A stretch of DNA of 64,000 nt from Patiria pectinifera (Eukaryota; Echinodermata; Asteroidea; Valvatida; Asterinidae), in contig CM057144.1 in assembly GCA_029964075.1 (NCBI GenBank), forward strand, positions 8,951,281 to 9,015,280, read 5' to 3'. The position numbers and the translations under genes are program-made. Positions 1-64,000 of this stretch are shown here, piece by piece. Positions within the stretch are counted from its first letter, which is position 1. Each line of letters opens with the position of its first letter. The notes under the pieces are model-generated. The model was not told the DNA's origin, ran no database searches, and saw nothing but the letters and a program-made list of their open reading frames with translations.

Positions 1-55
1 TGCTATCAAATTTGCTAATGCGGACTGGCCATCCAAAAGGGATGCTTCTGTCTAA

Positions 56-304
56 GGCCTTGTCCGAGCCCATGACGTACGCGCTGTAGCGGCGTCCTGG
101 GCATTTTTTAGGGGGGTCCCTATCTCAGAGATCTCTCAAGCAGCATGCTGGAAGTCTGCCACGACATTCACATCCTGCTACCTACATGACGTACTCCAGA
201 CTGGAGGGAACAAGGGGAAGACGGTACTGACACAACACCAGTCCTCGTCTACGAACCCTACCGTGCGCAGTAGACCTTCCCGGCCTGACCAGGAGACTAA
301 CTAA
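56..304 (+). CDS. DIRS tyrosine recombinase, C-terminal fragment
   Basis: About 82 residues read openly to a TAA stop at 302-304. Near the start is HDVR followed by AVAASWAFFRGVP, which fits the H-x-x-R box of tyrosine recombinases as it appears in DIRS proteins. About 30 residues later comes TFTSCYLHDV, whose Tyr fits the catalytic nucleophile. The tail is Ser/Thr/Arg-rich and not conserved. An in-frame TAA at 53-55 separates this stretch from upstream sequence, so this copy is probably dead, although a nearby frameshift could also explain the stop. In the family, the enzyme integrates the circular cDNA into the host genome. Confidence 0.8.
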   Translation, partial: GLVRAHDVRAVAASWAFFRGVPISEISQAACWKSATTFTSCYLHDVLQTGGNKGKTVLTQHQSSSTNPTVRSRPSRPDQETN

Positions 305-436
305 GCAGGTAATACATTTACATGTATATTCAATCTAAATGGTCTAAATCATTATGTATATATATATATATACTGTTGTTTAACCATTTGATTTCAGGGC
401 GTCTCGCCTACCCAGCCACCGGTTGTCGGTGCCACT

Positions 437-787
437 TTATGCATATGTAGTAACTATTTGGGTAAGTGAATGAAGTAGACTCCCCCCCCCCCCACAGAAG
501 TGTGGGACGAGTCTACGAGTGATACTTACCCAAATAGCTTCCCGCCCTCCTCCCCACTCTCGGCTCGCGTTACGATGGTTTTTCACCTTCAGTGCGCGAG
601 AAAAAAGAGGAAGTATAATGGCGGATTCATGACGTAGCATAATGGGTAGGCCCAGAGAGGGCGCTCGGTGGTTGATAAAATCTTTTAGCGTTTGAGCCTG
701 TCGGCTGAATAAATATGCATATGTAGTAGCTATTTGGGTAAGTATCACTCGTAGACTCGTCCCACACTTCTGTGGAGGGGGGGGGGG
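437..787. repeat. D1 internal complementary region and right terminal repeat
   Basis: The first part (437-480) should be the reverse complement of the outer edge of the left terminal repeat, which is off-window. The second part (495-538, beginning ACAGAAGTGTGGGACGAG) is the exact inverse of the outer right edge at 732-776. A poly-C tract at 481-494 separates the halves and a poly-G tract closes the element. The same order is found at 51495-51845 in D2, where the left repeat is also available for comparison. Confidence 0.78.
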
Positions 788-1246
788 AAAGCAAGTTCAC
801 ATCTTTCACCAATTTTGAATTACAAGGCCCTTCCGGTTTCAACCGGAAGGAAGGGTCATGTGATTTTGCACGTAATATCAAAAATGAAGACCCTGGATTA
901 TTCTATCAATTGCCGCCAAAGTCATGTTCAGGTCTCTCACGGTTGATTTTATATTGATTTTCAAAGATTAAATCTATTAATCTTAAACGTGACATCATGT
1001 GACTCATGATGACGTCATCGTGACGTCACTTCATTATACATCTATAACACATCCTGGTGTAGGTGCATACCAACTTTGAACCCAATCGGACATTTAGTTC
1101 TGTAGATATAGGCCTTCAAAATATGCACATTAAATGTGACGTCACTTGACACGTGATGATGTCATGATGATGTAAATGTTTGGGGCACAACTGCAGGTGC
1201 TGGTCTAAATGTGTGCTGAGTATAAAGGCAATTGGATTGATTTTAG
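788..1246 (-). mobile_element. Helentron-like repeat body, reverse oriented, distal part
   Basis: This matches, in reverse complement, the body seen forward at 20040-20310 and 58140-58400: the segment with the ACTTCCGG dyad, AAAGCAAGTTCAC and the TGACGTCA/CACGTGAC motifs. It is cut on the left by D1 and on the right by fold-back element FB-A. Sequence continuous with it resumes at 5406. No protein is encoded. Confidence 0.7.
1239..1246. repeat. 8-bp target duplication of FB-A, left copy
   Basis: GATTTTAG occurs here and again at 5398-5405, exactly flanking FB-A. Related repeat copies without the insertion (for example 19465-19475 on the opposite strand) carry this stretch once. Confidence 0.72.
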
Positions 1247-1254
1247 GTTTTACA

Positions 1255-1430
1255 GTCACTTCGCCGAATTTTCACTTCGCCAACAACCAATTCGCCGACA
1301 ACCACTTCGCCGATTTGCCACTTCGCCTAATTACCACTTCACCGATTTGCCACTTCGCCAAATAACCACTTCGCGGAATTACCACTTCGCCAAATTACCA
1401 CCTCGCCGAAGTACCACTTCGCATACTGCA
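1255..1430. repeat. FB-A left-arm tandem array
   Basis: Repeated CACTTCGCC-type units of 16-17 bp, diverged from each other. Open frames across it (translating as HFA and LPLR repeats) are by-products of the periodicity, not genes. Confidence 0.8.
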
Positions 1431-1713
1431 CTACATGCACGAACGCCCATGCTTGCAGACACGCTACGTACAAAAATGTACACGTACGTACGCATGCATG
1501 GGTGCTAAAAAACAAGCTACGTGAAAAAGTTGGCGGAGCTTGGCCGTGAAATTTGGGGTACTTTGGCTCCACTAAAATGGTCATTTCCCCTATTATAAAA
1601 CCCAGATGAAATTAAACATTTCCATAATCGAATTGAAACAGTACTAGGGGTAATAAGAAATAAAAAAAGTTTCAGAAATAAACTATGCTCGACCAAATAC
1701 ATTGTCACCGTGA

Positions 1714-3360
1714 TTAGGCACCATCGATATCGTTGTTCGGCCGATACCGATATATCATTTTTTTTTATATCGATATTATCGATATATCGATATTTTATAC
1801 ATTTAATTTTCAAGGTATTATAATAGGCGTGAATTACATGGAATCTACTCTTTCGTTCGCTTAAAAAAAAGGCCTGACGCCCTGGCACCGAATCTGCGTG
1901 GGGACATATTAAGTCCTGAACCCCAAACAGGACGGGTGATGTAGTCAACACCAGACCCTTACAGATTTCAAGGCATCTCCCTAGTTGTGCAGGAGTGATT
2001 TTGGAATCAATATATCATACAGTACACCTTTCCAGTCACAGTATCAAAAAGTGAAATTCATTTTTTGCACCAAAATGTCAAGGATAGTGCAACAGATGTC
2101 ATCATTAGTGATTCTGCACTATCTTTCTTCAATTTTGTGGACATAAAGTCTGAAATGGTCAATCAATCATTGTTATTTTAGATATTATCAACGAATTATG
2201 TTTTTTAGAGTGCATATTTATGATTATGCAAATAAGGGCGAAGTTTGCAGACCGATGTCAATGGAGAATATACATTTAACTGCAACTAATTACCAAGGGG
2301 CTTTGAGTACTAGTATGAGAGGGGCAATGAAGCGGGCCTACAAACTTCCAACCGACATGGTGTTGCTAGGCAACTGTATATCCATGGTGACAGTGCATTT
2401 TAAAGAGGCTAATGATGGATGGGGGAAGTACAGAACAGAATGAAAATTAATCAAAATACGACACATCACAAGAGGTTATTTTGGAACTCATCATTACTTT
2501 GAGACCCTGAATTCCAGCAAATATCAACTGAAAGTTCCACCGCTCGGCATTTCGTAACGTATATATTCTCAATCACAAACAAAACTGACGCTGGGATTCG
2601 GTGTTTTAATTCCGAAACGGTCGAAATGCTGGTAAATTGTTCTAAGGGTACACCCCTAGACCGTAATGGTGTGATCCACATGATAAATGCTGCGGATAAT
2701 TTGGTATCGCACTGATGCTCCGGGCACTCCTCATGTCCGGATCGTAAGTGCTATTCCAAATTTTTTAGCAGCGTTTATCACGTGGTCTTTTGATTGGCCC
2801 GTCTGATGCCGCCTGCGGTTCTAGCGTCCGTATTACGTACGTTGCCAACATGGGATGGGCCTGGGATACACGCTGCTGTGATATCATCAGCACGTGGTGC
2901 TAGTCTACGTACGTTTGGTTAGCAAATAATTCTCTGTTTTGGAGGATAAATTTGGTGATATTTTCGAGGCAAAGTGTACGCGAATTTTGAGTGCGAGACT
3001 GAGATAGGTGACTGAATTTATTCTTCAAATGTCGTCGTTAACGGTGCCTGGAATATAAGCTACAGGGACATTTTTCACTCAGCGTGAGAACCAACGTAAG
3101 CCGTGTCTTATTAAAAATTAGGGTAATGTGACGATGTACTTTCGTATTTTTTAATAAAGTTCGTTCCTCAGTAGCGATATTTTCGATGTATTTTTCAAAT
3201 ATCGATGTTTTTCGAAGGTTCCATATTTTCGATATTTTCGATATTTCTCCAAAATCCGATAGTTTCGATTTATCGATTTTACCAAATAACTAACATCGGC
3301 GATATCGATATCAAACCAATATCGATAAAATTGATATATTGATATATCGACGGTGCTTAA
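1714..3360. mobile_element. Fold-back element FB-B with ATCGAT-rich arms
   Basis: The ends are inverted repeats: TTAGGCACCATCGATAT at left, and TTAAGCACCGTCGATAT when the right end is read in reverse (two mismatches in 17). Exact 6-bp direct copies of CCGTGA flank it at 1708-1713 and 3361-3366. Just inside each terminus is a run of ATCGAT/ATATCGATA units (1727-1797; 3170-3352). The middle (about 1800-3170) has no recognisable protein; an 81-codon open frame at 2198-2443 resembles nothing I know. The element sits inside FB-A. Confidence 0.7.
3170..3352. repeat. FB-B right-arm ATCGAT array
   Basis: Irregular tandem of TTTCGATATTTTCGATA and ATATCGATA units, each nearly palindromic. The left arm at 1727-1797 is the shorter counterpart. 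Confidence 0.7.
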
Positions 3361-3716
3361 CCGTGAACAGAAGGTCACCACGGCCGGGCGAAAACGATGT
3401 CACCCGTAGGCCGTACCCGTACCCTGCACGCACGGTACGTGTACATCACACCACGCATGCACGGCCAGTCAGTCGCCGCAACCTCGCCGTGCGGCGTGGC
3501 CGGACCACTCACAGGTAGTACGTACACCACGGATCATGTGATGACACTTTGAGTTTCACCCGCCAGATCGAGCTAGATCGAGCGATCTTTTTAACTGGAA
3601 TTATATTATAATGAAATCACATCAAGTTCTAAACACTCTCTATCATAAATCGCGTTACAAAAATATTTTGAAGTGCACAGTGAACCCTTTAAAAAATGCG
3701 CCCCAAAAATAAGAAA

Positions 3717-4640
3717 TCTAAAAATTAATGTGGCCTGACGTTGCGAACTTAGCAAGTTCTTCTTCAGAGGCTAAAACAGAAATGACAGAGGTACATACAT
3801 TAACATGGGGGTGCACACAAACATGCAGGGCTGAAAGAAGAAACACAAAAGGAGGATTGGGTGGGAAAGGTGTGGAAAGATGCAGGGGAGGGTGGATGAG
3901 AGAACAAAGGAACAAAGGGAGATGGCAAACCACAAGGGGTCTGGTGTAAACAGGGGAGGGATCAGAAAGGGGAAGGATCAAAGGTCACAGGGAGTGGGAA
4001 CGGACAAAAGAGTGTGAGAGTGATGATGATGGGGGGGGGGGGGAACAGTATGGGGGTGGAAAGGGATGAAAGATGGGGGAATGATGGGTAAACACAAACA
4101 AGGAAGACCAGGTGGATTATCTGTAACAGAAGACAATGGAGGAAGAAAAGGATTAATCATTCCCTAGTTGGATGTTGAGACCATGTGGTTGAATAGTTCG
4201 AAGACGATTCATCCACACTTTCTCTCTGCTGAGGCGAACTGAGTCCTTGCGATGGCCAAGAGATTCAATGCCCTGCAAAATCATATCAGAAATGGAGTGG
4301 TTAGGCAGGTTGAAGTGATGACCAACAGGGGTGTCTAGTTTCTTGGTGTTGACCGTTGACCGGTGGGCATAGAAACGCTTCTTGAGCGTATTCTTAGTCT
4401 CACCTACATACTGCACTCCACAGACCCTGCAAGAAATGAGATATATGACATTAGAGGTGTTACAAGTGATGTTACCAATGGTTCTGTGGGTAGTGACAGA
4501 AGAGTGGCCAGAAAAGGAGTCAGACTCCTGGATATGAATCTGGCAGACAACACATCTGGAACTGCACTTGAAAGTACCATGCTGGGTGGGAGGGGATGCA
4601 TCTAAGGATGGGACTTCAGCTCGAACAATCAACAAACAAT
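3717..4640 (-). mobile_element. Penelope-like element, 5'-truncated
   Basis: A reverse-strand insertion flanked by exact 14-bp direct repeats, CCAAAAATAAGAAA, at 3703-3716 and 4641-4654. It retains only the GIY-YIG end of the protein and a 3' region of about 430 bp with a poly-G run at 4030-4042. Truncation at the 5' side plus a target duplication is what target-primed reverse transcription leaves. It lies within FB-A and is therefore younger than it. Confidence 0.82.
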
Positions 4641-4641
4641 C
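4153..4641 (-). pseudogene. Penelope GIY-YIG endonuclease domain, C-terminal fragment
   Basis: About 162 residues in one open frame. In order: a Cys-rich linker (FKCSSRCVVCQIH), a Cys pair leading into NVIYLISCRVCGVQYVGET, and then the GIY-YIG core. In this family the core reads YLI-x10-YVGET, followed by LKKRFYAHR with the conserved Arg and His, PVGHHFNLPNHS, and a terminal Glu in REKVWMNRLRT before a HGLN tail. These match the endonuclease of Penelope-like retroelements, which nicks the target and primes reverse transcription. The reverse-transcriptase half is missing. The frame begins inside the target duplication without an ATG, so it is a fragment and not a gene. Confidence 0.88.
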
Positions 4642-5253
4642 CAAAAATAAGAAAATAATTTTCTGAGAAACTTCTAGTAGAGTATATAGGTAGAGATAAT
4701 AATGGTGTATAAGAATTTATGAACTTTGAATAAATTCTTCAGTGTTAAGTTGGATTGTTCCATTATAGATCGAGTCAAGTGTGTCACGTTTAGCTTTAGG
4801 CGAAACGCATCTCTAGCTCTCAGCCGACTTTGTGCCTCATTTCCGGCCACCGTTTTTGAATTTCGGACTAAATTACAAGACACCGACATTGTACACAGAG
4901 GTTAAATTGTAAGCAATGATGTATAGGTACTTCACTGAAGGACTGAATTTGAAGTTTGACAACAACGCATGTACTGTGCGTACATGTACGTTTGTGCATG
5001 CGTGTACGTGTTCATCTTTTCAAACCGTGGACGAAAAATAACAGAGAACAAAAGAGAACGATATCGTCCACGATTCCCAGCATACGTCCGCAATTGGGGT
5101 CGTGTACAAATCATATGGAAGTCTTCCTAAAAAGAGTACAAACAAAAGAGGGACAATAGGACGTCCACGATCGACGGTGAACACACGTTTGCGTGCGTGC
5201 ATGCATGCATTATGTGCTTGCATAGATACATGTATACGTGGGCATACACTTTC

Positions 5254-5392
5254 GGCGAAGTGGTAATTCGGCGAAGTGGTAATCGTCAAAGTGGAAAATC
5301 GGTGAAGTGGTAATTCGGCGAAGTGGCAAATCTGCAAAGTGGTTGTCGGCGAATTGGTTGTTGGCGAAGTGGAAATTCGGCGAAGTGACCGA
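5254..5392. repeat. FB-A right-arm tandem array
   Basis: Inverted counterpart of the array at 1255-1430, reading GGCGAAGTGG in the + direction. Confidence 0.8.
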
Positions 5393-5397
5393 CATCC

Positions 5398-5515
5398 GAT
5401 TTTAGTGGCCAAAGTGCCCTAGACAAAAGAAATTTGTACAAATGCTATGTGCAAAATGACTGAAATTTTTTTTTTTTTTTTTAATTGTTGCCGAAAAAGC
5501 ATTTGCTTTTTAATT
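5398..5515 (-). mobile_element. Helentron-like repeat, reverse oriented, 5' end
   Basis: Continuation of the repeat body interrupted at 1246. GATTTTAGTGGCCAAAGTGC corresponds in reverse to the segment at 19450-19470. After a T-rich tract comes a decayed hairpin (CCGAAAAAGCATTTGCTTTT, 5491-5510) corresponding to the GGCTTTTCCGC hairpin at the 5' ends of the forward copies. From 5516 to 5900 I see nothing beyond AT-rich intron. Confidence 0.6.
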
Positions 5516-5900
5516 CAAATGCCAATCTTCTCATGAAACAAATACACTGGACAAAATATGAGATGTGGCGTTCTGGAATGAAATAAAAGAGTCTTTCCAT
5601 GGAATTTGAATAATACAAACTAAAGTAACTGGAAAAACATACACATTGTATTGTAATAGGTTTTGTAATTTCCTTTTTAGATATTATCTCTTTAGTCTCT
5701 TGGAATTGTTACCCCCCCAGAATTCAAAATTTGGATGGAAATAAACCATAGCCCTTTTGTCTATTGCAGGGTTTGTGTGTTTTCAAGGAATGGTTTGGAA
5801 AAGTGTTCCAATTAATCTGTATTTTGTCACCCATACAAGTGACTTGGTATATTTCCATTATTAAGGTAGCTTCCACAATTGACATTATATTTCTCTGCAG

Positions 5901-5993
5901 GCATTGGTGCAGTTTGAGACTTTGGGCGAGTTTGGTGCTTTCTTTATTCTGTTCACAGTTGGCTTGGAATTCTCGCCGGAGAAGATTAAGAAG
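5901..5993 (+). CDS. TMCO3: TMCO3-like antiporter, exon (31 codons)
   Basis: The exon encodes [18 protein letters not shown], then [13 protein letters not shown]. Animal TMCO3 has the same block (ETLGEFG, a hydrophobic run, VGLEFSPEK), one of the best-conserved parts of the CPA2/KefB cation:proton antiporter domain: the end of one membrane helix and the start of the loop after it. The acceptor is TTCTCTGCAG at 5891-5900 and the donor is GTGATT at 5994. Both ends are phase 0, and the reading continues directly into VWRIAVF at 8425. The preceding exons, with the signal peptide and coiled coil known from the family, were not found in 1-5900 and presumably lie to the left of the window. Confidence 0.88.
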
Positions 5994-5999
5994 GTGATT

Positions 6000-6036
6000 G
6001 TAGATATAGATATATAGATATATAGATATATAGATT
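6000..6036. repeat. Microsatellite (GATATA)n
   Basis: About five imperfect TAGATATA units just inside the intron donor. Confidence 0.8.
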
Positions 6037-6407
6037 GTAGATATAAGTGCTGTCAATTTTTGTATGCCCTGCTGGCAAAGCAGAAGGGGCATACTGTTTC
6101 TGCCTTGTCTGTCCGTGTGGATGTACACTACATACACCCCAGGGACCGACAGACAGAGAGAAAACAACCGATTCTTTGTTGACCTTGATCGTTCATCTTT
6201 TGTTGAAAAACGGTCTTCGATCATGTGTTTATGTGCTCAGTCTATGGGAGAGTGTTATAAGTTTTCTCAGTCAATTTCGGCAAATGAGCAGCCAGTTTAA
6301 ACACTGCACCATTCTATTTCAGACGAAATGTTACGTACCGTGGAATGCTTCGTTTCATTGAGTTGTTTTCCTGTGTTTAATGGTCAGTGGTAGAGTATGT
6401 TGAAAAT

Positions 6408-6818
6408 ATGTCTACCATACAATCTAAAATACAGCTGAAGCCATGGCAGAGATTTTTGAAGAAGTACAGTGATGAATGGCCGTGTCTAACATGCAGCAAA
6501 CGTTCAGATTATTTTGGTTTTTGTACGCTGTGCCAGAAACACATCGCAATATAAACATGCTTGGGCAGCAGAAAATGTAAGAACACACCGAAACTCACCA
6601 GCTTCAGCAGCTTCAGCTTGGACACATCGGTAATAAATGCCGCGGTAACATTTGTTGATTTTCTTATTGAACACAACCTATCCATCGCTGCTTCTGATCA
6701 TGGTGGCACATTATTCAGGAAGATGTTTCCTAATAGCAAAATTACCAAACAGTATCAGTGTGGACAAACAAAAGTGCTAGCCCTTGAAATCAAGATGCAG
6801 TTCCAAATTGATGAGTGA
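6408..6818 (+). pseudogene. hAT-like transposase N-terminal remnant
   Basis: The first segment reads WQRFLKKYSDEWPC, then SDYFGFCTLCQKHIAI, which looks like the Cys-Cys part of a BED/TTF-type zinc finger. A stop follows at 6553. After a frame change comes an HTET segment, and then SVINAAVTFVDFLIEHNLSI, ASDHGGTLFRKMFPNSKITK and QYQCGQTKVLAL. The pattern EHNL, ADHxG, LFRKMFPDSKI, Y-x-CGRTK is typical of a group of domesticated and mobile hAT/ZBED-like proteins. The catalytic domain is absent. It is a decayed fragment in the intron between the first two exons; no terminal repeats were recognised. Confidence 0.66.
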
Positions 6819-7170
6819 CTGACTCTCCAGGGACCTGTAATTAGTTTGTGTAACAGAAACTTACTTCACTTCTTGGAAGCCTGTGAGTACAAAAATGAGT
6901 CAAACCCTGTTTTAACTGACTTACATGGCTGTTAAACCAGCATTTATATGTTTTAGTCTTGCTCTTGCCCTTAAGTATTGTTGTGTGGTTGAGTTAGCAT
7001 TAAACAAGAATAGAATTAAATGGTTTACACTCTGGGGGAATTACTTAGTACTGTTGTGACGGGATTTGACTACGTTTTTGTTTAAATGGTGATGTGCCGA
7101 ACAATAAATACTGGCTCGATGAAATCTGAATGTTGGGAGCTCTGAGTATGGTGTTTTGGCGCATCTAGTC

Positions 7171-7745
7171 TTCATTGACGAGACAGGTTACGATGTCTGG
7201 ACTCGACGCTCCAAGGGTAGAGCTCCGTGAGGGATCGCCGCAAGACGAGTCATTGACAGACAACCAGGGAGGAATTGCAATGTCACCTTCGCTGTTTCTA
7301 GTGATGTCAGCTTGGTGCACCACTGAATCACATTTGAAACTGTGATGCGAGAGAGATTCAAGGAGATTCTTGCGGATAGTTCAAGAGTGTACTGCAGTTT
7401 TCCCAGACGACGAGCCCCTATACCTCATGTATGACAATGCAAAGCCTCACGTGCAAGCCCAACTCCCTGAAGGTACCAACCCAATGATCCAGCCGAAACG
7501 CCTCCATGGAGATGGAACATTCTGCTTCAAGACTGCAATCAAACGCACCCTGGGGTTAACGGTTGGCAATGTGTCGGAGACAGACAGGCTGCCTAGCAAG
7601 CAGGAATAAACATGCAGCAGTGGAGGTGTGATCTCCTTCAGCAAGCAGCCATTCAGAGCGTTGATGTCATCACCCAAGTGAAGTGCATGCAGTGGTATAA
7701 TGATACCCAAACATTTGCCAAGATGTCTGGCATGCCAACAGGTTG
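7171..7745 (+). pseudogene. IS630/Tc1-mariner superfamily transposase remnant
   Basis: Read with two frame changes and several stops, this resembles a DDE transposase. FIDETGYDVWTRR contains the first catalytic Asp. NCNVTFAVSSDVSLVHH fits the core strand pair. LYLMYDNAKPH contains the second Asp. TFCFKTAIKRTLG sits where the third-acid helix (ENCFSxFKxxIKR) should be, but no clear third acid remains. The last part (VITQVKCMQWYNDTQTFAKM) resembles the usual C-terminal segment of these enzymes. Terminal inverted repeats were not found. From 7746 to 8424 I see only intron. Confidence 0.62.
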
Positions 7746-8424
7746 ATAGTTGAGGAAGAAACAACATAAATAAACAATAAGGAACTAGGATAAAACATAG
7801 AATAAAGAAACACCCAAACAATAACAAACGTGAATGTTTCACAAACACAAAAACAAATTACGTCTTGGTCAGAAAATCACAATCAATAGGCCCCATATGA
7901 AATCTACGGGAAACATAAATGAATAAAGAACAAAGCAAAATGGCTTTCATTTGAACGCACAAAAATTAAACTGGCTGCTCATTTGCCAAAATTGACAGAG
8001 AAAACCTATATACATGTATTACAGTGACAAAGGAAAAGACAATGGCTTGCCCTCGTGATAACATGATAACTCATGTTGGACTTGATGCATGTCGTGAACT
8101 TTGATAGGTTGCTAGTGGAACCTTAAAGAAACTTAATGAGTTTGGACCGCAGTATACAAAGGCCAAGGTCATTATGGTTAAAACAGTAGACCATCTGGGG
8201 CCTATAAACAGGGTTAGCATACTCACATTTTTAAGGTATCATGAACTGTAGCCTATTAAGTATTAAATATTAAGTATTAAAAGGCCTTCCCCTTTCCTTT
8301 TGGAATGTTTTCATAGGCTGCCAGAAAGTTTGTAAGAGTTTTTCTAGTAAAGCCAGGATGAAAAATGTCTTGCTCTGCTGCTAATGTCACCCCTTTTGCA
8401 TTTTCCCCTCCTTGTGTGCACCAG

Positions 8425-8647
8425 GTCTGGCGTATTGCTGTTTTTGGCAGCATATCTATGACTGTCATCATGATAGCATTTGGCATCTTCTTTGGCTACA
8501 TTTTGAGCATTATCCCCAGTGAGAGTGCCTTTATTGCGGCTTGTATGTCCCTCTCCAGCACCCCACTGGTGGTCAAGTTCCTGAGTGTTGGACATTCCAA
8601 AGATGACAAAGACATCAGTAAGAAAATAAAAGAGGACAAAGCCATTG
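8425..8647 (+). CDS. TMCO3: TMCO3-like antiporter, exon (74 codons)
   Basis: The exon encodes a hydrophobic helix (VFGSISMTVIMIAFGIFFG), a short loop with IPSESAF, and the diagnostic block ACMSLSSTPLVVKFL. A charged segment follows (GHSKDDKDISKKIKEDKAI). SLSSTPLV is the unwound-helix motif of CPA2 antiporters, also present in TMCO3. The charged loop before the next helix is longer and more Lys/Asp-rich than in vertebrate TMCO3. The acceptor is GTGCACCAG ending at 8424 and the donor is GTAAGA at 8648. The exon starts in phase 0 and ends in phase 1, so the split codon becomes GAT (Asp) with the exon at 40420. Confidence 0.9.
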
Positions 8648-8921
8648 GTAAGACATCACTGTTTTGAAAAAGAAAAGCAAACACACTAAAAGGCTAGCCC
8701 CTCCTATTTACTGTTGCAAAACTGTTTCTCTGCCAATTTCAGTGTAAAAATTGGTACAACAAATGGTTTGATGGATTTTTGTCATGAAACTGTCAGTTTT
8801 AAATTTGATTTTGCTCTTTAAAAGTATAAGTTGATCCCTTGGAAATTAGTATAACCATCAACATAATACATCTTCTGTTATAAAATGGCCATTGCATGTT
8901 CCAAAATTGAATCCTTGAAAG

Positions 8922-9165
8922 CAGCAGCATAGTTACAAGGGGGGGGGGGGCACACACACCCCCAATAAAAAGGAGGGGGGGCACACGCTCCCAATTAAAA
9001 GTTTGCGCCCCCATTGGAATTTTGATTTTACAGAGGGGCGGGTGTCCGGTGAAAAAAACCTGTCTACCTTTCAGGACGGATGCAATTTTTCGGCGCCTCT
9101 CAATTGTAAAGTCAAGCCCCCCACACGCCCCCCCCCCCAAGATGAGAACAATGGCTACGCCGCTG
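8922..9165. mobile_element. hAT-type miniature element (244 bp)
   Basis: The ends are imperfect inverted repeats: CAGCAGCATAGTTACAAGG at left, and CAGCGGCGTAGCCATTG when the right end is read in reverse. Exact 8-bp duplications, CTTGAAAG, lie at 8914-8921 and 9166-9173. The CAG-GGCGTAGCC type of end and the 8-bp duplication are hAT hallmarks. The interior has poly-G and poly-C tracts and no coding capacity. Confidence 0.85.
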
Positions 9166-9569
9166 CTTGAAAGGCCCCCGTTTTGTCACATTTCCATGTA
9201 ACTTAATTCTAGTCTTTGTAGAGGTTACTCCCATAATTACGAAACCAGATAGGACAAAATTCCAGTTATAACAAATAAATGTTTGGTTCCCAGCAAAATT
9301 GTGCAAATTTGTAGTGGGAAAAATTTGCGTAATATGAACTCAGATATTTGAGTTTTGTGTTATAATGAAAGATTTTGTCAGCAAAAGCATTGTTGGTGAC
9401 TCATTTATAATGTAATTTTTGAACACTAGAAATAGTTGGGTGGGAAGAAGGGGGTATTGTGCACCCTCGAAAATCAACTTCTAATCAACGTGTCTAGATC
9501 AGAAAAAAATGTGTAGAAAACGATTTGCTATGTTAAAAAATTCAAAAATGTCCCACGTATTGTTTTTAT

Positions 9570-10110
9570 GCAAATTAGTGCCGCCATCACCGACAAATCT
9601 ATTTTTTCACTATATTTTAGCCAATATTGCAGATAACTGAACGAATTAGGTGTCTGAACCCATGTTTTCAAGGTCAGAGATCACAATAAAACTAATCTGC
9701 AAGTGACCACATGTGTCTGTGGCATAGGAATATGCAAATTAGTGCCGCTAATATCGGAAAATCATGTTTTTGGCATATCTCGGCCAATATAGCACATAAC
9801 TACACCAGTAAGGTGTCTAAACCCACGTTTTGAGGGTCAAGTATATTCACGAAGTAACTATGTGTCCTTCATAGGTAAATATGTAAATTATAAAGTGCCG
9901 ATTTATCAGAAATTTGATTTTTAGCCAATATCTCGGCCAATATTGCACATAACTACACAAGTAAGGTGTCTAAACCCACGTTTTGAGGGTCAGGTATCAT
10001 TAGAAGACCATTCACGAAGTAACTATGTGTGTCTTTGGCATGAAAAGATGTAAATTGTAAAGTGCCGATTTATCAGAAATTTGATCATTCACGAAGTAAC
10101 TATGTGTCGA
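9570..10110. repeat. Tandem repeat, unit about 185 bp
   Basis: Three or so diverged units share TATCTCGGCCAATATTGCAC, TAAGGTGTCTAAACCCACG, TTTTGAGGGTCA and CACGAAGTAACTATGTGT. The last unit is truncated. No coding potential. From 9174 to 9570 the intron shows nothing recognisable. Confidence 0.75.
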
Positions 10111-10131
10111 CCGTGTAATTAGCATCCCTCA

Positions 10132-10622
10132 TAGTGGGCGTATTTGAAACCCTGTTCTCGTGTTAAATGAACACAAGAACAGGGTTTCAAAGGAACAGAA
10201 AGAACCAACACGTGAACGGTGTTAATGAACAGGATTTTCACTCCCACTTAAAGGAGAGTAGATGAAGAACCTCAAGAACAAAGATGGCGGACTTGGGCCC
10301 CAACAGCAACTTGCGTAAAAAAATTTGCATAAAATTGAAAGCACTCATTCACTACAGGAGCAGTGTAAACTATTGAAAGATAGAATAATAAAATTGTACG
10401 TGATCATAGAGTGGGCTTGTCTTTGCCAATGTTTATAGCTGTTCCAGGATTTAAATTATTTTCCTAAAGATCGTTTTCCCTTCTTTTTATTCAGCGTTTT
10501 AAAATGGTGGCTGCCATCTTGCATTTCTCCAAACTGTACTCCTTACGCACTTGGACGTTGGTAATTGGCAACCCAAGAACCCTGTTCACGGGTCGCTCGA
10601 AAACAGGGTTTTGAATACTCCC
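10132..10622. mobile_element. Miniature inverted-repeat element (about 490 bp)
   Basis: The left end, GGGCGTATTTGAAACCCTG, and the right end read in reverse, GGGAGTATTCAAAACCCTG, are inverted repeats of about 27 bp. A second inverse copy of the left end lies immediately inside it, making a 22-bp-arm hairpin at 10143-10191. No target duplication could be fixed, so the superfamily is open. Confidence 0.66.
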
Positions 10623-10683
10623 AGCGTGTATTAGTAGGCCAGTCAAATGTGGAAAAGTTCTCTAGATAATGATTTCACTGCAT

Positions 10684-11792
10684 TTCTGGGTAATAGCTGG
10701 CATCCATGCTAGATCAATTCTTTGAACCATAAAAAACAAGATGTGGGTAGATGCCTTCGTTTATTTTGACCCTGATTATACCTAATTTGCATAAATCATG
10801 AATCCCTGCCGCGTAATATATCTGTTCCCCATATTTGGGTATATTTTGCATTTTTTTATTTTTGAAAATTTTATTTTGGTGATTCTACTTGCACATCCTT
10901 ACTTCAATAACATTTTCTAAAGCATATAAGTGACTGAATTATGAGGACATAGTAACAATCCAAAATGGCTACTATTACACCCCAAAGTTTCGCGCATTTA
11001 CCTTGTCCCCATATATCTTCAAGTAGTCTTGCCAAACATCAGTATATGAGCTTCAAATTCACCAAGTTGCTTACTGGCACAGTTACCCTATTAAAACCTT
11101 ATGGAAAAGCATGCGAAAAATGATAACGTTGTGATATTTAGCCCAGCAAACAGAAATGGGGAAAAATGAGTTGTCTGTTAATTGGCCTAATAAGTGAAGG
11201 GTTCCTAATTTGGGAGAGTTGAAAAAAGTTTCAGGAAATGCCCAAAATTATTGGAAAGAAAACATACTGACATTGACATAATGACTGGAAGCATTTTTTT
11301 TTTTGGGGGGGGTGTTTCCTTGAACTTATTCAAGTCTCCCGCATTAGGCGACTCTTCGCCTAATTTAAGCCCAGTTTACGCCAGCTCGTTTTCCCGTTTT
11401 TGTTTGCTGAGCTAAATATCATATGGTTTCATTGTTCACATGATTTTTCCATACAGTTTTAAAAGGGTAACTGTGCAAATAAGCAACCTGATGAATTTGG
11501 TGCTCATTAATACTGAAGTTTGGCAAGGCTACTTGATGATATCTGGAGACAAGTTAAATGCGCGCAATCTTTGGGTACAATAAAAGCCATTTTGGATCAT
11601 TGCTATTATAAGAAAATGTTATTTAAGTAAAGGTGTGTTAGTAGAATCACTATTAACTTTTCAAAAATAAAAAATAAAGAATATACCCACATATTGGAAT
11701 AAATATATTACGCGGCATCCACCAACATCTTGTTTGTTATGGTTCAGGTAATTGATCTAGCATGGATGCCAGCTATTACCCAAAAATGCCTC
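10684..11792. repeat. Long imperfect palindrome (arms about 450-500 bp)
   Basis: The left arm (10684-11200) and right arm (11345-11792) are reverse complements over nearly their whole length. Shared landmarks are GGTAATAGCTGGCATCCATG, CATGCTAGATCAATT, GCGTAATATAT, GTGATTCTACT, TAACATTTTCT, CTTGCCAAAC and GCACAGTTACCC. The left arm carries about 50 extra bases near 10755-10810. A 150-bp loop with a T/G tract separates the arms. No protein is encoded. It lies inside the 31.8-kb intron, so it would be transcribed with the host gene. Confidence 0.8.
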
Positions 11793-11959
11793 CCTCAGAC
11801 TCTGGCTGAGGGGTTTCAACAGCAACGCTGTTATTTTTTTCCCTGTCCCTGTTATGTCTGACATCTGTGGTTTTCATTATTCTGATGCACTCATTAATGC
11901 AATGGTCGTCCAAGAGTTATTATGAATAGCAAACTACCTACCCAACAAATAAAAATATT

Positions 11960-12792
11960 TTGGCTGTTTCGGCAACCGGCCATGATGACGTCATCACGTG
12001 ACATATGACGTCATATAAAATAAACATATTTTGAAGGCCTATATCTCCTGAACTACAGGTCCGATGGGGTTGAAAGTTGGTATGTACCTAGACCGGGATG
12101 TGTTATAGATGAAAATGAAGTGACGTCATGATGACGTCATCACATGACATATGACATCATCGTAAAAATACATATTTTGAAGGCAGGTATTACTAGAACT
12201 ACAGGTCCGATTGGGTTCAAATTTGGAATATACCTAGACTGGGATATCTTATAAATAAAAAAAAATCACGTGACATATGATGTCATAGTCAATAAACATA
12301 TTTTAAAGGCATATATCTCCTGAACTACATGACTGATTGGGTTAAAAGTTGGTTTGTACCTAGACCGGGATGCGTTATAGATGAACATTGTAGTGGCGTC
12401 ATGATGACGTCATCACGTGACATATGACGTCATAGTAAAGTTGCATATTTTGGAGGCTAAATACCTATGATTGGAAAAATGGTTTCGCAAAATTGTGCAC
12501 AATTTCTGTTGATATGACTACATGCGACAAGTTCCATTCAGTTGACAAATATAGTTTCTACCTAAACCTCAATATGATATCGATCACAATATCAGCCGTG
12601 TCATGATGACGTCATCAGATCAGAATAGACATTCAATCCAATCTGCATTTTTAAGCATATGTCTTTGTTCCATTATTTTGTCCTCATGATTTTGCAACTT
12701 TTGACCTCACATCTATTATCTCCCGTAGTCTATAACATGACATAAAAAACACAATAGCGAAACAAACAATTGTCAACAAACATACATCTAGT
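11960..12792 (+). repeat. 147-bp-type tandem repeats with TGACGTCA, ending at a CTAGT terminus
   Basis: Four units begin CATATTTTGAAGGC at 12025, 12171, 12297 and 12444 (spacings 146, 126, 147). Each has TCCTGAACTACAGGTCCGAT, GTTGAAAGTTGGTATGTACC, GGGATGTGTTATAGATGAAA and then a TGACGTCAT/CACGTGACATATGACGTCAT block. The stretch ends in GCGAAACAAACAATTGTC, then AACAAACATACATCTAGT at 12788-12792, the same kind of terminus that closes each later unit. Confidence 0.75.
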
Positions 12793-15700
12793 CTTTTTTT
12801 TGTTTTCATTAAATGTTTTTATTTTATTTTTTTTTATTTTTGGCTTTTCTGCATGGTTGCGGAAAAGCCTTTCTTTTTGTGCCGGTTTTTTAGCTGTTCC
12901 CAATTTCAATTGGGAACAGCTCTTGTTTTCGTTAAAGTTTTTTTTTTTCCTTTTTTTTTTGGCTTTTCCGCAAAAAAGCGGAAAAGCCTTTCTTTTTGTT
13001 CTCATTTTTTTTCTTTCTTCTTCTTCTTCTTCTTCTTCTTCTTCTTTTTGTCGCCTAAATCCCATAGACTTTGTACACGTTTTTTCTACACGCCACTTTT
13101 GACATTTATCTTTGTCATACGTCATTCAAAGTTAGCATAGTCATAGTCCTTATAGCAGAGATGTGCCCCGAAGAGTGACGTCATGATGACGTCATCGACT
13201 AATTTATTATAGATTTTTGAATATTTAATTTTTCCCATAGACTTTGTACACAAAATTTAAAAAAAAAATTGTCGGTTTTCAAAGGACATTTTCGACTGTT
13301 TGCCAGTAATTCATTTACACCAAACTTTGTTAAAGCAAAGACCCTAATTCAAACAACATTGTGTAATGATGACGTCATGATGACGTCATCAGGTGTTTAT
13401 TTATAGGCAATTAAATTGTGACACTTTTAATATTTAAAAATGCATAAGAAATCAACAGTACGCGTCCGCAGCATTCTGTTGCCGGCAAGTGGTAGAGTAG
13501 GTCAAGGTCTTTATTTCTTTCAGTGTGCGTGAAATCACGTGACCCTTGCTTCCGGTCGAAAAAGGCCCAAACCGGAAGTGGCTTATTATTTGAAAGTGGT
13601 AATAGAAATGAACTTGCTTTCAACGGTGTTAGTCTCTTTGCCAATAGTATTCTTCAAATCATCTAACAATGACGTCATGCAATCTTCAAGCGCCCTCTAG
13701 CGACAGGTTGAAAATTAGCAAAAATGTATTTTGAATAGATGTCTGTGGCGAAGTTTGTCGGAATCGCCTAAATATTGGCGTATATAATGACCTTGACCAC
13801 CTTAAGACGTGTGCGAAGTTTTAGGCAAATGACGTCATCAGACCAGAAGTTATAATGAAAAGACCCTTTTTCATTTGAAAATTCCTGAAAAATCAACCAT
13901 GGCAGTTTTTATATTTGTTATTACTTTAATTGTTGATTGAAGGGTAGGTCTAAAACATTTCAAAGTTTCGAGGCGATAAGCGAACTCGAACATACTCTGC
14001 GCACGCTTAAAACTTCACCTTGACAATACCTCTGCTTCAAAACATGCACAGGACAGGACGTCCACAATGTACATGTACATGCACGTACGTTGTACATAGG
14101 CACATACATCGTATGTCAGTCAGCCTGCAGCGCACGTGTTGCTGAGGTCAAATCCTGTCCACAGTGACCGTTTTAGCCGATTTTCGGCTAACTTTGACAG
14201 ATTTTATGTTCATGCATGCGCATATACAGTGACGTATTATAGCACTTTTGGCATTAATCTTTGTCAGATATCATTGAAAGTTGACATAAGCATAGTCCCT
14301 ATAGCCAAGATGTGTCCCGAAGAGTGACGTCATGGTGACGTCATCAAGTGATTTATTGTGGATTTATGAATAATTAATTGTTCTCATAGACTTTGTACAC
14401 AGCTTTCTCCACAAGTCTTTCCCTATACAAACTGATATATCTTACTGAGTAGTTCTGAACTTCGGCTGAGAATTACTATGAGAAGGAAAAAGAAATCGTA
14501 TTTTTTTACGCCTGTCATTTGATTGAAAATATTCCCAAGAGTTAGAATAGCAAGTAATATTTTATAAAAATGTTTCAGTTTAAAGGAAAATCACGCATTT
14601 AAAGGTGCAGTTTTTCTGCTGTGGGATTTTTAACCTATTGACTTTTCCCCTTTTTTAAGCCACCATTTTCATAACTTGGCGATCTGGAATCGTCATCAAA
14701 GTTACAGCCAAGGAAGATCCTCATACAAAAATTATGCCAAGACTACGATATCATGATGACGTCATCTTCAAGTGATTTATTATGGATTCATGAATAATTA
14801 ATTTTTCTCATAGACTTTGTACACATCTTTTTCCACAAGTCTTTTCCTATACAACACTGATATATCTTACTGAGTAGTTCTGAACTTCGGCTGAGAATTA
14901 TACGGAAGCTTAAAGTGACCATCCGAGTTTCCAAGTTTCCGAGATAATTTATCTCGAACGACGGAATACTGAGATAAAAACATGTCTTTCGTGATATCGC
15001 ATCTCGGAAAAACGTCTTTCCCGAATTTGTATCTCAGAAAGGCGTCTTTGCCCAATATCACATCACGGAATGACATCTTTCCCAGAAATCGTATCTCAGA
15101 AAGACGTCTTTCCCTGATGTCGTATCTCGGAAAGACATCTTCTCCTGGTATCGTATCCCTGAAAGACGTCTGTCCTCGATATCGTATCTCGGAAACGTCA
15201 TTCCTGATATCGTTTCAGAAAGACGTCTTTCCGATATACGATATCAAGGAAAGACGTCTTTCGAGATGATATATGAGAGAAAGACGTCTTAAGATGTTAT
15301 ATCAGGTGAAACGTCTTTTCAAGATAAGATATTAGAGAAAGAACGTCTTTCGAGATGAAAGGCGTCTTTCGAGATACAATATCAGGGGAAACGTCTTTCT
15401 GAGATAATATATGAGAGAAAGACGTCTTTCCGCCAGGAAGACGTCTTTCGGATATCATATCAAGGAAAGACGTCTTTCTGAGATGATATCAGAGAAAGAC
15501 GTCTTTCGAGATGTTATATCATGGAAAGACGTCTTTCAGAGATACGATATCAAGGAAAGACGTCTTTCCGAGATGATATAAGAGAAAGACGTCTTTCCGA
15601 GATGTTATATCAGCAAAAGATGTCCTTCCGAAATGCAATATCAGTGAAAGCCGTCTTTCCGAGATACCATATCAGGGAAAGACGTCTTTCCGAGATACGA

Positions 15701-16863
15701 TATGAGGAAAAGACGTCTTTCCGAGATACCATATCAGGGAAAGACGTCTTTCCAAGACACGATATCAGGGAAACACGTCATAAATATCTTAGTAATCCAT
15801 CTTTCCGAGATAAATCATCAAAGAAACGTGGAAACTCGAATGGTCACTTTAAGCTTCCGTAGAATTACTATGAGAAGGAAAAAGAAATCGTATTTTTTTA
15901 CGTTAACCATTTGATTGAAAAAATTCCCAAGAGTCAGAATATCAAGTAATATTTTATAAAAATGTTTCAGTTTCAAGGCAAATCACGTATTTAAAGGTGC
16001 AGTTTTTCTGCTGTGGGATTTTTAACCCATTGACTTTGTACACGTTTTCAAGCCACCATTTTTATAACTTGGCGATCTGGAATCGTCATCAAAGTTACAG
16101 CCAAGGAACACCCTCATACAAAAATTATGCCAAGACTATGACGTCACGATGACGTCATCACCTATTTTTTTTTATTGATTTTTGAAAATTTACGTACATA
16201 TTGTGAAGTCTTATATCTACAGAAATGTAAGTCCGATTGGGTTGAAACTTGGTATGTGGCTATACCAGGAAGTGTTATAGATTAAAAATGAGCTGACGTC
16301 ATGATGACGTCATCCTGAGATTTTATATGAATATTTATTTTTTTGACCTTTTAGCCATATCTCCCGGATGCAACATGCGAAATGCAAAATTCTTTTTTGC
16401 ATTTGGTCTGTTATGTAATAGCTATTCGTACAAAACTTGAAAAATGTGTGACGTCATCATGACGGAATCAAAATGCCATTTTTCAAAACTTATATAAGGA
16501 AAGGTCCAATTGTCATGAAACTTGGGGGGTAGGTAGTTAATCATACTAGTATGCAAAGTTCGAAATGACGTCACGATGACGTCATCAAAAATTTAAAAAT
16601 AATTGTCGATTTTCAAAGTGCGTTTTCGACTCTTTGCCAGTAATTTATTTAGATCACTCTTTGTCCAAGCAAACACCTTGTACACACGCACATACATCGT
16701 ATTGCCGAGGTGAAATCCTGTCCACAGTGACCGTTTTAGCAGATTTTTCGGCTAACTTTCACAGATTTTATGTTCATGCATATTCAGGGCATATTATTGA
16801 TAAAAAAAAATCATAATGCGGAAAAGCCCTATGTTCTGTTGCAAACAGACATAGATCTCTAGT
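12793..16863 (+). mobile_element. Helentron-like unit 1
   Basis: The unit opens with stacked 5' hairpins: GGCTTTTCTGCATGGTTGCG at 12842, AGCTGTTCCCAATTTCAATT at 12890 and GGCTTTTCCGCAAAAAAGCG at 12959. A (TTC)n tract (13015-13047) and the shared line CCCATAGACTTTGTACACG follow. The body has CRE-type TGACGTCA pairs and the ACTTCCGG segment, and it is split by FB-C. The 3' end is TGCGGAAAAGCCCTATGTTC, the hairpin CTATGTTCTGTT/AACAGACATAG, and CTCTAGT at 16857-16863. The inverted relation between the 5' GGCTTTTCCGCA and the 3' subterminal TGCGGAAAAGCC is the asymmetric terminal inverted repeat described for Helitron2/Helentron elements. No Rep/helicase gene is present. Confidence 0.66.
14901..15861. 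mobile_element. Fold-back element FB-C (961 bp) with GACGTC palindrome arrays
   Basis: The terminal inverted repeats begin TACGGAAGCTTAAAGTGACC and continue for about 40 bp with one or two mismatches. The exact 6-bp duplication GAATTA lies at 14895-14900 and 15862-15867. Related repeat copies without the insertion read GAGAATTACTATGAG once (14468, 26826), which fixes the insertion point. The interior is almost wholly an array of about 31-bp units built on the palindrome AAAGACGTCTTT plus CCGAGATACGATATC. Units in the left third run in the opposite direction to those in the right two thirds. Open frames across it are by-products of the repeat. Confidence 0.85.
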
Positions 16864-18197
16864 TTTTTTTTCTTTTTCCACTTTTCCCATAGGTTTTGTA
16901 CACGTTTTTATTCTACAAGCCACTTTGGCAATTATTTTAAATCCGATCAACTTTAAACTCAGCATAGATATTAAGCATCATCTGAAGATGTGTGCCGAAA
17001 CTTTTCGTCATGCTGACGTCATCACGTGATTTATTATAGAATTTTGAATATTTAATTTTTCCCATAGACTTTGTACACAGAATTTTTTATTAAAATGTCG
17101 ATTTTCAGAGGGCATTTTCAAATCTTTGCCAGTAATTCATTTACACCAATCTTTGTCCAAGCAAAGACCCTAATTCAAACAACATTTTGTAATGATGACG
17201 TCATGATGATGTCATCCGGTGTTTATTTATAGGCAATTGAATAGTGACACTTTTAATATTTAAAAATGCATAAGAAATCAACCGTACACGTCCGCAGCAT
17301 TCTGTTGCCGGCAAGTGGTAGAGTAGGTTGAGGTCTTTATTTCATTCAGTGTGCGTGAAATCACGTGACCCTTGCTTCCGGTCGAAAAAGGCCAAAACCG
17401 GAAGTGGCTTATTATTTGAAAGTGGTAATAGATATGAACTTGCTTTCAACGGTGTTAGTCTCTTGGCTGATAGTATTCTTCAAATCATCTACCGGTGACG
17501 TCATGCAATCTTCAAGCGCCCTCTAGCGACTGGTTGAACAATTTTAAAAATGTATTTTGAATAGATGTCTGTGGCGAAGTTTGTCGGAATCACCTAAATA
17601 TTGGTGTATATGATGACCTTGACCCACTTAAGACGTGTGCGAAGTTTAAGGTGTATGACGTCATCAGACTGGAAGTTATAATGAAAAGACCCTTTTTCCT
17701 TAAAACATTCCTGAAAAATCAACCATGGCAGTTTTTATATTAGTTTTTACTTTAATTGTCTATTGAAGGGTAGGTCTAAAACATTTCAAAGCTCTGAGGC
17801 AATAAGCAAACTCGGACATGCCCCGCGCACGCTTAAAACTTCAGGTTGACAATACCTCTGCTTTAAAACATGCACAGGACGTCCACAATGTACATGTACA
17901 TGCACGTACATTGTATGTTGTACATATCGTATGTCAGTCAGCCCGCGCGCAGTGCACGTGTTGCTGAGGTCAAATCCTGGCCACAGTGACCGTTTTAGCC
18001 GATTTCCGGCTAACTTTGACAGATTTTATGTTCATGCATAGTGATAGTCAGGGACGTTGATAAAAAACAAATCATAATGCGGAAAGCCCTATCTTCTGTT
18101 GCAAACAGACATAGATCTCTACTTATATGTCTATGGGTCCAACAGATAATCAATATTGGGAACAGCTCTGTGGTTGTTCACAACCACAATTTCTAGT
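16864..18197 (+). mobile_element. Helentron-like unit 2
   Basis: The unit runs from the previous CTAGT to a double terminus. First comes the usual GCGGAAAGCC plus hairpin ending CTACT (18117-18122), then a second-type terminus: TGGGAACAGCT, hairpin TGTGGTTGT/ACAACCACA, and TTCTAGT at 18191-18197. The second type pairs with the AGCTGTTCCCA hairpin seen at 12890. The body repeats the ACTTCCGG segment (17340-17400) of unit 1. Confidence 0.62.
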
Positions 18198-19390
18198 TTT
18201 TTCTTTTTTTTCTTCTTCTTCTTCTTTTTGTTCCACTTCAAAGTCCATTGACTTTGTGCACGTCTTTTCTGGCTTCCACTTGTGGCATTAATCTTTGTCA
18301 TACATTATTCAAAGTCAGCATACGCATAGTCCCTATAGCAAAGATGTGTCCCGAAGATTGACGTCATGATGACGTCATCATGGGTCACGTGACGTCATCA
18401 TTCATGTGCATATTGTAAAGTCCTATATCTAGAGAAATGTAAGTTTGATTGGGTTGAAACTTGGTATGTAGGTAGACCAGGATGTGTTATAGATGACAAT
18501 TGAGGTGACGTCATGATGACGTCATCACGGGTCATGTGACATGATCCTAAATGTGCATATTGTAAAGTCCTATATCTAGAGAAATGTAAGTTTGATTGGG
18601 TTGAAACTTGGTATGTAGGTAGACGGGGATGTGTTATAGATGAAAATTGAGGTGACGTCATGATGACGTCATCATGGGTCACGTGACGTCATCATTCATG
18701 TGCATATTACAAAGTCCTATATCTAGAGAACTGTCAGTCCGATTGGGTTCAAACTTGGTATGTAGATAGACCGGGATGTGTTATAGATGAAAATTAAGGT
18801 TACTTCATGATGACGTCATCATGGGTCACGTGACGTCATTATTCATATGCATATTACAGAGTCCTATATCTAGAGAACTGTAAGCCTGATTGGGTTGAAA
18901 CTTGGTATGTGAGTAGACCGGGATGTGTTATAGGTAAAAATTGAGGTGACGTCATCATGACGTCATCGTGTGATTTTATATTAATTTTTTTGATTTTTTG
19001 ACCTTTAAGCCATATCTCACAAACGCAGCATGCAAAATTCAAAATTCTTTTTGTATTTTGGTTGTTGGGTATTGGCGTTTGCACAAAATTTTGAAAAAAC
19101 GTGTAACGTCATGATGACGTCATCAAAAATGCAATTTTGGAAATATATATAAGGGAAAGTCCGATAGTCATAAAACTAGGTGGATAGCTAGATAATGGTA
19201 CTAGTATGCAGAATCCAAAATGACGTCACCATGACGTCATCGCACGATTTTTATGATATTTTTTTGAAAATTCTTGTACCACATACTTTGAAACATTGTA
19301 CATACATTGTCTGGGGCGTGTTATAGATAAAAAAAAAGCATAATGCGGAAAAGCCCTATGTTCTGTTGCAAACAGACATAGATCTATAGT
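18198..19390 (+). mobile_element. Helentron-like unit 3, with exact 147-bp repeats
   Basis: After a (TTC)n tract, four tandem units place TGCATATT at 18407, 18554, 18701 and 18848, exactly 147 bp apart. Each unit has CCTATATCTAGAGAA, GATTGGGTTGAAACTTGGTA, GGGATGTGTTATAG and a paired TGACGTCATGATGACGTCAT plus GTCACGTGACGTCAT. The 3' end has GCGGAAAAGCC, the CTATGTTCTG hairpin and CTATAGT, a one-step variant of the terminus. Confidence 0.68.
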
Positions 19391-20516
19391 TTTTTTTCTT
19401 CTTTTTCAGCCAATCCCCATAGCATTTGTACACGTTTTCACAGTGGAAGGCACTTTGGGCACTAAAATCAGTCCGATTGACTTTATACTCGGCACACACT
19501 TAGACCAGCATCTGAAGATGCGCGGCGAACATTGACGTCATCATGACATCATCACGAGTCACGTGACGTCACATTATATGCGATTTTTCTATTGTGACCA
19601 TTTTCTAGCAGAATTCGGCTAGATCTGACAGATTGGGCTATATCTCCAGAACTACACGTCCGATTGGGTTGAATGTTGGTATGTACCTAGACCGGGATGT
19701 CTTATAGATGAAAATTAACTTGACGTATGGATGACGTCATCACGTGACATATGACGTTTAATAAAATAAACATATTTGGAAGGCCTATATCTCCAGAACT
19801 GCAAGTCCGATTGGGTTGAAACTTGGTATGTACCTTAACCGGAAAGTGTTAAAGATGAAAAATGAAGTGACGTCACAATGACGTCATCACGTGACATGTG
19901 ACGTCATATTAAACGTGCATATTTTGAAGGCCGATATCTATAGAACTGCAGGTCCGATTGGGTTGAAAGTTGGTATGTACCTAAGCCGGGATGTGTTATA
20001 GATGAAAATTGAAGTGACGTCACGATGACATCATCATGGGTCACGTGACGTCACGTTAAAGATTATTAGATTTAATCTGTGAAAATCACTATAAAATCAA
20101 CCGTGAGCGACCTGAACTTGACGTTTACGGGAATGGATAGAATAATCCAGGGTCTTCATTTTTTATATTATGTGCAAAATCACGTGACCCTTCCTTCCGG
20201 TTGAAACCGGAAGTGCCTTGTAATTTAAAATTGGTGAAAGAAGTGCACTTGCTTTCAATGATGTATGCTCTGGATAAGTTGTTCTTTACCATAAAATTAA
20301 AGTTATACATACATATTGATGTGACATCATCATGACATCATGACGTGACATGTGACATCATTATGAGAATGTGATCACATAGTATATGCCACCATTTATT
20401 ATAAACAGAACTACACATCCTTCCTTGATGGAACTTATACTTGAAATTTTAAATGTCACACGTCACAAAAAAAATAACGAAACAGCCGTGTGTTTATCCA
20501 TGAACGTAAATCTAGT
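19391..20516 (+). mobile_element. Helentron-like unit 4
   Basis: It carries three 147-bp-type units (CATATTTGGAAGGC at 19771, CATATTTTGAAGG at 19918), then the ACTTCCGG dyad segment. It closes with a third terminus type: CGAAACAGCC, an imperfect stem, and AAATCTAGT ending at 20516. Confidence 0.58.
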
Positions 20517-23500
20517 TTTTCTTCTTTTTTGGCTTTTCCACAAAAAAAGCGGAAAAGCCTTTCTTTTTGTTCTCATCTTTTTGGCTTTTCCGCAAAGTGC
20601 GGAAAAGCCTTTGTTTTTGTTCTATTTTTTTTTTTTTTTTGCTTTTCCGCAAAGTGCGGAAAAGCCTTTCTTTTTGTTAAGATTTTTCTTTCTTCTTCTT
20701 CTTCTTTTTGTCGCCTAAATCCCAAAGACTTTGTACATGGTTTTTCTGCTCACCACTTTTGGCATAAATCTTTGTCATACAACATTCAAAGTTAGCATAA
20801 GCAAAGTCCCTATAGCAAAGATGTGTCCCGACGATTGACGTCATGGTATTATTATATTATTATAGATTTTTGAATATTTAATTTTTCCCATAGACTTTGT
20901 ACACAGAAATTTTAAAAAAATTGTCGATTTTCAAAGGGCATTTTCGACTGTTTGCCAGTAATTCATTTACACCACTATTTGTCCAAGCAAAGACCCTAAT
21001 TCAAACAACATTGTGTAATGATGACGTCATGATGACGTCATCCGGTGTTTTTTTTATGGGCAGTTAAATTGTGACACTTTTAATATTTAAAAATGCATAA
21101 GAAATCAACCGTACGCGTCCGCAGCACTCTGTTGGTGGCAAATGGTAGAGTAGGTTGAGGTCTTTATTTCATTCAGTGTGCGTGAAATCACGTGACCCTT
21201 GCTTCCGGTCGAAAAAGGCCAAAACCGGAAGTGGCTTATTATTTAAAAGTGGTAATAGATATGAACTTGCTTTAAATGGTGTTAGTCTCTTGGCTGATAG
21301 TATTCTTCAAATCATCTACCGATGACGTCATGCAATCTTCTAGCGCCCTCTAGCGACAGGTTGAACATTTTTAAAAATGTATTTTGAATAGACATCTGTG
21401 GCGAAGTTTGTCGGAATCGCCTAAATATTGGTTTATATGATGACCTTGACCCACTTAAGAGGTGTGCGAAGTTTTAGGCGAATGACGTCATCAGACCGGA
21501 AGTGGCTTATTATTTAAAAGTGGAAATAGATATGAACTTGCTTTCAACGGTGTTGGCCTCTTGGCTAATAGTTTTCTTCAAATCATCTACCAATGACGTC
21601 ATTTAACTTTCGAGCGCCCTCTAGCAACAGGTTGAAAATTTTCAAAAATGTATTTTGAATAGATGTCTGTGGTGAAGTTTGTCGGAATCGCCTAAATATT
21701 GGTGTATATGATGACCTTCACCCACTTAAAGATGTGTGCGAAGTTTTAGGCGTATGACGTCATCAGACCGGAAGTTCCGTTGAAAAGACCTTTTCTTTTT
21801 CAAAATTTGCTGACAAATCAATCAGTACAGATATAATCTTGAATTACCCATTATATGATAGCGTAAACATTTGCCTCAACAGTGCCAAGTTCCCAGCTTG
21901 TCAAAATGTTCACACAGTTGACGCGGCGTCGGCACAAAAATACCCTTGCGCAAGTTGCGGCAGAGAGCTTTAAAACATGCACAGGACTTCCACATGTATA
22001 GCACGTACACGTGGCTTTGAAACGTCGTACAGTGTACATTATGTCCCTTTATTCTCGCCAAAAGATGGCAGTACATAACTTTAACGGTTGTACGAGCGCA
22101 CAGGCTAGGCTGTGCAAGGCAGCGTAAAACGAGGGGCACAGCATCTTATTAACACTTTTACGGGATCAAAAGGATAGCGCGTTACAAAACAAAATAACGG
22201 CACACCGTATTAAGTGAATGGCCCACCATTCGCCAATCAGTAACTTTAACGATTGTACGGGCGCACAGGCTAAGCTATGCAAGGTCTCGTTAGCCTGATC
22301 TGAACACTTTTACGTGATCAAAATAAGTACAGTGCGTCACCAAAAAAATATAGCGGCACACTGTAAAAAGTGAATGGCGCCCCCATTCGCCAATCAGTAG
22401 ACTTGTCTCAGTGATTTTTGTTCTGCTTTAGGGGAAGGGCAAACAGACAGATGTCGTTCCTTTCTTAGTATACATGTAGATACCAAATCAGAAGCCATGA
22501 TGATGTCATAATGGGTCCCAGTGCATCATCTTAAAGGTGTACAGTCTGGAAGTCCTAAATCTATATATGTATAACAAAAACAACAACAGCACATACAATA
22601 ATAATGCATTCAAAACAGAAACCATCACCTCAATTAAAAAAAACCATAAAACAGGAAAACAAATTTTAAAGCTGTTGCACAAAAAGTTTTTGTTAAAGGA
22701 AATGACTGCACTAACTTATGTTATTGAAACTTCACACAATCATATTATTTATTCAAATGAGTACTTGGTCAGATGATTATTCTCATTACACTCCAACCCG
22801 CCCCCCAAAAAAGAAACAATCAGTTCAAAAAAATAGAAGACCAATTTGACTTATTTTGTATAAAGTATTTTAATGAAGAACAGGCTTGGTTGACGACTTG
22901 TTGGTTGCTACATTGGAAAAGGCAAATATGTAACAATTGCAATTGACCAAAATACCAGTAATTCAAATGTCTACATGAAAGATGTAACCTTTTTGAGTAC
23001 ATGTACTATCAAATGTTTGAGAATGACAATATAGCTAATTTCTTAACACTTCAGAAACGGAGGAAAAGAAAAATTTCATCTAAAAGTAAGATAAGTCCTA
23101 TTTATCGTTACCATATCTGATATCCTTTGTAATTGTTGAATCTTTTGGAAATGTAAAGGATTACTCACAGTATACGTAAAGGTTGTGTATATTTACTTTC
23201 TTAACAGTCAGCCCGTCTCTACCAGCATGCATAATGCTCACAACACTCCCCCCCCCCCAAAAAAAATGGAAGTCAAATTAAACTTATTCTTTGTAAAGTA
23301 TTTTAATTTTGAACATGCTTGGCTGATGACTTGTTGGTTGCTACATTAGAAAGGGCATATATGTGACAATAGCTTTAAATATAATTGACCAACATTAAAA
23401 TGTCTACATCATCCGTTGATAGATGTCGTCACTGTACATGCACTATCAAAATCCTTAACAATTGACAATATAGCTAATTTCTTAACACAATTAAAAAACA

Positions 23501-24787
23501 GTGGAAAAGACAATTTCATCTAAAAGTAAGATAAGTGCATACATGTACAAACTGTCCCTGATAAATGTTACTGAACATTTATAAAGTGTTTTGATGGATA
23601 ACATGAAGACTACACATTTACAGCTAAAATATTGAAGAGGGAAAATGGTTCCCCGAAACATACTCTAGAATGCAGAAAAACCTTCAGATTTTTAAAGCAT
23701 GTCTCCACACCTATCTGGGGCATGCCACAAGAAATTATCTCAGTACACAAACACAGCTTAATAAGCCCGCCCCCCCCCCCCATTTTAACAATCAAACTAA
23801 AACTGAATGTGTTCATACAAACATAAAGATGAACAGTTGAACACTGCAAGTTGTATTTTACACGTAGCATGTACTTGTATCATCATAAATACAAATTGAA
23901 CATGATTATGTTCCACAACACTGATACATTCAACTTCAGACAGCCCCCCCCCCGAAAAAAAATATATATAGCGTAATACGTTTACCTTCACAATGAAAAA
24001 CAATTTCAATTACTTGCCACTTATTTTCAAAATTGTCCAAATCAATCAGAAAAAAATGTATTAATTTCGAGATCTTCTCCCTGATTCTTGTGACCGCAAA
24101 TGAGCTATAGTAATACCTTTAGTCCAAATTTACAAACACTATTGATAAGATTTCTGTTCGTTGTGACACCAACAACTTCTTTAAGGAAGTCAATATCGTG
24201 TCATCGTAACATAATTCATTGTAATTAAACACAAAGAAAAGTCATGATGACGCCATCATCAAATTCTACCTGGATTTGTGGCATTTTAAAGGTCATTGCC
24301 ACAAACGGAATCAACACGCTAAATTCAAAATTCTTGCTGTAAAGGGTTTGTCAGGTCAGACATTTGCACAAATGGGAATTTAATTTTTAAAACACACATT
24401 TTTAATAGGAAAGGTCCGATCTTCATGAAACACGGTGAAGGTCGATAATATTATTTATATGCAACTCGCAATCAAATGGCGTCACAATCACGTCATCAGT
24501 TCATGCTTCATTATTTGTTTCATTTTTTTATATTTCATTCAACTCACACAATTTGACATCGTCTTTGCTCAGATCAACTTCACACGGCACTAGATCACTT
24601 TTAATATTGGGCACTGACTAAACTTGAATCATCACGTCATCATGGGCCACAAGCTTTATGAACTTTGAACAACAAAAAAAAAAATTAAAATGACTGCATA
24701 TATATTGGCAAAAAAGCATAAAGTCATACAAAAATAATAAGCGGAAAAGCCCTGTGTTCTGTTTTCAAACAGACATAGATCTCTAGT
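20517..24787 (+). mobile_element. Helentron-like unit 5, with duplicated segment A
   Basis: The unit opens with three GGCTTTTCC hairpins in a row (20529, 20580, 20638), each followed by CTTTSTTTTTGTT, then (TTC)n. The body is standard to about 21500. From 21499 to 24787 it is a distinct segment repeated in unit 10, with poly-C runs near 22800, 23248, 23768 and 23942. The terminus is GCGGAAAAGCCCTGTGTTC, hairpin, CTCTAGT at 24781-24787. No protein was recognised. Confidence 0.62.
21499..24787 (+). repeat. Duplicated segment, copy A
   Basis: Nearly the same sequence recurs at 32591-36554, about 11.1 kb downstream. Landmarks in both are GATAGCGTAAACATTTGCCT, TTCTCGCCAAAAGA, TTGGTTGACGACTTGTTGGT and GATCTTCTCCCTGATTCTTG. 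Copy B carries a 640-bp insertion that copy A lacks. Confidence 0.85.
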
Positions 24788-27700
24788 TGTTTTTGGCTTT
24801 TCCGCAAAGTTGCAGAAAAGCCTTTGTTTTTGTTCTGGTTTTTTTTTTTTCTTTCTTCTTCTTCTTCTTCTTCTTCTTTGTGTTCCACTTCAAATGCCAT
24901 TGACTTTGTGCACGTTTTTTGTCAGTGCCACTTTTGGCATTAATCTTTGCCATACATCATTCAAACTTAGCATAAGCATAGTCCCTATAACAAAGATGTG
25001 TCCCGAAGATTGACGTCATGGTGACGTCATCGACTAATTTATTATAGATTTTTGAATATTTAATTTTTCCCATAGACTTTGTACACAGAAATTTTAAAAA
25101 AATTGTCGATTTTCAAAGGGCATTTTCGACTCTTTGCCAGTAATTCATTTACACCAATCTTTGTCCAAGCAAAGACCCTAATTCAAACAACATTGTGTAA
25201 TGATGACGTCATGATGACGTCATCCGGTTTTTTTTTATGGGCAGTTAAATTGTGACACTTTTAATATTCAAAAATGCATAAGAAATCAACCGTACGCGTC
25301 CGCAGCTTTCTGTTGCCGTCAAGTGGTAGAATAGGTTAAGGTCTTTATTTCATTCAGTGTGCGTGAAATCACGTGACCCTTGCTTCCGGTCGAAAAAGGC
25401 CCAAACCGGAAGTGGCTTATTATTTGAAAATGGTAATAGAAACGAACTTGCTTTCAACGGTGTTAGTCTCTTTGCCGATAGTATTCTTCAAATCATCTAC
25501 CGATGACGTCATGCAATCTTCGAGCGCCCTCTAGCGACAGGTTGAAAATTAGCAAAAATGTATTTTGAATAGATGTCTGTAGCGAAGTTTGTCGGAATCG
25601 CCTAAATATTGGTGTATATGATGACCTTGACCCACTTAAGACGTGTGCGAAGTTTTAGGGGAATGACGTCATCAGACTGGAAGTTATAATAAAAAGACTC
25701 TTTTTCATTTGAACATTCCTGAAAAATCAACCATGGCAGTTTTTATATTTGTTTTTACTTTAATTGTCGATTGAAGGGTAGGTCTAAAACATTTCAAAGT
25801 TTCGATGCGATAAGCGAACTCGAACATACCGTGCGCACACTTAAAACTTCACATTGACAATACCTCTGCTTCAAAACATGCACAGGACAGGACGTCCACA
25901 ATGTACATGTACATGCACGTACGTTGTACATAGGCACATACATTGTATGTCAGTCAGCCTGCAGCGCACGTGTTGCTGAGGTCAAATCCTGTCCACAGTG
26001 ACCGTTTTAGCCGATTTTCGGCTATTTTTGACGGATTTTATGTTCATGCATGCGCATAGACAGGGACGTATTATAGCACTTTTGGCATTAATCTTTGTCA
26101 GATATTATTGAAAGTTGGCATAAGCATAGTCCCTATAGCCAAGATGTGTCCCGAAGAGGGACGTATTATAGCACTTTTGGCATTAATCTTTGTCAGATAT
26201 CATTGAAAATTGGCATAAGCATAGTCCCTATAGCCAAGATGTGTCCCGAAGAGTGACGTCATGGTGACGTCATCAAGTGATTTATTATAGATTTATGAAT
26301 AATAAATTTTTCTCATAGACTTTGTACACAGCTTTCTCCACAAGTCTTTCCCTATACAACACTGATATATCTTACTGAGTAGTTCTGAACTTCAGCTGAG
26401 AATTGCTATGAGAAGGAAAAAGAAATTGTCTTTTTTTACGCCTGTCATTTGATTGAAAATATTCCCAAGAGTTAGAATAGCAAGTAATATTTTATAAAAA
26501 TGTTTCAGTTTAAAGGAAAATCACGCATTTAAAGGTGCAGTTTTTCTGCTGTGGGATTTTTAACCTATTGACTTTGTACACGTTTTCAAGCCACCATTTT
26601 CATAACTTGGCGATCTGGATTCGTCATCAAAGTTACAGCCAAGGAAGACCCTCATACAAAAATTATTCCAAGACTATGACATCATGATGACGTCATCATC
26701 AAGTGATTTATTATGGATTCATGAATAATTATTTTTTTTCATAGACTTTGTACACAGCTTTCTCCACAAGTCTTTTCCTATACAACACTGATATTTCTTA
26801 CTGAGTAGTTCTGAACTTTGGCCGAGAATTACTATGAGAAGGAAAAAGAAATCGTATTTTTTTACGTTTGCCATATGATTGAAAATATTCCCAAGAGTCA
26901 GAATATCAAGTAATATTTTATAAAAATGTTTCAGTTTAAAGGAAAATTACGTATTTAAAGGTGCAGTTTTTCTGCTGTTGGGTTTTTAACCCATTGACTT
27001 TGTACACGTTTTCAAGCCACCATTTTTATAATTTGGCGATCTGGAATCGTCATCAAAGTTACAGCCAAGGAAGACCCTCATACAAAAACTATGCCAAGAC
27101 TATGACGTAACGATGATGTCATCACCTAATTTTTTTATTGATTTTTGAAAATTTACGTACATATTATGAAGTCTTATATCTACAGAAATGTTAGTCCGAT
27201 TGGGTTGAAACTTGGTATGTGGCTATACCAGGATGTGTTATAGATTAAAAATGAGGTGACGTCATGATGACGTCATCCTGAGATTTTATATGAATATTTT
27301 TTTTTTTTGACCTTTTAGCCATATCTCCCGAACGCAACATGCAAAATGCAAAATTCTTTTTTGCATTTGGTCTGTTATGTAATAGGTATTCGCACAAAAC
27401 TTGAAAAATGTGTGACGTCATCATGACGTCATCAAAATGCGATTTTTCAAAACTCATATAAGGAAAGGTCCAATTGTCATGAAACTTGGTGGCTAGGTAG
27501 TTAATCATACTAGTATGCAAAGTTCGAAGTGATGTCACGATTAGGTCATCAAAAATTTAAAAATATTTGTCGATTTTCAAAGTGCGTTTTCGACTCTTTG
27601 CCAGTAATTTATTTAGATCACTCTTTGTCCAAGCAAAGACCTTGTACACACGCACATACATCGTATTGCCGAGATCAAATCCTGTCCACAGTGACCGTTT

Positions 27701-27827
27701 TAGCAGATTTTCGGCTAACTTTGACAGATTTTATATTCATGCATATTCAGGGCATATTATTGATTAAAAAAAAATCATAATGCGGAAAAGCCCTATGTTC
27801 TGTTGCAAACAGAAATAGATCTCTAGT
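24788..27827 (+). mobile_element. Helentron-like unit 6
   Basis: It begins at the CTAGT of unit 5 with TGTTTTTGGCTTTTCCGC and its hairpin, then (TTC)n, and closes with TGCGGAAAAGCCCTATGTTC, hairpin and CTCTAGT (27821-27827). Its body order parallels unit 1, including an empty version of the FB-C insertion site at 26826. Confidence 0.66.
26063..26252. repeat. 95-bp tandem duplication
   Basis: GGGACGTATTATAGCACTTT starts at 26063 and again at 26158. The two copies are nearly identical and the first ends CCGAAGA, directly joined to the second. A local duplication within unit 6. Confidence 0.8.
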
Positions 27828-29119
27828 TTTTAGTTTTTCTCTTTTCTTTTTTTCCCACTTTTTTTCTCATAGGATAACACATGTTTTTGTTCTACAAGTC
27901 ACTTTTGGCTTTTTTTCAAATCCGATGGACTTCAAACCTGGCACACAGTTAGACCACCATCTAAAGATGTGCGCCGAATCATGACGTCATCATGACGTCA
28001 TCACGTGTCAAGTGACGTCATCCTAAAAGAGCATACTTTAAGGCCCTATATCTACAGAACCGGAAGTCCGATTTGGTTCAAACTTGGTATGCAAGTATTC
28101 CGGGACGTGTTATAGACAAAAATTGCAGTGACGTCACGATGACGTCATCATGTGATTTTATATAAATTATTCAATTTTTGGACCTTTTACTCATATCTCA
28201 TAAACGGAATGTGGTAAATTCAAAATTCTTTTTGTAACAGGTTTGTTAGGTCATAGATAGATGCACAAAATTTCGTAAAATGTGTGACGTCATCATGACG
28301 TCATCAAAAACGTGATTTTTTGATTCACATATAAGGGTATGTCCGATCGTTATGAAACTTGGTGGGTAGGTAGGTATAGATAAAGGCATTCAAAATCTGA
28401 AGTGACGTCATCATGACGTCATCGTCTGATTTTTTATGAATTTTTCAAATTTCAATATTTTCTTCAAATTTTGCAAAAATTATATAAAATACAGTGCGAT
28501 CGCCCTCAAACCTGGCACACACTTAAACAACCATCTGAAGATGTATGCCGAATCATGACGTCATAATGACGTCATCACGTGTCAAGTGACGTCATCCCAA
28601 AAGTGCATACTTTAAGGCCCTTTATCTACATAACCGGATGTCCAATTGGGTTCAAACTTGGTATGCAAGTATTCCGGGACATGTTATAGACGAAAATTGC
28701 AGTGACGTCACGATGACGTCATCATGTGATTTTATATAAATTATGCAATTTTTGGACCTTTTACTCCAAATTCATCAATGGAACATGGTAAATTCAAAAT
28801 TATTTTTGTAACATGTTCGATAGGTGAAAGAGAGATGCACAAAATTTCATAAAATGTGTGACGTCATCATGACGACATCAAAAACATGATTTTGTGATTC
28901 ACATATAAGGGTATGTCCGATCGTTATGAAACTTGGTGGGTAGGTAAGTATAGATAAAGGCATTCAAAATCTGAAGTGACGTCATCAAGACGTCATCGTC
29001 TGATTTTTTATGAATTTTTCAAATTTCAATATTTTCTTCAAATTTTGCAAAGATTATATAAAAGACGGTCCGATCGACTCCGAAACAGCTATGTGATTGT
29101 CCACAATCACAGGTCTAGT
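27828..29119 (+). mobile_element. Helentron-like unit 7, with a 575-bp higher-order duplication
   Basis: The block starting near 27921 (CTTCAAACCTGGCACACA) recurs from about 28495 (CCTCAAACCTGGCACACA), with the same order of TGACGTCA pairs, CTTTAAGGCCC and TATTCCGGGAC. The unit ends in a variant of the second terminus: CAGCTATGTGATTGT, CCACAATCACAGG, TCTAGT ending at 29119. Confidence 0.62.
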
Positions 29120-29997
29120 TTTTTCTTTTTGTAGCCTAAATCCCATAGACTTTGTACACGTTTTTTCTCAGTGCCACTTTTGGCATTAATCTTTGTCATA
29201 CATCATTTAAAGTTAGCATAAGCATAGTCCCTTTAGCAAAGATGTGTCCCGAAGATTGACGTCATGGTGACGTCATCGACTAATTTATTATAGATTTTTG
29301 AATATTTAATTTTTCCCATAGACTTTGTACACAGAAATTTTAAAAAAAATTGATTTTCAAAGGGCATTTTCGACTCTTTGCCAGTAATTCATTTACACCA
29401 ATCTTTGTCCAAGCAAAGACCCTAATTCAAACAATACTGTGTAATAATGATGTCATGATGACGTCTTCCGGTGTTTATTTATAGGCAATTAAATTTTGAC
29501 ACTTTTAATATTTAAAAATGCATAAGAAATCAACTGTACGCATCCGCAGCATTCTGTTGCCGGCAAGTGGTAGAGTAGGTTGAGGTCTTTATTTCATTCA
29601 GTGTGCGTGCAATCACGTGACCCTTGCTTCCGGTTGAAAAAGGCCAAAACCGGAAGTGGCTTATTATTTGAAAGTGGTAATAGATATGAACTTGCTTTCA
29701 ACGGTGTTAGTCTCTTGGCTAATAGTATTCTTCGAATCATCTACCGATGACGTCATGCAATCTTCGAGCGCCCTCTAGCAACAGGTTGAAAATTTTCAAA
29801 AATGCATTTTGAATAGATGTCTGTGGCGAAGTTTGTCGGAATCGCCTAAATATTGGTGTATATGATGACTAAGCGCCACATTGTCATACTGTTGATGTCT
29901 CTGGCGAAATTTACGGCAATCACTTCAAAATACATCAACATTTGTAAAATGCGAAAAAGCCCTGTGTTCTGTTTGCAAACAGACATACAGCTCTAGT
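29120..29997 (+). mobile_element. Helentron-like unit 8 (short)
   Basis: An 878-bp unit: CCTAAATCCCATAGACTTTG, two TGACGTCA pairs, the ACTTCCGG segment, then directly GCGAAAAAGCCCTGTGTTC, hairpin and CTCTAGT (29991-29997). The middle of the body is deleted compared with unit 1. Confidence 0.62.
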
Positions 29998-31080
29998 TTT
30001 TCTTTCTTCTTCTTCTTCTTCTTCTTCTTTTTGTCGCCTAAATTCCATAGACTTTGTACACGTTTTTTCTCAGTGCCACTTTTGACATTTATCTTTGTCA
30101 TACATCATTCAAAGTTAGCATAGTCATAGTCCTTATAGCAGAGATGTGCCCCGAAGAGTGACGTCATGATGATGGGTCACGTGACGTCATCACAAACATG
30201 CATATTTTGAAGTCCTATATCTACAGAACTGCAAGTCCGATTGGGTTGATACTCGGTATGTTGGTAGACCGGGATGTGTTTAAGGTAAAAATTGAGAAGA
30301 CGTCATCATGACGTCATCGTTCGATTTTATAAGATTGTTTAAATTTTTGGACCTTGAAGCCATATCTCACGAACGCAACATGCAAAATTCCAAACTCTTT
30401 TTGTATTTTATTTGTTAGGTAATGGGTATTTGCACAAAATTTTGAAAAACGTTTGACGTCATGATGACATCATCAAAATTGCGATTTTTGAAAAACCATA
30501 TAAGGGAAAGTCCGATCGTCATAAAACTTGATGGATAGCTAAATAATGGTACTAGTATGCAAAATCTGAAAAGACAAAACTATGACAAAACTATGACGTC
30601 ATCGCATGATTTTTTTATGATTTTTTAAATATTTACGATTTCATTTTGCTTCCAAAATTTAACACTTCCTTTCATTGGACTGACTTCAAGCTTGGTACAA
30701 ACCAAGACCACAATGCAAAAATGTCCATTGAAAAGTGTTATCAAGACGACGTTATCGTAAGGCATGTGATGTCATCATAAATATGCATTTTTAAAGTCTC
30801 ATATTGAGAAAAACTATATATCAGTCCAAATGGGTCAAAGTTGCATATGAAGGTAGTCCGATACGTCTGATTTAATATGGATTTATTTCTTTTTGACGAT
30901 AATATACATGTATATCTCACAGACGCTACATGCTAAATTACAACATTCTTATACTGTATACTTTGAAACATTGTACATGCGACTAATGCATGTACAGTGG
31001 GACGTGTGATTGAGTAAAAAAAAAAAAGCATAGTGCAGAAAAGCCCTATGATCTGTTGCAAACAGACATAGATCTCTAAT
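29998..31080 (+). mobile_element. Helentron-like unit 9
   Basis: (TTC)n, then CCTAAATTCCATAGAC, and a body with 147-bp-type units. The terminus is CAGAAAAGCCCTATGATCTG, hairpin and CTCTAAT, a one-base variant of CTAGT. It is followed directly by TGGCTTTTCCGCAAAAAAGC, the 5' hairpin of the next unit. Confidence 0.62.
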
Positions 31081-32590
31081 TGGCTTTTCCGCAAAAAAGC
31101 GGAAAAGCATTTCTTTTGGTTCTCATTTTTTTTGTTTCTTCTTTTTGTAGCCTAAATCCCATAGACTTTGTACACGTTTTTTTCTCAGTGCCACTTTTGG
31201 TATTAATCTTTGTCATACATCATTCAAAGTTAGCATAGTCATAGTCCTTATAGCAGAGATGTGCCCCGAAGAGTGACGTCATGGTGACGTCATCGACTAA
31301 TTTATTATAGATTTTTGAATATTTAATTTTTCCCATAGACTTTGTACACAAAAATTAAGAATTTTTTTTTGATTTTGAAAGGGCATTTTCGACTGTTTGC
31401 CAGTAATTCATTTAGATCACTCTTTGTCCAAGTAAAGATCCTAATTCAAACAACTTTGTGTAATGATGACATCATGATGACGTCATCCTGTGTTTATTTA
31501 TAGGCAATTCAATTGTGACACTTTTAATATTTAAAAATGCATAAGAAATCAACCGTACGCGTCCGCAGCATTCTGTTGCCGGCAAGTGGTAGATTAGGTT
31601 GAGGTCTTTATTTCATTCAGTGTGCGTGAAATGACGTGACCCTTGCTTCCGGTCGAAAAAGGCCAAAACCGGAAGTAGCTTATTATTTGAAAGTGGTAAT
31701 AGATATGAACTTGCTTTTAACGGTGTTAGTCTCTTGGCTGATAGTATTCTTTAAATCATCTACCGATGACGTCATGCAATCTTCGAGCGCCCTCTAGCGA
31801 CAGGTTGAAAAGTTTCAAAAATGTATTTTGAATAGATGTCTGTGGTCAAGTTTGTTGGAATCGCCTAAATATTGGTGTATATGATGACCTTGACCCACTT
31901 AAGACGTGTGCGAAGTTTTAGGTGTATGACGTCATCAGACCGGAAGTTATAATGAAAAGACTCTTTTTCCTTTGAAAATTCCTGAAAAATCAACCATGGC
32001 AGTTTTTATATTAGTTTTTACTTTAATTGTCGATTTAAGGGTAGGTCTAAAACATTTCAAAGCTTCGAGGCAATAAGCGAACTCGGACATGCCTGCGCAC
32101 GCTTAAAACTTGAGGTTGCCAATACCTCTGCTTTAAAACATGCACAGGACGACGCGTCCACAATTTACATGTACATGTACATGCACGTACGTTGTACATA
32201 TCGCATGTCAGTCAGCCCGCAGCGCACGTGTTGCCGAGGTCAAATCCTGTCCACAGTGACCGTTTTAGCCGATTTTCGGCTAACTTTGACAAATTTTATG
32301 TTCATGCATAGGCAGGGCATATTATTGATCTTTGCCAGTTAATCATTTACACCACTCTTTGTCCAAGCAAAGACCCTAATTCAAACAACATTGTGGAATG
32401 ATGACGTCATGATGACGTCATCCTGTGTTTATTTATAGGCAATTAAATTGTGACACTTTTAATATTTAAAAATGCATAAGAAATCAACCGTACACGTCCG
32501 CAGCATTCTGTTGCCGGCAAGTGGTAGAGTAGGTTAAGGTCTTTATTTCATTCAGTGTGCGTGAAATCACGTGACCTTGCTTCCAAAACC

Positions 32591-35500
32591 GGAAGTGGCT
32601 TATTATTTAAAAGTGGTAATAGATATGAACTTGCTTTCAACGGTGTTAGCCTCTTGGCTAAAAGTATTCTTGAAATCAGCTACCAATGACGTCATTTAAC
32701 TTTCGAGCACCCTCTAGCAACAGGTTGAAAATTTTCAAAAATGTATTTTGAATAGATGTCTGTGGCGAAGTTTGCCGGAATCGCCTAAATATTGGTGTGT
32801 GTGATGACCTTGATCCACTTAAGATGTGTGCGAAGTTTTAGGCGTATGACGTCATCAGACAGGAAGTTCCGTTGAAAAGACCTTTCCTTTTTCAAAAATT
32901 GCTGACAAATCAATCCGTTCAGATATAATCTTGAATTGCCCATTAAATGATAGCGTAAACATTTGCCTCATCAGTCCCAAGTTCCCAGCTTGTCAAAATG
33001 TTCACACAGTTGACGCGGCGTCGGCAAAAAAAATACCCTTGCACAAGTTGCGGCAGAGAGCTTTAAAACATGCACAGTACTTCCACATGTATAGCATGTA
33101 CACGTGGCTTTGAAACTTCGTACAATGTACATTACGTCCCTTCATTCTCGCCAAAAGAGGGCAGTACATAACTTTAACGGTTGTATGAGTGCACAGGCTA
33201 GACTGTGCAAGGCAGCGTAAAACGAGCGGCACAGCATCTTATTAACACTTTTACGGGATCAAAAGGATAGCGCGTTACAAAACAAAATAACGGCACACCG
33301 TATTAAGTGAATGGCCCACCATTCGCCAATCAGTAACTTTAACGATTGTACGGGCGCACAGGCTAAGCTATGCAATGTCTCGTTAGCCTGATCTGAACAC
33401 TTTTACGTGATCAAAATAAGTACAGTGCGTCACCAAAAAAATATAGCGGCACACTGTAAAAAGTGAATGGCGCCCCCATTCGCCAATCAGTAGACTTGTC
33501 TCAGTGATTTTTGTTCTGCTTGAGGGGAAGGGCAAACAGACAGATGTCGTTCCTTTCTTAGTATACATGTAGATACCAAATCAGAAGCCATGATGATGTC
33601 ATAATGGGTCCCAGTGCATCATCTTAAAGGTGTACAGTCTGGAACTCCTAAATCTATATATGTATAACAAAAACAACAACAGCACATACAATAATAATGC
33701 ATTCAAAACAGAAAAACATCACCTCAATTAAAAAAAACATAATGCAGAAAAACAAATTTCAAAGCCGTTGCACAAAAAGGTTTTGTTAAAAGGAAATGAC
33801 TGCACTAACTTATGTTATTGAAACTTCACACAATCATATTATTTATTCAAATGAGTACGTGGTCAGATGATTATTCTCATTACACTCCAACCCGCCCCCC
33901 AAAAAAGAAACAATCAGTTCAAAAAAATAGAAGACCAATTTGACTTATTTTGTATAAAGTATTTTATTGAAGAACAGGCTTGGTTGACGACTTGTTGGTT
34001 GCTACCGGTACATTGGAAAAGGCAAATATGTAACAATTGCAATTGACCAAAATACCAATAATTCAAATGTCTACATGAAAGATGTCACCTTTTTTACTAG
34101 ATGTACTATCAAGATGTTTGAGAATGACAATATAGCTAATTTCTTAACACTTCAGAAACGGAGGAAAAGAAAAATTTCATCTAAAAGTAAGATAAGTCCT
34201 ATTTATCGTTACCATATCTGATATCCTTTGTAATTGTTGAATCTTTTGGAAATGTAAAGGATTACTCACAGTATAAGTAAAGGTTGTGTATATTTACTTG
34301 CTTAATAGTCAGCCCGTCTCTACCAGCATGCATAATGCTCACAACACTTCCCGCCCCCCCCAAAAAAAATAGAAGTCAAATTAAACGTATTCTTTGTAAA
34401 GTATTTTAATTTTGAACATGCTTGGCTGATGACTTGTTGGTTGCTACATTGGGAAGGGCATATATGTGACAATAGCTTTAAATATAATTAATAAATACCT
34501 TGGAGAGTTGATGGTTTCTGATTGGTCGAGACTCGATCACGTGGCCGGTCATTAACGGTGATAATGGACCGGCTTCAAAGATCAAGCGAATAAATGGCCC
34601 CTGAACCAGCATTGATCCAGCCCCGTTCAGCCCCATGCAAGCCAATGATTGGTCAAAATATAGTAACAGTCCTGCGGTAGCTTTTAACAATGGAGCACTG
34701 CACATGCGCTCAACCCCCATCGCGTGAGACTGACGCGCGCGTACGCAACACAGTTGCTAGGGATGCGTGCGTACGCGCGCGTAAGGAAGTTTTGAAACGA
34801 CATCGTACAGCAGTGCAGTATATACTGAGGATGTTTACGACGAAAGCGTAGATCTACGATTTATTTTCTTTGAAACACTTCACCCACCGACATACTTACC
34901 TTTCCTTAACCGAGCATCTTTGTAATTCATAGCTGTTAAGCTAAAATATGGCCCATGAACATGAACACAAAAAAGTCTGGAAATATCACCGGAAAAAAGT
35001 CACAAAATTGGAGCATTTTAACTGTTTATTTCGTTATAAAGGTATTTATTAATGGGAATAACAGCGGTCACCCCCACACCCGGTCATTATCACGCAGTGA
35101 AGACCGGCTCCTCACACTGTTATTCCCTTATTGACCAACATTAAAATGTCTACATCATCCGTTGATAGATGTCGTCACTGTACATGCACTATCAAAATCC
35201 TTAACAATTGACAATATAGCTAATTTCTTAACACAATTAAAAAACAGTGGAAAAGACAATTTCACCTAAAAGTAAAATAAGTGCATACATGTACAAACTG
35301 TCCCTGATAAATGTTACTGAGCATTTATAAAGTGTTTTGATGGATAACATGAAGACTACACATTTACAGCTAAAATAGTGAAGAGGGAAAACTGTTCCAC
35401 AAAACATACTGTAGAATGCAGAAAAAAGCTTCATATTTGTAAAGCATGTCTCCACACCTATCTGGGGCATGCGACAAGAAATTATCTCAGTACACAAACA

Positions 35501-36554
35501 CAGCTTAATAAGCCCCCCCCCACCCCCATTTAAACAATCAAACTAAAACTGAACGTGTTCATACAAACATAAAGATGAACAGTTGTACACTGCCAGTTGT
35601 ATCACGTAGCATGAACTTGTATCATCATAAATACAAATTGAATATGATTATGTTCCACAAGACTGATACATTCAACTTCAGACTGCCCCCCCCATATAAA
35701 AAATATAAATCTGAATGTGTTCATACAAACATAAAGATGATAGCGTAATACATTTACCTTCACAATGAAAGACAATTTTAATTACTTGCCGCTTATTTTC
35801 AAAATTGTCCAAATCAATCACACAAAAAGTATTAATTTCGAGATCTTCTCCCTGATTCTTGTGACCGCAAATGAGCTATAGTAATACCTTTAGTCCAAAT
35901 TCACAAACACTATCAATAAGATTTCTGTTCGTTGTGACACCAACTTCTATATGGAAGTCAATATCGTGCCTCCGTAACATAATTTATTGTAATTAAACAC
36001 AAAGAAAAAAAGTCATGATGACGCCATCATCAAATTCTATATGGATTTGTGGCATTTTGAAGGTCATTGTCACAAACGGAATCAACACGCTAAATTCAAA
36101 ATTCTTGCTGTAAAGGGTTTGTCAGGTCAGACATTTGCACAAATGGGAATTTAATTTTTAAAACACACATTTTTAGGAAAGGTCCCATCTTCATGAAACA
36201 CGGTGAAGGTAGATAATATTATTAATATGCAACTCCCAATCAAATGGCGTCACAATCACGTCATCAGTTCATGCTTTATTATTTGTTTCATTTGTTTATA
36301 TTTCATTCAACTCACACAATTTGACATCGTCTTTGCTCAGATCAACTTCACACGGCACTAGATCAATTTTAATATTGGGCACTGACTACACTCGTATCAT
36401 CACGTCATCATGGGCCACAAGCTTTATGAACTTTGAACAAAAAAACAAAATTAAAATGACTGCATATATATTGGCAAAAAAAACATAAAGTCATACAAAA
36501 ATGATTAGCGGAAAAGCCCTGTGTTCTGTTTTCAAACAGACATAGATCTCTAGT
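32591..36554 (+). repeat. Duplicated segment, copy B
   Basis: Counterpart of 21499-24787, nearly identical apart from small indels and the 640-bp insertion at 34490-35129. Confidence 0.85.
34490..35129. mobile_element. 640-bp insertion in copy B
   Basis: Copy A reads ATATAATTGACCAACATT without interruption at 23390. Copy B has 640 bp between two ATT trinucleotides (34487-34489 and 35130-35132). The ends are AATAAATACCTTGG and GTTATTCCCTT. A near-end inverse, GGTATTTATT, lies at 35040, and GGTCATTAACG/GGTCATTATC and GACCGGCT motifs occur near both ends. The interior is CpG-rich (GCGCGCGTACGC, 34734-34790) and has two GATTGGTC boxes. No protein is apparent. Confidence 0.7.
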
Positions 36555-37876
36555 TTCTTTCTTCTTCTTCTTTTTGTCGCCTAAATCCCATAGACTTTGT
36601 ACACATTTTTCTCAGTGCCACTTTTGACATTTATCTTTGTCATACATCATTCAAAGTTAGCATAGTCATAGTCCTTTTAGCAGAGATGTGCCCCGAACAG
36701 TGACGTCATGATGACGTCATCATGGGTCACGTGACGTCATCACAAACGTGCATAATTTGAAGTCCTATATCTACACAACTTACAGTTCGATTTGGTTGAA
36801 ACTCGGTATGTTAATAGACTGGGATGTGTTATAGGTAAAAATTGAGAAGACGTCATCATGACGTCATCGTGCGATTTTATAAGATTTTTTGAATTTTTGG
36901 ACCTTTAAGCCATATCTCACGAACACAACATGCAAAATTCCAAACTCTTTTTGTATTTTATTAGTTAGGTAATAGGTATTCGCACAAAATTTTGAAATAC
37001 GTGTGACGTCATGATGACGTCATCAAAATTGCGATTTTTGAAAACACAAATAAGGGAAAGTCCGATCGTCATAAACCTAGGTGGATAGCTAAATAGTGGT
37101 ACTGGTAAGCGAAATCTTAAATGACGTCACCATGACTTCATCGCATGATTTTTAATGATTTTTTTAATATTTACAATTTCATTCCGCTTCCAAAATTTAA
37201 CACTTCCTTTCATTGGATTAACTTTAAGCTTGGTACAAACCAAGACCACAATGCAAAAATGTGCATTGACAAGTGTTATCAAGATGACGTCATCGTAAGG
37301 CATGTGGCGTTATCATAAAGATGCATTTTTTCAAGTCTCATATTTATTAAACTATCAGTCCGAATGGGTCAAAATTGCGTACGAAGGTAGTTCGACACGT
37401 CTGATTTAATATGGATTTATTTCCTTTTGACGATAATATATATCTTACAGACGCTACATGCTAAATTTAAAAATTCTTGTACCGTATACTTTAAAACGTT
37501 GTACATACATAGTCTGTGATGACGTCATCACGTGACATGTGACGTCATTTTAAAGACGACATGTGACGTACATATTTTGAAGGCCAATATTTACAGAACT
37601 GTATTGCCGCACATGTTGTCCTATCAGCCTTACATGACATAAAAATACAATAACAAATTATTTTCTTTTTTGATGTGACGTCATCATGACGGCATCACGT
37701 GACATGGGACGTCATAATTCAAAGCCCTGAGAATGAAATCGCATATTTATATGCCACCATTTAATATATACATAACCAGACATCCTTCCTGCATGGGACT
37801 TATACTTGAAACTATGTCACATATATATGTCACAAAAAGTTACCGAAACAGCCCTGTCCACAAACATAAATCTAGT
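36555..37876 (+). mobile_element. Helentron-like unit 11
   Basis: It opens with TTTCTTTCTTCTTCTTC and the CCTAAATCCCATAGAC line, and contains TGACGTCA pairs at 36700-37030. It closes with the third terminus type (CGAAACAGCCCTGTCC, then ATAAATCTAGT at 37876). It is the last unit of the main array. Confidence 0.6.
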
Positions 37877-38095
37877 TCTCAATATATTCTCGATTTCTCA
37901 GTTTTAGAGGGGGGCAGGGTCATTTTCCCCCCCCCCCCAACTCATTAAATTTACACCACTATGACTTCGCGCCTCTTTTTCTTTTTCTTTTCATTTTTTT
38001 CTCTTTTTTTTCTTCCTTTTTTTTTGGGGGGGGGCTTTCCGGGAGGGGGGGGGGACACAAGCGCCCTTGCCCCCCCCCCCCCGGCGACGCCCATG
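37877..38095. mobile_element. hAT-type miniature element, left-truncated
   Basis: It matches 41868-42056 (TTCTCGA, TCAGTTTTAGAGGGGGGCAG, CTCATTAAATTTACACCACT, then a T-rich and G/C-rich stretch) and ends in GCGACGCCCATG. The left end is missing: the copy begins right at the CTAGT terminus of unit 11, so it was truncated there. Confidence 0.7.
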
Positions 38096-38619
38096 AAAGC
38101 AACACATATAGACAAACTTTTCTTGCCGTGTACTGTCGGTACAAGTAGGCCCTTTTTACATACATGAGCTTGAAAATGTGACACTTCTTTACAATACCGT
38201 TTCATGGATTTACGTTTCACAAAGTTGCTCACAAAATCATATGGCTTCACACTCGGCTTGGTAGCATACCGTTTCACGAAAGTGTCAAATTATTTGCTTG
38301 GGCTGTCTTATTTTCTCCCTGTTTCGTGGTAAAAGTTGCCCTGAAAACAATGTTAGGAAAATAGGTTAATTTAATATCTAAAAATCTAAAAAAAGCTTCT
38401 TTGAGGGTGTCATCTTGGGTTGTATATTTTTGGGGGAGGGGAATGCAATCTCACGTTCCATTCATAGAAACGACCCCAGAACATGGATAGCAATCTAACC
38501 TGAAATTCGTGATTGAAACATTGTCAGAATTTTGTCAGTGTTTCTCCTTTTTGGAATGTTTTATCAATTCTTCTACGTTTTTGACCAAAAAAGATGTTTT
38601 TGGGTGGTAATAAATATGT

Positions 38620-38715
38620 GTTTTAAACAAGATGTTTAAGACCGGTTTGGAGTCTGGACACTGATAATGAACCTCTTCCAGACTCCAAACCAGTCTTAAA
38701 CATCTTGTTTAAAAC
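38620..38715. repeat. Near-perfect 96-bp hairpin
   Basis: Arms of 38 bp (GTTTTAAACAAGATGTTTAA onward, to GAGTCTGG) surround a 20-base loop, with one mismatch or so. A weaker inverse relation (AATAAA-TATGTG and CACGTTTATT) extends outside it, suggesting a small fold-back element. The rest of 38096-39068 shows nothing else. Confidence 0.85.
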
Positions 38716-39070
38716 CAGCCAAACACGTTTATTCCCATTAATAATAATACCACAAAATGTGTCTTCCACAAAAGTTATCAAAACGTGCCCCATGAATAAT
38801 AATGCAAATTTGCTTTAATTAAACGAAGTATAGTTAGGACTAATAAAACTGAATAAAAATAAGGGACAATGGCCAAAACATGGTCTGTATCGCATGGTAT
38901 CAGCGTGCGTGGCCTGCCATGTGGACCGGCTCTTGGATGTGTGTATCAGCAACGGTCATAAAATCACTTAGTCATATGGATAATCATTGAAAGTCAATAA
39001 ACTTGAAGAGTGAGATTTCACAATAATCTACAACTCTGCATCGTAATTTGTTCTGAAAAGTTCCAAAGTA

Positions 39071-40136
39071 CAGTAAACTCAGGCTAAGACGGCACTCTCT
39101 CAGGACCAGAAAATTTGTGACGATTTACGCGAATGTCGGCTTCTGCTGCAAGTCGTCATTTTGCCGACTTACACAAATACACATATTGAATCACAGAGTG
39201 AAAAAAATAGATTGAATTAATGGCCTATGCGCATCTGTATCTGGATCATGCAAACAAGATTCATGGCTAAAATTTAAAGAGGTTGTGGAATGCTCGAAGA
39301 CATTTCCAGCATTTTTCGGGTATATGTAGCCTAAGGTGTGATGAAATAAAAACGACTATTATTTCTGTCATGAAATGAGTACAAAAGGTACTTTTGAGAG
39401 CTGTTTTTCAGGTCCAGTTTCGACCCGAACGTGCAACTGTGTAAAAGTCGTCCTTGCGGGCAGCAAACAAAACACAGTAAATCGTGACGTAATAAACAGG
39501 ACTCCCAATGCACAGTAGCATACACGAGTCCTGTTTACGAAGCAAGGATGGCGCGGCCAGCTAGCGTTAACAGTGGTATGATACAGATCGCTTGCATACT
39601 GCACTATACGTCCATGTACATGTAGTGTACATTGTGCACGTACGTACGTGTACAGTCACGATTTAAATGTGTGCATGGTACTGGTACAATAAGGGGACCC
39701 CCAAAATGAACAAAGCGCATGCGTGCAGTTGAGAGGGGGTACTGGTATTGATGTGCTATCGGGAAAACCCCTTCGCGCATGTGTAAGCGAACGATGCACA
39801 CAATGTACAGACTGTGCATGAAACAGTGTACACGTGCGATACACGTGCTGGCCGATGCATCAATCACGGGCCATGCCATTGGGACTTTTCACTCGACACT
39901 TCTTGCAAACCGCAGAGCACGATGCCGACTTATACAGAGGAGAGGATTTTTTTGTGGTTTTGAGGAAATGGGACTGAAAGTAACACGCCGACATAGGCGA
40001 AATGGCGGCTTACAAAGGCCGACTTACAAATGAAAATGTCAATGGAAATGCATTAGAGACAATCAGGACTTTCGTCAGACAGCCGATTTAAGCGATATGA
40101 TGGTTTATACGATGTCGGTTTAGCCGGAGTTTACTG
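39071..40136. mobile_element. pogo/Tigger-like non-autonomous element (1.07 kb)
   Basis: The ends are CAGTAAACTCAGGCTAAGAC and, in reverse at the right, CAGTAAACTCCGGCTAAACC, each next to TA (39069-39070 and 40137-40138). A TA target plus CAGTA ends with a CTTAT/GCTAA step is the pogo/Tigger pattern. Subterminal CGACTTACA motifs occur at both ends. No transposase is visible. The element ends about 280 bp before an exon. Confidence 0.78.
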
Positions 40137-40419
40137 TACTTAGCAAAAAAATTATGAAATTGTGTGCAAAATATGGTTTTTCATTATATTGATGTGAGTG
40201 GAACAGTGCTCTACCCTTTGTTGGTGGACTTTCAATTTGTCATCTTTATTCATGGAGTCCTTGTTAGAAGCCATGTGACCAGGGACCACATCCACAGTCA
40301 CGATAAAAGTAATGTTATTTCTGCAGTGCTTCAAACCGGGGAAAATTGGGACAAGTCATTGCTTTTTATTCAAATAAAACCTGAAACTTTTTGTTTCTCC
40401 TTTGTCAACCCAGCCACAG

Positions 40420-40629
40420 ATGCCAGCGAGTTTGAGTACAGCTCCACATTGCTAGGAATCCTGGTAATGCAGGATGTGCAGCTAGGCCTATTGGTAGCCA
40501 TCCTGCCTGCCTTAGCTGGTGTGGACTCGGCCTCAGCTGCCCTCAGTCCTAAACCAGGGAACAAAGATTTGACCAGTGTGTTGGTAGAGTTCTTCGGCGC
40601 GGTTCTCCTCTCAACAAAAGTGATGCTGG
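40420..40629 (+). CDS. TMCO3: TMCO3-like antiporter, exon (70 codons)
   Basis: With the split Asp codon completed, the exon encodes DASEFEYSSTLLGILVMQDV, then QLGLLVAILPALAG. The S-x-LLG-x-LV-x-QDVQLGL motif is the core of TMCO3 and KefB antiporters; the Gln-Asp pair lies in the ion-binding helix. It continues with a Ser/Ala-rich loop (VDSASAALSPKPGNKDL), longer than in vertebrate TMCO3, and the start of the next helix (EFFGAVLLSTKVML). The acceptor is CAGCCACAG ending at 40419 and the donor is GTAATG at 40630. The exon begins and ends in phase 1, completing Asp upstream and Ala downstream. It lies 31.8 kb from the previous exon. Confidence 0.9.
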
Positions 40630-41797
40630 GTAATGATCAATATTTTTTGTCTGCTGTGATGTTAGGTGTGGCATTTGACATCTGAGGAACAGGCGAGTGT
40701 GTCATGCGCCACGGTCTCTTGAGAGTGTTGTGAGTAATTTGGACCAATAAAGTAACTGTGTCCAACACATGATAAAACAATCGAAATTATGAACCACATC
40801 AGGTTTTGTTGTTTATTTAAAGCTACAGTCCATCATTTGCACCTATCCAAAAAGTAACTGACATAATTACTGTTGAAAAGCATACTTGGTTTAAAGATAC
40901 CAATGGGACTTAATTCCCTGTGAAAATATTCTTTCTGGTAAGCTGTCGTTTTGAAAAAACAAAACAATGAAACATGGCCATTTTCCAACGATTCTCGTTA
41001 GTAGTTTGTTTTTTAATTTGGCGAAGTGTGCTCAAGCATTGACACGATGCACACGTAATCGGTTAAGTGTGCGACATCCCGTAGCTGCAATCGGCTGAAT
41101 GAGAATGTGTCCCGGACGCTGCATTCGGATGAAATTCAAAACATGACTCGGCAACTTTTGATTTGAAATCGAGATTCTAGAATACTGTTTTTCTCGGAAT
41201 ATATAGCATTCACTGAGCTATAACTTCATCAGGTTAGTTGTTAAGCACCTTTCTTTAGATTTTGAGCACAATTTGTTGCTTCAAATGAACACATACATAA
41301 ATTACATATGATGTACCCTACCTTTAATATGGCACGTAATCCTTGCGCTGTAGTGCTTCTGAACCAAATTGTTAGGATATTTCACAGATTATGTGACCAA
41401 ACAAATGAAAGAAAACACCACTTTTCTCTTGTTCCAAAATTAATCCAATTACATTCAATAGATTAATGGTGGCATGCTTCCGGACCCCTCGAATAGGAAA
41501 ATTGGCGGGTAAAAGTTGTAGTTTTTGAATTTATTTTTGGACCATTGAATTTTTAAGAAAATCACCCTCGGAAAAGGCCTTTGTAAAATTATTTAAAGCA
41601 TATATGGAAACCGAAAAATTGCATAACATTGCCCGATGTGAAAGGTTGAAGTAAAATTCATTTTTACCTATTTCCAACTGATTACTCATATTTTTTTTCT
41701 TGTGGAATGCGAAGATAAAATTCCAACATGAATGTTTCTTGGGGGTGATTACGGTTAGAAATCATTCTTTTCAAAAGTTATAGCAAGAGAGGGCAAC

Positions 41798-41979
41798 CAT
41801 GGGCGTCGCCAGGATTTTTTCTAGAGGGGGGCCAAACAAATTTTGGCCAAAAAATGCTTGTATTTCTCAACACATTCTCGAATTATCAGTTTTAGAGGGG
41901 GGCAGGGAAATTTTGCCCCCCCCCCCCAACTCATTAAATTTACACCACTTTGTCTTCATGCCTCTTTTTCTTTTTTTTT

Positions 41980-42014
<35 letters not shown>

Positions 42015-42056
42015 TTTGCAAGTGCCCCCCTTGCCCCCCCCCTCGCGACGCCCATG
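41798..42056. mobile_element. hAT-type miniature element (259 bp)
   Basis: The ends are CATGGGCGTCGCCAGG at left and, in reverse at the right, CATGGGCGTCGCGAGG. The exact 8-bp duplication AGGGCAAC lies at 41790-41797 and 42057-42064. The interior has poly-G, poly-C and a long T tract. No coding capacity. From 40630 to 41789 I see only intron. Confidence 0.9.
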
Positions 42057-43727
42057 AGGGCAACCCATTGTAAAATGTCTGTAACCCGTGATTCACATTT
42101 TCAAAATAACAGGAACCAAATTTTATATTTATTTAACTCCCTTTTGAAGAAAAAAACCTCTTGACTGCACACCATTCAGGATTTACATACACAATGAAAT
42201 ATGTTTTATTGCCAGAAATAAAGTAATAAAGTCTCAAGCAATGGCAATACAAATTAAGAATGCAGTGAGGTTAAATATAATTCACAGAAAACACAGGATC
42301 CTGTAAGATTTAAAATACAAAGTTAGAGCTCAGAAAAAAAGGCGCCAAAACTATAAAATGGTTAAACTCGCGATTCATCCATCCTCGGTAGTTCGGGGTC
42401 CATCACAGCGTAGAAGAGCTTGAAGATAATTGAAGAACGATGTGACAAAGTAGACTAGTTGACGAAAGGTTCAGTTGAAGATGAAGTTGAAATGACGACT
42501 CTCGTCATTTGTCGGTACAGTAAAACAAAGGTATACTTGCGGGGTCTTGAAAGATGATGTGGCTTTGTCTAGGGCAATGCTGGTGGCTGTGTCTAGGGAA
42601 GAGCTGGGTTTTCTTGGATGTCTTAGTCACTCAGATGTCGAGGATCTTGGGTGGAGCTGGCTCGCTCAGACGTCTTGGTCTTGGACGTCGAGGATAGTGA
42701 CGGGTCTCCGACTCACTGGAGCACGTGATTGGGTGTCAGGCGGGCAGATCGGGAAACACTCAGACAGTCCCGTCTAGGTCTCCCTTGAAGTGACACGGCC
42801 GGTCCAGTCTTCTTGGTCTAAAACAGAGAGTTACATGGTGGTCCATGCCACATTACTAATATTATCTAACACTACGAACGAAGTCAGACCAAAATGGCTG
42901 ACTTTTCTACATGTAAATAACACACTTCCGCAATCACACATCATGTGCAAAACTTTAAATTTGAATATCAACCTACATGTTCATTAACATGTACAGATAA
43001 GCTCTTCATCATAGAAAAATATCAAAGAAATCAACTTGTCGCCTAGTACTTCTCAGATGATAATTCTAACGTATTCACTTAGAACAACTTTAAAAAACCA
43101 GGCGCGATCAAAGGACTAAATTTCTCAGTCTCATACATGAGACACAAATCAAAAACAGGAACTCCTTCCCTAAACTGAACTGTTCAGGTACTTGAAAACT
43201 AACTTCCAAAACTTGATCATGAGATAACCACAAATGTAGATCTCTAAGATCTCTAATATGCAAACACCAAAAAAAAAGGACTAGAATCTACAATTTATGT
43301 TACACAAGTGTGCATCTTTTCTTGTGTAACCCAAAACTCTATCACAAGATATCAGTTTGTGTCTTTGAGTTTGGGTAAATCAAATCACAAGAAAATAGTC
43401 AAATATTCGCGAAGTACTTCAACAAGTACCATAAGTCGCAACCGTGAAATAGAACTTCAACAAAAATAGGTAATCAGTCCAGACTGTAGGACTATAGTCA
43501 TAAAAATACAAAAATCTGTACACAATGCTGAATAAAATCTGGAGCATTACTCATTCTTGGTTTGACCTCAAACCGCTACATGTAACTTCAAAGAAAAAAT
43601 AGAAAATGCACGGATCCAACTCACTACACAAATTTGCTAAAACACTTGTCTAAAGGTAGCAATAAAAGATGCAAAACTCTCCAATTGAATATCCTTTTTG
43701 AATCTCTCAGAGCATCATTAACCTTGG

Positions 43728-43959
43728 TTGTTGTTGTTGTTGGCCGCATAAGATCCAGTGGGGATCATGCTACCGCTCCTTGGGCTGATTGTTTTCGGCG
43801 CGCCCGTCCTTCCTTGCGCCACTTCTTCTCCGCCGCATCCGCTCCCTCATGGACTGCTTTCCGCCACGCTCCCCTCACAGCACATAGCTCCTCCACTCCG
43901 CGTTCCTTGCTAATTCTGGCTATTTGGCATTCTTGTCTTGAATGAATGTTTCTTGGCAT
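43728..43959 (-). pseudogene. LINE-like ORF2 C-terminal fragment (tentative)
   Basis: The reverse strand reads ERGVEELCAVRGAWRKAVHE, then GADAAEKKWRKEGRARRKQS and AQGAVA, followed after a stop by TGSYAANNNNN in another frame, ending in a CAA-type repeat (43728-43742). An arginine-rich tail with R-x-x-WR near a simple-repeat 3' end is common at the end of non-LTR retrotransposon proteins, but no catalytic motif is present, so this is a weak call. The preceding 42065-43727 holds AT-rich sequence with no feature I can name. Confidence 0.35.
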
Positions 43960-44016
43960 AACATCAGGTTATATAGCAAGACTTTATGGTGCAGGATTCC
44001 ATACTTTGAGATAAGT
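43907..44016. repeat. 110-bp block shared with 62821-62930
   Basis: It begins TTGCTAATTCTGGCTATTTG and ends CCATACTTTGAGATAAGT. It is identical, as far as I can read, to 62821-62930, while the flanks on both sides differ completely. No inverted ends. From 44017 to 45340 there is diverged, non-coding sequence that I cannot classify. Confidence 0.85.
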
Positions 44017-45340
44017 CAAGGGCGGATGAGCTCCTATGGGCCAACGGCCATCCTCCAGAGAGCACACTCTGCAAAAAGCTACGGGATCTTCTTAGTGCAG
44101 CTGTCGGATTCATCTGCCGCTGAGTTGGTGTGACGCTTCAGGCGTCTTATTCTGCTCTAGTAAATTATACTAGAACACTAGAGCAATACATCCTTCATTT
44201 GATAGGCCTATTGCTTGTTTCAAAACTAGTCCTCTGGCCGTTCCAAGATTGTACTCGCCGCTGCACTGTTGTTCCGGATGTCCCTACTACTTTGGCTGCC
44301 GTCCGGTTTTAACCGATCATTTTACATGTATATGGGTTTCCCCTGTGCTGCAATTATGTCATCCACGGGGCCCCAAAGTAATTCAGAAACACCTAAAATA
44401 CAGCCGGCCACGCAACCGTGCCCTGCCAGACTCAGGGTCATCCCCAGAATTGTGAACAAGTCACTGGCCAGTGCCTTCTATCGTCAAGGTCTATGGATGT
44501 ACATAAACCTTGACGACGGATTCATCATTGTTGCATACATGTAGCAGGGTTCAACGACTGTATTTACTGTTTCATTTCCTCTGAAGTTAAGGACAAACTT
44601 CTTTAAGAAAACTGTATCAAGAAAAATGTTTCCTGACAAACGTACAAGAGACCTAAATAAAACTCTAGAAAAACTAGATCATCACATACGCCATTGAGCC
44701 AAACCTTCAAGTTTCTCCATTCTACTTTCGGATGTGTTTACACATGTCTCTGAGGATCCATCACTTGTGGACCAGAACCTTCTTCCAGTCCTTTTCAAAT
44801 TGCTGGATGACTGTTTAGGGCTCATGCCTATGAGAATTTGCTGCTGGGGCAGTCATAACTTCATCACTGTGCCAAACGTTAAGGGACTGTGGATTAATTC
44901 CGATTTGCATGTGCACGCGTGCGGACACCTACTCATGTGTGCAACCCCGTGTGCACTGGTCTGCACACAATTGCCCTCAAAGGCACTGGCTCTTGTGTTC
45001 CTTTTGAGTGCCAGTGCATGCCATTGCCTGCCGATGCCTTCCAGTGAGCACAGGCAAGGGGCATTACTAATCCCTGGAATACACTGACAAAAGAGATACT
45101 GGGTGGCCGGCCAAGACGGGACCAGAAAAAGAGGTTGTGATGAAAGGATTAGAGTTCCAACGATAAAAGACGCTAGATGTGCCACAATGGTGTACCAATT
45201 ACTCTCTTAACTAGAGGTTCGCGTTTTTTGAGTTACAAAATGCAGAGTGGTCGGGCTGACATCTATTTCATATGTCCTGAACTTTACCGCAATAATCAAC
45301 TGAAAATCATTTTAAACATTTTGTAACCTGCCGCTAGAGG

Positions 45341-45690
45341 GCACTCTAACATTTATGACGTCACCAGTAATTTTTTCTAAAGTACAACCTAGTCAGAGAC
45401 TAACATTGTTGAAAGCAAGTTCACATCTTTTTCCAATTTCAAATTGCAAGGCACTTCCGGTTTGGGCCGAAAGGAAGGGTCACGTGATTAGACACACACA
45501 CAAGATAAAATGAAGATCCTGGATTATTCTATCAAAAGTCAAGTTCAGGTCTCTCACGGTTGATTTTATATGATTTTCAAAGATTAAATCTAGAAATCTT
45601 TCATTGCTTGTAATTTGACACCCGATGAGGTCATCATAACGTCAGAGTAATATGCACAACTCGGGATGAGGGTCGATATAAGTTGAAAGT
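45341..45690 (-). mobile_element. Helentron-like repeat body fragment, reverse oriented
   Basis: It carries, in reverse, the line CCTGCCGCTAGAGGGC, GAAAGCAAGTTCACATC, GGCACTTCCGG and AGATTAAATCTAGAAA, as at 788-1010. It abuts the left end of D2. Confidence 0.66.
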
Positions 45691-45692
45691 TA

Positions 45693-45860
45693 CAAGTCTA
45701 CTTCACTCTACTTACCTGTAGAGCAATACTACTTATGCATATTCCCCCTACCGGCAGGTATTTTCCGCTAAGAGTTATATACAATAGCGCCCTCTGGCGC
45801 CCTACCCATAATACCCCGCAGCATGCGTGCCTCGTGAGCGTCCTCTTTTCTCTTAGCGGC
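45693..45860. repeat. D2 left inverted terminal repeat
   Basis: Pairs with 51663-51830. The outermost bases (GTCTACTTCACTCTACTTAC) differ from the outermost right bases, as in other DIRS elements, and reappear inverted at 51519-51541 in the internal complementary region. Confidence 0.82.
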
Positions 45861-46016
45861 AGGTCGGGTAGGACGTGCGTTAAATAGCTCGCTGTTTGCC
45901 TCGTCATTTCCTACCCTTTTTTACTACCCTTTTTAAGAGAAGTATTTTATAAAAGAGTTAGTAATCATTAGTTTGTAGAGTTTCATCATCTTCTTGGTTT
46001 CATTTATTTCATAAAT

Positions 46017-47759
46017 ATGAAGCGTTTGGGGAGGGCCGATCTGTCACAAACCGGGGGGAATTCCTCTCCCACGGGACGGACCGAGTTCTCGGGGGACTCT
46101 GCCGTTAACGCTACGTCGTTACCGCCGCAGCAGTCTCTTGTCCGGCACCCTCAGCCACAGTCGACTGGGGGAGTTGGCAGTTCCGCCGATCAGTTAAGGG
46201 GACCTCGGTCACCTTCTCCGATCAACTCAGGCGGAACACCCAAACTACAGGCACACTCCGGCAAGGTTCCTCCAAAACATATCTCCTGTGCCAGAGCAAA
46301 GCCTAAGAAGGGCCGTCAGGGCAAGCGTGGCTCGGCAACGGGCGCCGCTGTGGCACCTGGCCCTCCCCCGATCACGGGGCAGCCCGAGGGGACTAGCCGT
46401 CACACTTCGGTGGGCGCTAGTCACCCGTGTCCTCCCGACGCAGTGCCGAACACCACTGGGTGTCAGGATGGGCTATTGCACGGGCTACCGGTCCGTTCAG
46501 CACTTGCTCAGCCCACGGGGGCCTGAGGCGCTGTCAGCCGGGTGCATTATGAGCGATACGAGGCCGGTCGCCCGGGGGGATCCCGGGCCGACGGCCCCCG
46601 TGCTAGCTCGCTCAGCTGGACTACTCTCATCATCGGATTTTTTCCGTTGTTCGGGGGTCCCGGTGTCCCAGGTTGCTTCCGATTTTTCCTCGGACACACC
46701 TCGGGGCCGTTCTTCTAAGAAGAAGAATAAGAAGAAGAAGGCTGCACGTCGAATGCGCCGTTCTTCTTCGGGTTCTGACAACTCCTCTGACCGGTCCCGC
46801 CGGGGCAAACGCTCCCGGGGGGAGGACGCGGTTTCTAGAGCAGATTTCCTGCAGGCTTTTCAGTCGATTTCTGATACGCTATCGGCTATGTCGGCAGGCC
46901 GCCGGGCGAGCCCTATTGGGGGGCCCCCTGCAGCGGTGGACTGCGGCCCACGACCATCGGTCGTTGGGCCCGCATTGCAGTCTTCAGTCACCGGTCACGC
47001 TTGGGTGGCCCGGGAACAGAGGGACATGCCGCACACAATTAGTCGTGCTCCGGCGTCCCCGCCTGCGGTGAGGGCTTCACAGTCGTCGTTCGTTGGCCAC
47101 GGTTGGGTGGCCCAGGCACAACGGGATATACCACACATGGTTGACCGTACACCGGAGGCCCGGCCTGCAGCGAGTGTCTCGCATGCATCGGCCGTGAGCC
47201 AGTGAATGCTTCATAGTCGTCATTCATTGGTCACGATTGCGTGGCCCAAGCACAACGAGGTACAGGTACATGTACAAAAATGAAAAAACACATGTTCATA
47301 CATGTACATGTATACCACACATGGTTGCGCGCTATACCGGAAGCCCGGCCTATGGCGAACGGGACTTCACATTCGCCGGCCGTGGACCACGGTCACGTGG
47401 TCCAGAGACAACGGGACCTACCGCACACAGTTAGCCGTGCGCCAGGATTCCCGCTTGTGTTTAGTCTTCGCCATCTGCATAATATTATGTATATTATCTC
47501 CGAGGGTGTTGCCCAGCCACCACCGCGTGGTTCTGTACAACTAGCCCCTCCAGACGGCTCTCAGTCATCGGGGTCATTTTGGCCTTCGCATTCGGCTGAT
47601 TCATCCGATAATGACGGAGAATCAGACCGGTTACAATGGCTGTCCATCGCGGAAACGAAATTCCGTTTGCTGCAGAGGGACATTACACGGGTACTTAAAT
47701 TACCCTCCGCCGATGAGCCCCCTCCGCCCGATCAAGCGCAGGATGGGCTCCAAATCTAA
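46017..47759 (+). pseudogene. D2 gag-like ORF1, frameshifted
   Basis: ATG at 46017 opens a Ser/Pro/Gly-rich frame (MKRLGRADLSQTGG). It shifts by one near 46500 into a frame with a nuclear-localisation-like basic run (KKKNKKKKAARRMRRSSS), RSRRGKRSRGED and ADFLQAFQSISDTLSAM, stopping at 47203. A third stretch (47580-47759) reads SDRLQWLSIAETKFRLLQRD and ends PPPDQAQDGLQI. Low complexity, a basic stretch and the place just after the left repeat fit a DIRS ORF1 structural protein. Between about 46978 and 47450 the frame consists of diverged tandem units, one with a CATGTACATG expansion that interrupts it. Confidence 0.62.
46978..47450. repeat. Tandem repeat inside D2 ORF1 (about 101-170 bp units)
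   Basis: Units start near 46978, 47079, 47214 and 47380, each with GGTCACG-TTGGGTGGCCC, CAACGGGA and CCGCACACAGTTAGCCGTGC. A stray fifth unit lies at 48040-48100 (CACGGTTGGGTGACTCAAGG). Confidence 0.72.
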
Positions 47760-49099
47760 CAATGACAGGGGGTTCCCTATACCTCCGTTGGATCAAATGT
47801 GAAACACATCGACAACGGACAAAGTGGTGTCCATTTCATAGCATACGGCAGCATACGCTACCGGGATGAGGACTCGGTTTTTCGGCCCACTCATTACAAG
47901 CCTTGCAATTGTTCTCGGCTTTATTATCGGTCATACATGTATACTTTTTATACACGTTCATGTATTGCCAGGCAGGCACGTTAATGAAACGTCCGTCTTA
48001 GTTCAGTTGCGAGCCGTGAACTCTGTAGCCCTCTACATTAATCACGGTTGGGTGACTCAAGGACAATGGGACACGCCGCACTGTGCTTAGCCGTGCGGCG
48101 GTGTTTCTTGCTGTACTGAGATAGCTACATTTTTCATGTACATTGTACATGTGTGCATTACTTGTGTATGTTCACTGTCCATTGTCTCCGAGGGAGTTGT
48201 TCAACAACTGTGGCCGTGTGCAACTCGTCCCTTCAGATATGTTTTACGGTTCTCGTTTACGGGGTCTATTCCACTCTTGCAGGCATGTTGTGGACCACCT
48301 GTATTCAAACTGCCTGCTGCTCTTCAAGCAATAATGTGATCATTACCGTTTTCCGTTAGCGAAATTCGGTATTTTGTTGTCACATCTTCCCTCTTCAATG
48401 CAGCTAAGCACAAGCTGCCAGCAGTAGAGGGACCGCATTATTCAAGCGGCTGTTTGTAAATAATACTCGCGGAAGCTTGAATACACTTTGCAGTAGAATT
48501 AAAGTGGGCTTGGCGATACGGGTTCAGCATCCCTCTTTACCCTCATGAAGTGCATTAGGTTTAATGTTTTAATCTTGACTCGACAGTCTTACAGACGTGT
48601 TTGACCGCTATTTTCACTATTAATTTCACGGTCTGCACTCAGTACTCTGTAATTTTACACGAGGACAGACCCTAGCAATCTTGGCCCGCCGGGGTAACAT
48701 GATTGATGAACTGTTTCTCCCGTCAAAGGGCGCCCGCCAAAGATTCGAGTCCCACCTTTTAAGTTTTTAACGGACAAAGATCTTTTCTTTTGCGGTGGAT
48801 ATCGATGTTTACATCCATATTGGTCGATGTCGACTACATGTGGGCCAGCGCAGGTGAAGAACAAACAGTTGTTTGTTTTCTCAACTGCATACCTCTTGAA
48901 GTTTGCCGAGATGATTTTGTGTTGCTGTGCTAGCAACATTTTCTGTACGCCATGCCACATAGGATAATGTAACAACGATTTCGATTCGGCTTCAGTTGTT
49001 TTGATGATTTCCATAAGTGACCTACCTGACTCATGACGACCTCCACCCATCTGTCTCGTAGGAGCTCGTCAGAGAGACTTTGAGGCTGACATCAATACC

Positions 49100-50000
49100 A
49101 TCGGGCCAGCACAGTGTTGCGCCCATCTTGTATTTCCCTTGGAAAGATGTTGATGAGATTTAGTCGACTGTCTAACACATCAGCATGGGGAATGAGCCCT
49201 GGTCTGAAGGGTACACAACTGCAACTCATTTTCAGGCCAGAGCACTGAGAATTTCGCGATTTTCAAACAAAGATTCTCGCTGCAACTTCATGGTGGCTCC
49301 ATCCAGCCTTTTTTCCGCCTCACTCCTGGCCTCTGCTCAGATAGTAAAGGCGATATGACTGCACCGGGGAAACAAAGATTGGTGGCATTCACCTATTTGC
49401 TTGTATCGGCCCAGTCCTCACTGCATTCAGTGCAGGCCATGACCTGACTTGTGCAGTACACACCTGTGTAAACTCACTTGAGAAATACCCCATTGGGGTT
49501 TTTCCTCATAGCTTCTTGCTTTCGACGGTCCTCCTCCCAAGCAAGGACAACTAACCACATGTGAATCTGACTTGTTTCATGAATTAGTCACAGATTTCCA
49601 GGCTAATGCCTGAGGGTTCCTGACCCCTACACATGGCACACGAATACGATGGTGATGAAGACGGACAGGCTACTTATATACACCTTCCTGTCGTCTTCCT
49701 CTTATCCCTCGGGTATTTAATCAACTGGAGCAGAAGGACGACAAGGTCCTCTTCTTAACTCCATGTTGACCCCATTGATTGGTTTTCCAGGGCTATAACC
49801 ATTCCCTTGGTTCACCAGTTGGAGGTACAAATGTTCTTCCGAGCAGAACAATATTCTGTTCCAGCACAGCTTGGGTTTCCTTCACCCAGCTCCGCAGGAA
49901 TTTCTCCTGATGTACTGGATGCTGTAATGCTCTCCTGTTCACATCAGACCTTTCTCAAACAAGCTATGGCTTTTACAGCCTGCACTTGAGGGACCATGAG
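49100..50000 (+). pseudogene. D2 pol remnant, RNase H to recombinase region (tentative)
   Basis: There is no continuous frame. In shifting frames, SAWGMSPGLKGTQLQLIF resembles the DIRS RNase H line (A-x-W-G-x-x-LG), and the text around 49730-49830 (HVDPIDWFSRAITIPL) resembles the link ahead of the recombinase (TP-x-WP-x-QPWF). The similarity is weak and rests mainly on position between ORF1 and the 3' repeats. From 47760 to 49100 nothing could be read. Confidence 0.35.
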
Positions 50001-50310
50001 GGACTTCTAACATGACAGTAGATTACTTAATGTTAGTCAGTTGAACGTCCATGTCAGTTAACTTAAGGGGATGTTTTAACACCCCTGAATTGCAGGACCT
50101 CTTCAACACCTTCTTATCCAAAAGTGTTATAGAGATCTTTAGAGTTCTGTGAACCAGTGAACAATTTCACATCTGTTTCATTGGTTCCCACGGTTGCCTT
50201 TCTTTGGTAAGCAGTTGTTACTTCTTGGTATACATGTAGTAAAGAACTGTTTTCTGTACAATAGAGACAGACCACATCTGATGGGAACCGAGTGTGCCCA
50301 TCCGATCCTA

Positions 50311-50692
50311 CAGGAGGATTTTTGTTTTTAAACTAAGACTGTCGGAGTCCTCTTTACCTCCGGACATCTTTGTTCTAGGCATCAAATCATTGTCCATTCC
50401 ACACGGAAAATGTTGGTGCCGCTCATGACTTTGGCATCTGATCCCTAAGGAAGGTTTTTTGAGCTAAGACGGTCGGAGTCCTCTTTGCCTCCGGATGTCT
50501 TTGTTCTGGGCATCAAATGATTCTTGTCCGTTGCAGACAGCGAATTTTGGTGCTGATCATGACTTGATGTCTGCTCCCTAAGGAGGGATTTATACTAAGG
50601 ACTGTCGGAGCCCTGTGTGCCTCCGGACGTCTTTGTTGCGGGCATCAAATCATTCTTGTCCAGGCGGAGAATTTTTGGTGCCAATCATGACT
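50311..50692. repeat. Tandem repeat, about 130 bp x 3
   Basis: Each unit has CTAAG-CGGTCGGAGTCCTC, TTTGCCTCCGGATGTC, TTTGTTCTGGGCATCAAATC and TTTTGGTGC-ATCATGACTT. Unit starts are near 50311, 50448 and 50577. Confidence 0.82.
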
Positions 50693-50751
50693 TTAACGTT
50701 GTACATTAGCTGCACTGGGACGCTTTGAATCGGTCACTTGCAGTTACAAAT

Positions 50752-50940
50752 GTATTTGTCACGACAACCCTGCCATACCGACAGGCTTCTCGCGACACGT
50801 ATTTGTCATGACAACCCTGCCATACAAGCAGGCTTCTCGTGACATGTTTTTTGTCATGACGACCCTGTCATACAGGCAGGCCTTTCATGACATGTATTTA
50901 TCATGGTGACCCCACCATACCTGCAGGCTTTTATGACAAG
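50752..50940. repeat. Tandem repeat, 47 bp x 4
   Basis: GTATTTGTC starts at 50752 and 50799, GTTTTTTGTC at 50846 and GTATTTATC at 50894. Each unit has CATGACAACCCTGCCATAC, a CAGGC step and TCTCGTGACA, so each unit is itself a weak dyad (TTGTCATGACA at the joints). Confidence 0.85.
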
Positions 50941-51494
50941 ATTGCCTGAAGGTTGGCTACGGTCATCCATGAAACCACGGACATATCAACGGCAGAATCC
51001 GTGTGATTGGTCCGCATGCGCAAAATAAAAGGCAGAGCATGGGAGAACAGTGTTGAGGGCGACTGACTGAGCCCCACCATGTTCTCAGGACATTTTCAGA
51101 CCGGAGACCTCCCCAGCATTGGTGTCTCCTAACTCTGATTCTTTATTGAGCTCTGTACATGTACATGTGCATATTATAGTGTCTATATGTACCATGTCAT
51201 GATGTTTTGCCTTTCATTATAATTTTTATTTTGTGTGCCCCACCGAACTCTTAGGTGTAGGTATCGGTGGGCTGTAATTCATTACGTGTGATTCCCAAAA
51301 TCGGGGATCACATCTCTGTTGGCATGTTGAGGCTACCATTATGACTAATGTCTTTATCATGCCGACCTTTTTGGGCTGCCTTGTCCACCCACATGTGGAG
51401 CGACGGGCCCATCCAGGGTTTACGCGTATTGTTACGTGCCCCTGTGAAAGCACAATAGCATCTCGCATGACCCACCTCCTTGACGGTGCTAGTC

Positions 51495-51845
51495 TATGCA
51501 TAAGTAGTATTGCTCTACAGGTAAGTAGAGTGAAGTAGACTCCCCCCCCCCCACAGAAGTGTGGTTGGGGTCTACGAACGAATACTTACCTGTAGAGCAT
51601 CCCTCCCCCCTACCCCACTCTTCTCGATGCCTTGGGTACTTTGTTGTATTCCGACTTAGCGCTCGAGAAAAGACGACGCTCACGAGGCACGCATGCCGCG
51701 GGGTATTATGGGTAGGGCGCCAGAGGGAGCTATTGTATATAACTCTTAGCGGAAAATACCTGCCGGTAGGGGGAATATGCATAAGTAGTATTGCTCTACA
51801 GGTAAGTATTCGTTCGTAGACCCCAACCACACTTCTGGGGGGGGG
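51495..51845. repeat. D2 internal complementary region and right terminal repeat
   Basis: TGCATAAGTAGTATTGCTCT to GAAGTAGAC (51498-51541) is the inverse of the left outer edge. After poly-C, ACAGAAGTGTGGTTGGGG to CTGTAGAGC (51553-51597) is the inverse of the right outer edge at 51792-51838. The order and poly-C spacer match D1. Confidence 0.82.
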
Positions 51846-52165
51846 GGGGGTTCATACCATTAACTGTTTAGGAGGAAACTGCGGAGAAGTGTTGTCTGGG
51901 AAAAGAAAGAAGGAAAGAAATAACCAAACAAAAAAGATTTGTCAGAACAATTCTAAACAGTGGTTGGGTTGTGCCCGACCACTCAATAAGTAGTCCCGTT
52001 GTAGACGACCAAACACCTGGGGGGGGGGGATTTACCTTTGACACCACGATTGGAAGGGTGACAACCAGAATCCTGACCATATGCTTCACATTTCATTATT
52101 TCATTGATGATCGGAAGCAAACCAGTAACTTGTCTTCTCTGATTGTTGTGTTGTTTTTTTTACAG

Positions 52166-52302
52166 CTGTTGGTGCTGTGGTTTTACTTAGTGTTGCTGTG
52201 ACTCGCTATGTGATGCCAGTTGCCATGCAAAGGCTTCGAATGTCCGGCAGTAAAGAAATGCTAATCATGGGCAGTGTGGCTCTGACCTTCAACATGCTTA
52301 TG
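52166..52302 (+). CDS. TMCO3: TMCO3-like antiporter, exon (45 codons)
   Basis: With the split Ala codon completed, this reads AVGAVVLLSVAVTRYVMPVA, then MQRLRMSGSKEMLIMGSVAL and TFNMLM: the end of one helix, a basic loop with S-x-SKE, and the next helix. Animal TMCO3 has the same K-x-x-(I/V)-x-P-Y, KEILILG arrangement. The acceptor is a T-rich tract plus TACAG ending at 52165 and the donor is GTAAGC at 52303. It starts in phase 1 and ends in phase 0. Confidence 0.88.
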
Positions 52303-52699
52303 GTAAGCCAGGCCTGAATTGAAAGCTAATTGTCACATCAAAAGTCAGAGTTGTAAGCGCATCAATCACAAGTCAATCTGGTTCTAAAATTACCTGTAAA
52401 AGCACATTCCTAATCCATAGTATTGTGCATGATTGATTTGGGGCTTTGCTTGTTAGAGAGTATAACACTTTCTGCAAATACACCATTATTTTCCATATGG
52501 TCGTTACTGCATACTAAAACCACTAGCATGACTATAGGAATGTGCCTCACGAAGTACGGATGTCAACCTAAATAGCCTTTTGAAAAGTTTGTCTGAACTG
52601 ACTCGCACTGACCACAAGGTGATCATTGCTCCCAAATTGTAAAAGCATCTACGTTTGGCTGAAATTGGCAAAAGAATGTAAGAGAAGAAGCATTTTGTA

Positions 52700-53215
52700 A
52701 TTTTTCCCAAATTGACCCCTACTGATCACTCGGTGACCCCAAAATTTGAACAACCAAGAAGGAGCTTGGGCCAGGGATGCATTTTAACAGAAAAGAAACT
52801 TTTTTTGGAAAATGACCACTACTGACCCTTTGAACATCCCTGATGAAGTTCACCCTAGGTTTGATTCAGAGATATAACTGACCAAGTTTGACATTTATTG
52901 GATCAAGACTGGGGGAGAAGCATTTCAAAATTTTGAAGAAAATGACCCTTACTGACCATAAGGTGACCATTGGCCAAATTCTGTGAAGAACCCATAAGAA
53001 TCTTGGTCCAAAGATGCAACTGACTAAGTTTGACATTAATGGGGTCAAGATTGTGCAAGAAGTTTTTTTTTAAGACTAATGACCATTAGGTGCCTTTTGA
53101 CCCCACATGCTGGTCACTTAAGATAGGACTCGGGTCAAGGATGTTCCTGTCCAGATTTGGCTGAAATCAGACAAGGAATTTGGCAGATACAGATATAGGA
53201 CGAATGGGCGGGCGG
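52700..53215. repeat. Degenerate intron tandem repeat with TGACC motifs
   Basis: Three to four diverged units of about 105-135 bp contain AAAATGACC-CTACTGACC, AAGGTGACCATTGG and AACTGACCAAGTTTGACATT. The last runs into a GGGCGGGCGGGC stretch at 53208. Confidence 0.6.
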
Positions 53216-53337
53216 GCGGCAATCATAGTATATTAGTGTGCTTTGCACGACTGATATAATTCTCGTTCAATGATGGTCACTTCGCAAACTTTTGCAAAAT
53301 CGCATACCCCTCCAATAGTTTGTTCCTTTTCCTGCAG

Positions 53338-53488
53338 ATCACAGACCTGTTAGGTGTATCCATGGAGTTGGGTTGTTTCCTAGCTGGCGTCATCCTGAGC
53401 TCTTTGGGGCATGCTACGGCTGAGGATATTCGTGGTTTGGTTGAACCTATACGGGATTTTTTTGCCGCTCTCTTCTTTGGTGCAATTG
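53338..53488 (+). CDS. TMCO3: TMCO3-like antiporter, exon (50 codons)
   Basis: The exon encodes ITDLLGVSMELGCFLAGVIL, SSLGHATAEDIRGLVEPIRD and FFAALFFGAIG. T-(D/E)-LLGVSMELGCFLAG followed by EPIRDFxAxxFFxxIG is nearly invariant in TMCO3 and characteristic of KefB-like antiporters; EPI-x-D-x-F-x-x-x-FF is the known CPA2 motif. The acceptor is CTTTTCCTGCAG ending at 53337 and the donor is GTATGT at 53489. It starts in phase 0 and ends in phase 1. The next exon, expected to start with a short LHVFPTF-like segment, was not found up to 64000, so the following intron exceeds 10.5 kb. Confidence 0.9.
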
Positions 53489-53861
53489 GTATGTTTGTCA
53501 ATTCCAAGTGAAGGTTTTGCTCATTCCTAACCAGAAATCAATTCATGATGGAAACCTCCTATTCTGTGAAGTATTTGAGAGAATTGAGGAGAAAACTTGC
53601 GTGACAGTTCCAAAGCTGAAGTGCACAGCTTGACTTTTTTCATTACAAACGCTCAGGAAAAAATGTAAAACAGGAAATTGTGTTCATTTTTGGTTGACAT
53701 CATGATTGGAATTGGAATGGACTAAAGGATAAAAAATGAGTGTTTGAATAAAAAATACTTTGTGCTGAGTTTGCAATTTAAGGCAAAAAAACAGCCTTCC
53801 GTTTCTGGTATAGAGCTTGCCCTTAAAGTGGTGCGGCGACGAATTGTTTTTGTTTTTTCCC

Positions 53862-53915
53862 CTACTTTTTTTTTCTTCCCTACTTTTTTATTCTTCCCTA
53901 CTTTTTTATTCTTCA
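53862..53915. repeat. CCCTACTTTTTT minisatellite
   Basis: Four short units of TTCTTCCCTACTTTTTTA type. Between 53916 and 55120 no further feature is visible. Confidence 0.7.
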
Positions 53916-55170
53916 AATGTCAGCTGATGATGCAGATGACCCTTCGATCCCCTTTAAAGTCCTTCAGGGTGGAGCTTGAGGTGACCTCATTATAAGCAGT
54001 ACATGTATAAGGACATAAGGCTTGAGAATTCTGTACCCACTTATGATCTCGACCGACACGAACATTCTTCGGCAAATTTCGATAGTCAAGACAAAAATCA
54101 GAGAAAACGGTAACGTCAGACCATACACTGCAGCAACACCAACATCGTGCATGTGCTGCCAAGCTGGTCATTAGTCTGCTCCCTTAGGTATGGGATCCCT
54201 TACCGGCCGGTTCCCAGAGGATTGGGACTCCCCTCCGAAGTGGGCGGGCTCGGATTAAGAGAACTAAGTACAAGTCTGACTCCTGGGTCCTGTCCTGAAC
54301 CTAACAAAAGAAGCAGTTTGCAAGGCGATAATCCTCACTGCCAGGGAACAAAAAAAACTGCATATCAAAGGGCGTGCCACCGGTAATCCCTCCCGTGGAC
54401 TGCTATTGTTAAGTGACTGATTACCTCGGTAGGCCTATTGAAAAATACAGTTCAGTTTGAGCGATCAGAAAAACTCAAAGCTTAAAAAAAAAATATATGT
54501 TGTACGTCAAACAATTAGTAAAACCCATATACAGTTACATGTGTTCATGCAAAAAAAATGCTGTCATTCCATACTACATGTATATAGCAAAGAAAATTCT
54601 GCAGATAATCATAGCCAGAGCAAACCAACTGCAAGTTAGTCAGGCGCTTAGCCAAGCCCACCCGCCTCCCGAGCATAACACTTGACTAACAGAGGGGCCA
54701 GTATTCATACCGTTCGGGGGCTACAGAGCAGGCCAAGCCCGCCCGCTTCTAATCTCAAACGGGCATCAGACTTTTCTGTTTAAAATGTGTATGAATTAAC
54801 GTGAATAAGAGGCAAGTGCGGTGTCGCAGTCTTAAATATAAAAAACATCAAATTATTACCACAGGCAAAACAATTCATGTTTGTCATATGGGGAATACTT
54901 TATTTCAATACAGAATGAGGCATTTCGTACATTTGATCAATTCGAGAATATAGATTTCAACGTTCGTATTTCAAATAAGTCACACACAAAAATGCACACC
55001 TTGATCATCTAGCTTTTAACCATTATTAATATATAGAACTTTGCAAACTAGGCAGTTGTATTAAGTTCATTTGTCAAATGATTTCATGCAAAAACGAAAT
55101 ACTTGCATTCTATGAAGCTCAAATCGTACGGAAGCCCGTTTGTGCCAGATTTTAAAAGTGAAAAAATGTT

Positions 55171-55570
55171 TTTATTGCGAAATAACGCAATAGTTTTGCG
55201 AAATAACGCAATAGTATTGCGAAATAACGCAATAGTATTACGAAATAACTCAATAAATGTATTGCGCAATAACGCAATAGTTTTGCAAAATAACGCAATA
55301 GTTTTGCGAAATAACACAAAACTATTGCAAAATAACGCAATACTATTGCGAAATAACGCAATAAATGTATTGCGAAATAACGCAAAAAATGTATTGCGAA
55401 ATAACGCAATAAATGTATTGCAAAATAACGCAATAGTATTGCAAAATAATGCAATAGTATTGCAAAATAACGCAATAGTATTGCAAAATAACGCAATATT
55501 TATTGCGAAATAACGCAATACTTATTGTGAAATAACGCAATACTTATTGCGAAATAACGCAATAGTTTTT
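55171..55570. repeat. FB-D left-arm array
   Basis: Twenty or so 21- or 24-bp units. Because the unit is a multiple of three and lacks stops, long frames (NNAIVLR repeats) run on both strands. They are not genes. Confidence 0.9.
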
Positions 55571-56854
55571 GTTAAATAAACCCAAATTTTTTTTTAGAAA
55601 AAATGCATGAGTCCGAATGGTTGAACCTTTAGGCCTACTTCGGCCTACTTTAGGCCTACTTATAGGCTAATTTTCACCTCATATTTTCTGACAGATAAAG
55701 TTTTTATGGTGTATAAAACCCACCCTGCATGGCGGATCCTGGATTTGTAAAGGGGGTTAGCGGAGGACAAGTAATAAATAGGACCAAAGACCTAAAGCAG
55801 TGACTAGAGATTGTATAACGAGATTGTTATTTCACGAATCTTAGGGAACATTGGGATTTTCTACCCAGTTGGCATTTTTCCAGACGGAAGATGATGGTTA
55901 ATCATCCCAACCATCCCCATAACCCACCACTGCCTAATGACCCCCATAAAAACACGTTTTAGCTTAAAGAACAAATGGAGACTTAAAAGTACAGTTCTTT
56001 TTTAAAAACTTTTAAAAATTCGTTCCGTTCTTTAACAAGCTTAAAAAACACTTTTCTAATTCATATCAGTGTACGGCTTTAGTGATTCTTGATGCAAGGC
56101 ATCCTTTTATCAGTTAAAATTGAATGGACCGGTTATGTAATTTTGGGAGGGGGTTTATTGCAGGGAAAACATTTTGGAAGTTGGAAAATTATTCTTATGT
56201 ATTTAACATTTGTTTAAATGTATTAGTTTTCTTCAGCGTGGTGGAATATTGAGCGTATTATTGATGCAGGTGGAATATTGAGCGTATTATTGATGCATCC
56301 CCCCCCCCCCCAACCCAAACAATCATTCCTCAAAACGTATCATTATATCAGTACAATTTCCACTGCACTGCAATACGAATACACTGTGGATGCACCATTA
56401 AATTCAAGTGATTATTAACATTATAAAGTTTGTTTCCTTCAGGTGCATTGGTAAAACGCAGTACTTGTATTTGCAAGGGAATCATTCAGTTCTATTCTGT
56501 TAGCACCCGTGCATGCTTGGTGGCCATTTTGAGTCGGTTGTGTTTAAAAAAATCAGAACGCACATCAATACGGGGTGGGGGGGGGGGAGGGGGGGGTGAA
56601 AAGATAATAAAGCCCTTAAAACTTGTTGCCCCTTTCCCCCAAAAATGCCACAGAAATGTCTATTATGGCAACGTTTTCTGAAAAGATCAAACATAGGCCT
56701 TCTGGTTTTCAGCACCCCGCCCCTTTCAAGCAGAACCGTACCACGACAAGAGCACAACGTATAAAAACGCAATGACGAAGAACTTCAAGAACATTTCATC
56801 AAAATGGACAAATAAAGGCCAAACTGAACATCCGGGGTGAAGTTTGTACATGAC

Positions 56855-57180
56855 AGTATTGCGTAATTTTGCAATAAGTATTGCGCTATTTCGCAATAAT
56901 TATTGCACTATTTTGCAATAAGTAATGCGCTATTTCGCAATAAGGATTGCATTATTTCACAATACTATAACGTTATTTCGCAAAATAGTATTGCGTTATT
57001 TCGCAGTAGTATTGCGTTATTTCGCAATACTATTGCATTATTTCGCAATACTTTTTGCGTTATTTCGCAATACTGTTGCCTTATTTTGCAATAGTATTGC
57101 ATTATTTCGCAATAGTATTGCGTTATTTCGCAAAACAATTGCGTTGTTTCACAAAACTATTGCGTTATTTCGCAATAAGA
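56855..57180. repeat. FB-D right-arm array
   Basis: Inverted counterpart of the left array, with more unit divergence. From 57223 to 57960 I see only unique-looking intron. Confidence 0.9.
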
Positions 57181-57960
57181 TATTTTTTTACTTTTAAAAT
57201 CTGGCACGAACGGGCTTCCGTAAAATAGAATAAATTTCAGCAAAAATATAATGATAGCCAGGTGTCTTCCAAACCAACCCCAACTCAGATGGGCACTGTA
57301 ATCCTCGAACAATAACCACTAATCTGTTTAGCAGCTATTGTTGTGACCCAGAGGGCCACTCCAGCAGCCAACCGAGTGTCACGCTTGAGTAACCGGGCGG
57401 GAACAGTGTTCGAAGTGGGCGGCAGCTTACTGGGCGGTATCTGCTCGCCCGGTTCTCAAACGGTAGCATTCCGGATCTCATACCTTACATATTGCGCTAA
57501 TTAAAAAGCATTTACAGGTTCCAGATACATGACTATCGCTCGCTCAGTCTGGCTTCCAGACGCACAATTACAAAATTACAACACCGTCTGCAAATGGTGC
57601 CGACTAAATTTGGCCCACAAAACATGGCCCATTTGAATGAGTGTCCGTAGACAACTTGAGCTAATATGTCATAGATTGGGCATAGCGTTCTGCCGCCTTA
57701 CAAAAAACACCATATTGATAACAACAAAAGAAACGGGCAAACAGATCCTCGAATCATACGCTTACGAAAACCACTGACTGGAAAAAGTAACAATTTCCGC
57801 GCTGTGAATTTGTCGACCATCTCCCACAATGCACTGGGAAAAATGAACTCTCCGTGGCAAACTCTTGGTGGCGCACTGCATTGTGTATATCGCCAGATTG
57901 CCAAAACAGCCTTGGTTTTTGTAAAGATATTTGTTTGAACAGCCATTGTTTATGTTAAGA

Positions 57961-59591
57961 TTTTTTGGCTTTTCCGCTTAAAAGCGGAAAAGCCTTTCTT
58001 TCATTTCTGATTTTTGGCTTTTCTGCAAAGTTGCGGAAAAGCCTTGGTGTTTGTTCTGATTTTTTTTTCTTTCTTCTTCTTCTTCTATATCATTCAAAGT
58101 TACCATAGGCATAGTCCCTATAGCAAGGATGTGTCCCGAAGAGTGACGTCATGGTGACTTCATCATGGGTCACGTGAGGTCACTTAAAAGATTTCTAGAT
58201 TTAATCTTTGAAAATCAATATAAAATCAATTGTGTGAGACCTAAACTTGATTTTTGCGGGAATTGATATAATAATCCAGAGTCTTCATTTTATCTCCTGT
58301 GCGTAAACTCAAGTGACCCTTCCTTCTGGTCCAAACCGGAAGTGGCTTATAAGTCAAATCTGAAAAAAAATGTGAATTTGCTTTCAACGATGTAAGTCTG
58401 TGGTGAGGTTGTAGTTCACACAAAAAAAACAGGTGATGACATAACGTGTTAGAGCGCCCTCTAGCGGCAGGTTGAACAATATTTAATATGAATTTTCAGT
58501 TGATGTCTATGGTGAAGTTTGCGGTTATCACTTCAAAATGAATATATATATGATGACCTTAATGCAGACAACACATGTGCGCGAAAAAAAATGATGACGT
58601 CATGAAACCGGAAGTTAGAATGAAAAAAAATCATTTTCTTTGAAAATTCCTAACAAATTAACCCTGAGTGTTATATTCTTGAATTTTGCTGCAAAATACA
58701 CTCTAAGGGTAGGTTTAAAACCTTCCTACATTTAGGTTTGGTGGCAATTAGCGTACTTGGACATGCCCTGCAGTACACTTAAAACTCAGGTTGACTTTAA
58801 AACAACGTATAGCACGGACATACATGTACATATAAAATATCGTATAGCACGTACATACGATGTACATGTACATTGTACCCCGGTACATTACGTCCCTTCA
58901 TTCTCGCCAAAAGAGGGAGGTACATAACTTTAACGGTTGTACCACAGACGTACAAACACATGCTGTGGGATGTATGCATAAGCTAGGCTAGCCCGCTACA
59001 GATACTGATCTCGTACAGGAAATTTCTCTGTTTGCATTGCCAAAACTCCTTTACGTGGCGATTTTGTTTTATCCAGATCACCAGGCATCTATGGACTTTC
59101 TGCCGAGTTGTATAACAAGGAATATAAAAAAATATTGTGTGTTTCGGTACTTTTAATGATTGTAATGAATATTCACATTTTCCAAAACTTGTAAATTTTC
59201 CCTCACCATATCTGCTAATAGGTACGGTACTGTTTATGTTTTAACAAATTTTTAATTGTGTTCTGTCCATGAAAGTTCCAAGTTGTCTGGTTCCCACAGC
59301 TGCAAATGCAAAATAAGGTCGAAGGACGATATTTCCAGTGTGAAATTGTAAAAACATTTATGCGATCAAATATCAACAAAGCAAATTCGTTATGGGCAAC
59401 ATCACATATGGAGCTTCAATACTAAATACCAAATTTAGCAAATTTTGACATCAAATGCAATTTCAATATACTTACATAATACATTTATATATAACTTACA
59501 TAATACATTTATACTCTAAAGCATAAACTCATACAAAGATCATAATGCGGAAAAGCCCTATGTTCTGTTGCAAACAGACATATACCTCTAG
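57961..59591 (+). mobile_element. Helentron-like unit 12
   Basis: It starts with two hairpins (GGCTTTTCCGCTTAAAAGCG at 57966, GGCTTTTCTGCAAAGTTGCG at 58015), then (TTC)n and a diverged body with TGACGTCA, ACTTCCGG and the TACATAACTTTAACGGTTGT line also found in segments A and B. It ends TGCGGAAAAGCCCTATGTTC, hairpin, CCTCTAGT at 59591. Confidence 0.68.
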
Positions 59592-61130
59592 TTGGCTTTT
59601 CCGCAAAGTTGCGGAATAGCCTTTGTTTTTGTTCTGAATTTTTTGTTCTTTCTTCTTTTTTTTGTTCCCAAATGCCATAGACTTTGTATACGATTTTTGT
59701 ACTCGCCACTTTTGCCATTTATTTTTGTCGTACATCATTCAAATTATGCATATGCATTGTCCTTATAGCAAAGTTGTGTCTCGAAGAGTGACGTCATGAT
59801 TACGTCATCATAGGTCAAGTGACCTCATTACAAACGTGCATATTTTGAAGTCCTATATCTACAGAACTGTAAGTCATGGGGTTGAAACTGGGTATATAGG
59901 TAGACCGGGATGTATTGTAGGTAAAAATTGAGGTGACGTCATGATGATGTCATTGTGCGATTTTATATGAATTTTTGAATTTTTGGACCTTTAAGCCATA
60001 TCTAACGAACGCAACATACAAAATTCAAAATTCTTTTTGCATTATATGTTTGTTAGGTAATAGGTATGTGCACAAAATTTTGAAAAATGTGTGACGTCAT
60101 CATGACATTATCAAAAATGCGATTTTTCAAAACCCATATAAGGGAAAGTCCGATCGTAGTGAAACTTGGTGAATAGCTACATAATGGTACATGTATGCAA
60201 TATCCAAAATGATGTCACCATGACATCATCAGTTGATTTTTTATGATTTTTTTAATGTTTACAATTTCATTACACTTTCAAAATTTAACATTTCCCTTCA
60301 TTGGATTGACTTGAAGCTTAGTACAAACCAAGACCACAATGCAAAAATTTGCAAATTGACAAGTGTTATCAAGATGACGTCATCATAGGGCATGTGACGT
60401 CATCATATGCCAAATCCGAAGTGACATGAACATGATGCCATCAACTAATTTCTTTGGCTTTTTCGCAAATTTGCGAAAAAGCCTTTCTTTTTGTTCAGAT
60501 TTTTCTTGGGTTGAAACTCGGTATGTTGGTAGACCAGGATGTGTTAAAGGTAAAAATTGTGGTGATGTCATGATGATTTCATCGTGTGATTCTATATGAT
60601 TTTTTGAATTTTTGGACCTTTAAGCCATATTTCATGAACGCAGCAAGCTAGATTCAAAATTCTTTTTGTATTTGGTTTGTTAGTTAAATATGCCCAAAAA
60701 TTTGTGAAATGTGTGACGTCATCATGACGTCATAAAAAATGCGATTTTTGAAAACACATATAAGAGAAAGTCCGATCATCATGAAACTTGGTGGATAGCT
60801 AGATAATGGTACTGGTATGCAAAATCTGAAATGACGTCACCATGACGTCACCATGACGTCATCGGTTGATTTTTAATGATTTTTTTAATATTTACATTTT
60901 TATTCTGCTTCCAAAATTTAACACTTCCTTTCATCTGATTGACTTCAAACTTGAAACAGTTAAGACCACAATGCAAAAGTGTGCATTGACAAGTGTTGTC
61001 AAGATGACGTCATTGTAGGGCATGTGACTTATCATTAAGGTGCATTTTTCAAAGTCTCGTATTGAAAAAACTATCATTCCGAGTGGCTTAAAATTGCGCC
61101 TGAACGTAGTCCGATAGGTACGTGTTATAC
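59592..61130 (+). mobile_element. Helentron-like unit 13, with a nested 5' end, truncated
   Basis: TGGCTTTTCCGCAAAGTTGC follows the previous terminus directly. The body has 147-bp-type units. At 60452-60510 another 5' hairpin (GGCTTTTTCGCAAATTTGCG) is joined after a short tail to mid-body text (GGGTTGAAACTCGGTATG), which marks a rearrangement. The 3' end is missing; D3 begins near 61131. Confidence 0.6.
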
Positions 61131-61361
61131 GGGTAATTCCATTACAGAAAATACCTCACCTCTGTTTACCTACATTTGCATATCAGCGCGCATGCGCACA
61201 AACATTCGCTGAAAAGAATAGCGCCCAAGCCACACTCTCATTGTCCACTGCATGCCCCACACCCACAAAGGACCCTGTAACATAATAGCTCGTCCTAGTT
61301 TTTTCAGCGACGCGTAGCGTGAAGACTTACAATTTTTAGCTGTTCTCGCTGTGATTACAAA

Positions 61362-62196
61362 ATGGCGGACTCCGCCAAAACCAAAAGAAAACTGTCTCAA
61401 GCCGTTCTACTGGAAAGTCACCCTCTACTCAATCCAAGCGTGATAATTCCTCTGCTACGACTGGGTCCAATCTCCCGGGTTCGGCAGTTGGAATTTCTCC
61501 GGGGGTCAACATGGTCACAGAATTCTCCAATGAGAATTACGGCCACTCCCCAACAAATCCCGCATTCTTACGGCAGTCTGCAAGAGCACGTGCACGCTTC
61601 GGAACAACAGGTCGACTCGCATGTGCAGGCGGGACGGCGGGGCTTGGCGTTCGAAACCCAAAGGTTCCTCGGTAATCCGACCAGCCCCGCCGGGTCACAG
61701 AGGCTTGGGGCACCACCACCATCATCTTCAGTCAGCCATACTACGGGTTCGTATTCTCAACCTAGTTTTACAAGCGAATCTCGGCGAGATTTTCTTCATC
61801 ATTCGGAGCCTCACACGTGGTCTTTTTCCCGAACGATCCTCGTCACTTCGACCACAATACTCGCACTCCGTATCCACTCAGTGTTCCAGCCTACGACCCG
61901 CGGGTTTATCCCCAGACCTTTCCGATGGGATTTTCACACCATTACACATCTTATCAGGGTAATTCTTCACATTCTCCACAAGATCATGGTGTACCTTTCA
62001 CAGGACAAAGACTCCGTTCTCCGCAACGCTTCGGTGAACACACCAGCCGGGCGGGGAGAGAACGCCGCGATTCACGGCGCCGTTCCCGGTCTCGTGCGCG
62101 GTCCCGTTCGGACTCCGACGATCGACATCGGCGCCGACATCGTTCTTCTCGTCGTCTCCCATGTTCGAGATTACCTTCTGGGTTTTCACTTATAAT
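61362..62196 (+). pseudogene. D3 gag-like ORF1, frameshifted
   Basis: MADSAKTKRKLSQ opens at 61362. The natural-looking composition then moves to another frame near 61400 (KRDNSSATTGSNLPGSAV, FSNENYGHSPTNPAFLRQSA) with two stops, and ends in an arginine-serine-rich stretch (RRSRSRARSRSDSDDRHRRR, about 62070-62150). A Ser/Pro-rich, then RS-rich basic protein right after the left repeat fits a DIRS ORF1. The unshifted frame from 61362 stays open to 62195, but its later part looks like out-of-frame translation. Confidence 0.52.
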
Positions 62197-62820
62197 GTTA
62201 TTTATTCTGTGAAAATGCATGATAACACTACAGCCTTGCCGCCTTTCCATTAGCAGCACTCGACCGGCTATCGGTAAGCTTTCAGTTTCTCCATCCTATA
62301 ACAGTGGGTTGGTCCTTTTGAGCATGTTCTTATTACAGACTCACATGTTTCTACGCTCAAGCTACCTTTGGATAGTACTTTTTAGTAGGATGCATCCTGA
62401 TGCCACTTAGTTTGATATCATTACAAGATTTAAAAAAAAAAAAAAATAGTCTTGACTATCCATAGACTGGTAGTCATGGTAGTGGTACTCAAACGTTACT
62501 GGCGTCTGGATGCAGCATTCTTTCCCTGCTTCTTCCCAATATATACGATTGGGTTGGGGGTTTGTTGTGTAGGAGGATTCCTTATTCGGATTCTTGATAT
62601 TCTATCATTGAATATCTTGCTTAGCTGGCCTGTTTATATATTCATCAGCCTGTTGGGATGGTTCGTTGATTTTACAATAGACCAAGGATTCTTACTCTTA
62701 CTCTTCTTTGTCTGGTGCCCTTGCAAGTTGCCATGATATCTCCCTTAACTGATACAGTTTTATTGGAGATTTTATCATTCTGCTTTATTGTCTAGATTGG
62801 TGGAATTGCTTTTGGACTTA

Positions 62821-62930
62821 TTGCTAATTCTGGCTATTTGGCATTCTTGTCTTGAATGAATGTTTCTTGGCATAACATCAGGTTATATAGCAAGACTTTA
62901 TGGTGCAGGATTCCATACTTTGAGATAAGT
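62821..62930. repeat. 110-bp block shared with 43907-44016
   Basis: Second copy of the block; see 43907. Here it lies within D3, between ORF1 and the reverse-transcriptase remnant. Confidence 0.85.
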
Positions 62931-63339
62931 TAATCCTCATAGGTGCTTGGCATGCATGTACATCCTCTACGTCGGTCTCCAACGGGTCTCAAACCAGCAT
63001 GATTCAGCTAGGAGTTTGTAGACCGGCCTTCTCTTCATCCTTGGCTTACAGCAGAATCTCGACATATCCCCACTGCTTCGAGTCTTTAGAACAAGTATTT
63101 GTCCTACAATCCGGCCAGATGTGGTTTATGTAACTTCATACATAAAGGGGTTGTCAGACACTTCTTCGAAGCATTGTTCAGAATTCTTGTCTACCTCGGT
63201 TATCCCTGACCACGAGCTTCTGCCTCAACATGCACTTGTTTGTTGCTTTACAGAAGGTTATCTTTCTTTAAGGAATGATCTAGACCAGGATACTTTCAAC
63301 TGGATCAGGTTTCGGCTTACTTCAATCTTCTCAGTCAGT

Positions 63340-63650
63340 AGCAGTCTGACGAATGGCGGCCCATTATCAGACTCGACATGCAACAAGGAATTCAGTTGGA
63401 AATGCTTTCTACTTCTCTCCAGTCTCTTGAGACGGTTGGTTGCTGCTTCCATCAATCATTGGGATACTAATGTCCTTGTACAGTACCCATGCATGGATCA
63501 TCGGAAGTTGGAGTTCTGCATACCTACAGGGTTTCGCTACAGACCTTTGGATTTTCACAGCTCCTTTGGTTCCTTTATAAGAATCACCGTTGTTACAACA
63601 TTCCTTTACAGCAAAACAGATCTATTTGCTGTGGTACTTAGATGTTAGGC
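63340..63650 (+). pseudogene. D3 reverse-transcriptase fragment
   Basis: One frame gives EWRPIIRLDMQQGIQLEM, then LSTSLQSLETV, which fits the DIRS RT line RPIIDL-(x)n-KFKMET-x-x-x-x-LQSLE. The next frame gives INHWDTN and MDHRKLEF, which fit SIDLKDAYFHVPxHPDHRKFLRF. The catalytic Asp of the SIDLKDAY motif is no longer in a readable frame. Downstream, ALLGKVQHNVMTSEPSGILM (63755-63820) recalls the connection domain (LLGKLN-x-VP-x-GR). A dead copy. Confidence 0.6.
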
Positions 63651-64000
63651 TACAGCAGACCTTACATGTAATTGTATCTCCAGTTTAGCCTTTAACAGTC
63701 TACCTAACTCGCACTTGAGGTGGTTTTTCATCTTCAGCATTAAGCTCCTTCAACTTTGTTTCAGGCTTTACTGGGAAAGGTTCAACACAACGTGATGACA
63801 TCAGAACCTTCTGGCATCTTGATGATGGACCTAGTTCCCTGGTGCATGACACACAGAAGCTCTGCACAGCCTTTCCTTTGTCTTCCCATCAATGCTAAGG
63901 GTCACCTCCAAAGGGATTCCAGTTACCCATCTTAGCTATGACCTACTGCACCTTTAAGGACTATGTACCGGGTAACTACATATTCTACCATCGCATTGGG

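Follow-up and report, generated by a model that had tools for sequence, protein, structure and literature searches.

A gene-less element with palindromic arrays in Patiria pectinifera, probably of the IS3EU/GingerRoot kind, and its transposase-bearing relatives

The window analysed here is the whole stretch of 64,000 nucleotides from Patiria pectinifera (contig CM057144.1), in which the gene-less element FB-C occupies 14901..15861, with no strand assigned. Throughout its length, FB-C can be aligned with its own reverse complement (73% identity); it consists of two array-filled arms with no spacer between them, 51 of the 60 outermost bases matching from arm to arm. Its left tip, the 22-mer TACGGAAGCTTAAAGTGACCAT (14901..14922, + strand), returns as an inverted copy at the right end (15840..15861, - strand, by sequence comparison) and has 202 exact copies in the genome, against none for the reversed control. 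The palindromic array inside the tips has a unit of about 31 bp centred on GGAAAGACGTCTTTCC; the linker reads GATATCGTATCTC in its left part (14993..15216) and is reversed in orientation, GAGATACGATATC, in its right part (15217..15779), neither part having an assigned strand, and the turning point near 15216 was read from the sequence by eye. Open frames of up to 126 aa in FB-C are read-throughs of the array, and no transposase gene lies within FB-C itself or within FB-D, another element of the window. A preliminary description of this DNA had placed FB-C inside a Helentron-like unit between exact copies of GAATTA, and this is borne out: 14895..14900 and 15862..15867 (both unstranded) are identical, and GAATTA is single in the empty sister units. 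Two empty sites had been claimed, and three were found, all on the + strand, at 14377..14575, 26306..26505 and 26733..26931, with 93.5%, 92.5% and 95% identity, respectively, to the joined flanks of FB-C.

FB-D (55127..57222, unstranded) has the tips TACGGAAGCCCGTTTGTGCCA and TACGGAAGCCCGTTCGTGCCA, arms that match in 55 of 61 alignment columns, and its own arrays at 55173-55566 and 56855-57184, the unit of which is a 21-bp imperfect palindrome, TATTGCGAAATAACGCAATAG, different from that of FB-C. The preliminary description was thus right in calling the two arrays unrelated and in giving both elements the same first nine bases, TACGGAAGC; of the 6-bp duplications that it ascribed to both, that of FB-C is exact, whereas the flanks of FB-D (AAATCG/AAATAG) are identical at only 5 of 6 positions. 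Another copy of FB-D, 4809 bp long (L100), has exact CATATG duplications. A search of the genome with the FB-D tip, in which 40 of 200 candidates were scored, gave 224 matching pieces, many of them from arrays, and the FB-D array unit had zero matches in the genome contigs collection. The 4.8-kb copy, on contig C4, was considered as a coding partner, but it is FB-D interrupted by an insertion that resembles Penelope by eye. FB-A (1255-5389), the ends of which begin GTCACTTCGCC, was set aside as a member of the group. In viral contigs, a loose form of the FB-D tip matched eight stretches, which were put down to chance because each carries a single tip without a partner in the available DNA; neither the tip nor the array unit of FB-C had an exact match in the viral contigs collection.

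The word TACGGAAGC occurs four times in the window, where 0.22 occurrences would be expected, a count reached by 0 of 100 shuffles, and at 2833 places in the genome (613.5 Mb, 1020 contigs) against 2277 for the reversed word. The preliminary description had proposed a genome-wide search for inverted pairs of this word with 6-bp flanking repeats, and such pairs exist. Among the first 100 of the 2833 places, all on contig C1, 11 neighbours less than 3 kb apart face inward (+ then -) and two outward (- then +); random placement gave a mean of 0.24 inward pairs and a maximum of 3 in 10,000 trials, and for the reversed word the first 100 places listed, covering the first 13.5 Mb of C1, contained, by eye, no such pair within 3 kb. 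Duplications flank 10 of the 11 inward pairs: seven are exact over 6 bp (TTAAGG, GAATTA, GTAAAT, GCTTTC, CGGGGC, GTTTAA and CGCAGT), one matches at 5/6, and two are of 7 bp (CGTAGGG and GATTCAT), while L028 has no duplication at its flanks. The 11 pairs contain five array types, that of FB-D being a sixth: F1, CTCGCCGCGGCGAG (L017, L020, L023); the FB-C type, GGAAAGACGTCTTTCC (L018, with L028 as a short relative); F3, AAGTCATAATTATGACTT (L019, L024); F4, TTCGCCCGGGCGAA (L022); and F5, with a 61-62-bp unit containing GCGATAATTTATCGC (L025-L027). The array type travels with a longer tip sequence in F1 (three copies), F3 (two) and F5 (three). Among the literature matches listed for TACGGAAGC, there was no transposon paper.

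A tip consensus was drawn from ten families, with FB-C and its coding relatives (lineage A, below) counted as one and lineage F, the tip of which is one base shorter, omitted. T1, A2, C3 and G4 are present in 10/10 families each, G5 in 8/10, A6 and A7 in 9/10, G8 in 10/10 and C9 in 9/10; variable bases follow, and then C20 and A21, each in 9/10. Positions 1-4 and 8 are invariant and 10-18 variable across the ten families. Seven of the ten were found through the exact nine bases, and for these seven the agreement at those positions follows from the search itself. Independent evidence for the tip comes otherwise from lineages B, C, D and E, with one change in B and one to two in C, D and E. FB-C and FB-D begin and end as TACGG..CCGTA, as do all 11 genome pairs, which were sought that way; lineages C and D have a TACGA tip, a variant of TAYGG, and resemble FB-D in their tips (TACGAAAGCCC).

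The junction between FB-C and the Helentron-like unit has 74 exact copies in the genome (control 0), and 12 neighbouring junction pairs are spaced 3.75-4.0 kb apart. Given 74 junctions and 202 tips, up to 148 of the tips are therefore passengers at one site. L018 matches the window at 97.7% over 3 kb; of five more FB-C tip pairs, three lie at the same Helentron site, one base of the duplication being changed in one copy, and the FB-C-type pairs at C8:3.81 Mb and C7:41.2 Mb have no duplication at their flanks. Most placeable FB-C copies arose as the host Helentron-like unit was amplified and not by transposition of FB-C.

Since the ends and 6-bp duplications are those of published IS3EU elements, an integrase-core transposase was sought with the profile PF24764, which we take to be likely to cover IS3EU-type proteins. 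It had 87 matches in the genome, the best at E 1.9e-69, whereas 14 control genomes, every one prokaryotic, had none. The surroundings of 30 of the 87 loci were covered; long arrays lie near the gene at 13 of the 30, and the other 17 (L064-L079, L082) lack both recognised ends and any array within 1.5 kb. Six lineages, A to F, combine a TACG tip, an array of their own and a PF24764 gene. In all six, 58 residues separate the two D's, and the D-to-E spacing is 40 as measured in A-D, E and F being alike in the alignment; three array-less proteins that were aligned (L064, L066, L068) have 34 residues from D to E and cluster together. HTH_21 lies ahead of the core in lineages A and B as a weak match under the curated cut-off. 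No solved structure was convincingly related to the transposase by sequence, the one match having an E of 0.11. The profile PF13683, tried as another transposase marker, was rejected: it had at least 100 matches listed, 30 loci were checked for tips, none of the 30 had a TAYGG tip pair with a duplication, and six (L035, L039, L042, L049, L057, L058) look Gypsy-type by eye.

At the lineage A loci L080 and L081, the FB-C tip and the 31-bp array adjoin the gene. The lineage A element on contig C3 (C3:6108026-6124264) has the 22-bp tip of FB-C at both ends, 16.2 kb apart, an FB-C-type 31-bp array at each end (21 copies at one, at least 12.6 at the other) and exact GGATCG flanks on both sides. Its transposase is an open 453-aa frame (PF24764, 2.3e-36) with a D-58-D-40-E arrangement, so that a transposase with such ends, for which the preliminary description had also proposed to look, is present between FB-C-type tips. 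A RING finger frame (1.2e-12) and the transposase are the sole frames of at least 90 aa recognised in the part of the interior that was read, which is the 16.2 kb except for about 5 kb. On C7, the FB-C tip and array again adjoin the gene, with tips 60.7 kb apart and exact GTAACG flanks inside an F5-type array, a duplication that is less telling because the target is itself an array. In lineage B (L086, L087, L091-L093), the tip TAYGGAAGTGTAGATAGGACATGG adjoins the gene, and two copies, on C21 and C15, could be followed from end to end (7480 and 7510 bp, 98% identical). Both have the tip TACGGAAGTGTAGATAGGACATGG at each end, 12-15 copies per end of a 21-bp palindromic unit, TAATTCGTACGTACGAATTAC, and inside them the PF24764 core with D-58-D-40-E, while the opposite strand carries a HECT domain (3.1e-7) in a frame of 698 aa. 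The flanks of the C21 copy (GATTTT/CATTTT) agree at 5/6 positions, those of the C15 copy show no clear duplication, and the far tip of a third copy, on C1, was sought and not found. Every coding copy of which both ends were seen (C3, C21, C15) has arrays at both.

The remaining lineages were seen at one end each: C (L085, L090) with a 31-bp unit that is not evidently palindromic, D (L089) with a weakly palindromic 30-bp unit, E (L088) with a 23-bp unit, and F (L083, L084) with a 53-bp unit. The presence of arrays in all six lineages is a biased observation, because in C-F the arrays were noticed before the tips. Within the surroundings of the 30 covered loci, a transposase-bearing partner of FB-D, F1, F3, F4 or F5 was not found.

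Published accounts give fungal IS3EU elements the ends TAYGG..CCRTA, 6-bp duplications and TIRs longer than 30 bp (Kojima 2025; PMC12730594), and IS3EU elements TA..TA ends with duplications usually of 6 bp (Kojima 2023; PMC10045372). FB-C and FB-D both have TA..TA termini of the TAYGG..CCRTA form and arms that are TIRs longer than 30 bp; the duplications are 6 bp long, exact in FB-C and in the C3 relative and 5/6 in FB-D; and an IS3-like DDE transposase lies between such ends on C3, C21 and C15, IS3EU/GingerRoot elements being alike in all of this, including the integrase-like DDE transposase (PMC12730594, PMC10045372). By its ends, duplication length and transposase type, the group looks like IS3EU/GingerRoot, and the earlier statement that no described family has this combination does not stand, since TAYGG..CCRTA ends with 6-bp duplications are those of published IS3EU. 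Unlike that family, the elements described here have long, lineage-specific subterminal arrays, of which the examined parts of the published accounts contain none (PMC10045372, PMC12730594, PMC10853768); a published hint is that two oyster satellite DNAs carry a DNA/IS3EU annotation (PMC8268682). Their cargo, the HECT frame in lineage B and the RING finger frame in the FB-C-type element, also sets them apart. Polintons share the 6-bp duplications and an integrase-like protein, but they differ in their ends and are large and virus-like.

FB-C is therefore read here, with a probability of roughly 0.85, as a cut-and-paste transposon of IS3EU/GingerRoot type that lacks genes and the array of which would be part of a lineage-specific end. 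The array is assigned to the end in FB-C because the transposase-bearing relative has the same array. The ends, in which TACGGAAGC is followed by about ten variable bases and then in most cases by CCA or ACA, would be the site at which a DDE integrase-like transposase cuts and joins, and the joining would yield duplications of 6 bp, sometimes 7 bp. Directly inside the tips sits the long array, particular to each lineage and palindromic in most, as a component of the long inverted ends held in common with the transposase-bearing relative. Such arrays probably grow and shrink fast by slippage or unequal exchange, while tip and array would diverge together with the transposase. FB-C itself may be what remained after gene loss, arm against arm, possibly by internal deletion; its single insertion at GAATTA in a Helentron-like unit was followed by many copies made along with that unit.

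The preliminary description had instead favoured one machinery acting on elements with freely replaced interiors, that is, a transposase recognising the tips alone while everything inside, arrays included, is swapped among elements. The nine tip bases are indeed common to elements with at least six different arrays, and the variability of positions 10-18 beside the constancy of 1-4 and 8 in ten families could be understood in this way; against it, FB-C tip and array stand together around a transposase gene twice (C3 and C7), array and longer tip co-occur in F1, F3 and F5, and several diverged transposase lineages are present. Free swapping is accordingly regarded as unlikely. What survives of the one machinery is a single type of transposase, divided among at least six diverged TACG-tip lineages, and free replacement of interiors fails for FB-C, the transposase-bearing relative of which has the same array. 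It is very improbable that the nine bases common to FB-C and FB-D are a coincidence between foldback elements of Mutator or P (Galileo) type, even if long, array-filled inverted ends have the look of foldbacks. Tetris of Drosophila virilis also has tandem repeats within long inverted ends, is gene-less and has outer ends in common with DAIBAM, but its repeats are 220 bp, its duplications 8-10 bp, and its authors suggest Mutator (PMC4079207). Galileo, of the P superfamily, likewise has long, internally repetitive inverted ends with several transposase binding sites, but its transposase is of P type with a THAP domain and its ends are different (PMC3688188). Here, duplications are of 6-7 bp, the 11 inward pairs face an expectation of 0.24, and the protein between such ends is an integrase-core DD40E transposase, which in the Pfam scan of the FB-C-type copy matched rva_4, rve, HTH_21 and DDE_Tnp_1, with no THAP.

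That the arrays have no role is a serious if less favoured possibility: slippage or template switching in the palindromic DNA close to the ends would then generate them as satellite-like by-products, which the transposase tolerates. Copy numbers vary widely between near-identical F1 copies, with left/right array units of 10.1/5.2, 13.1/32.2 and 5.3/4.7 where the interiors are 92-99% alike, and in Drosophila virilis the TIR tandem repeats of Tetris grew into satellite DNA (PMC4079207). Over 12 array segments and 1607 pairs, the palindrome halves showed 202 one-sided changes, 3 complementary and 11 non-complementary double changes, with 13.7 doubles expected under independence; because the changes are uncompensated, pairing itself is not preserved, and maintenance of the arrays as hairpins is unsupported. 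In 8 of the 12 segments, variation is lower in the palindromic core than in the linker, a result biased by the choice of units by core similarity, and in the other four, of lineage B, the linker is conserved as much as the core or more. Unit lengths in nine groups, one period being rounded from 22-24, are close to multiples of 10.5 bp (P 5e-5 relative to a uniform distribution, in a test picked post hoc), which, like the core result and the arrays at both ends of the C3, C21 and C15 coding copies, speaks against mere by-products. Binding sites are also favoured by the array that FB-C has in common with its coding relative and by the example of Galileo, in which repeats of the long TIRs are bound by the transposase (PMC3688188); the literature search returned no paper joining subterminal palindromic arrays with transposase binding. 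On balance, the arrays are somewhat likelier to be clustered binding sites for the HTH part of the transposase than slippage products, and we lean slightly towards the former. It is conceivable, as a more tentative extension, that the array acts as an address that changes in evolution. Each lineage of transposase and its DNA-binding part would have evolved a new unit of their own, spanning roughly two, three or more helical turns and present in some ten to thirty-five copies, so that one catalytic end, TACGGAAGC, might serve many mutually blind lineages and gene-less copies with the right array might parasitise only their own.

The comparison links a class of unusual "foldback" elements with an integrase-like superfamily, and a similar catalytic end combined with six transposase lineages and different gene-side arrays offers a natural series for tests of lineage separation. 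It also reveals one way in which palindromic, satellite-like arrays spread, as the ends of transposons and, here, as passengers of a Helentron-like unit.

Helentron-like units, whose repeats are rich in TGACGTCA, lie in positions 12000-37000 of the window, and such units bearing FB-C, the gene-less element with a 31-bp palindromic array, repeat every 3.75-4.0 kb on several contigs. At three loci in different places of the genome (L028, L112 and L113), FB-C-type tips share an identical left flank, GGCGGTAGAT, and a near-identical right flank, GACAG, and a target duplication is absent at all three. These common flanks, together with the absent duplication, suggest that the three loci probably derive from a second passenger insertion, this time in another repeat.

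A further FB-C-type tip pair on contig C7 (C7:16085856-16146510) has exact GTAACG flanks, with 60.7 kb between its tips and a transposase close to one end, and could represent two separate transposons, one giant element, or a single element that numerous nested insertions have enlarged. The same contig, 44.85 Mb in length or about 7% of the genome, carries 38 of the 87 matches to the integrase-core profile PF24764, as counted from the match listing. Related transposons each enclose a different ubiquitin-ligase domain: a HECT-domain frame lies inside a lineage B transposon (L094:1138-3231, minus strand), whereas a RING finger frame lies inside an FB-C-type transposon (L099:4955-5272, plus strand).

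L100, a copy of FB-D (same nine tip bases as FB-C, other array) with CATATG duplications, contains a 735-aa frame that by eye looks like a Penelope-like reverse transcriptase, and a tip pair of similar spacing is found on C864. Within the window, an inverted array pair with the 16-bp unit TTCGGCGAAGTGGTAA and ends GTCACTTCGCC spans 1255-5389 (FB-A), and the frame between its arrays resembles, again by eye, a Penelope-type GIY-YIG domain. Inverted repeats of 144 bp, 98% complementary and 5.8 kb apart (45709-45852 and 51665-51808), enclose GC-rich frames and may mark a large element, of DIRS-like or another type.
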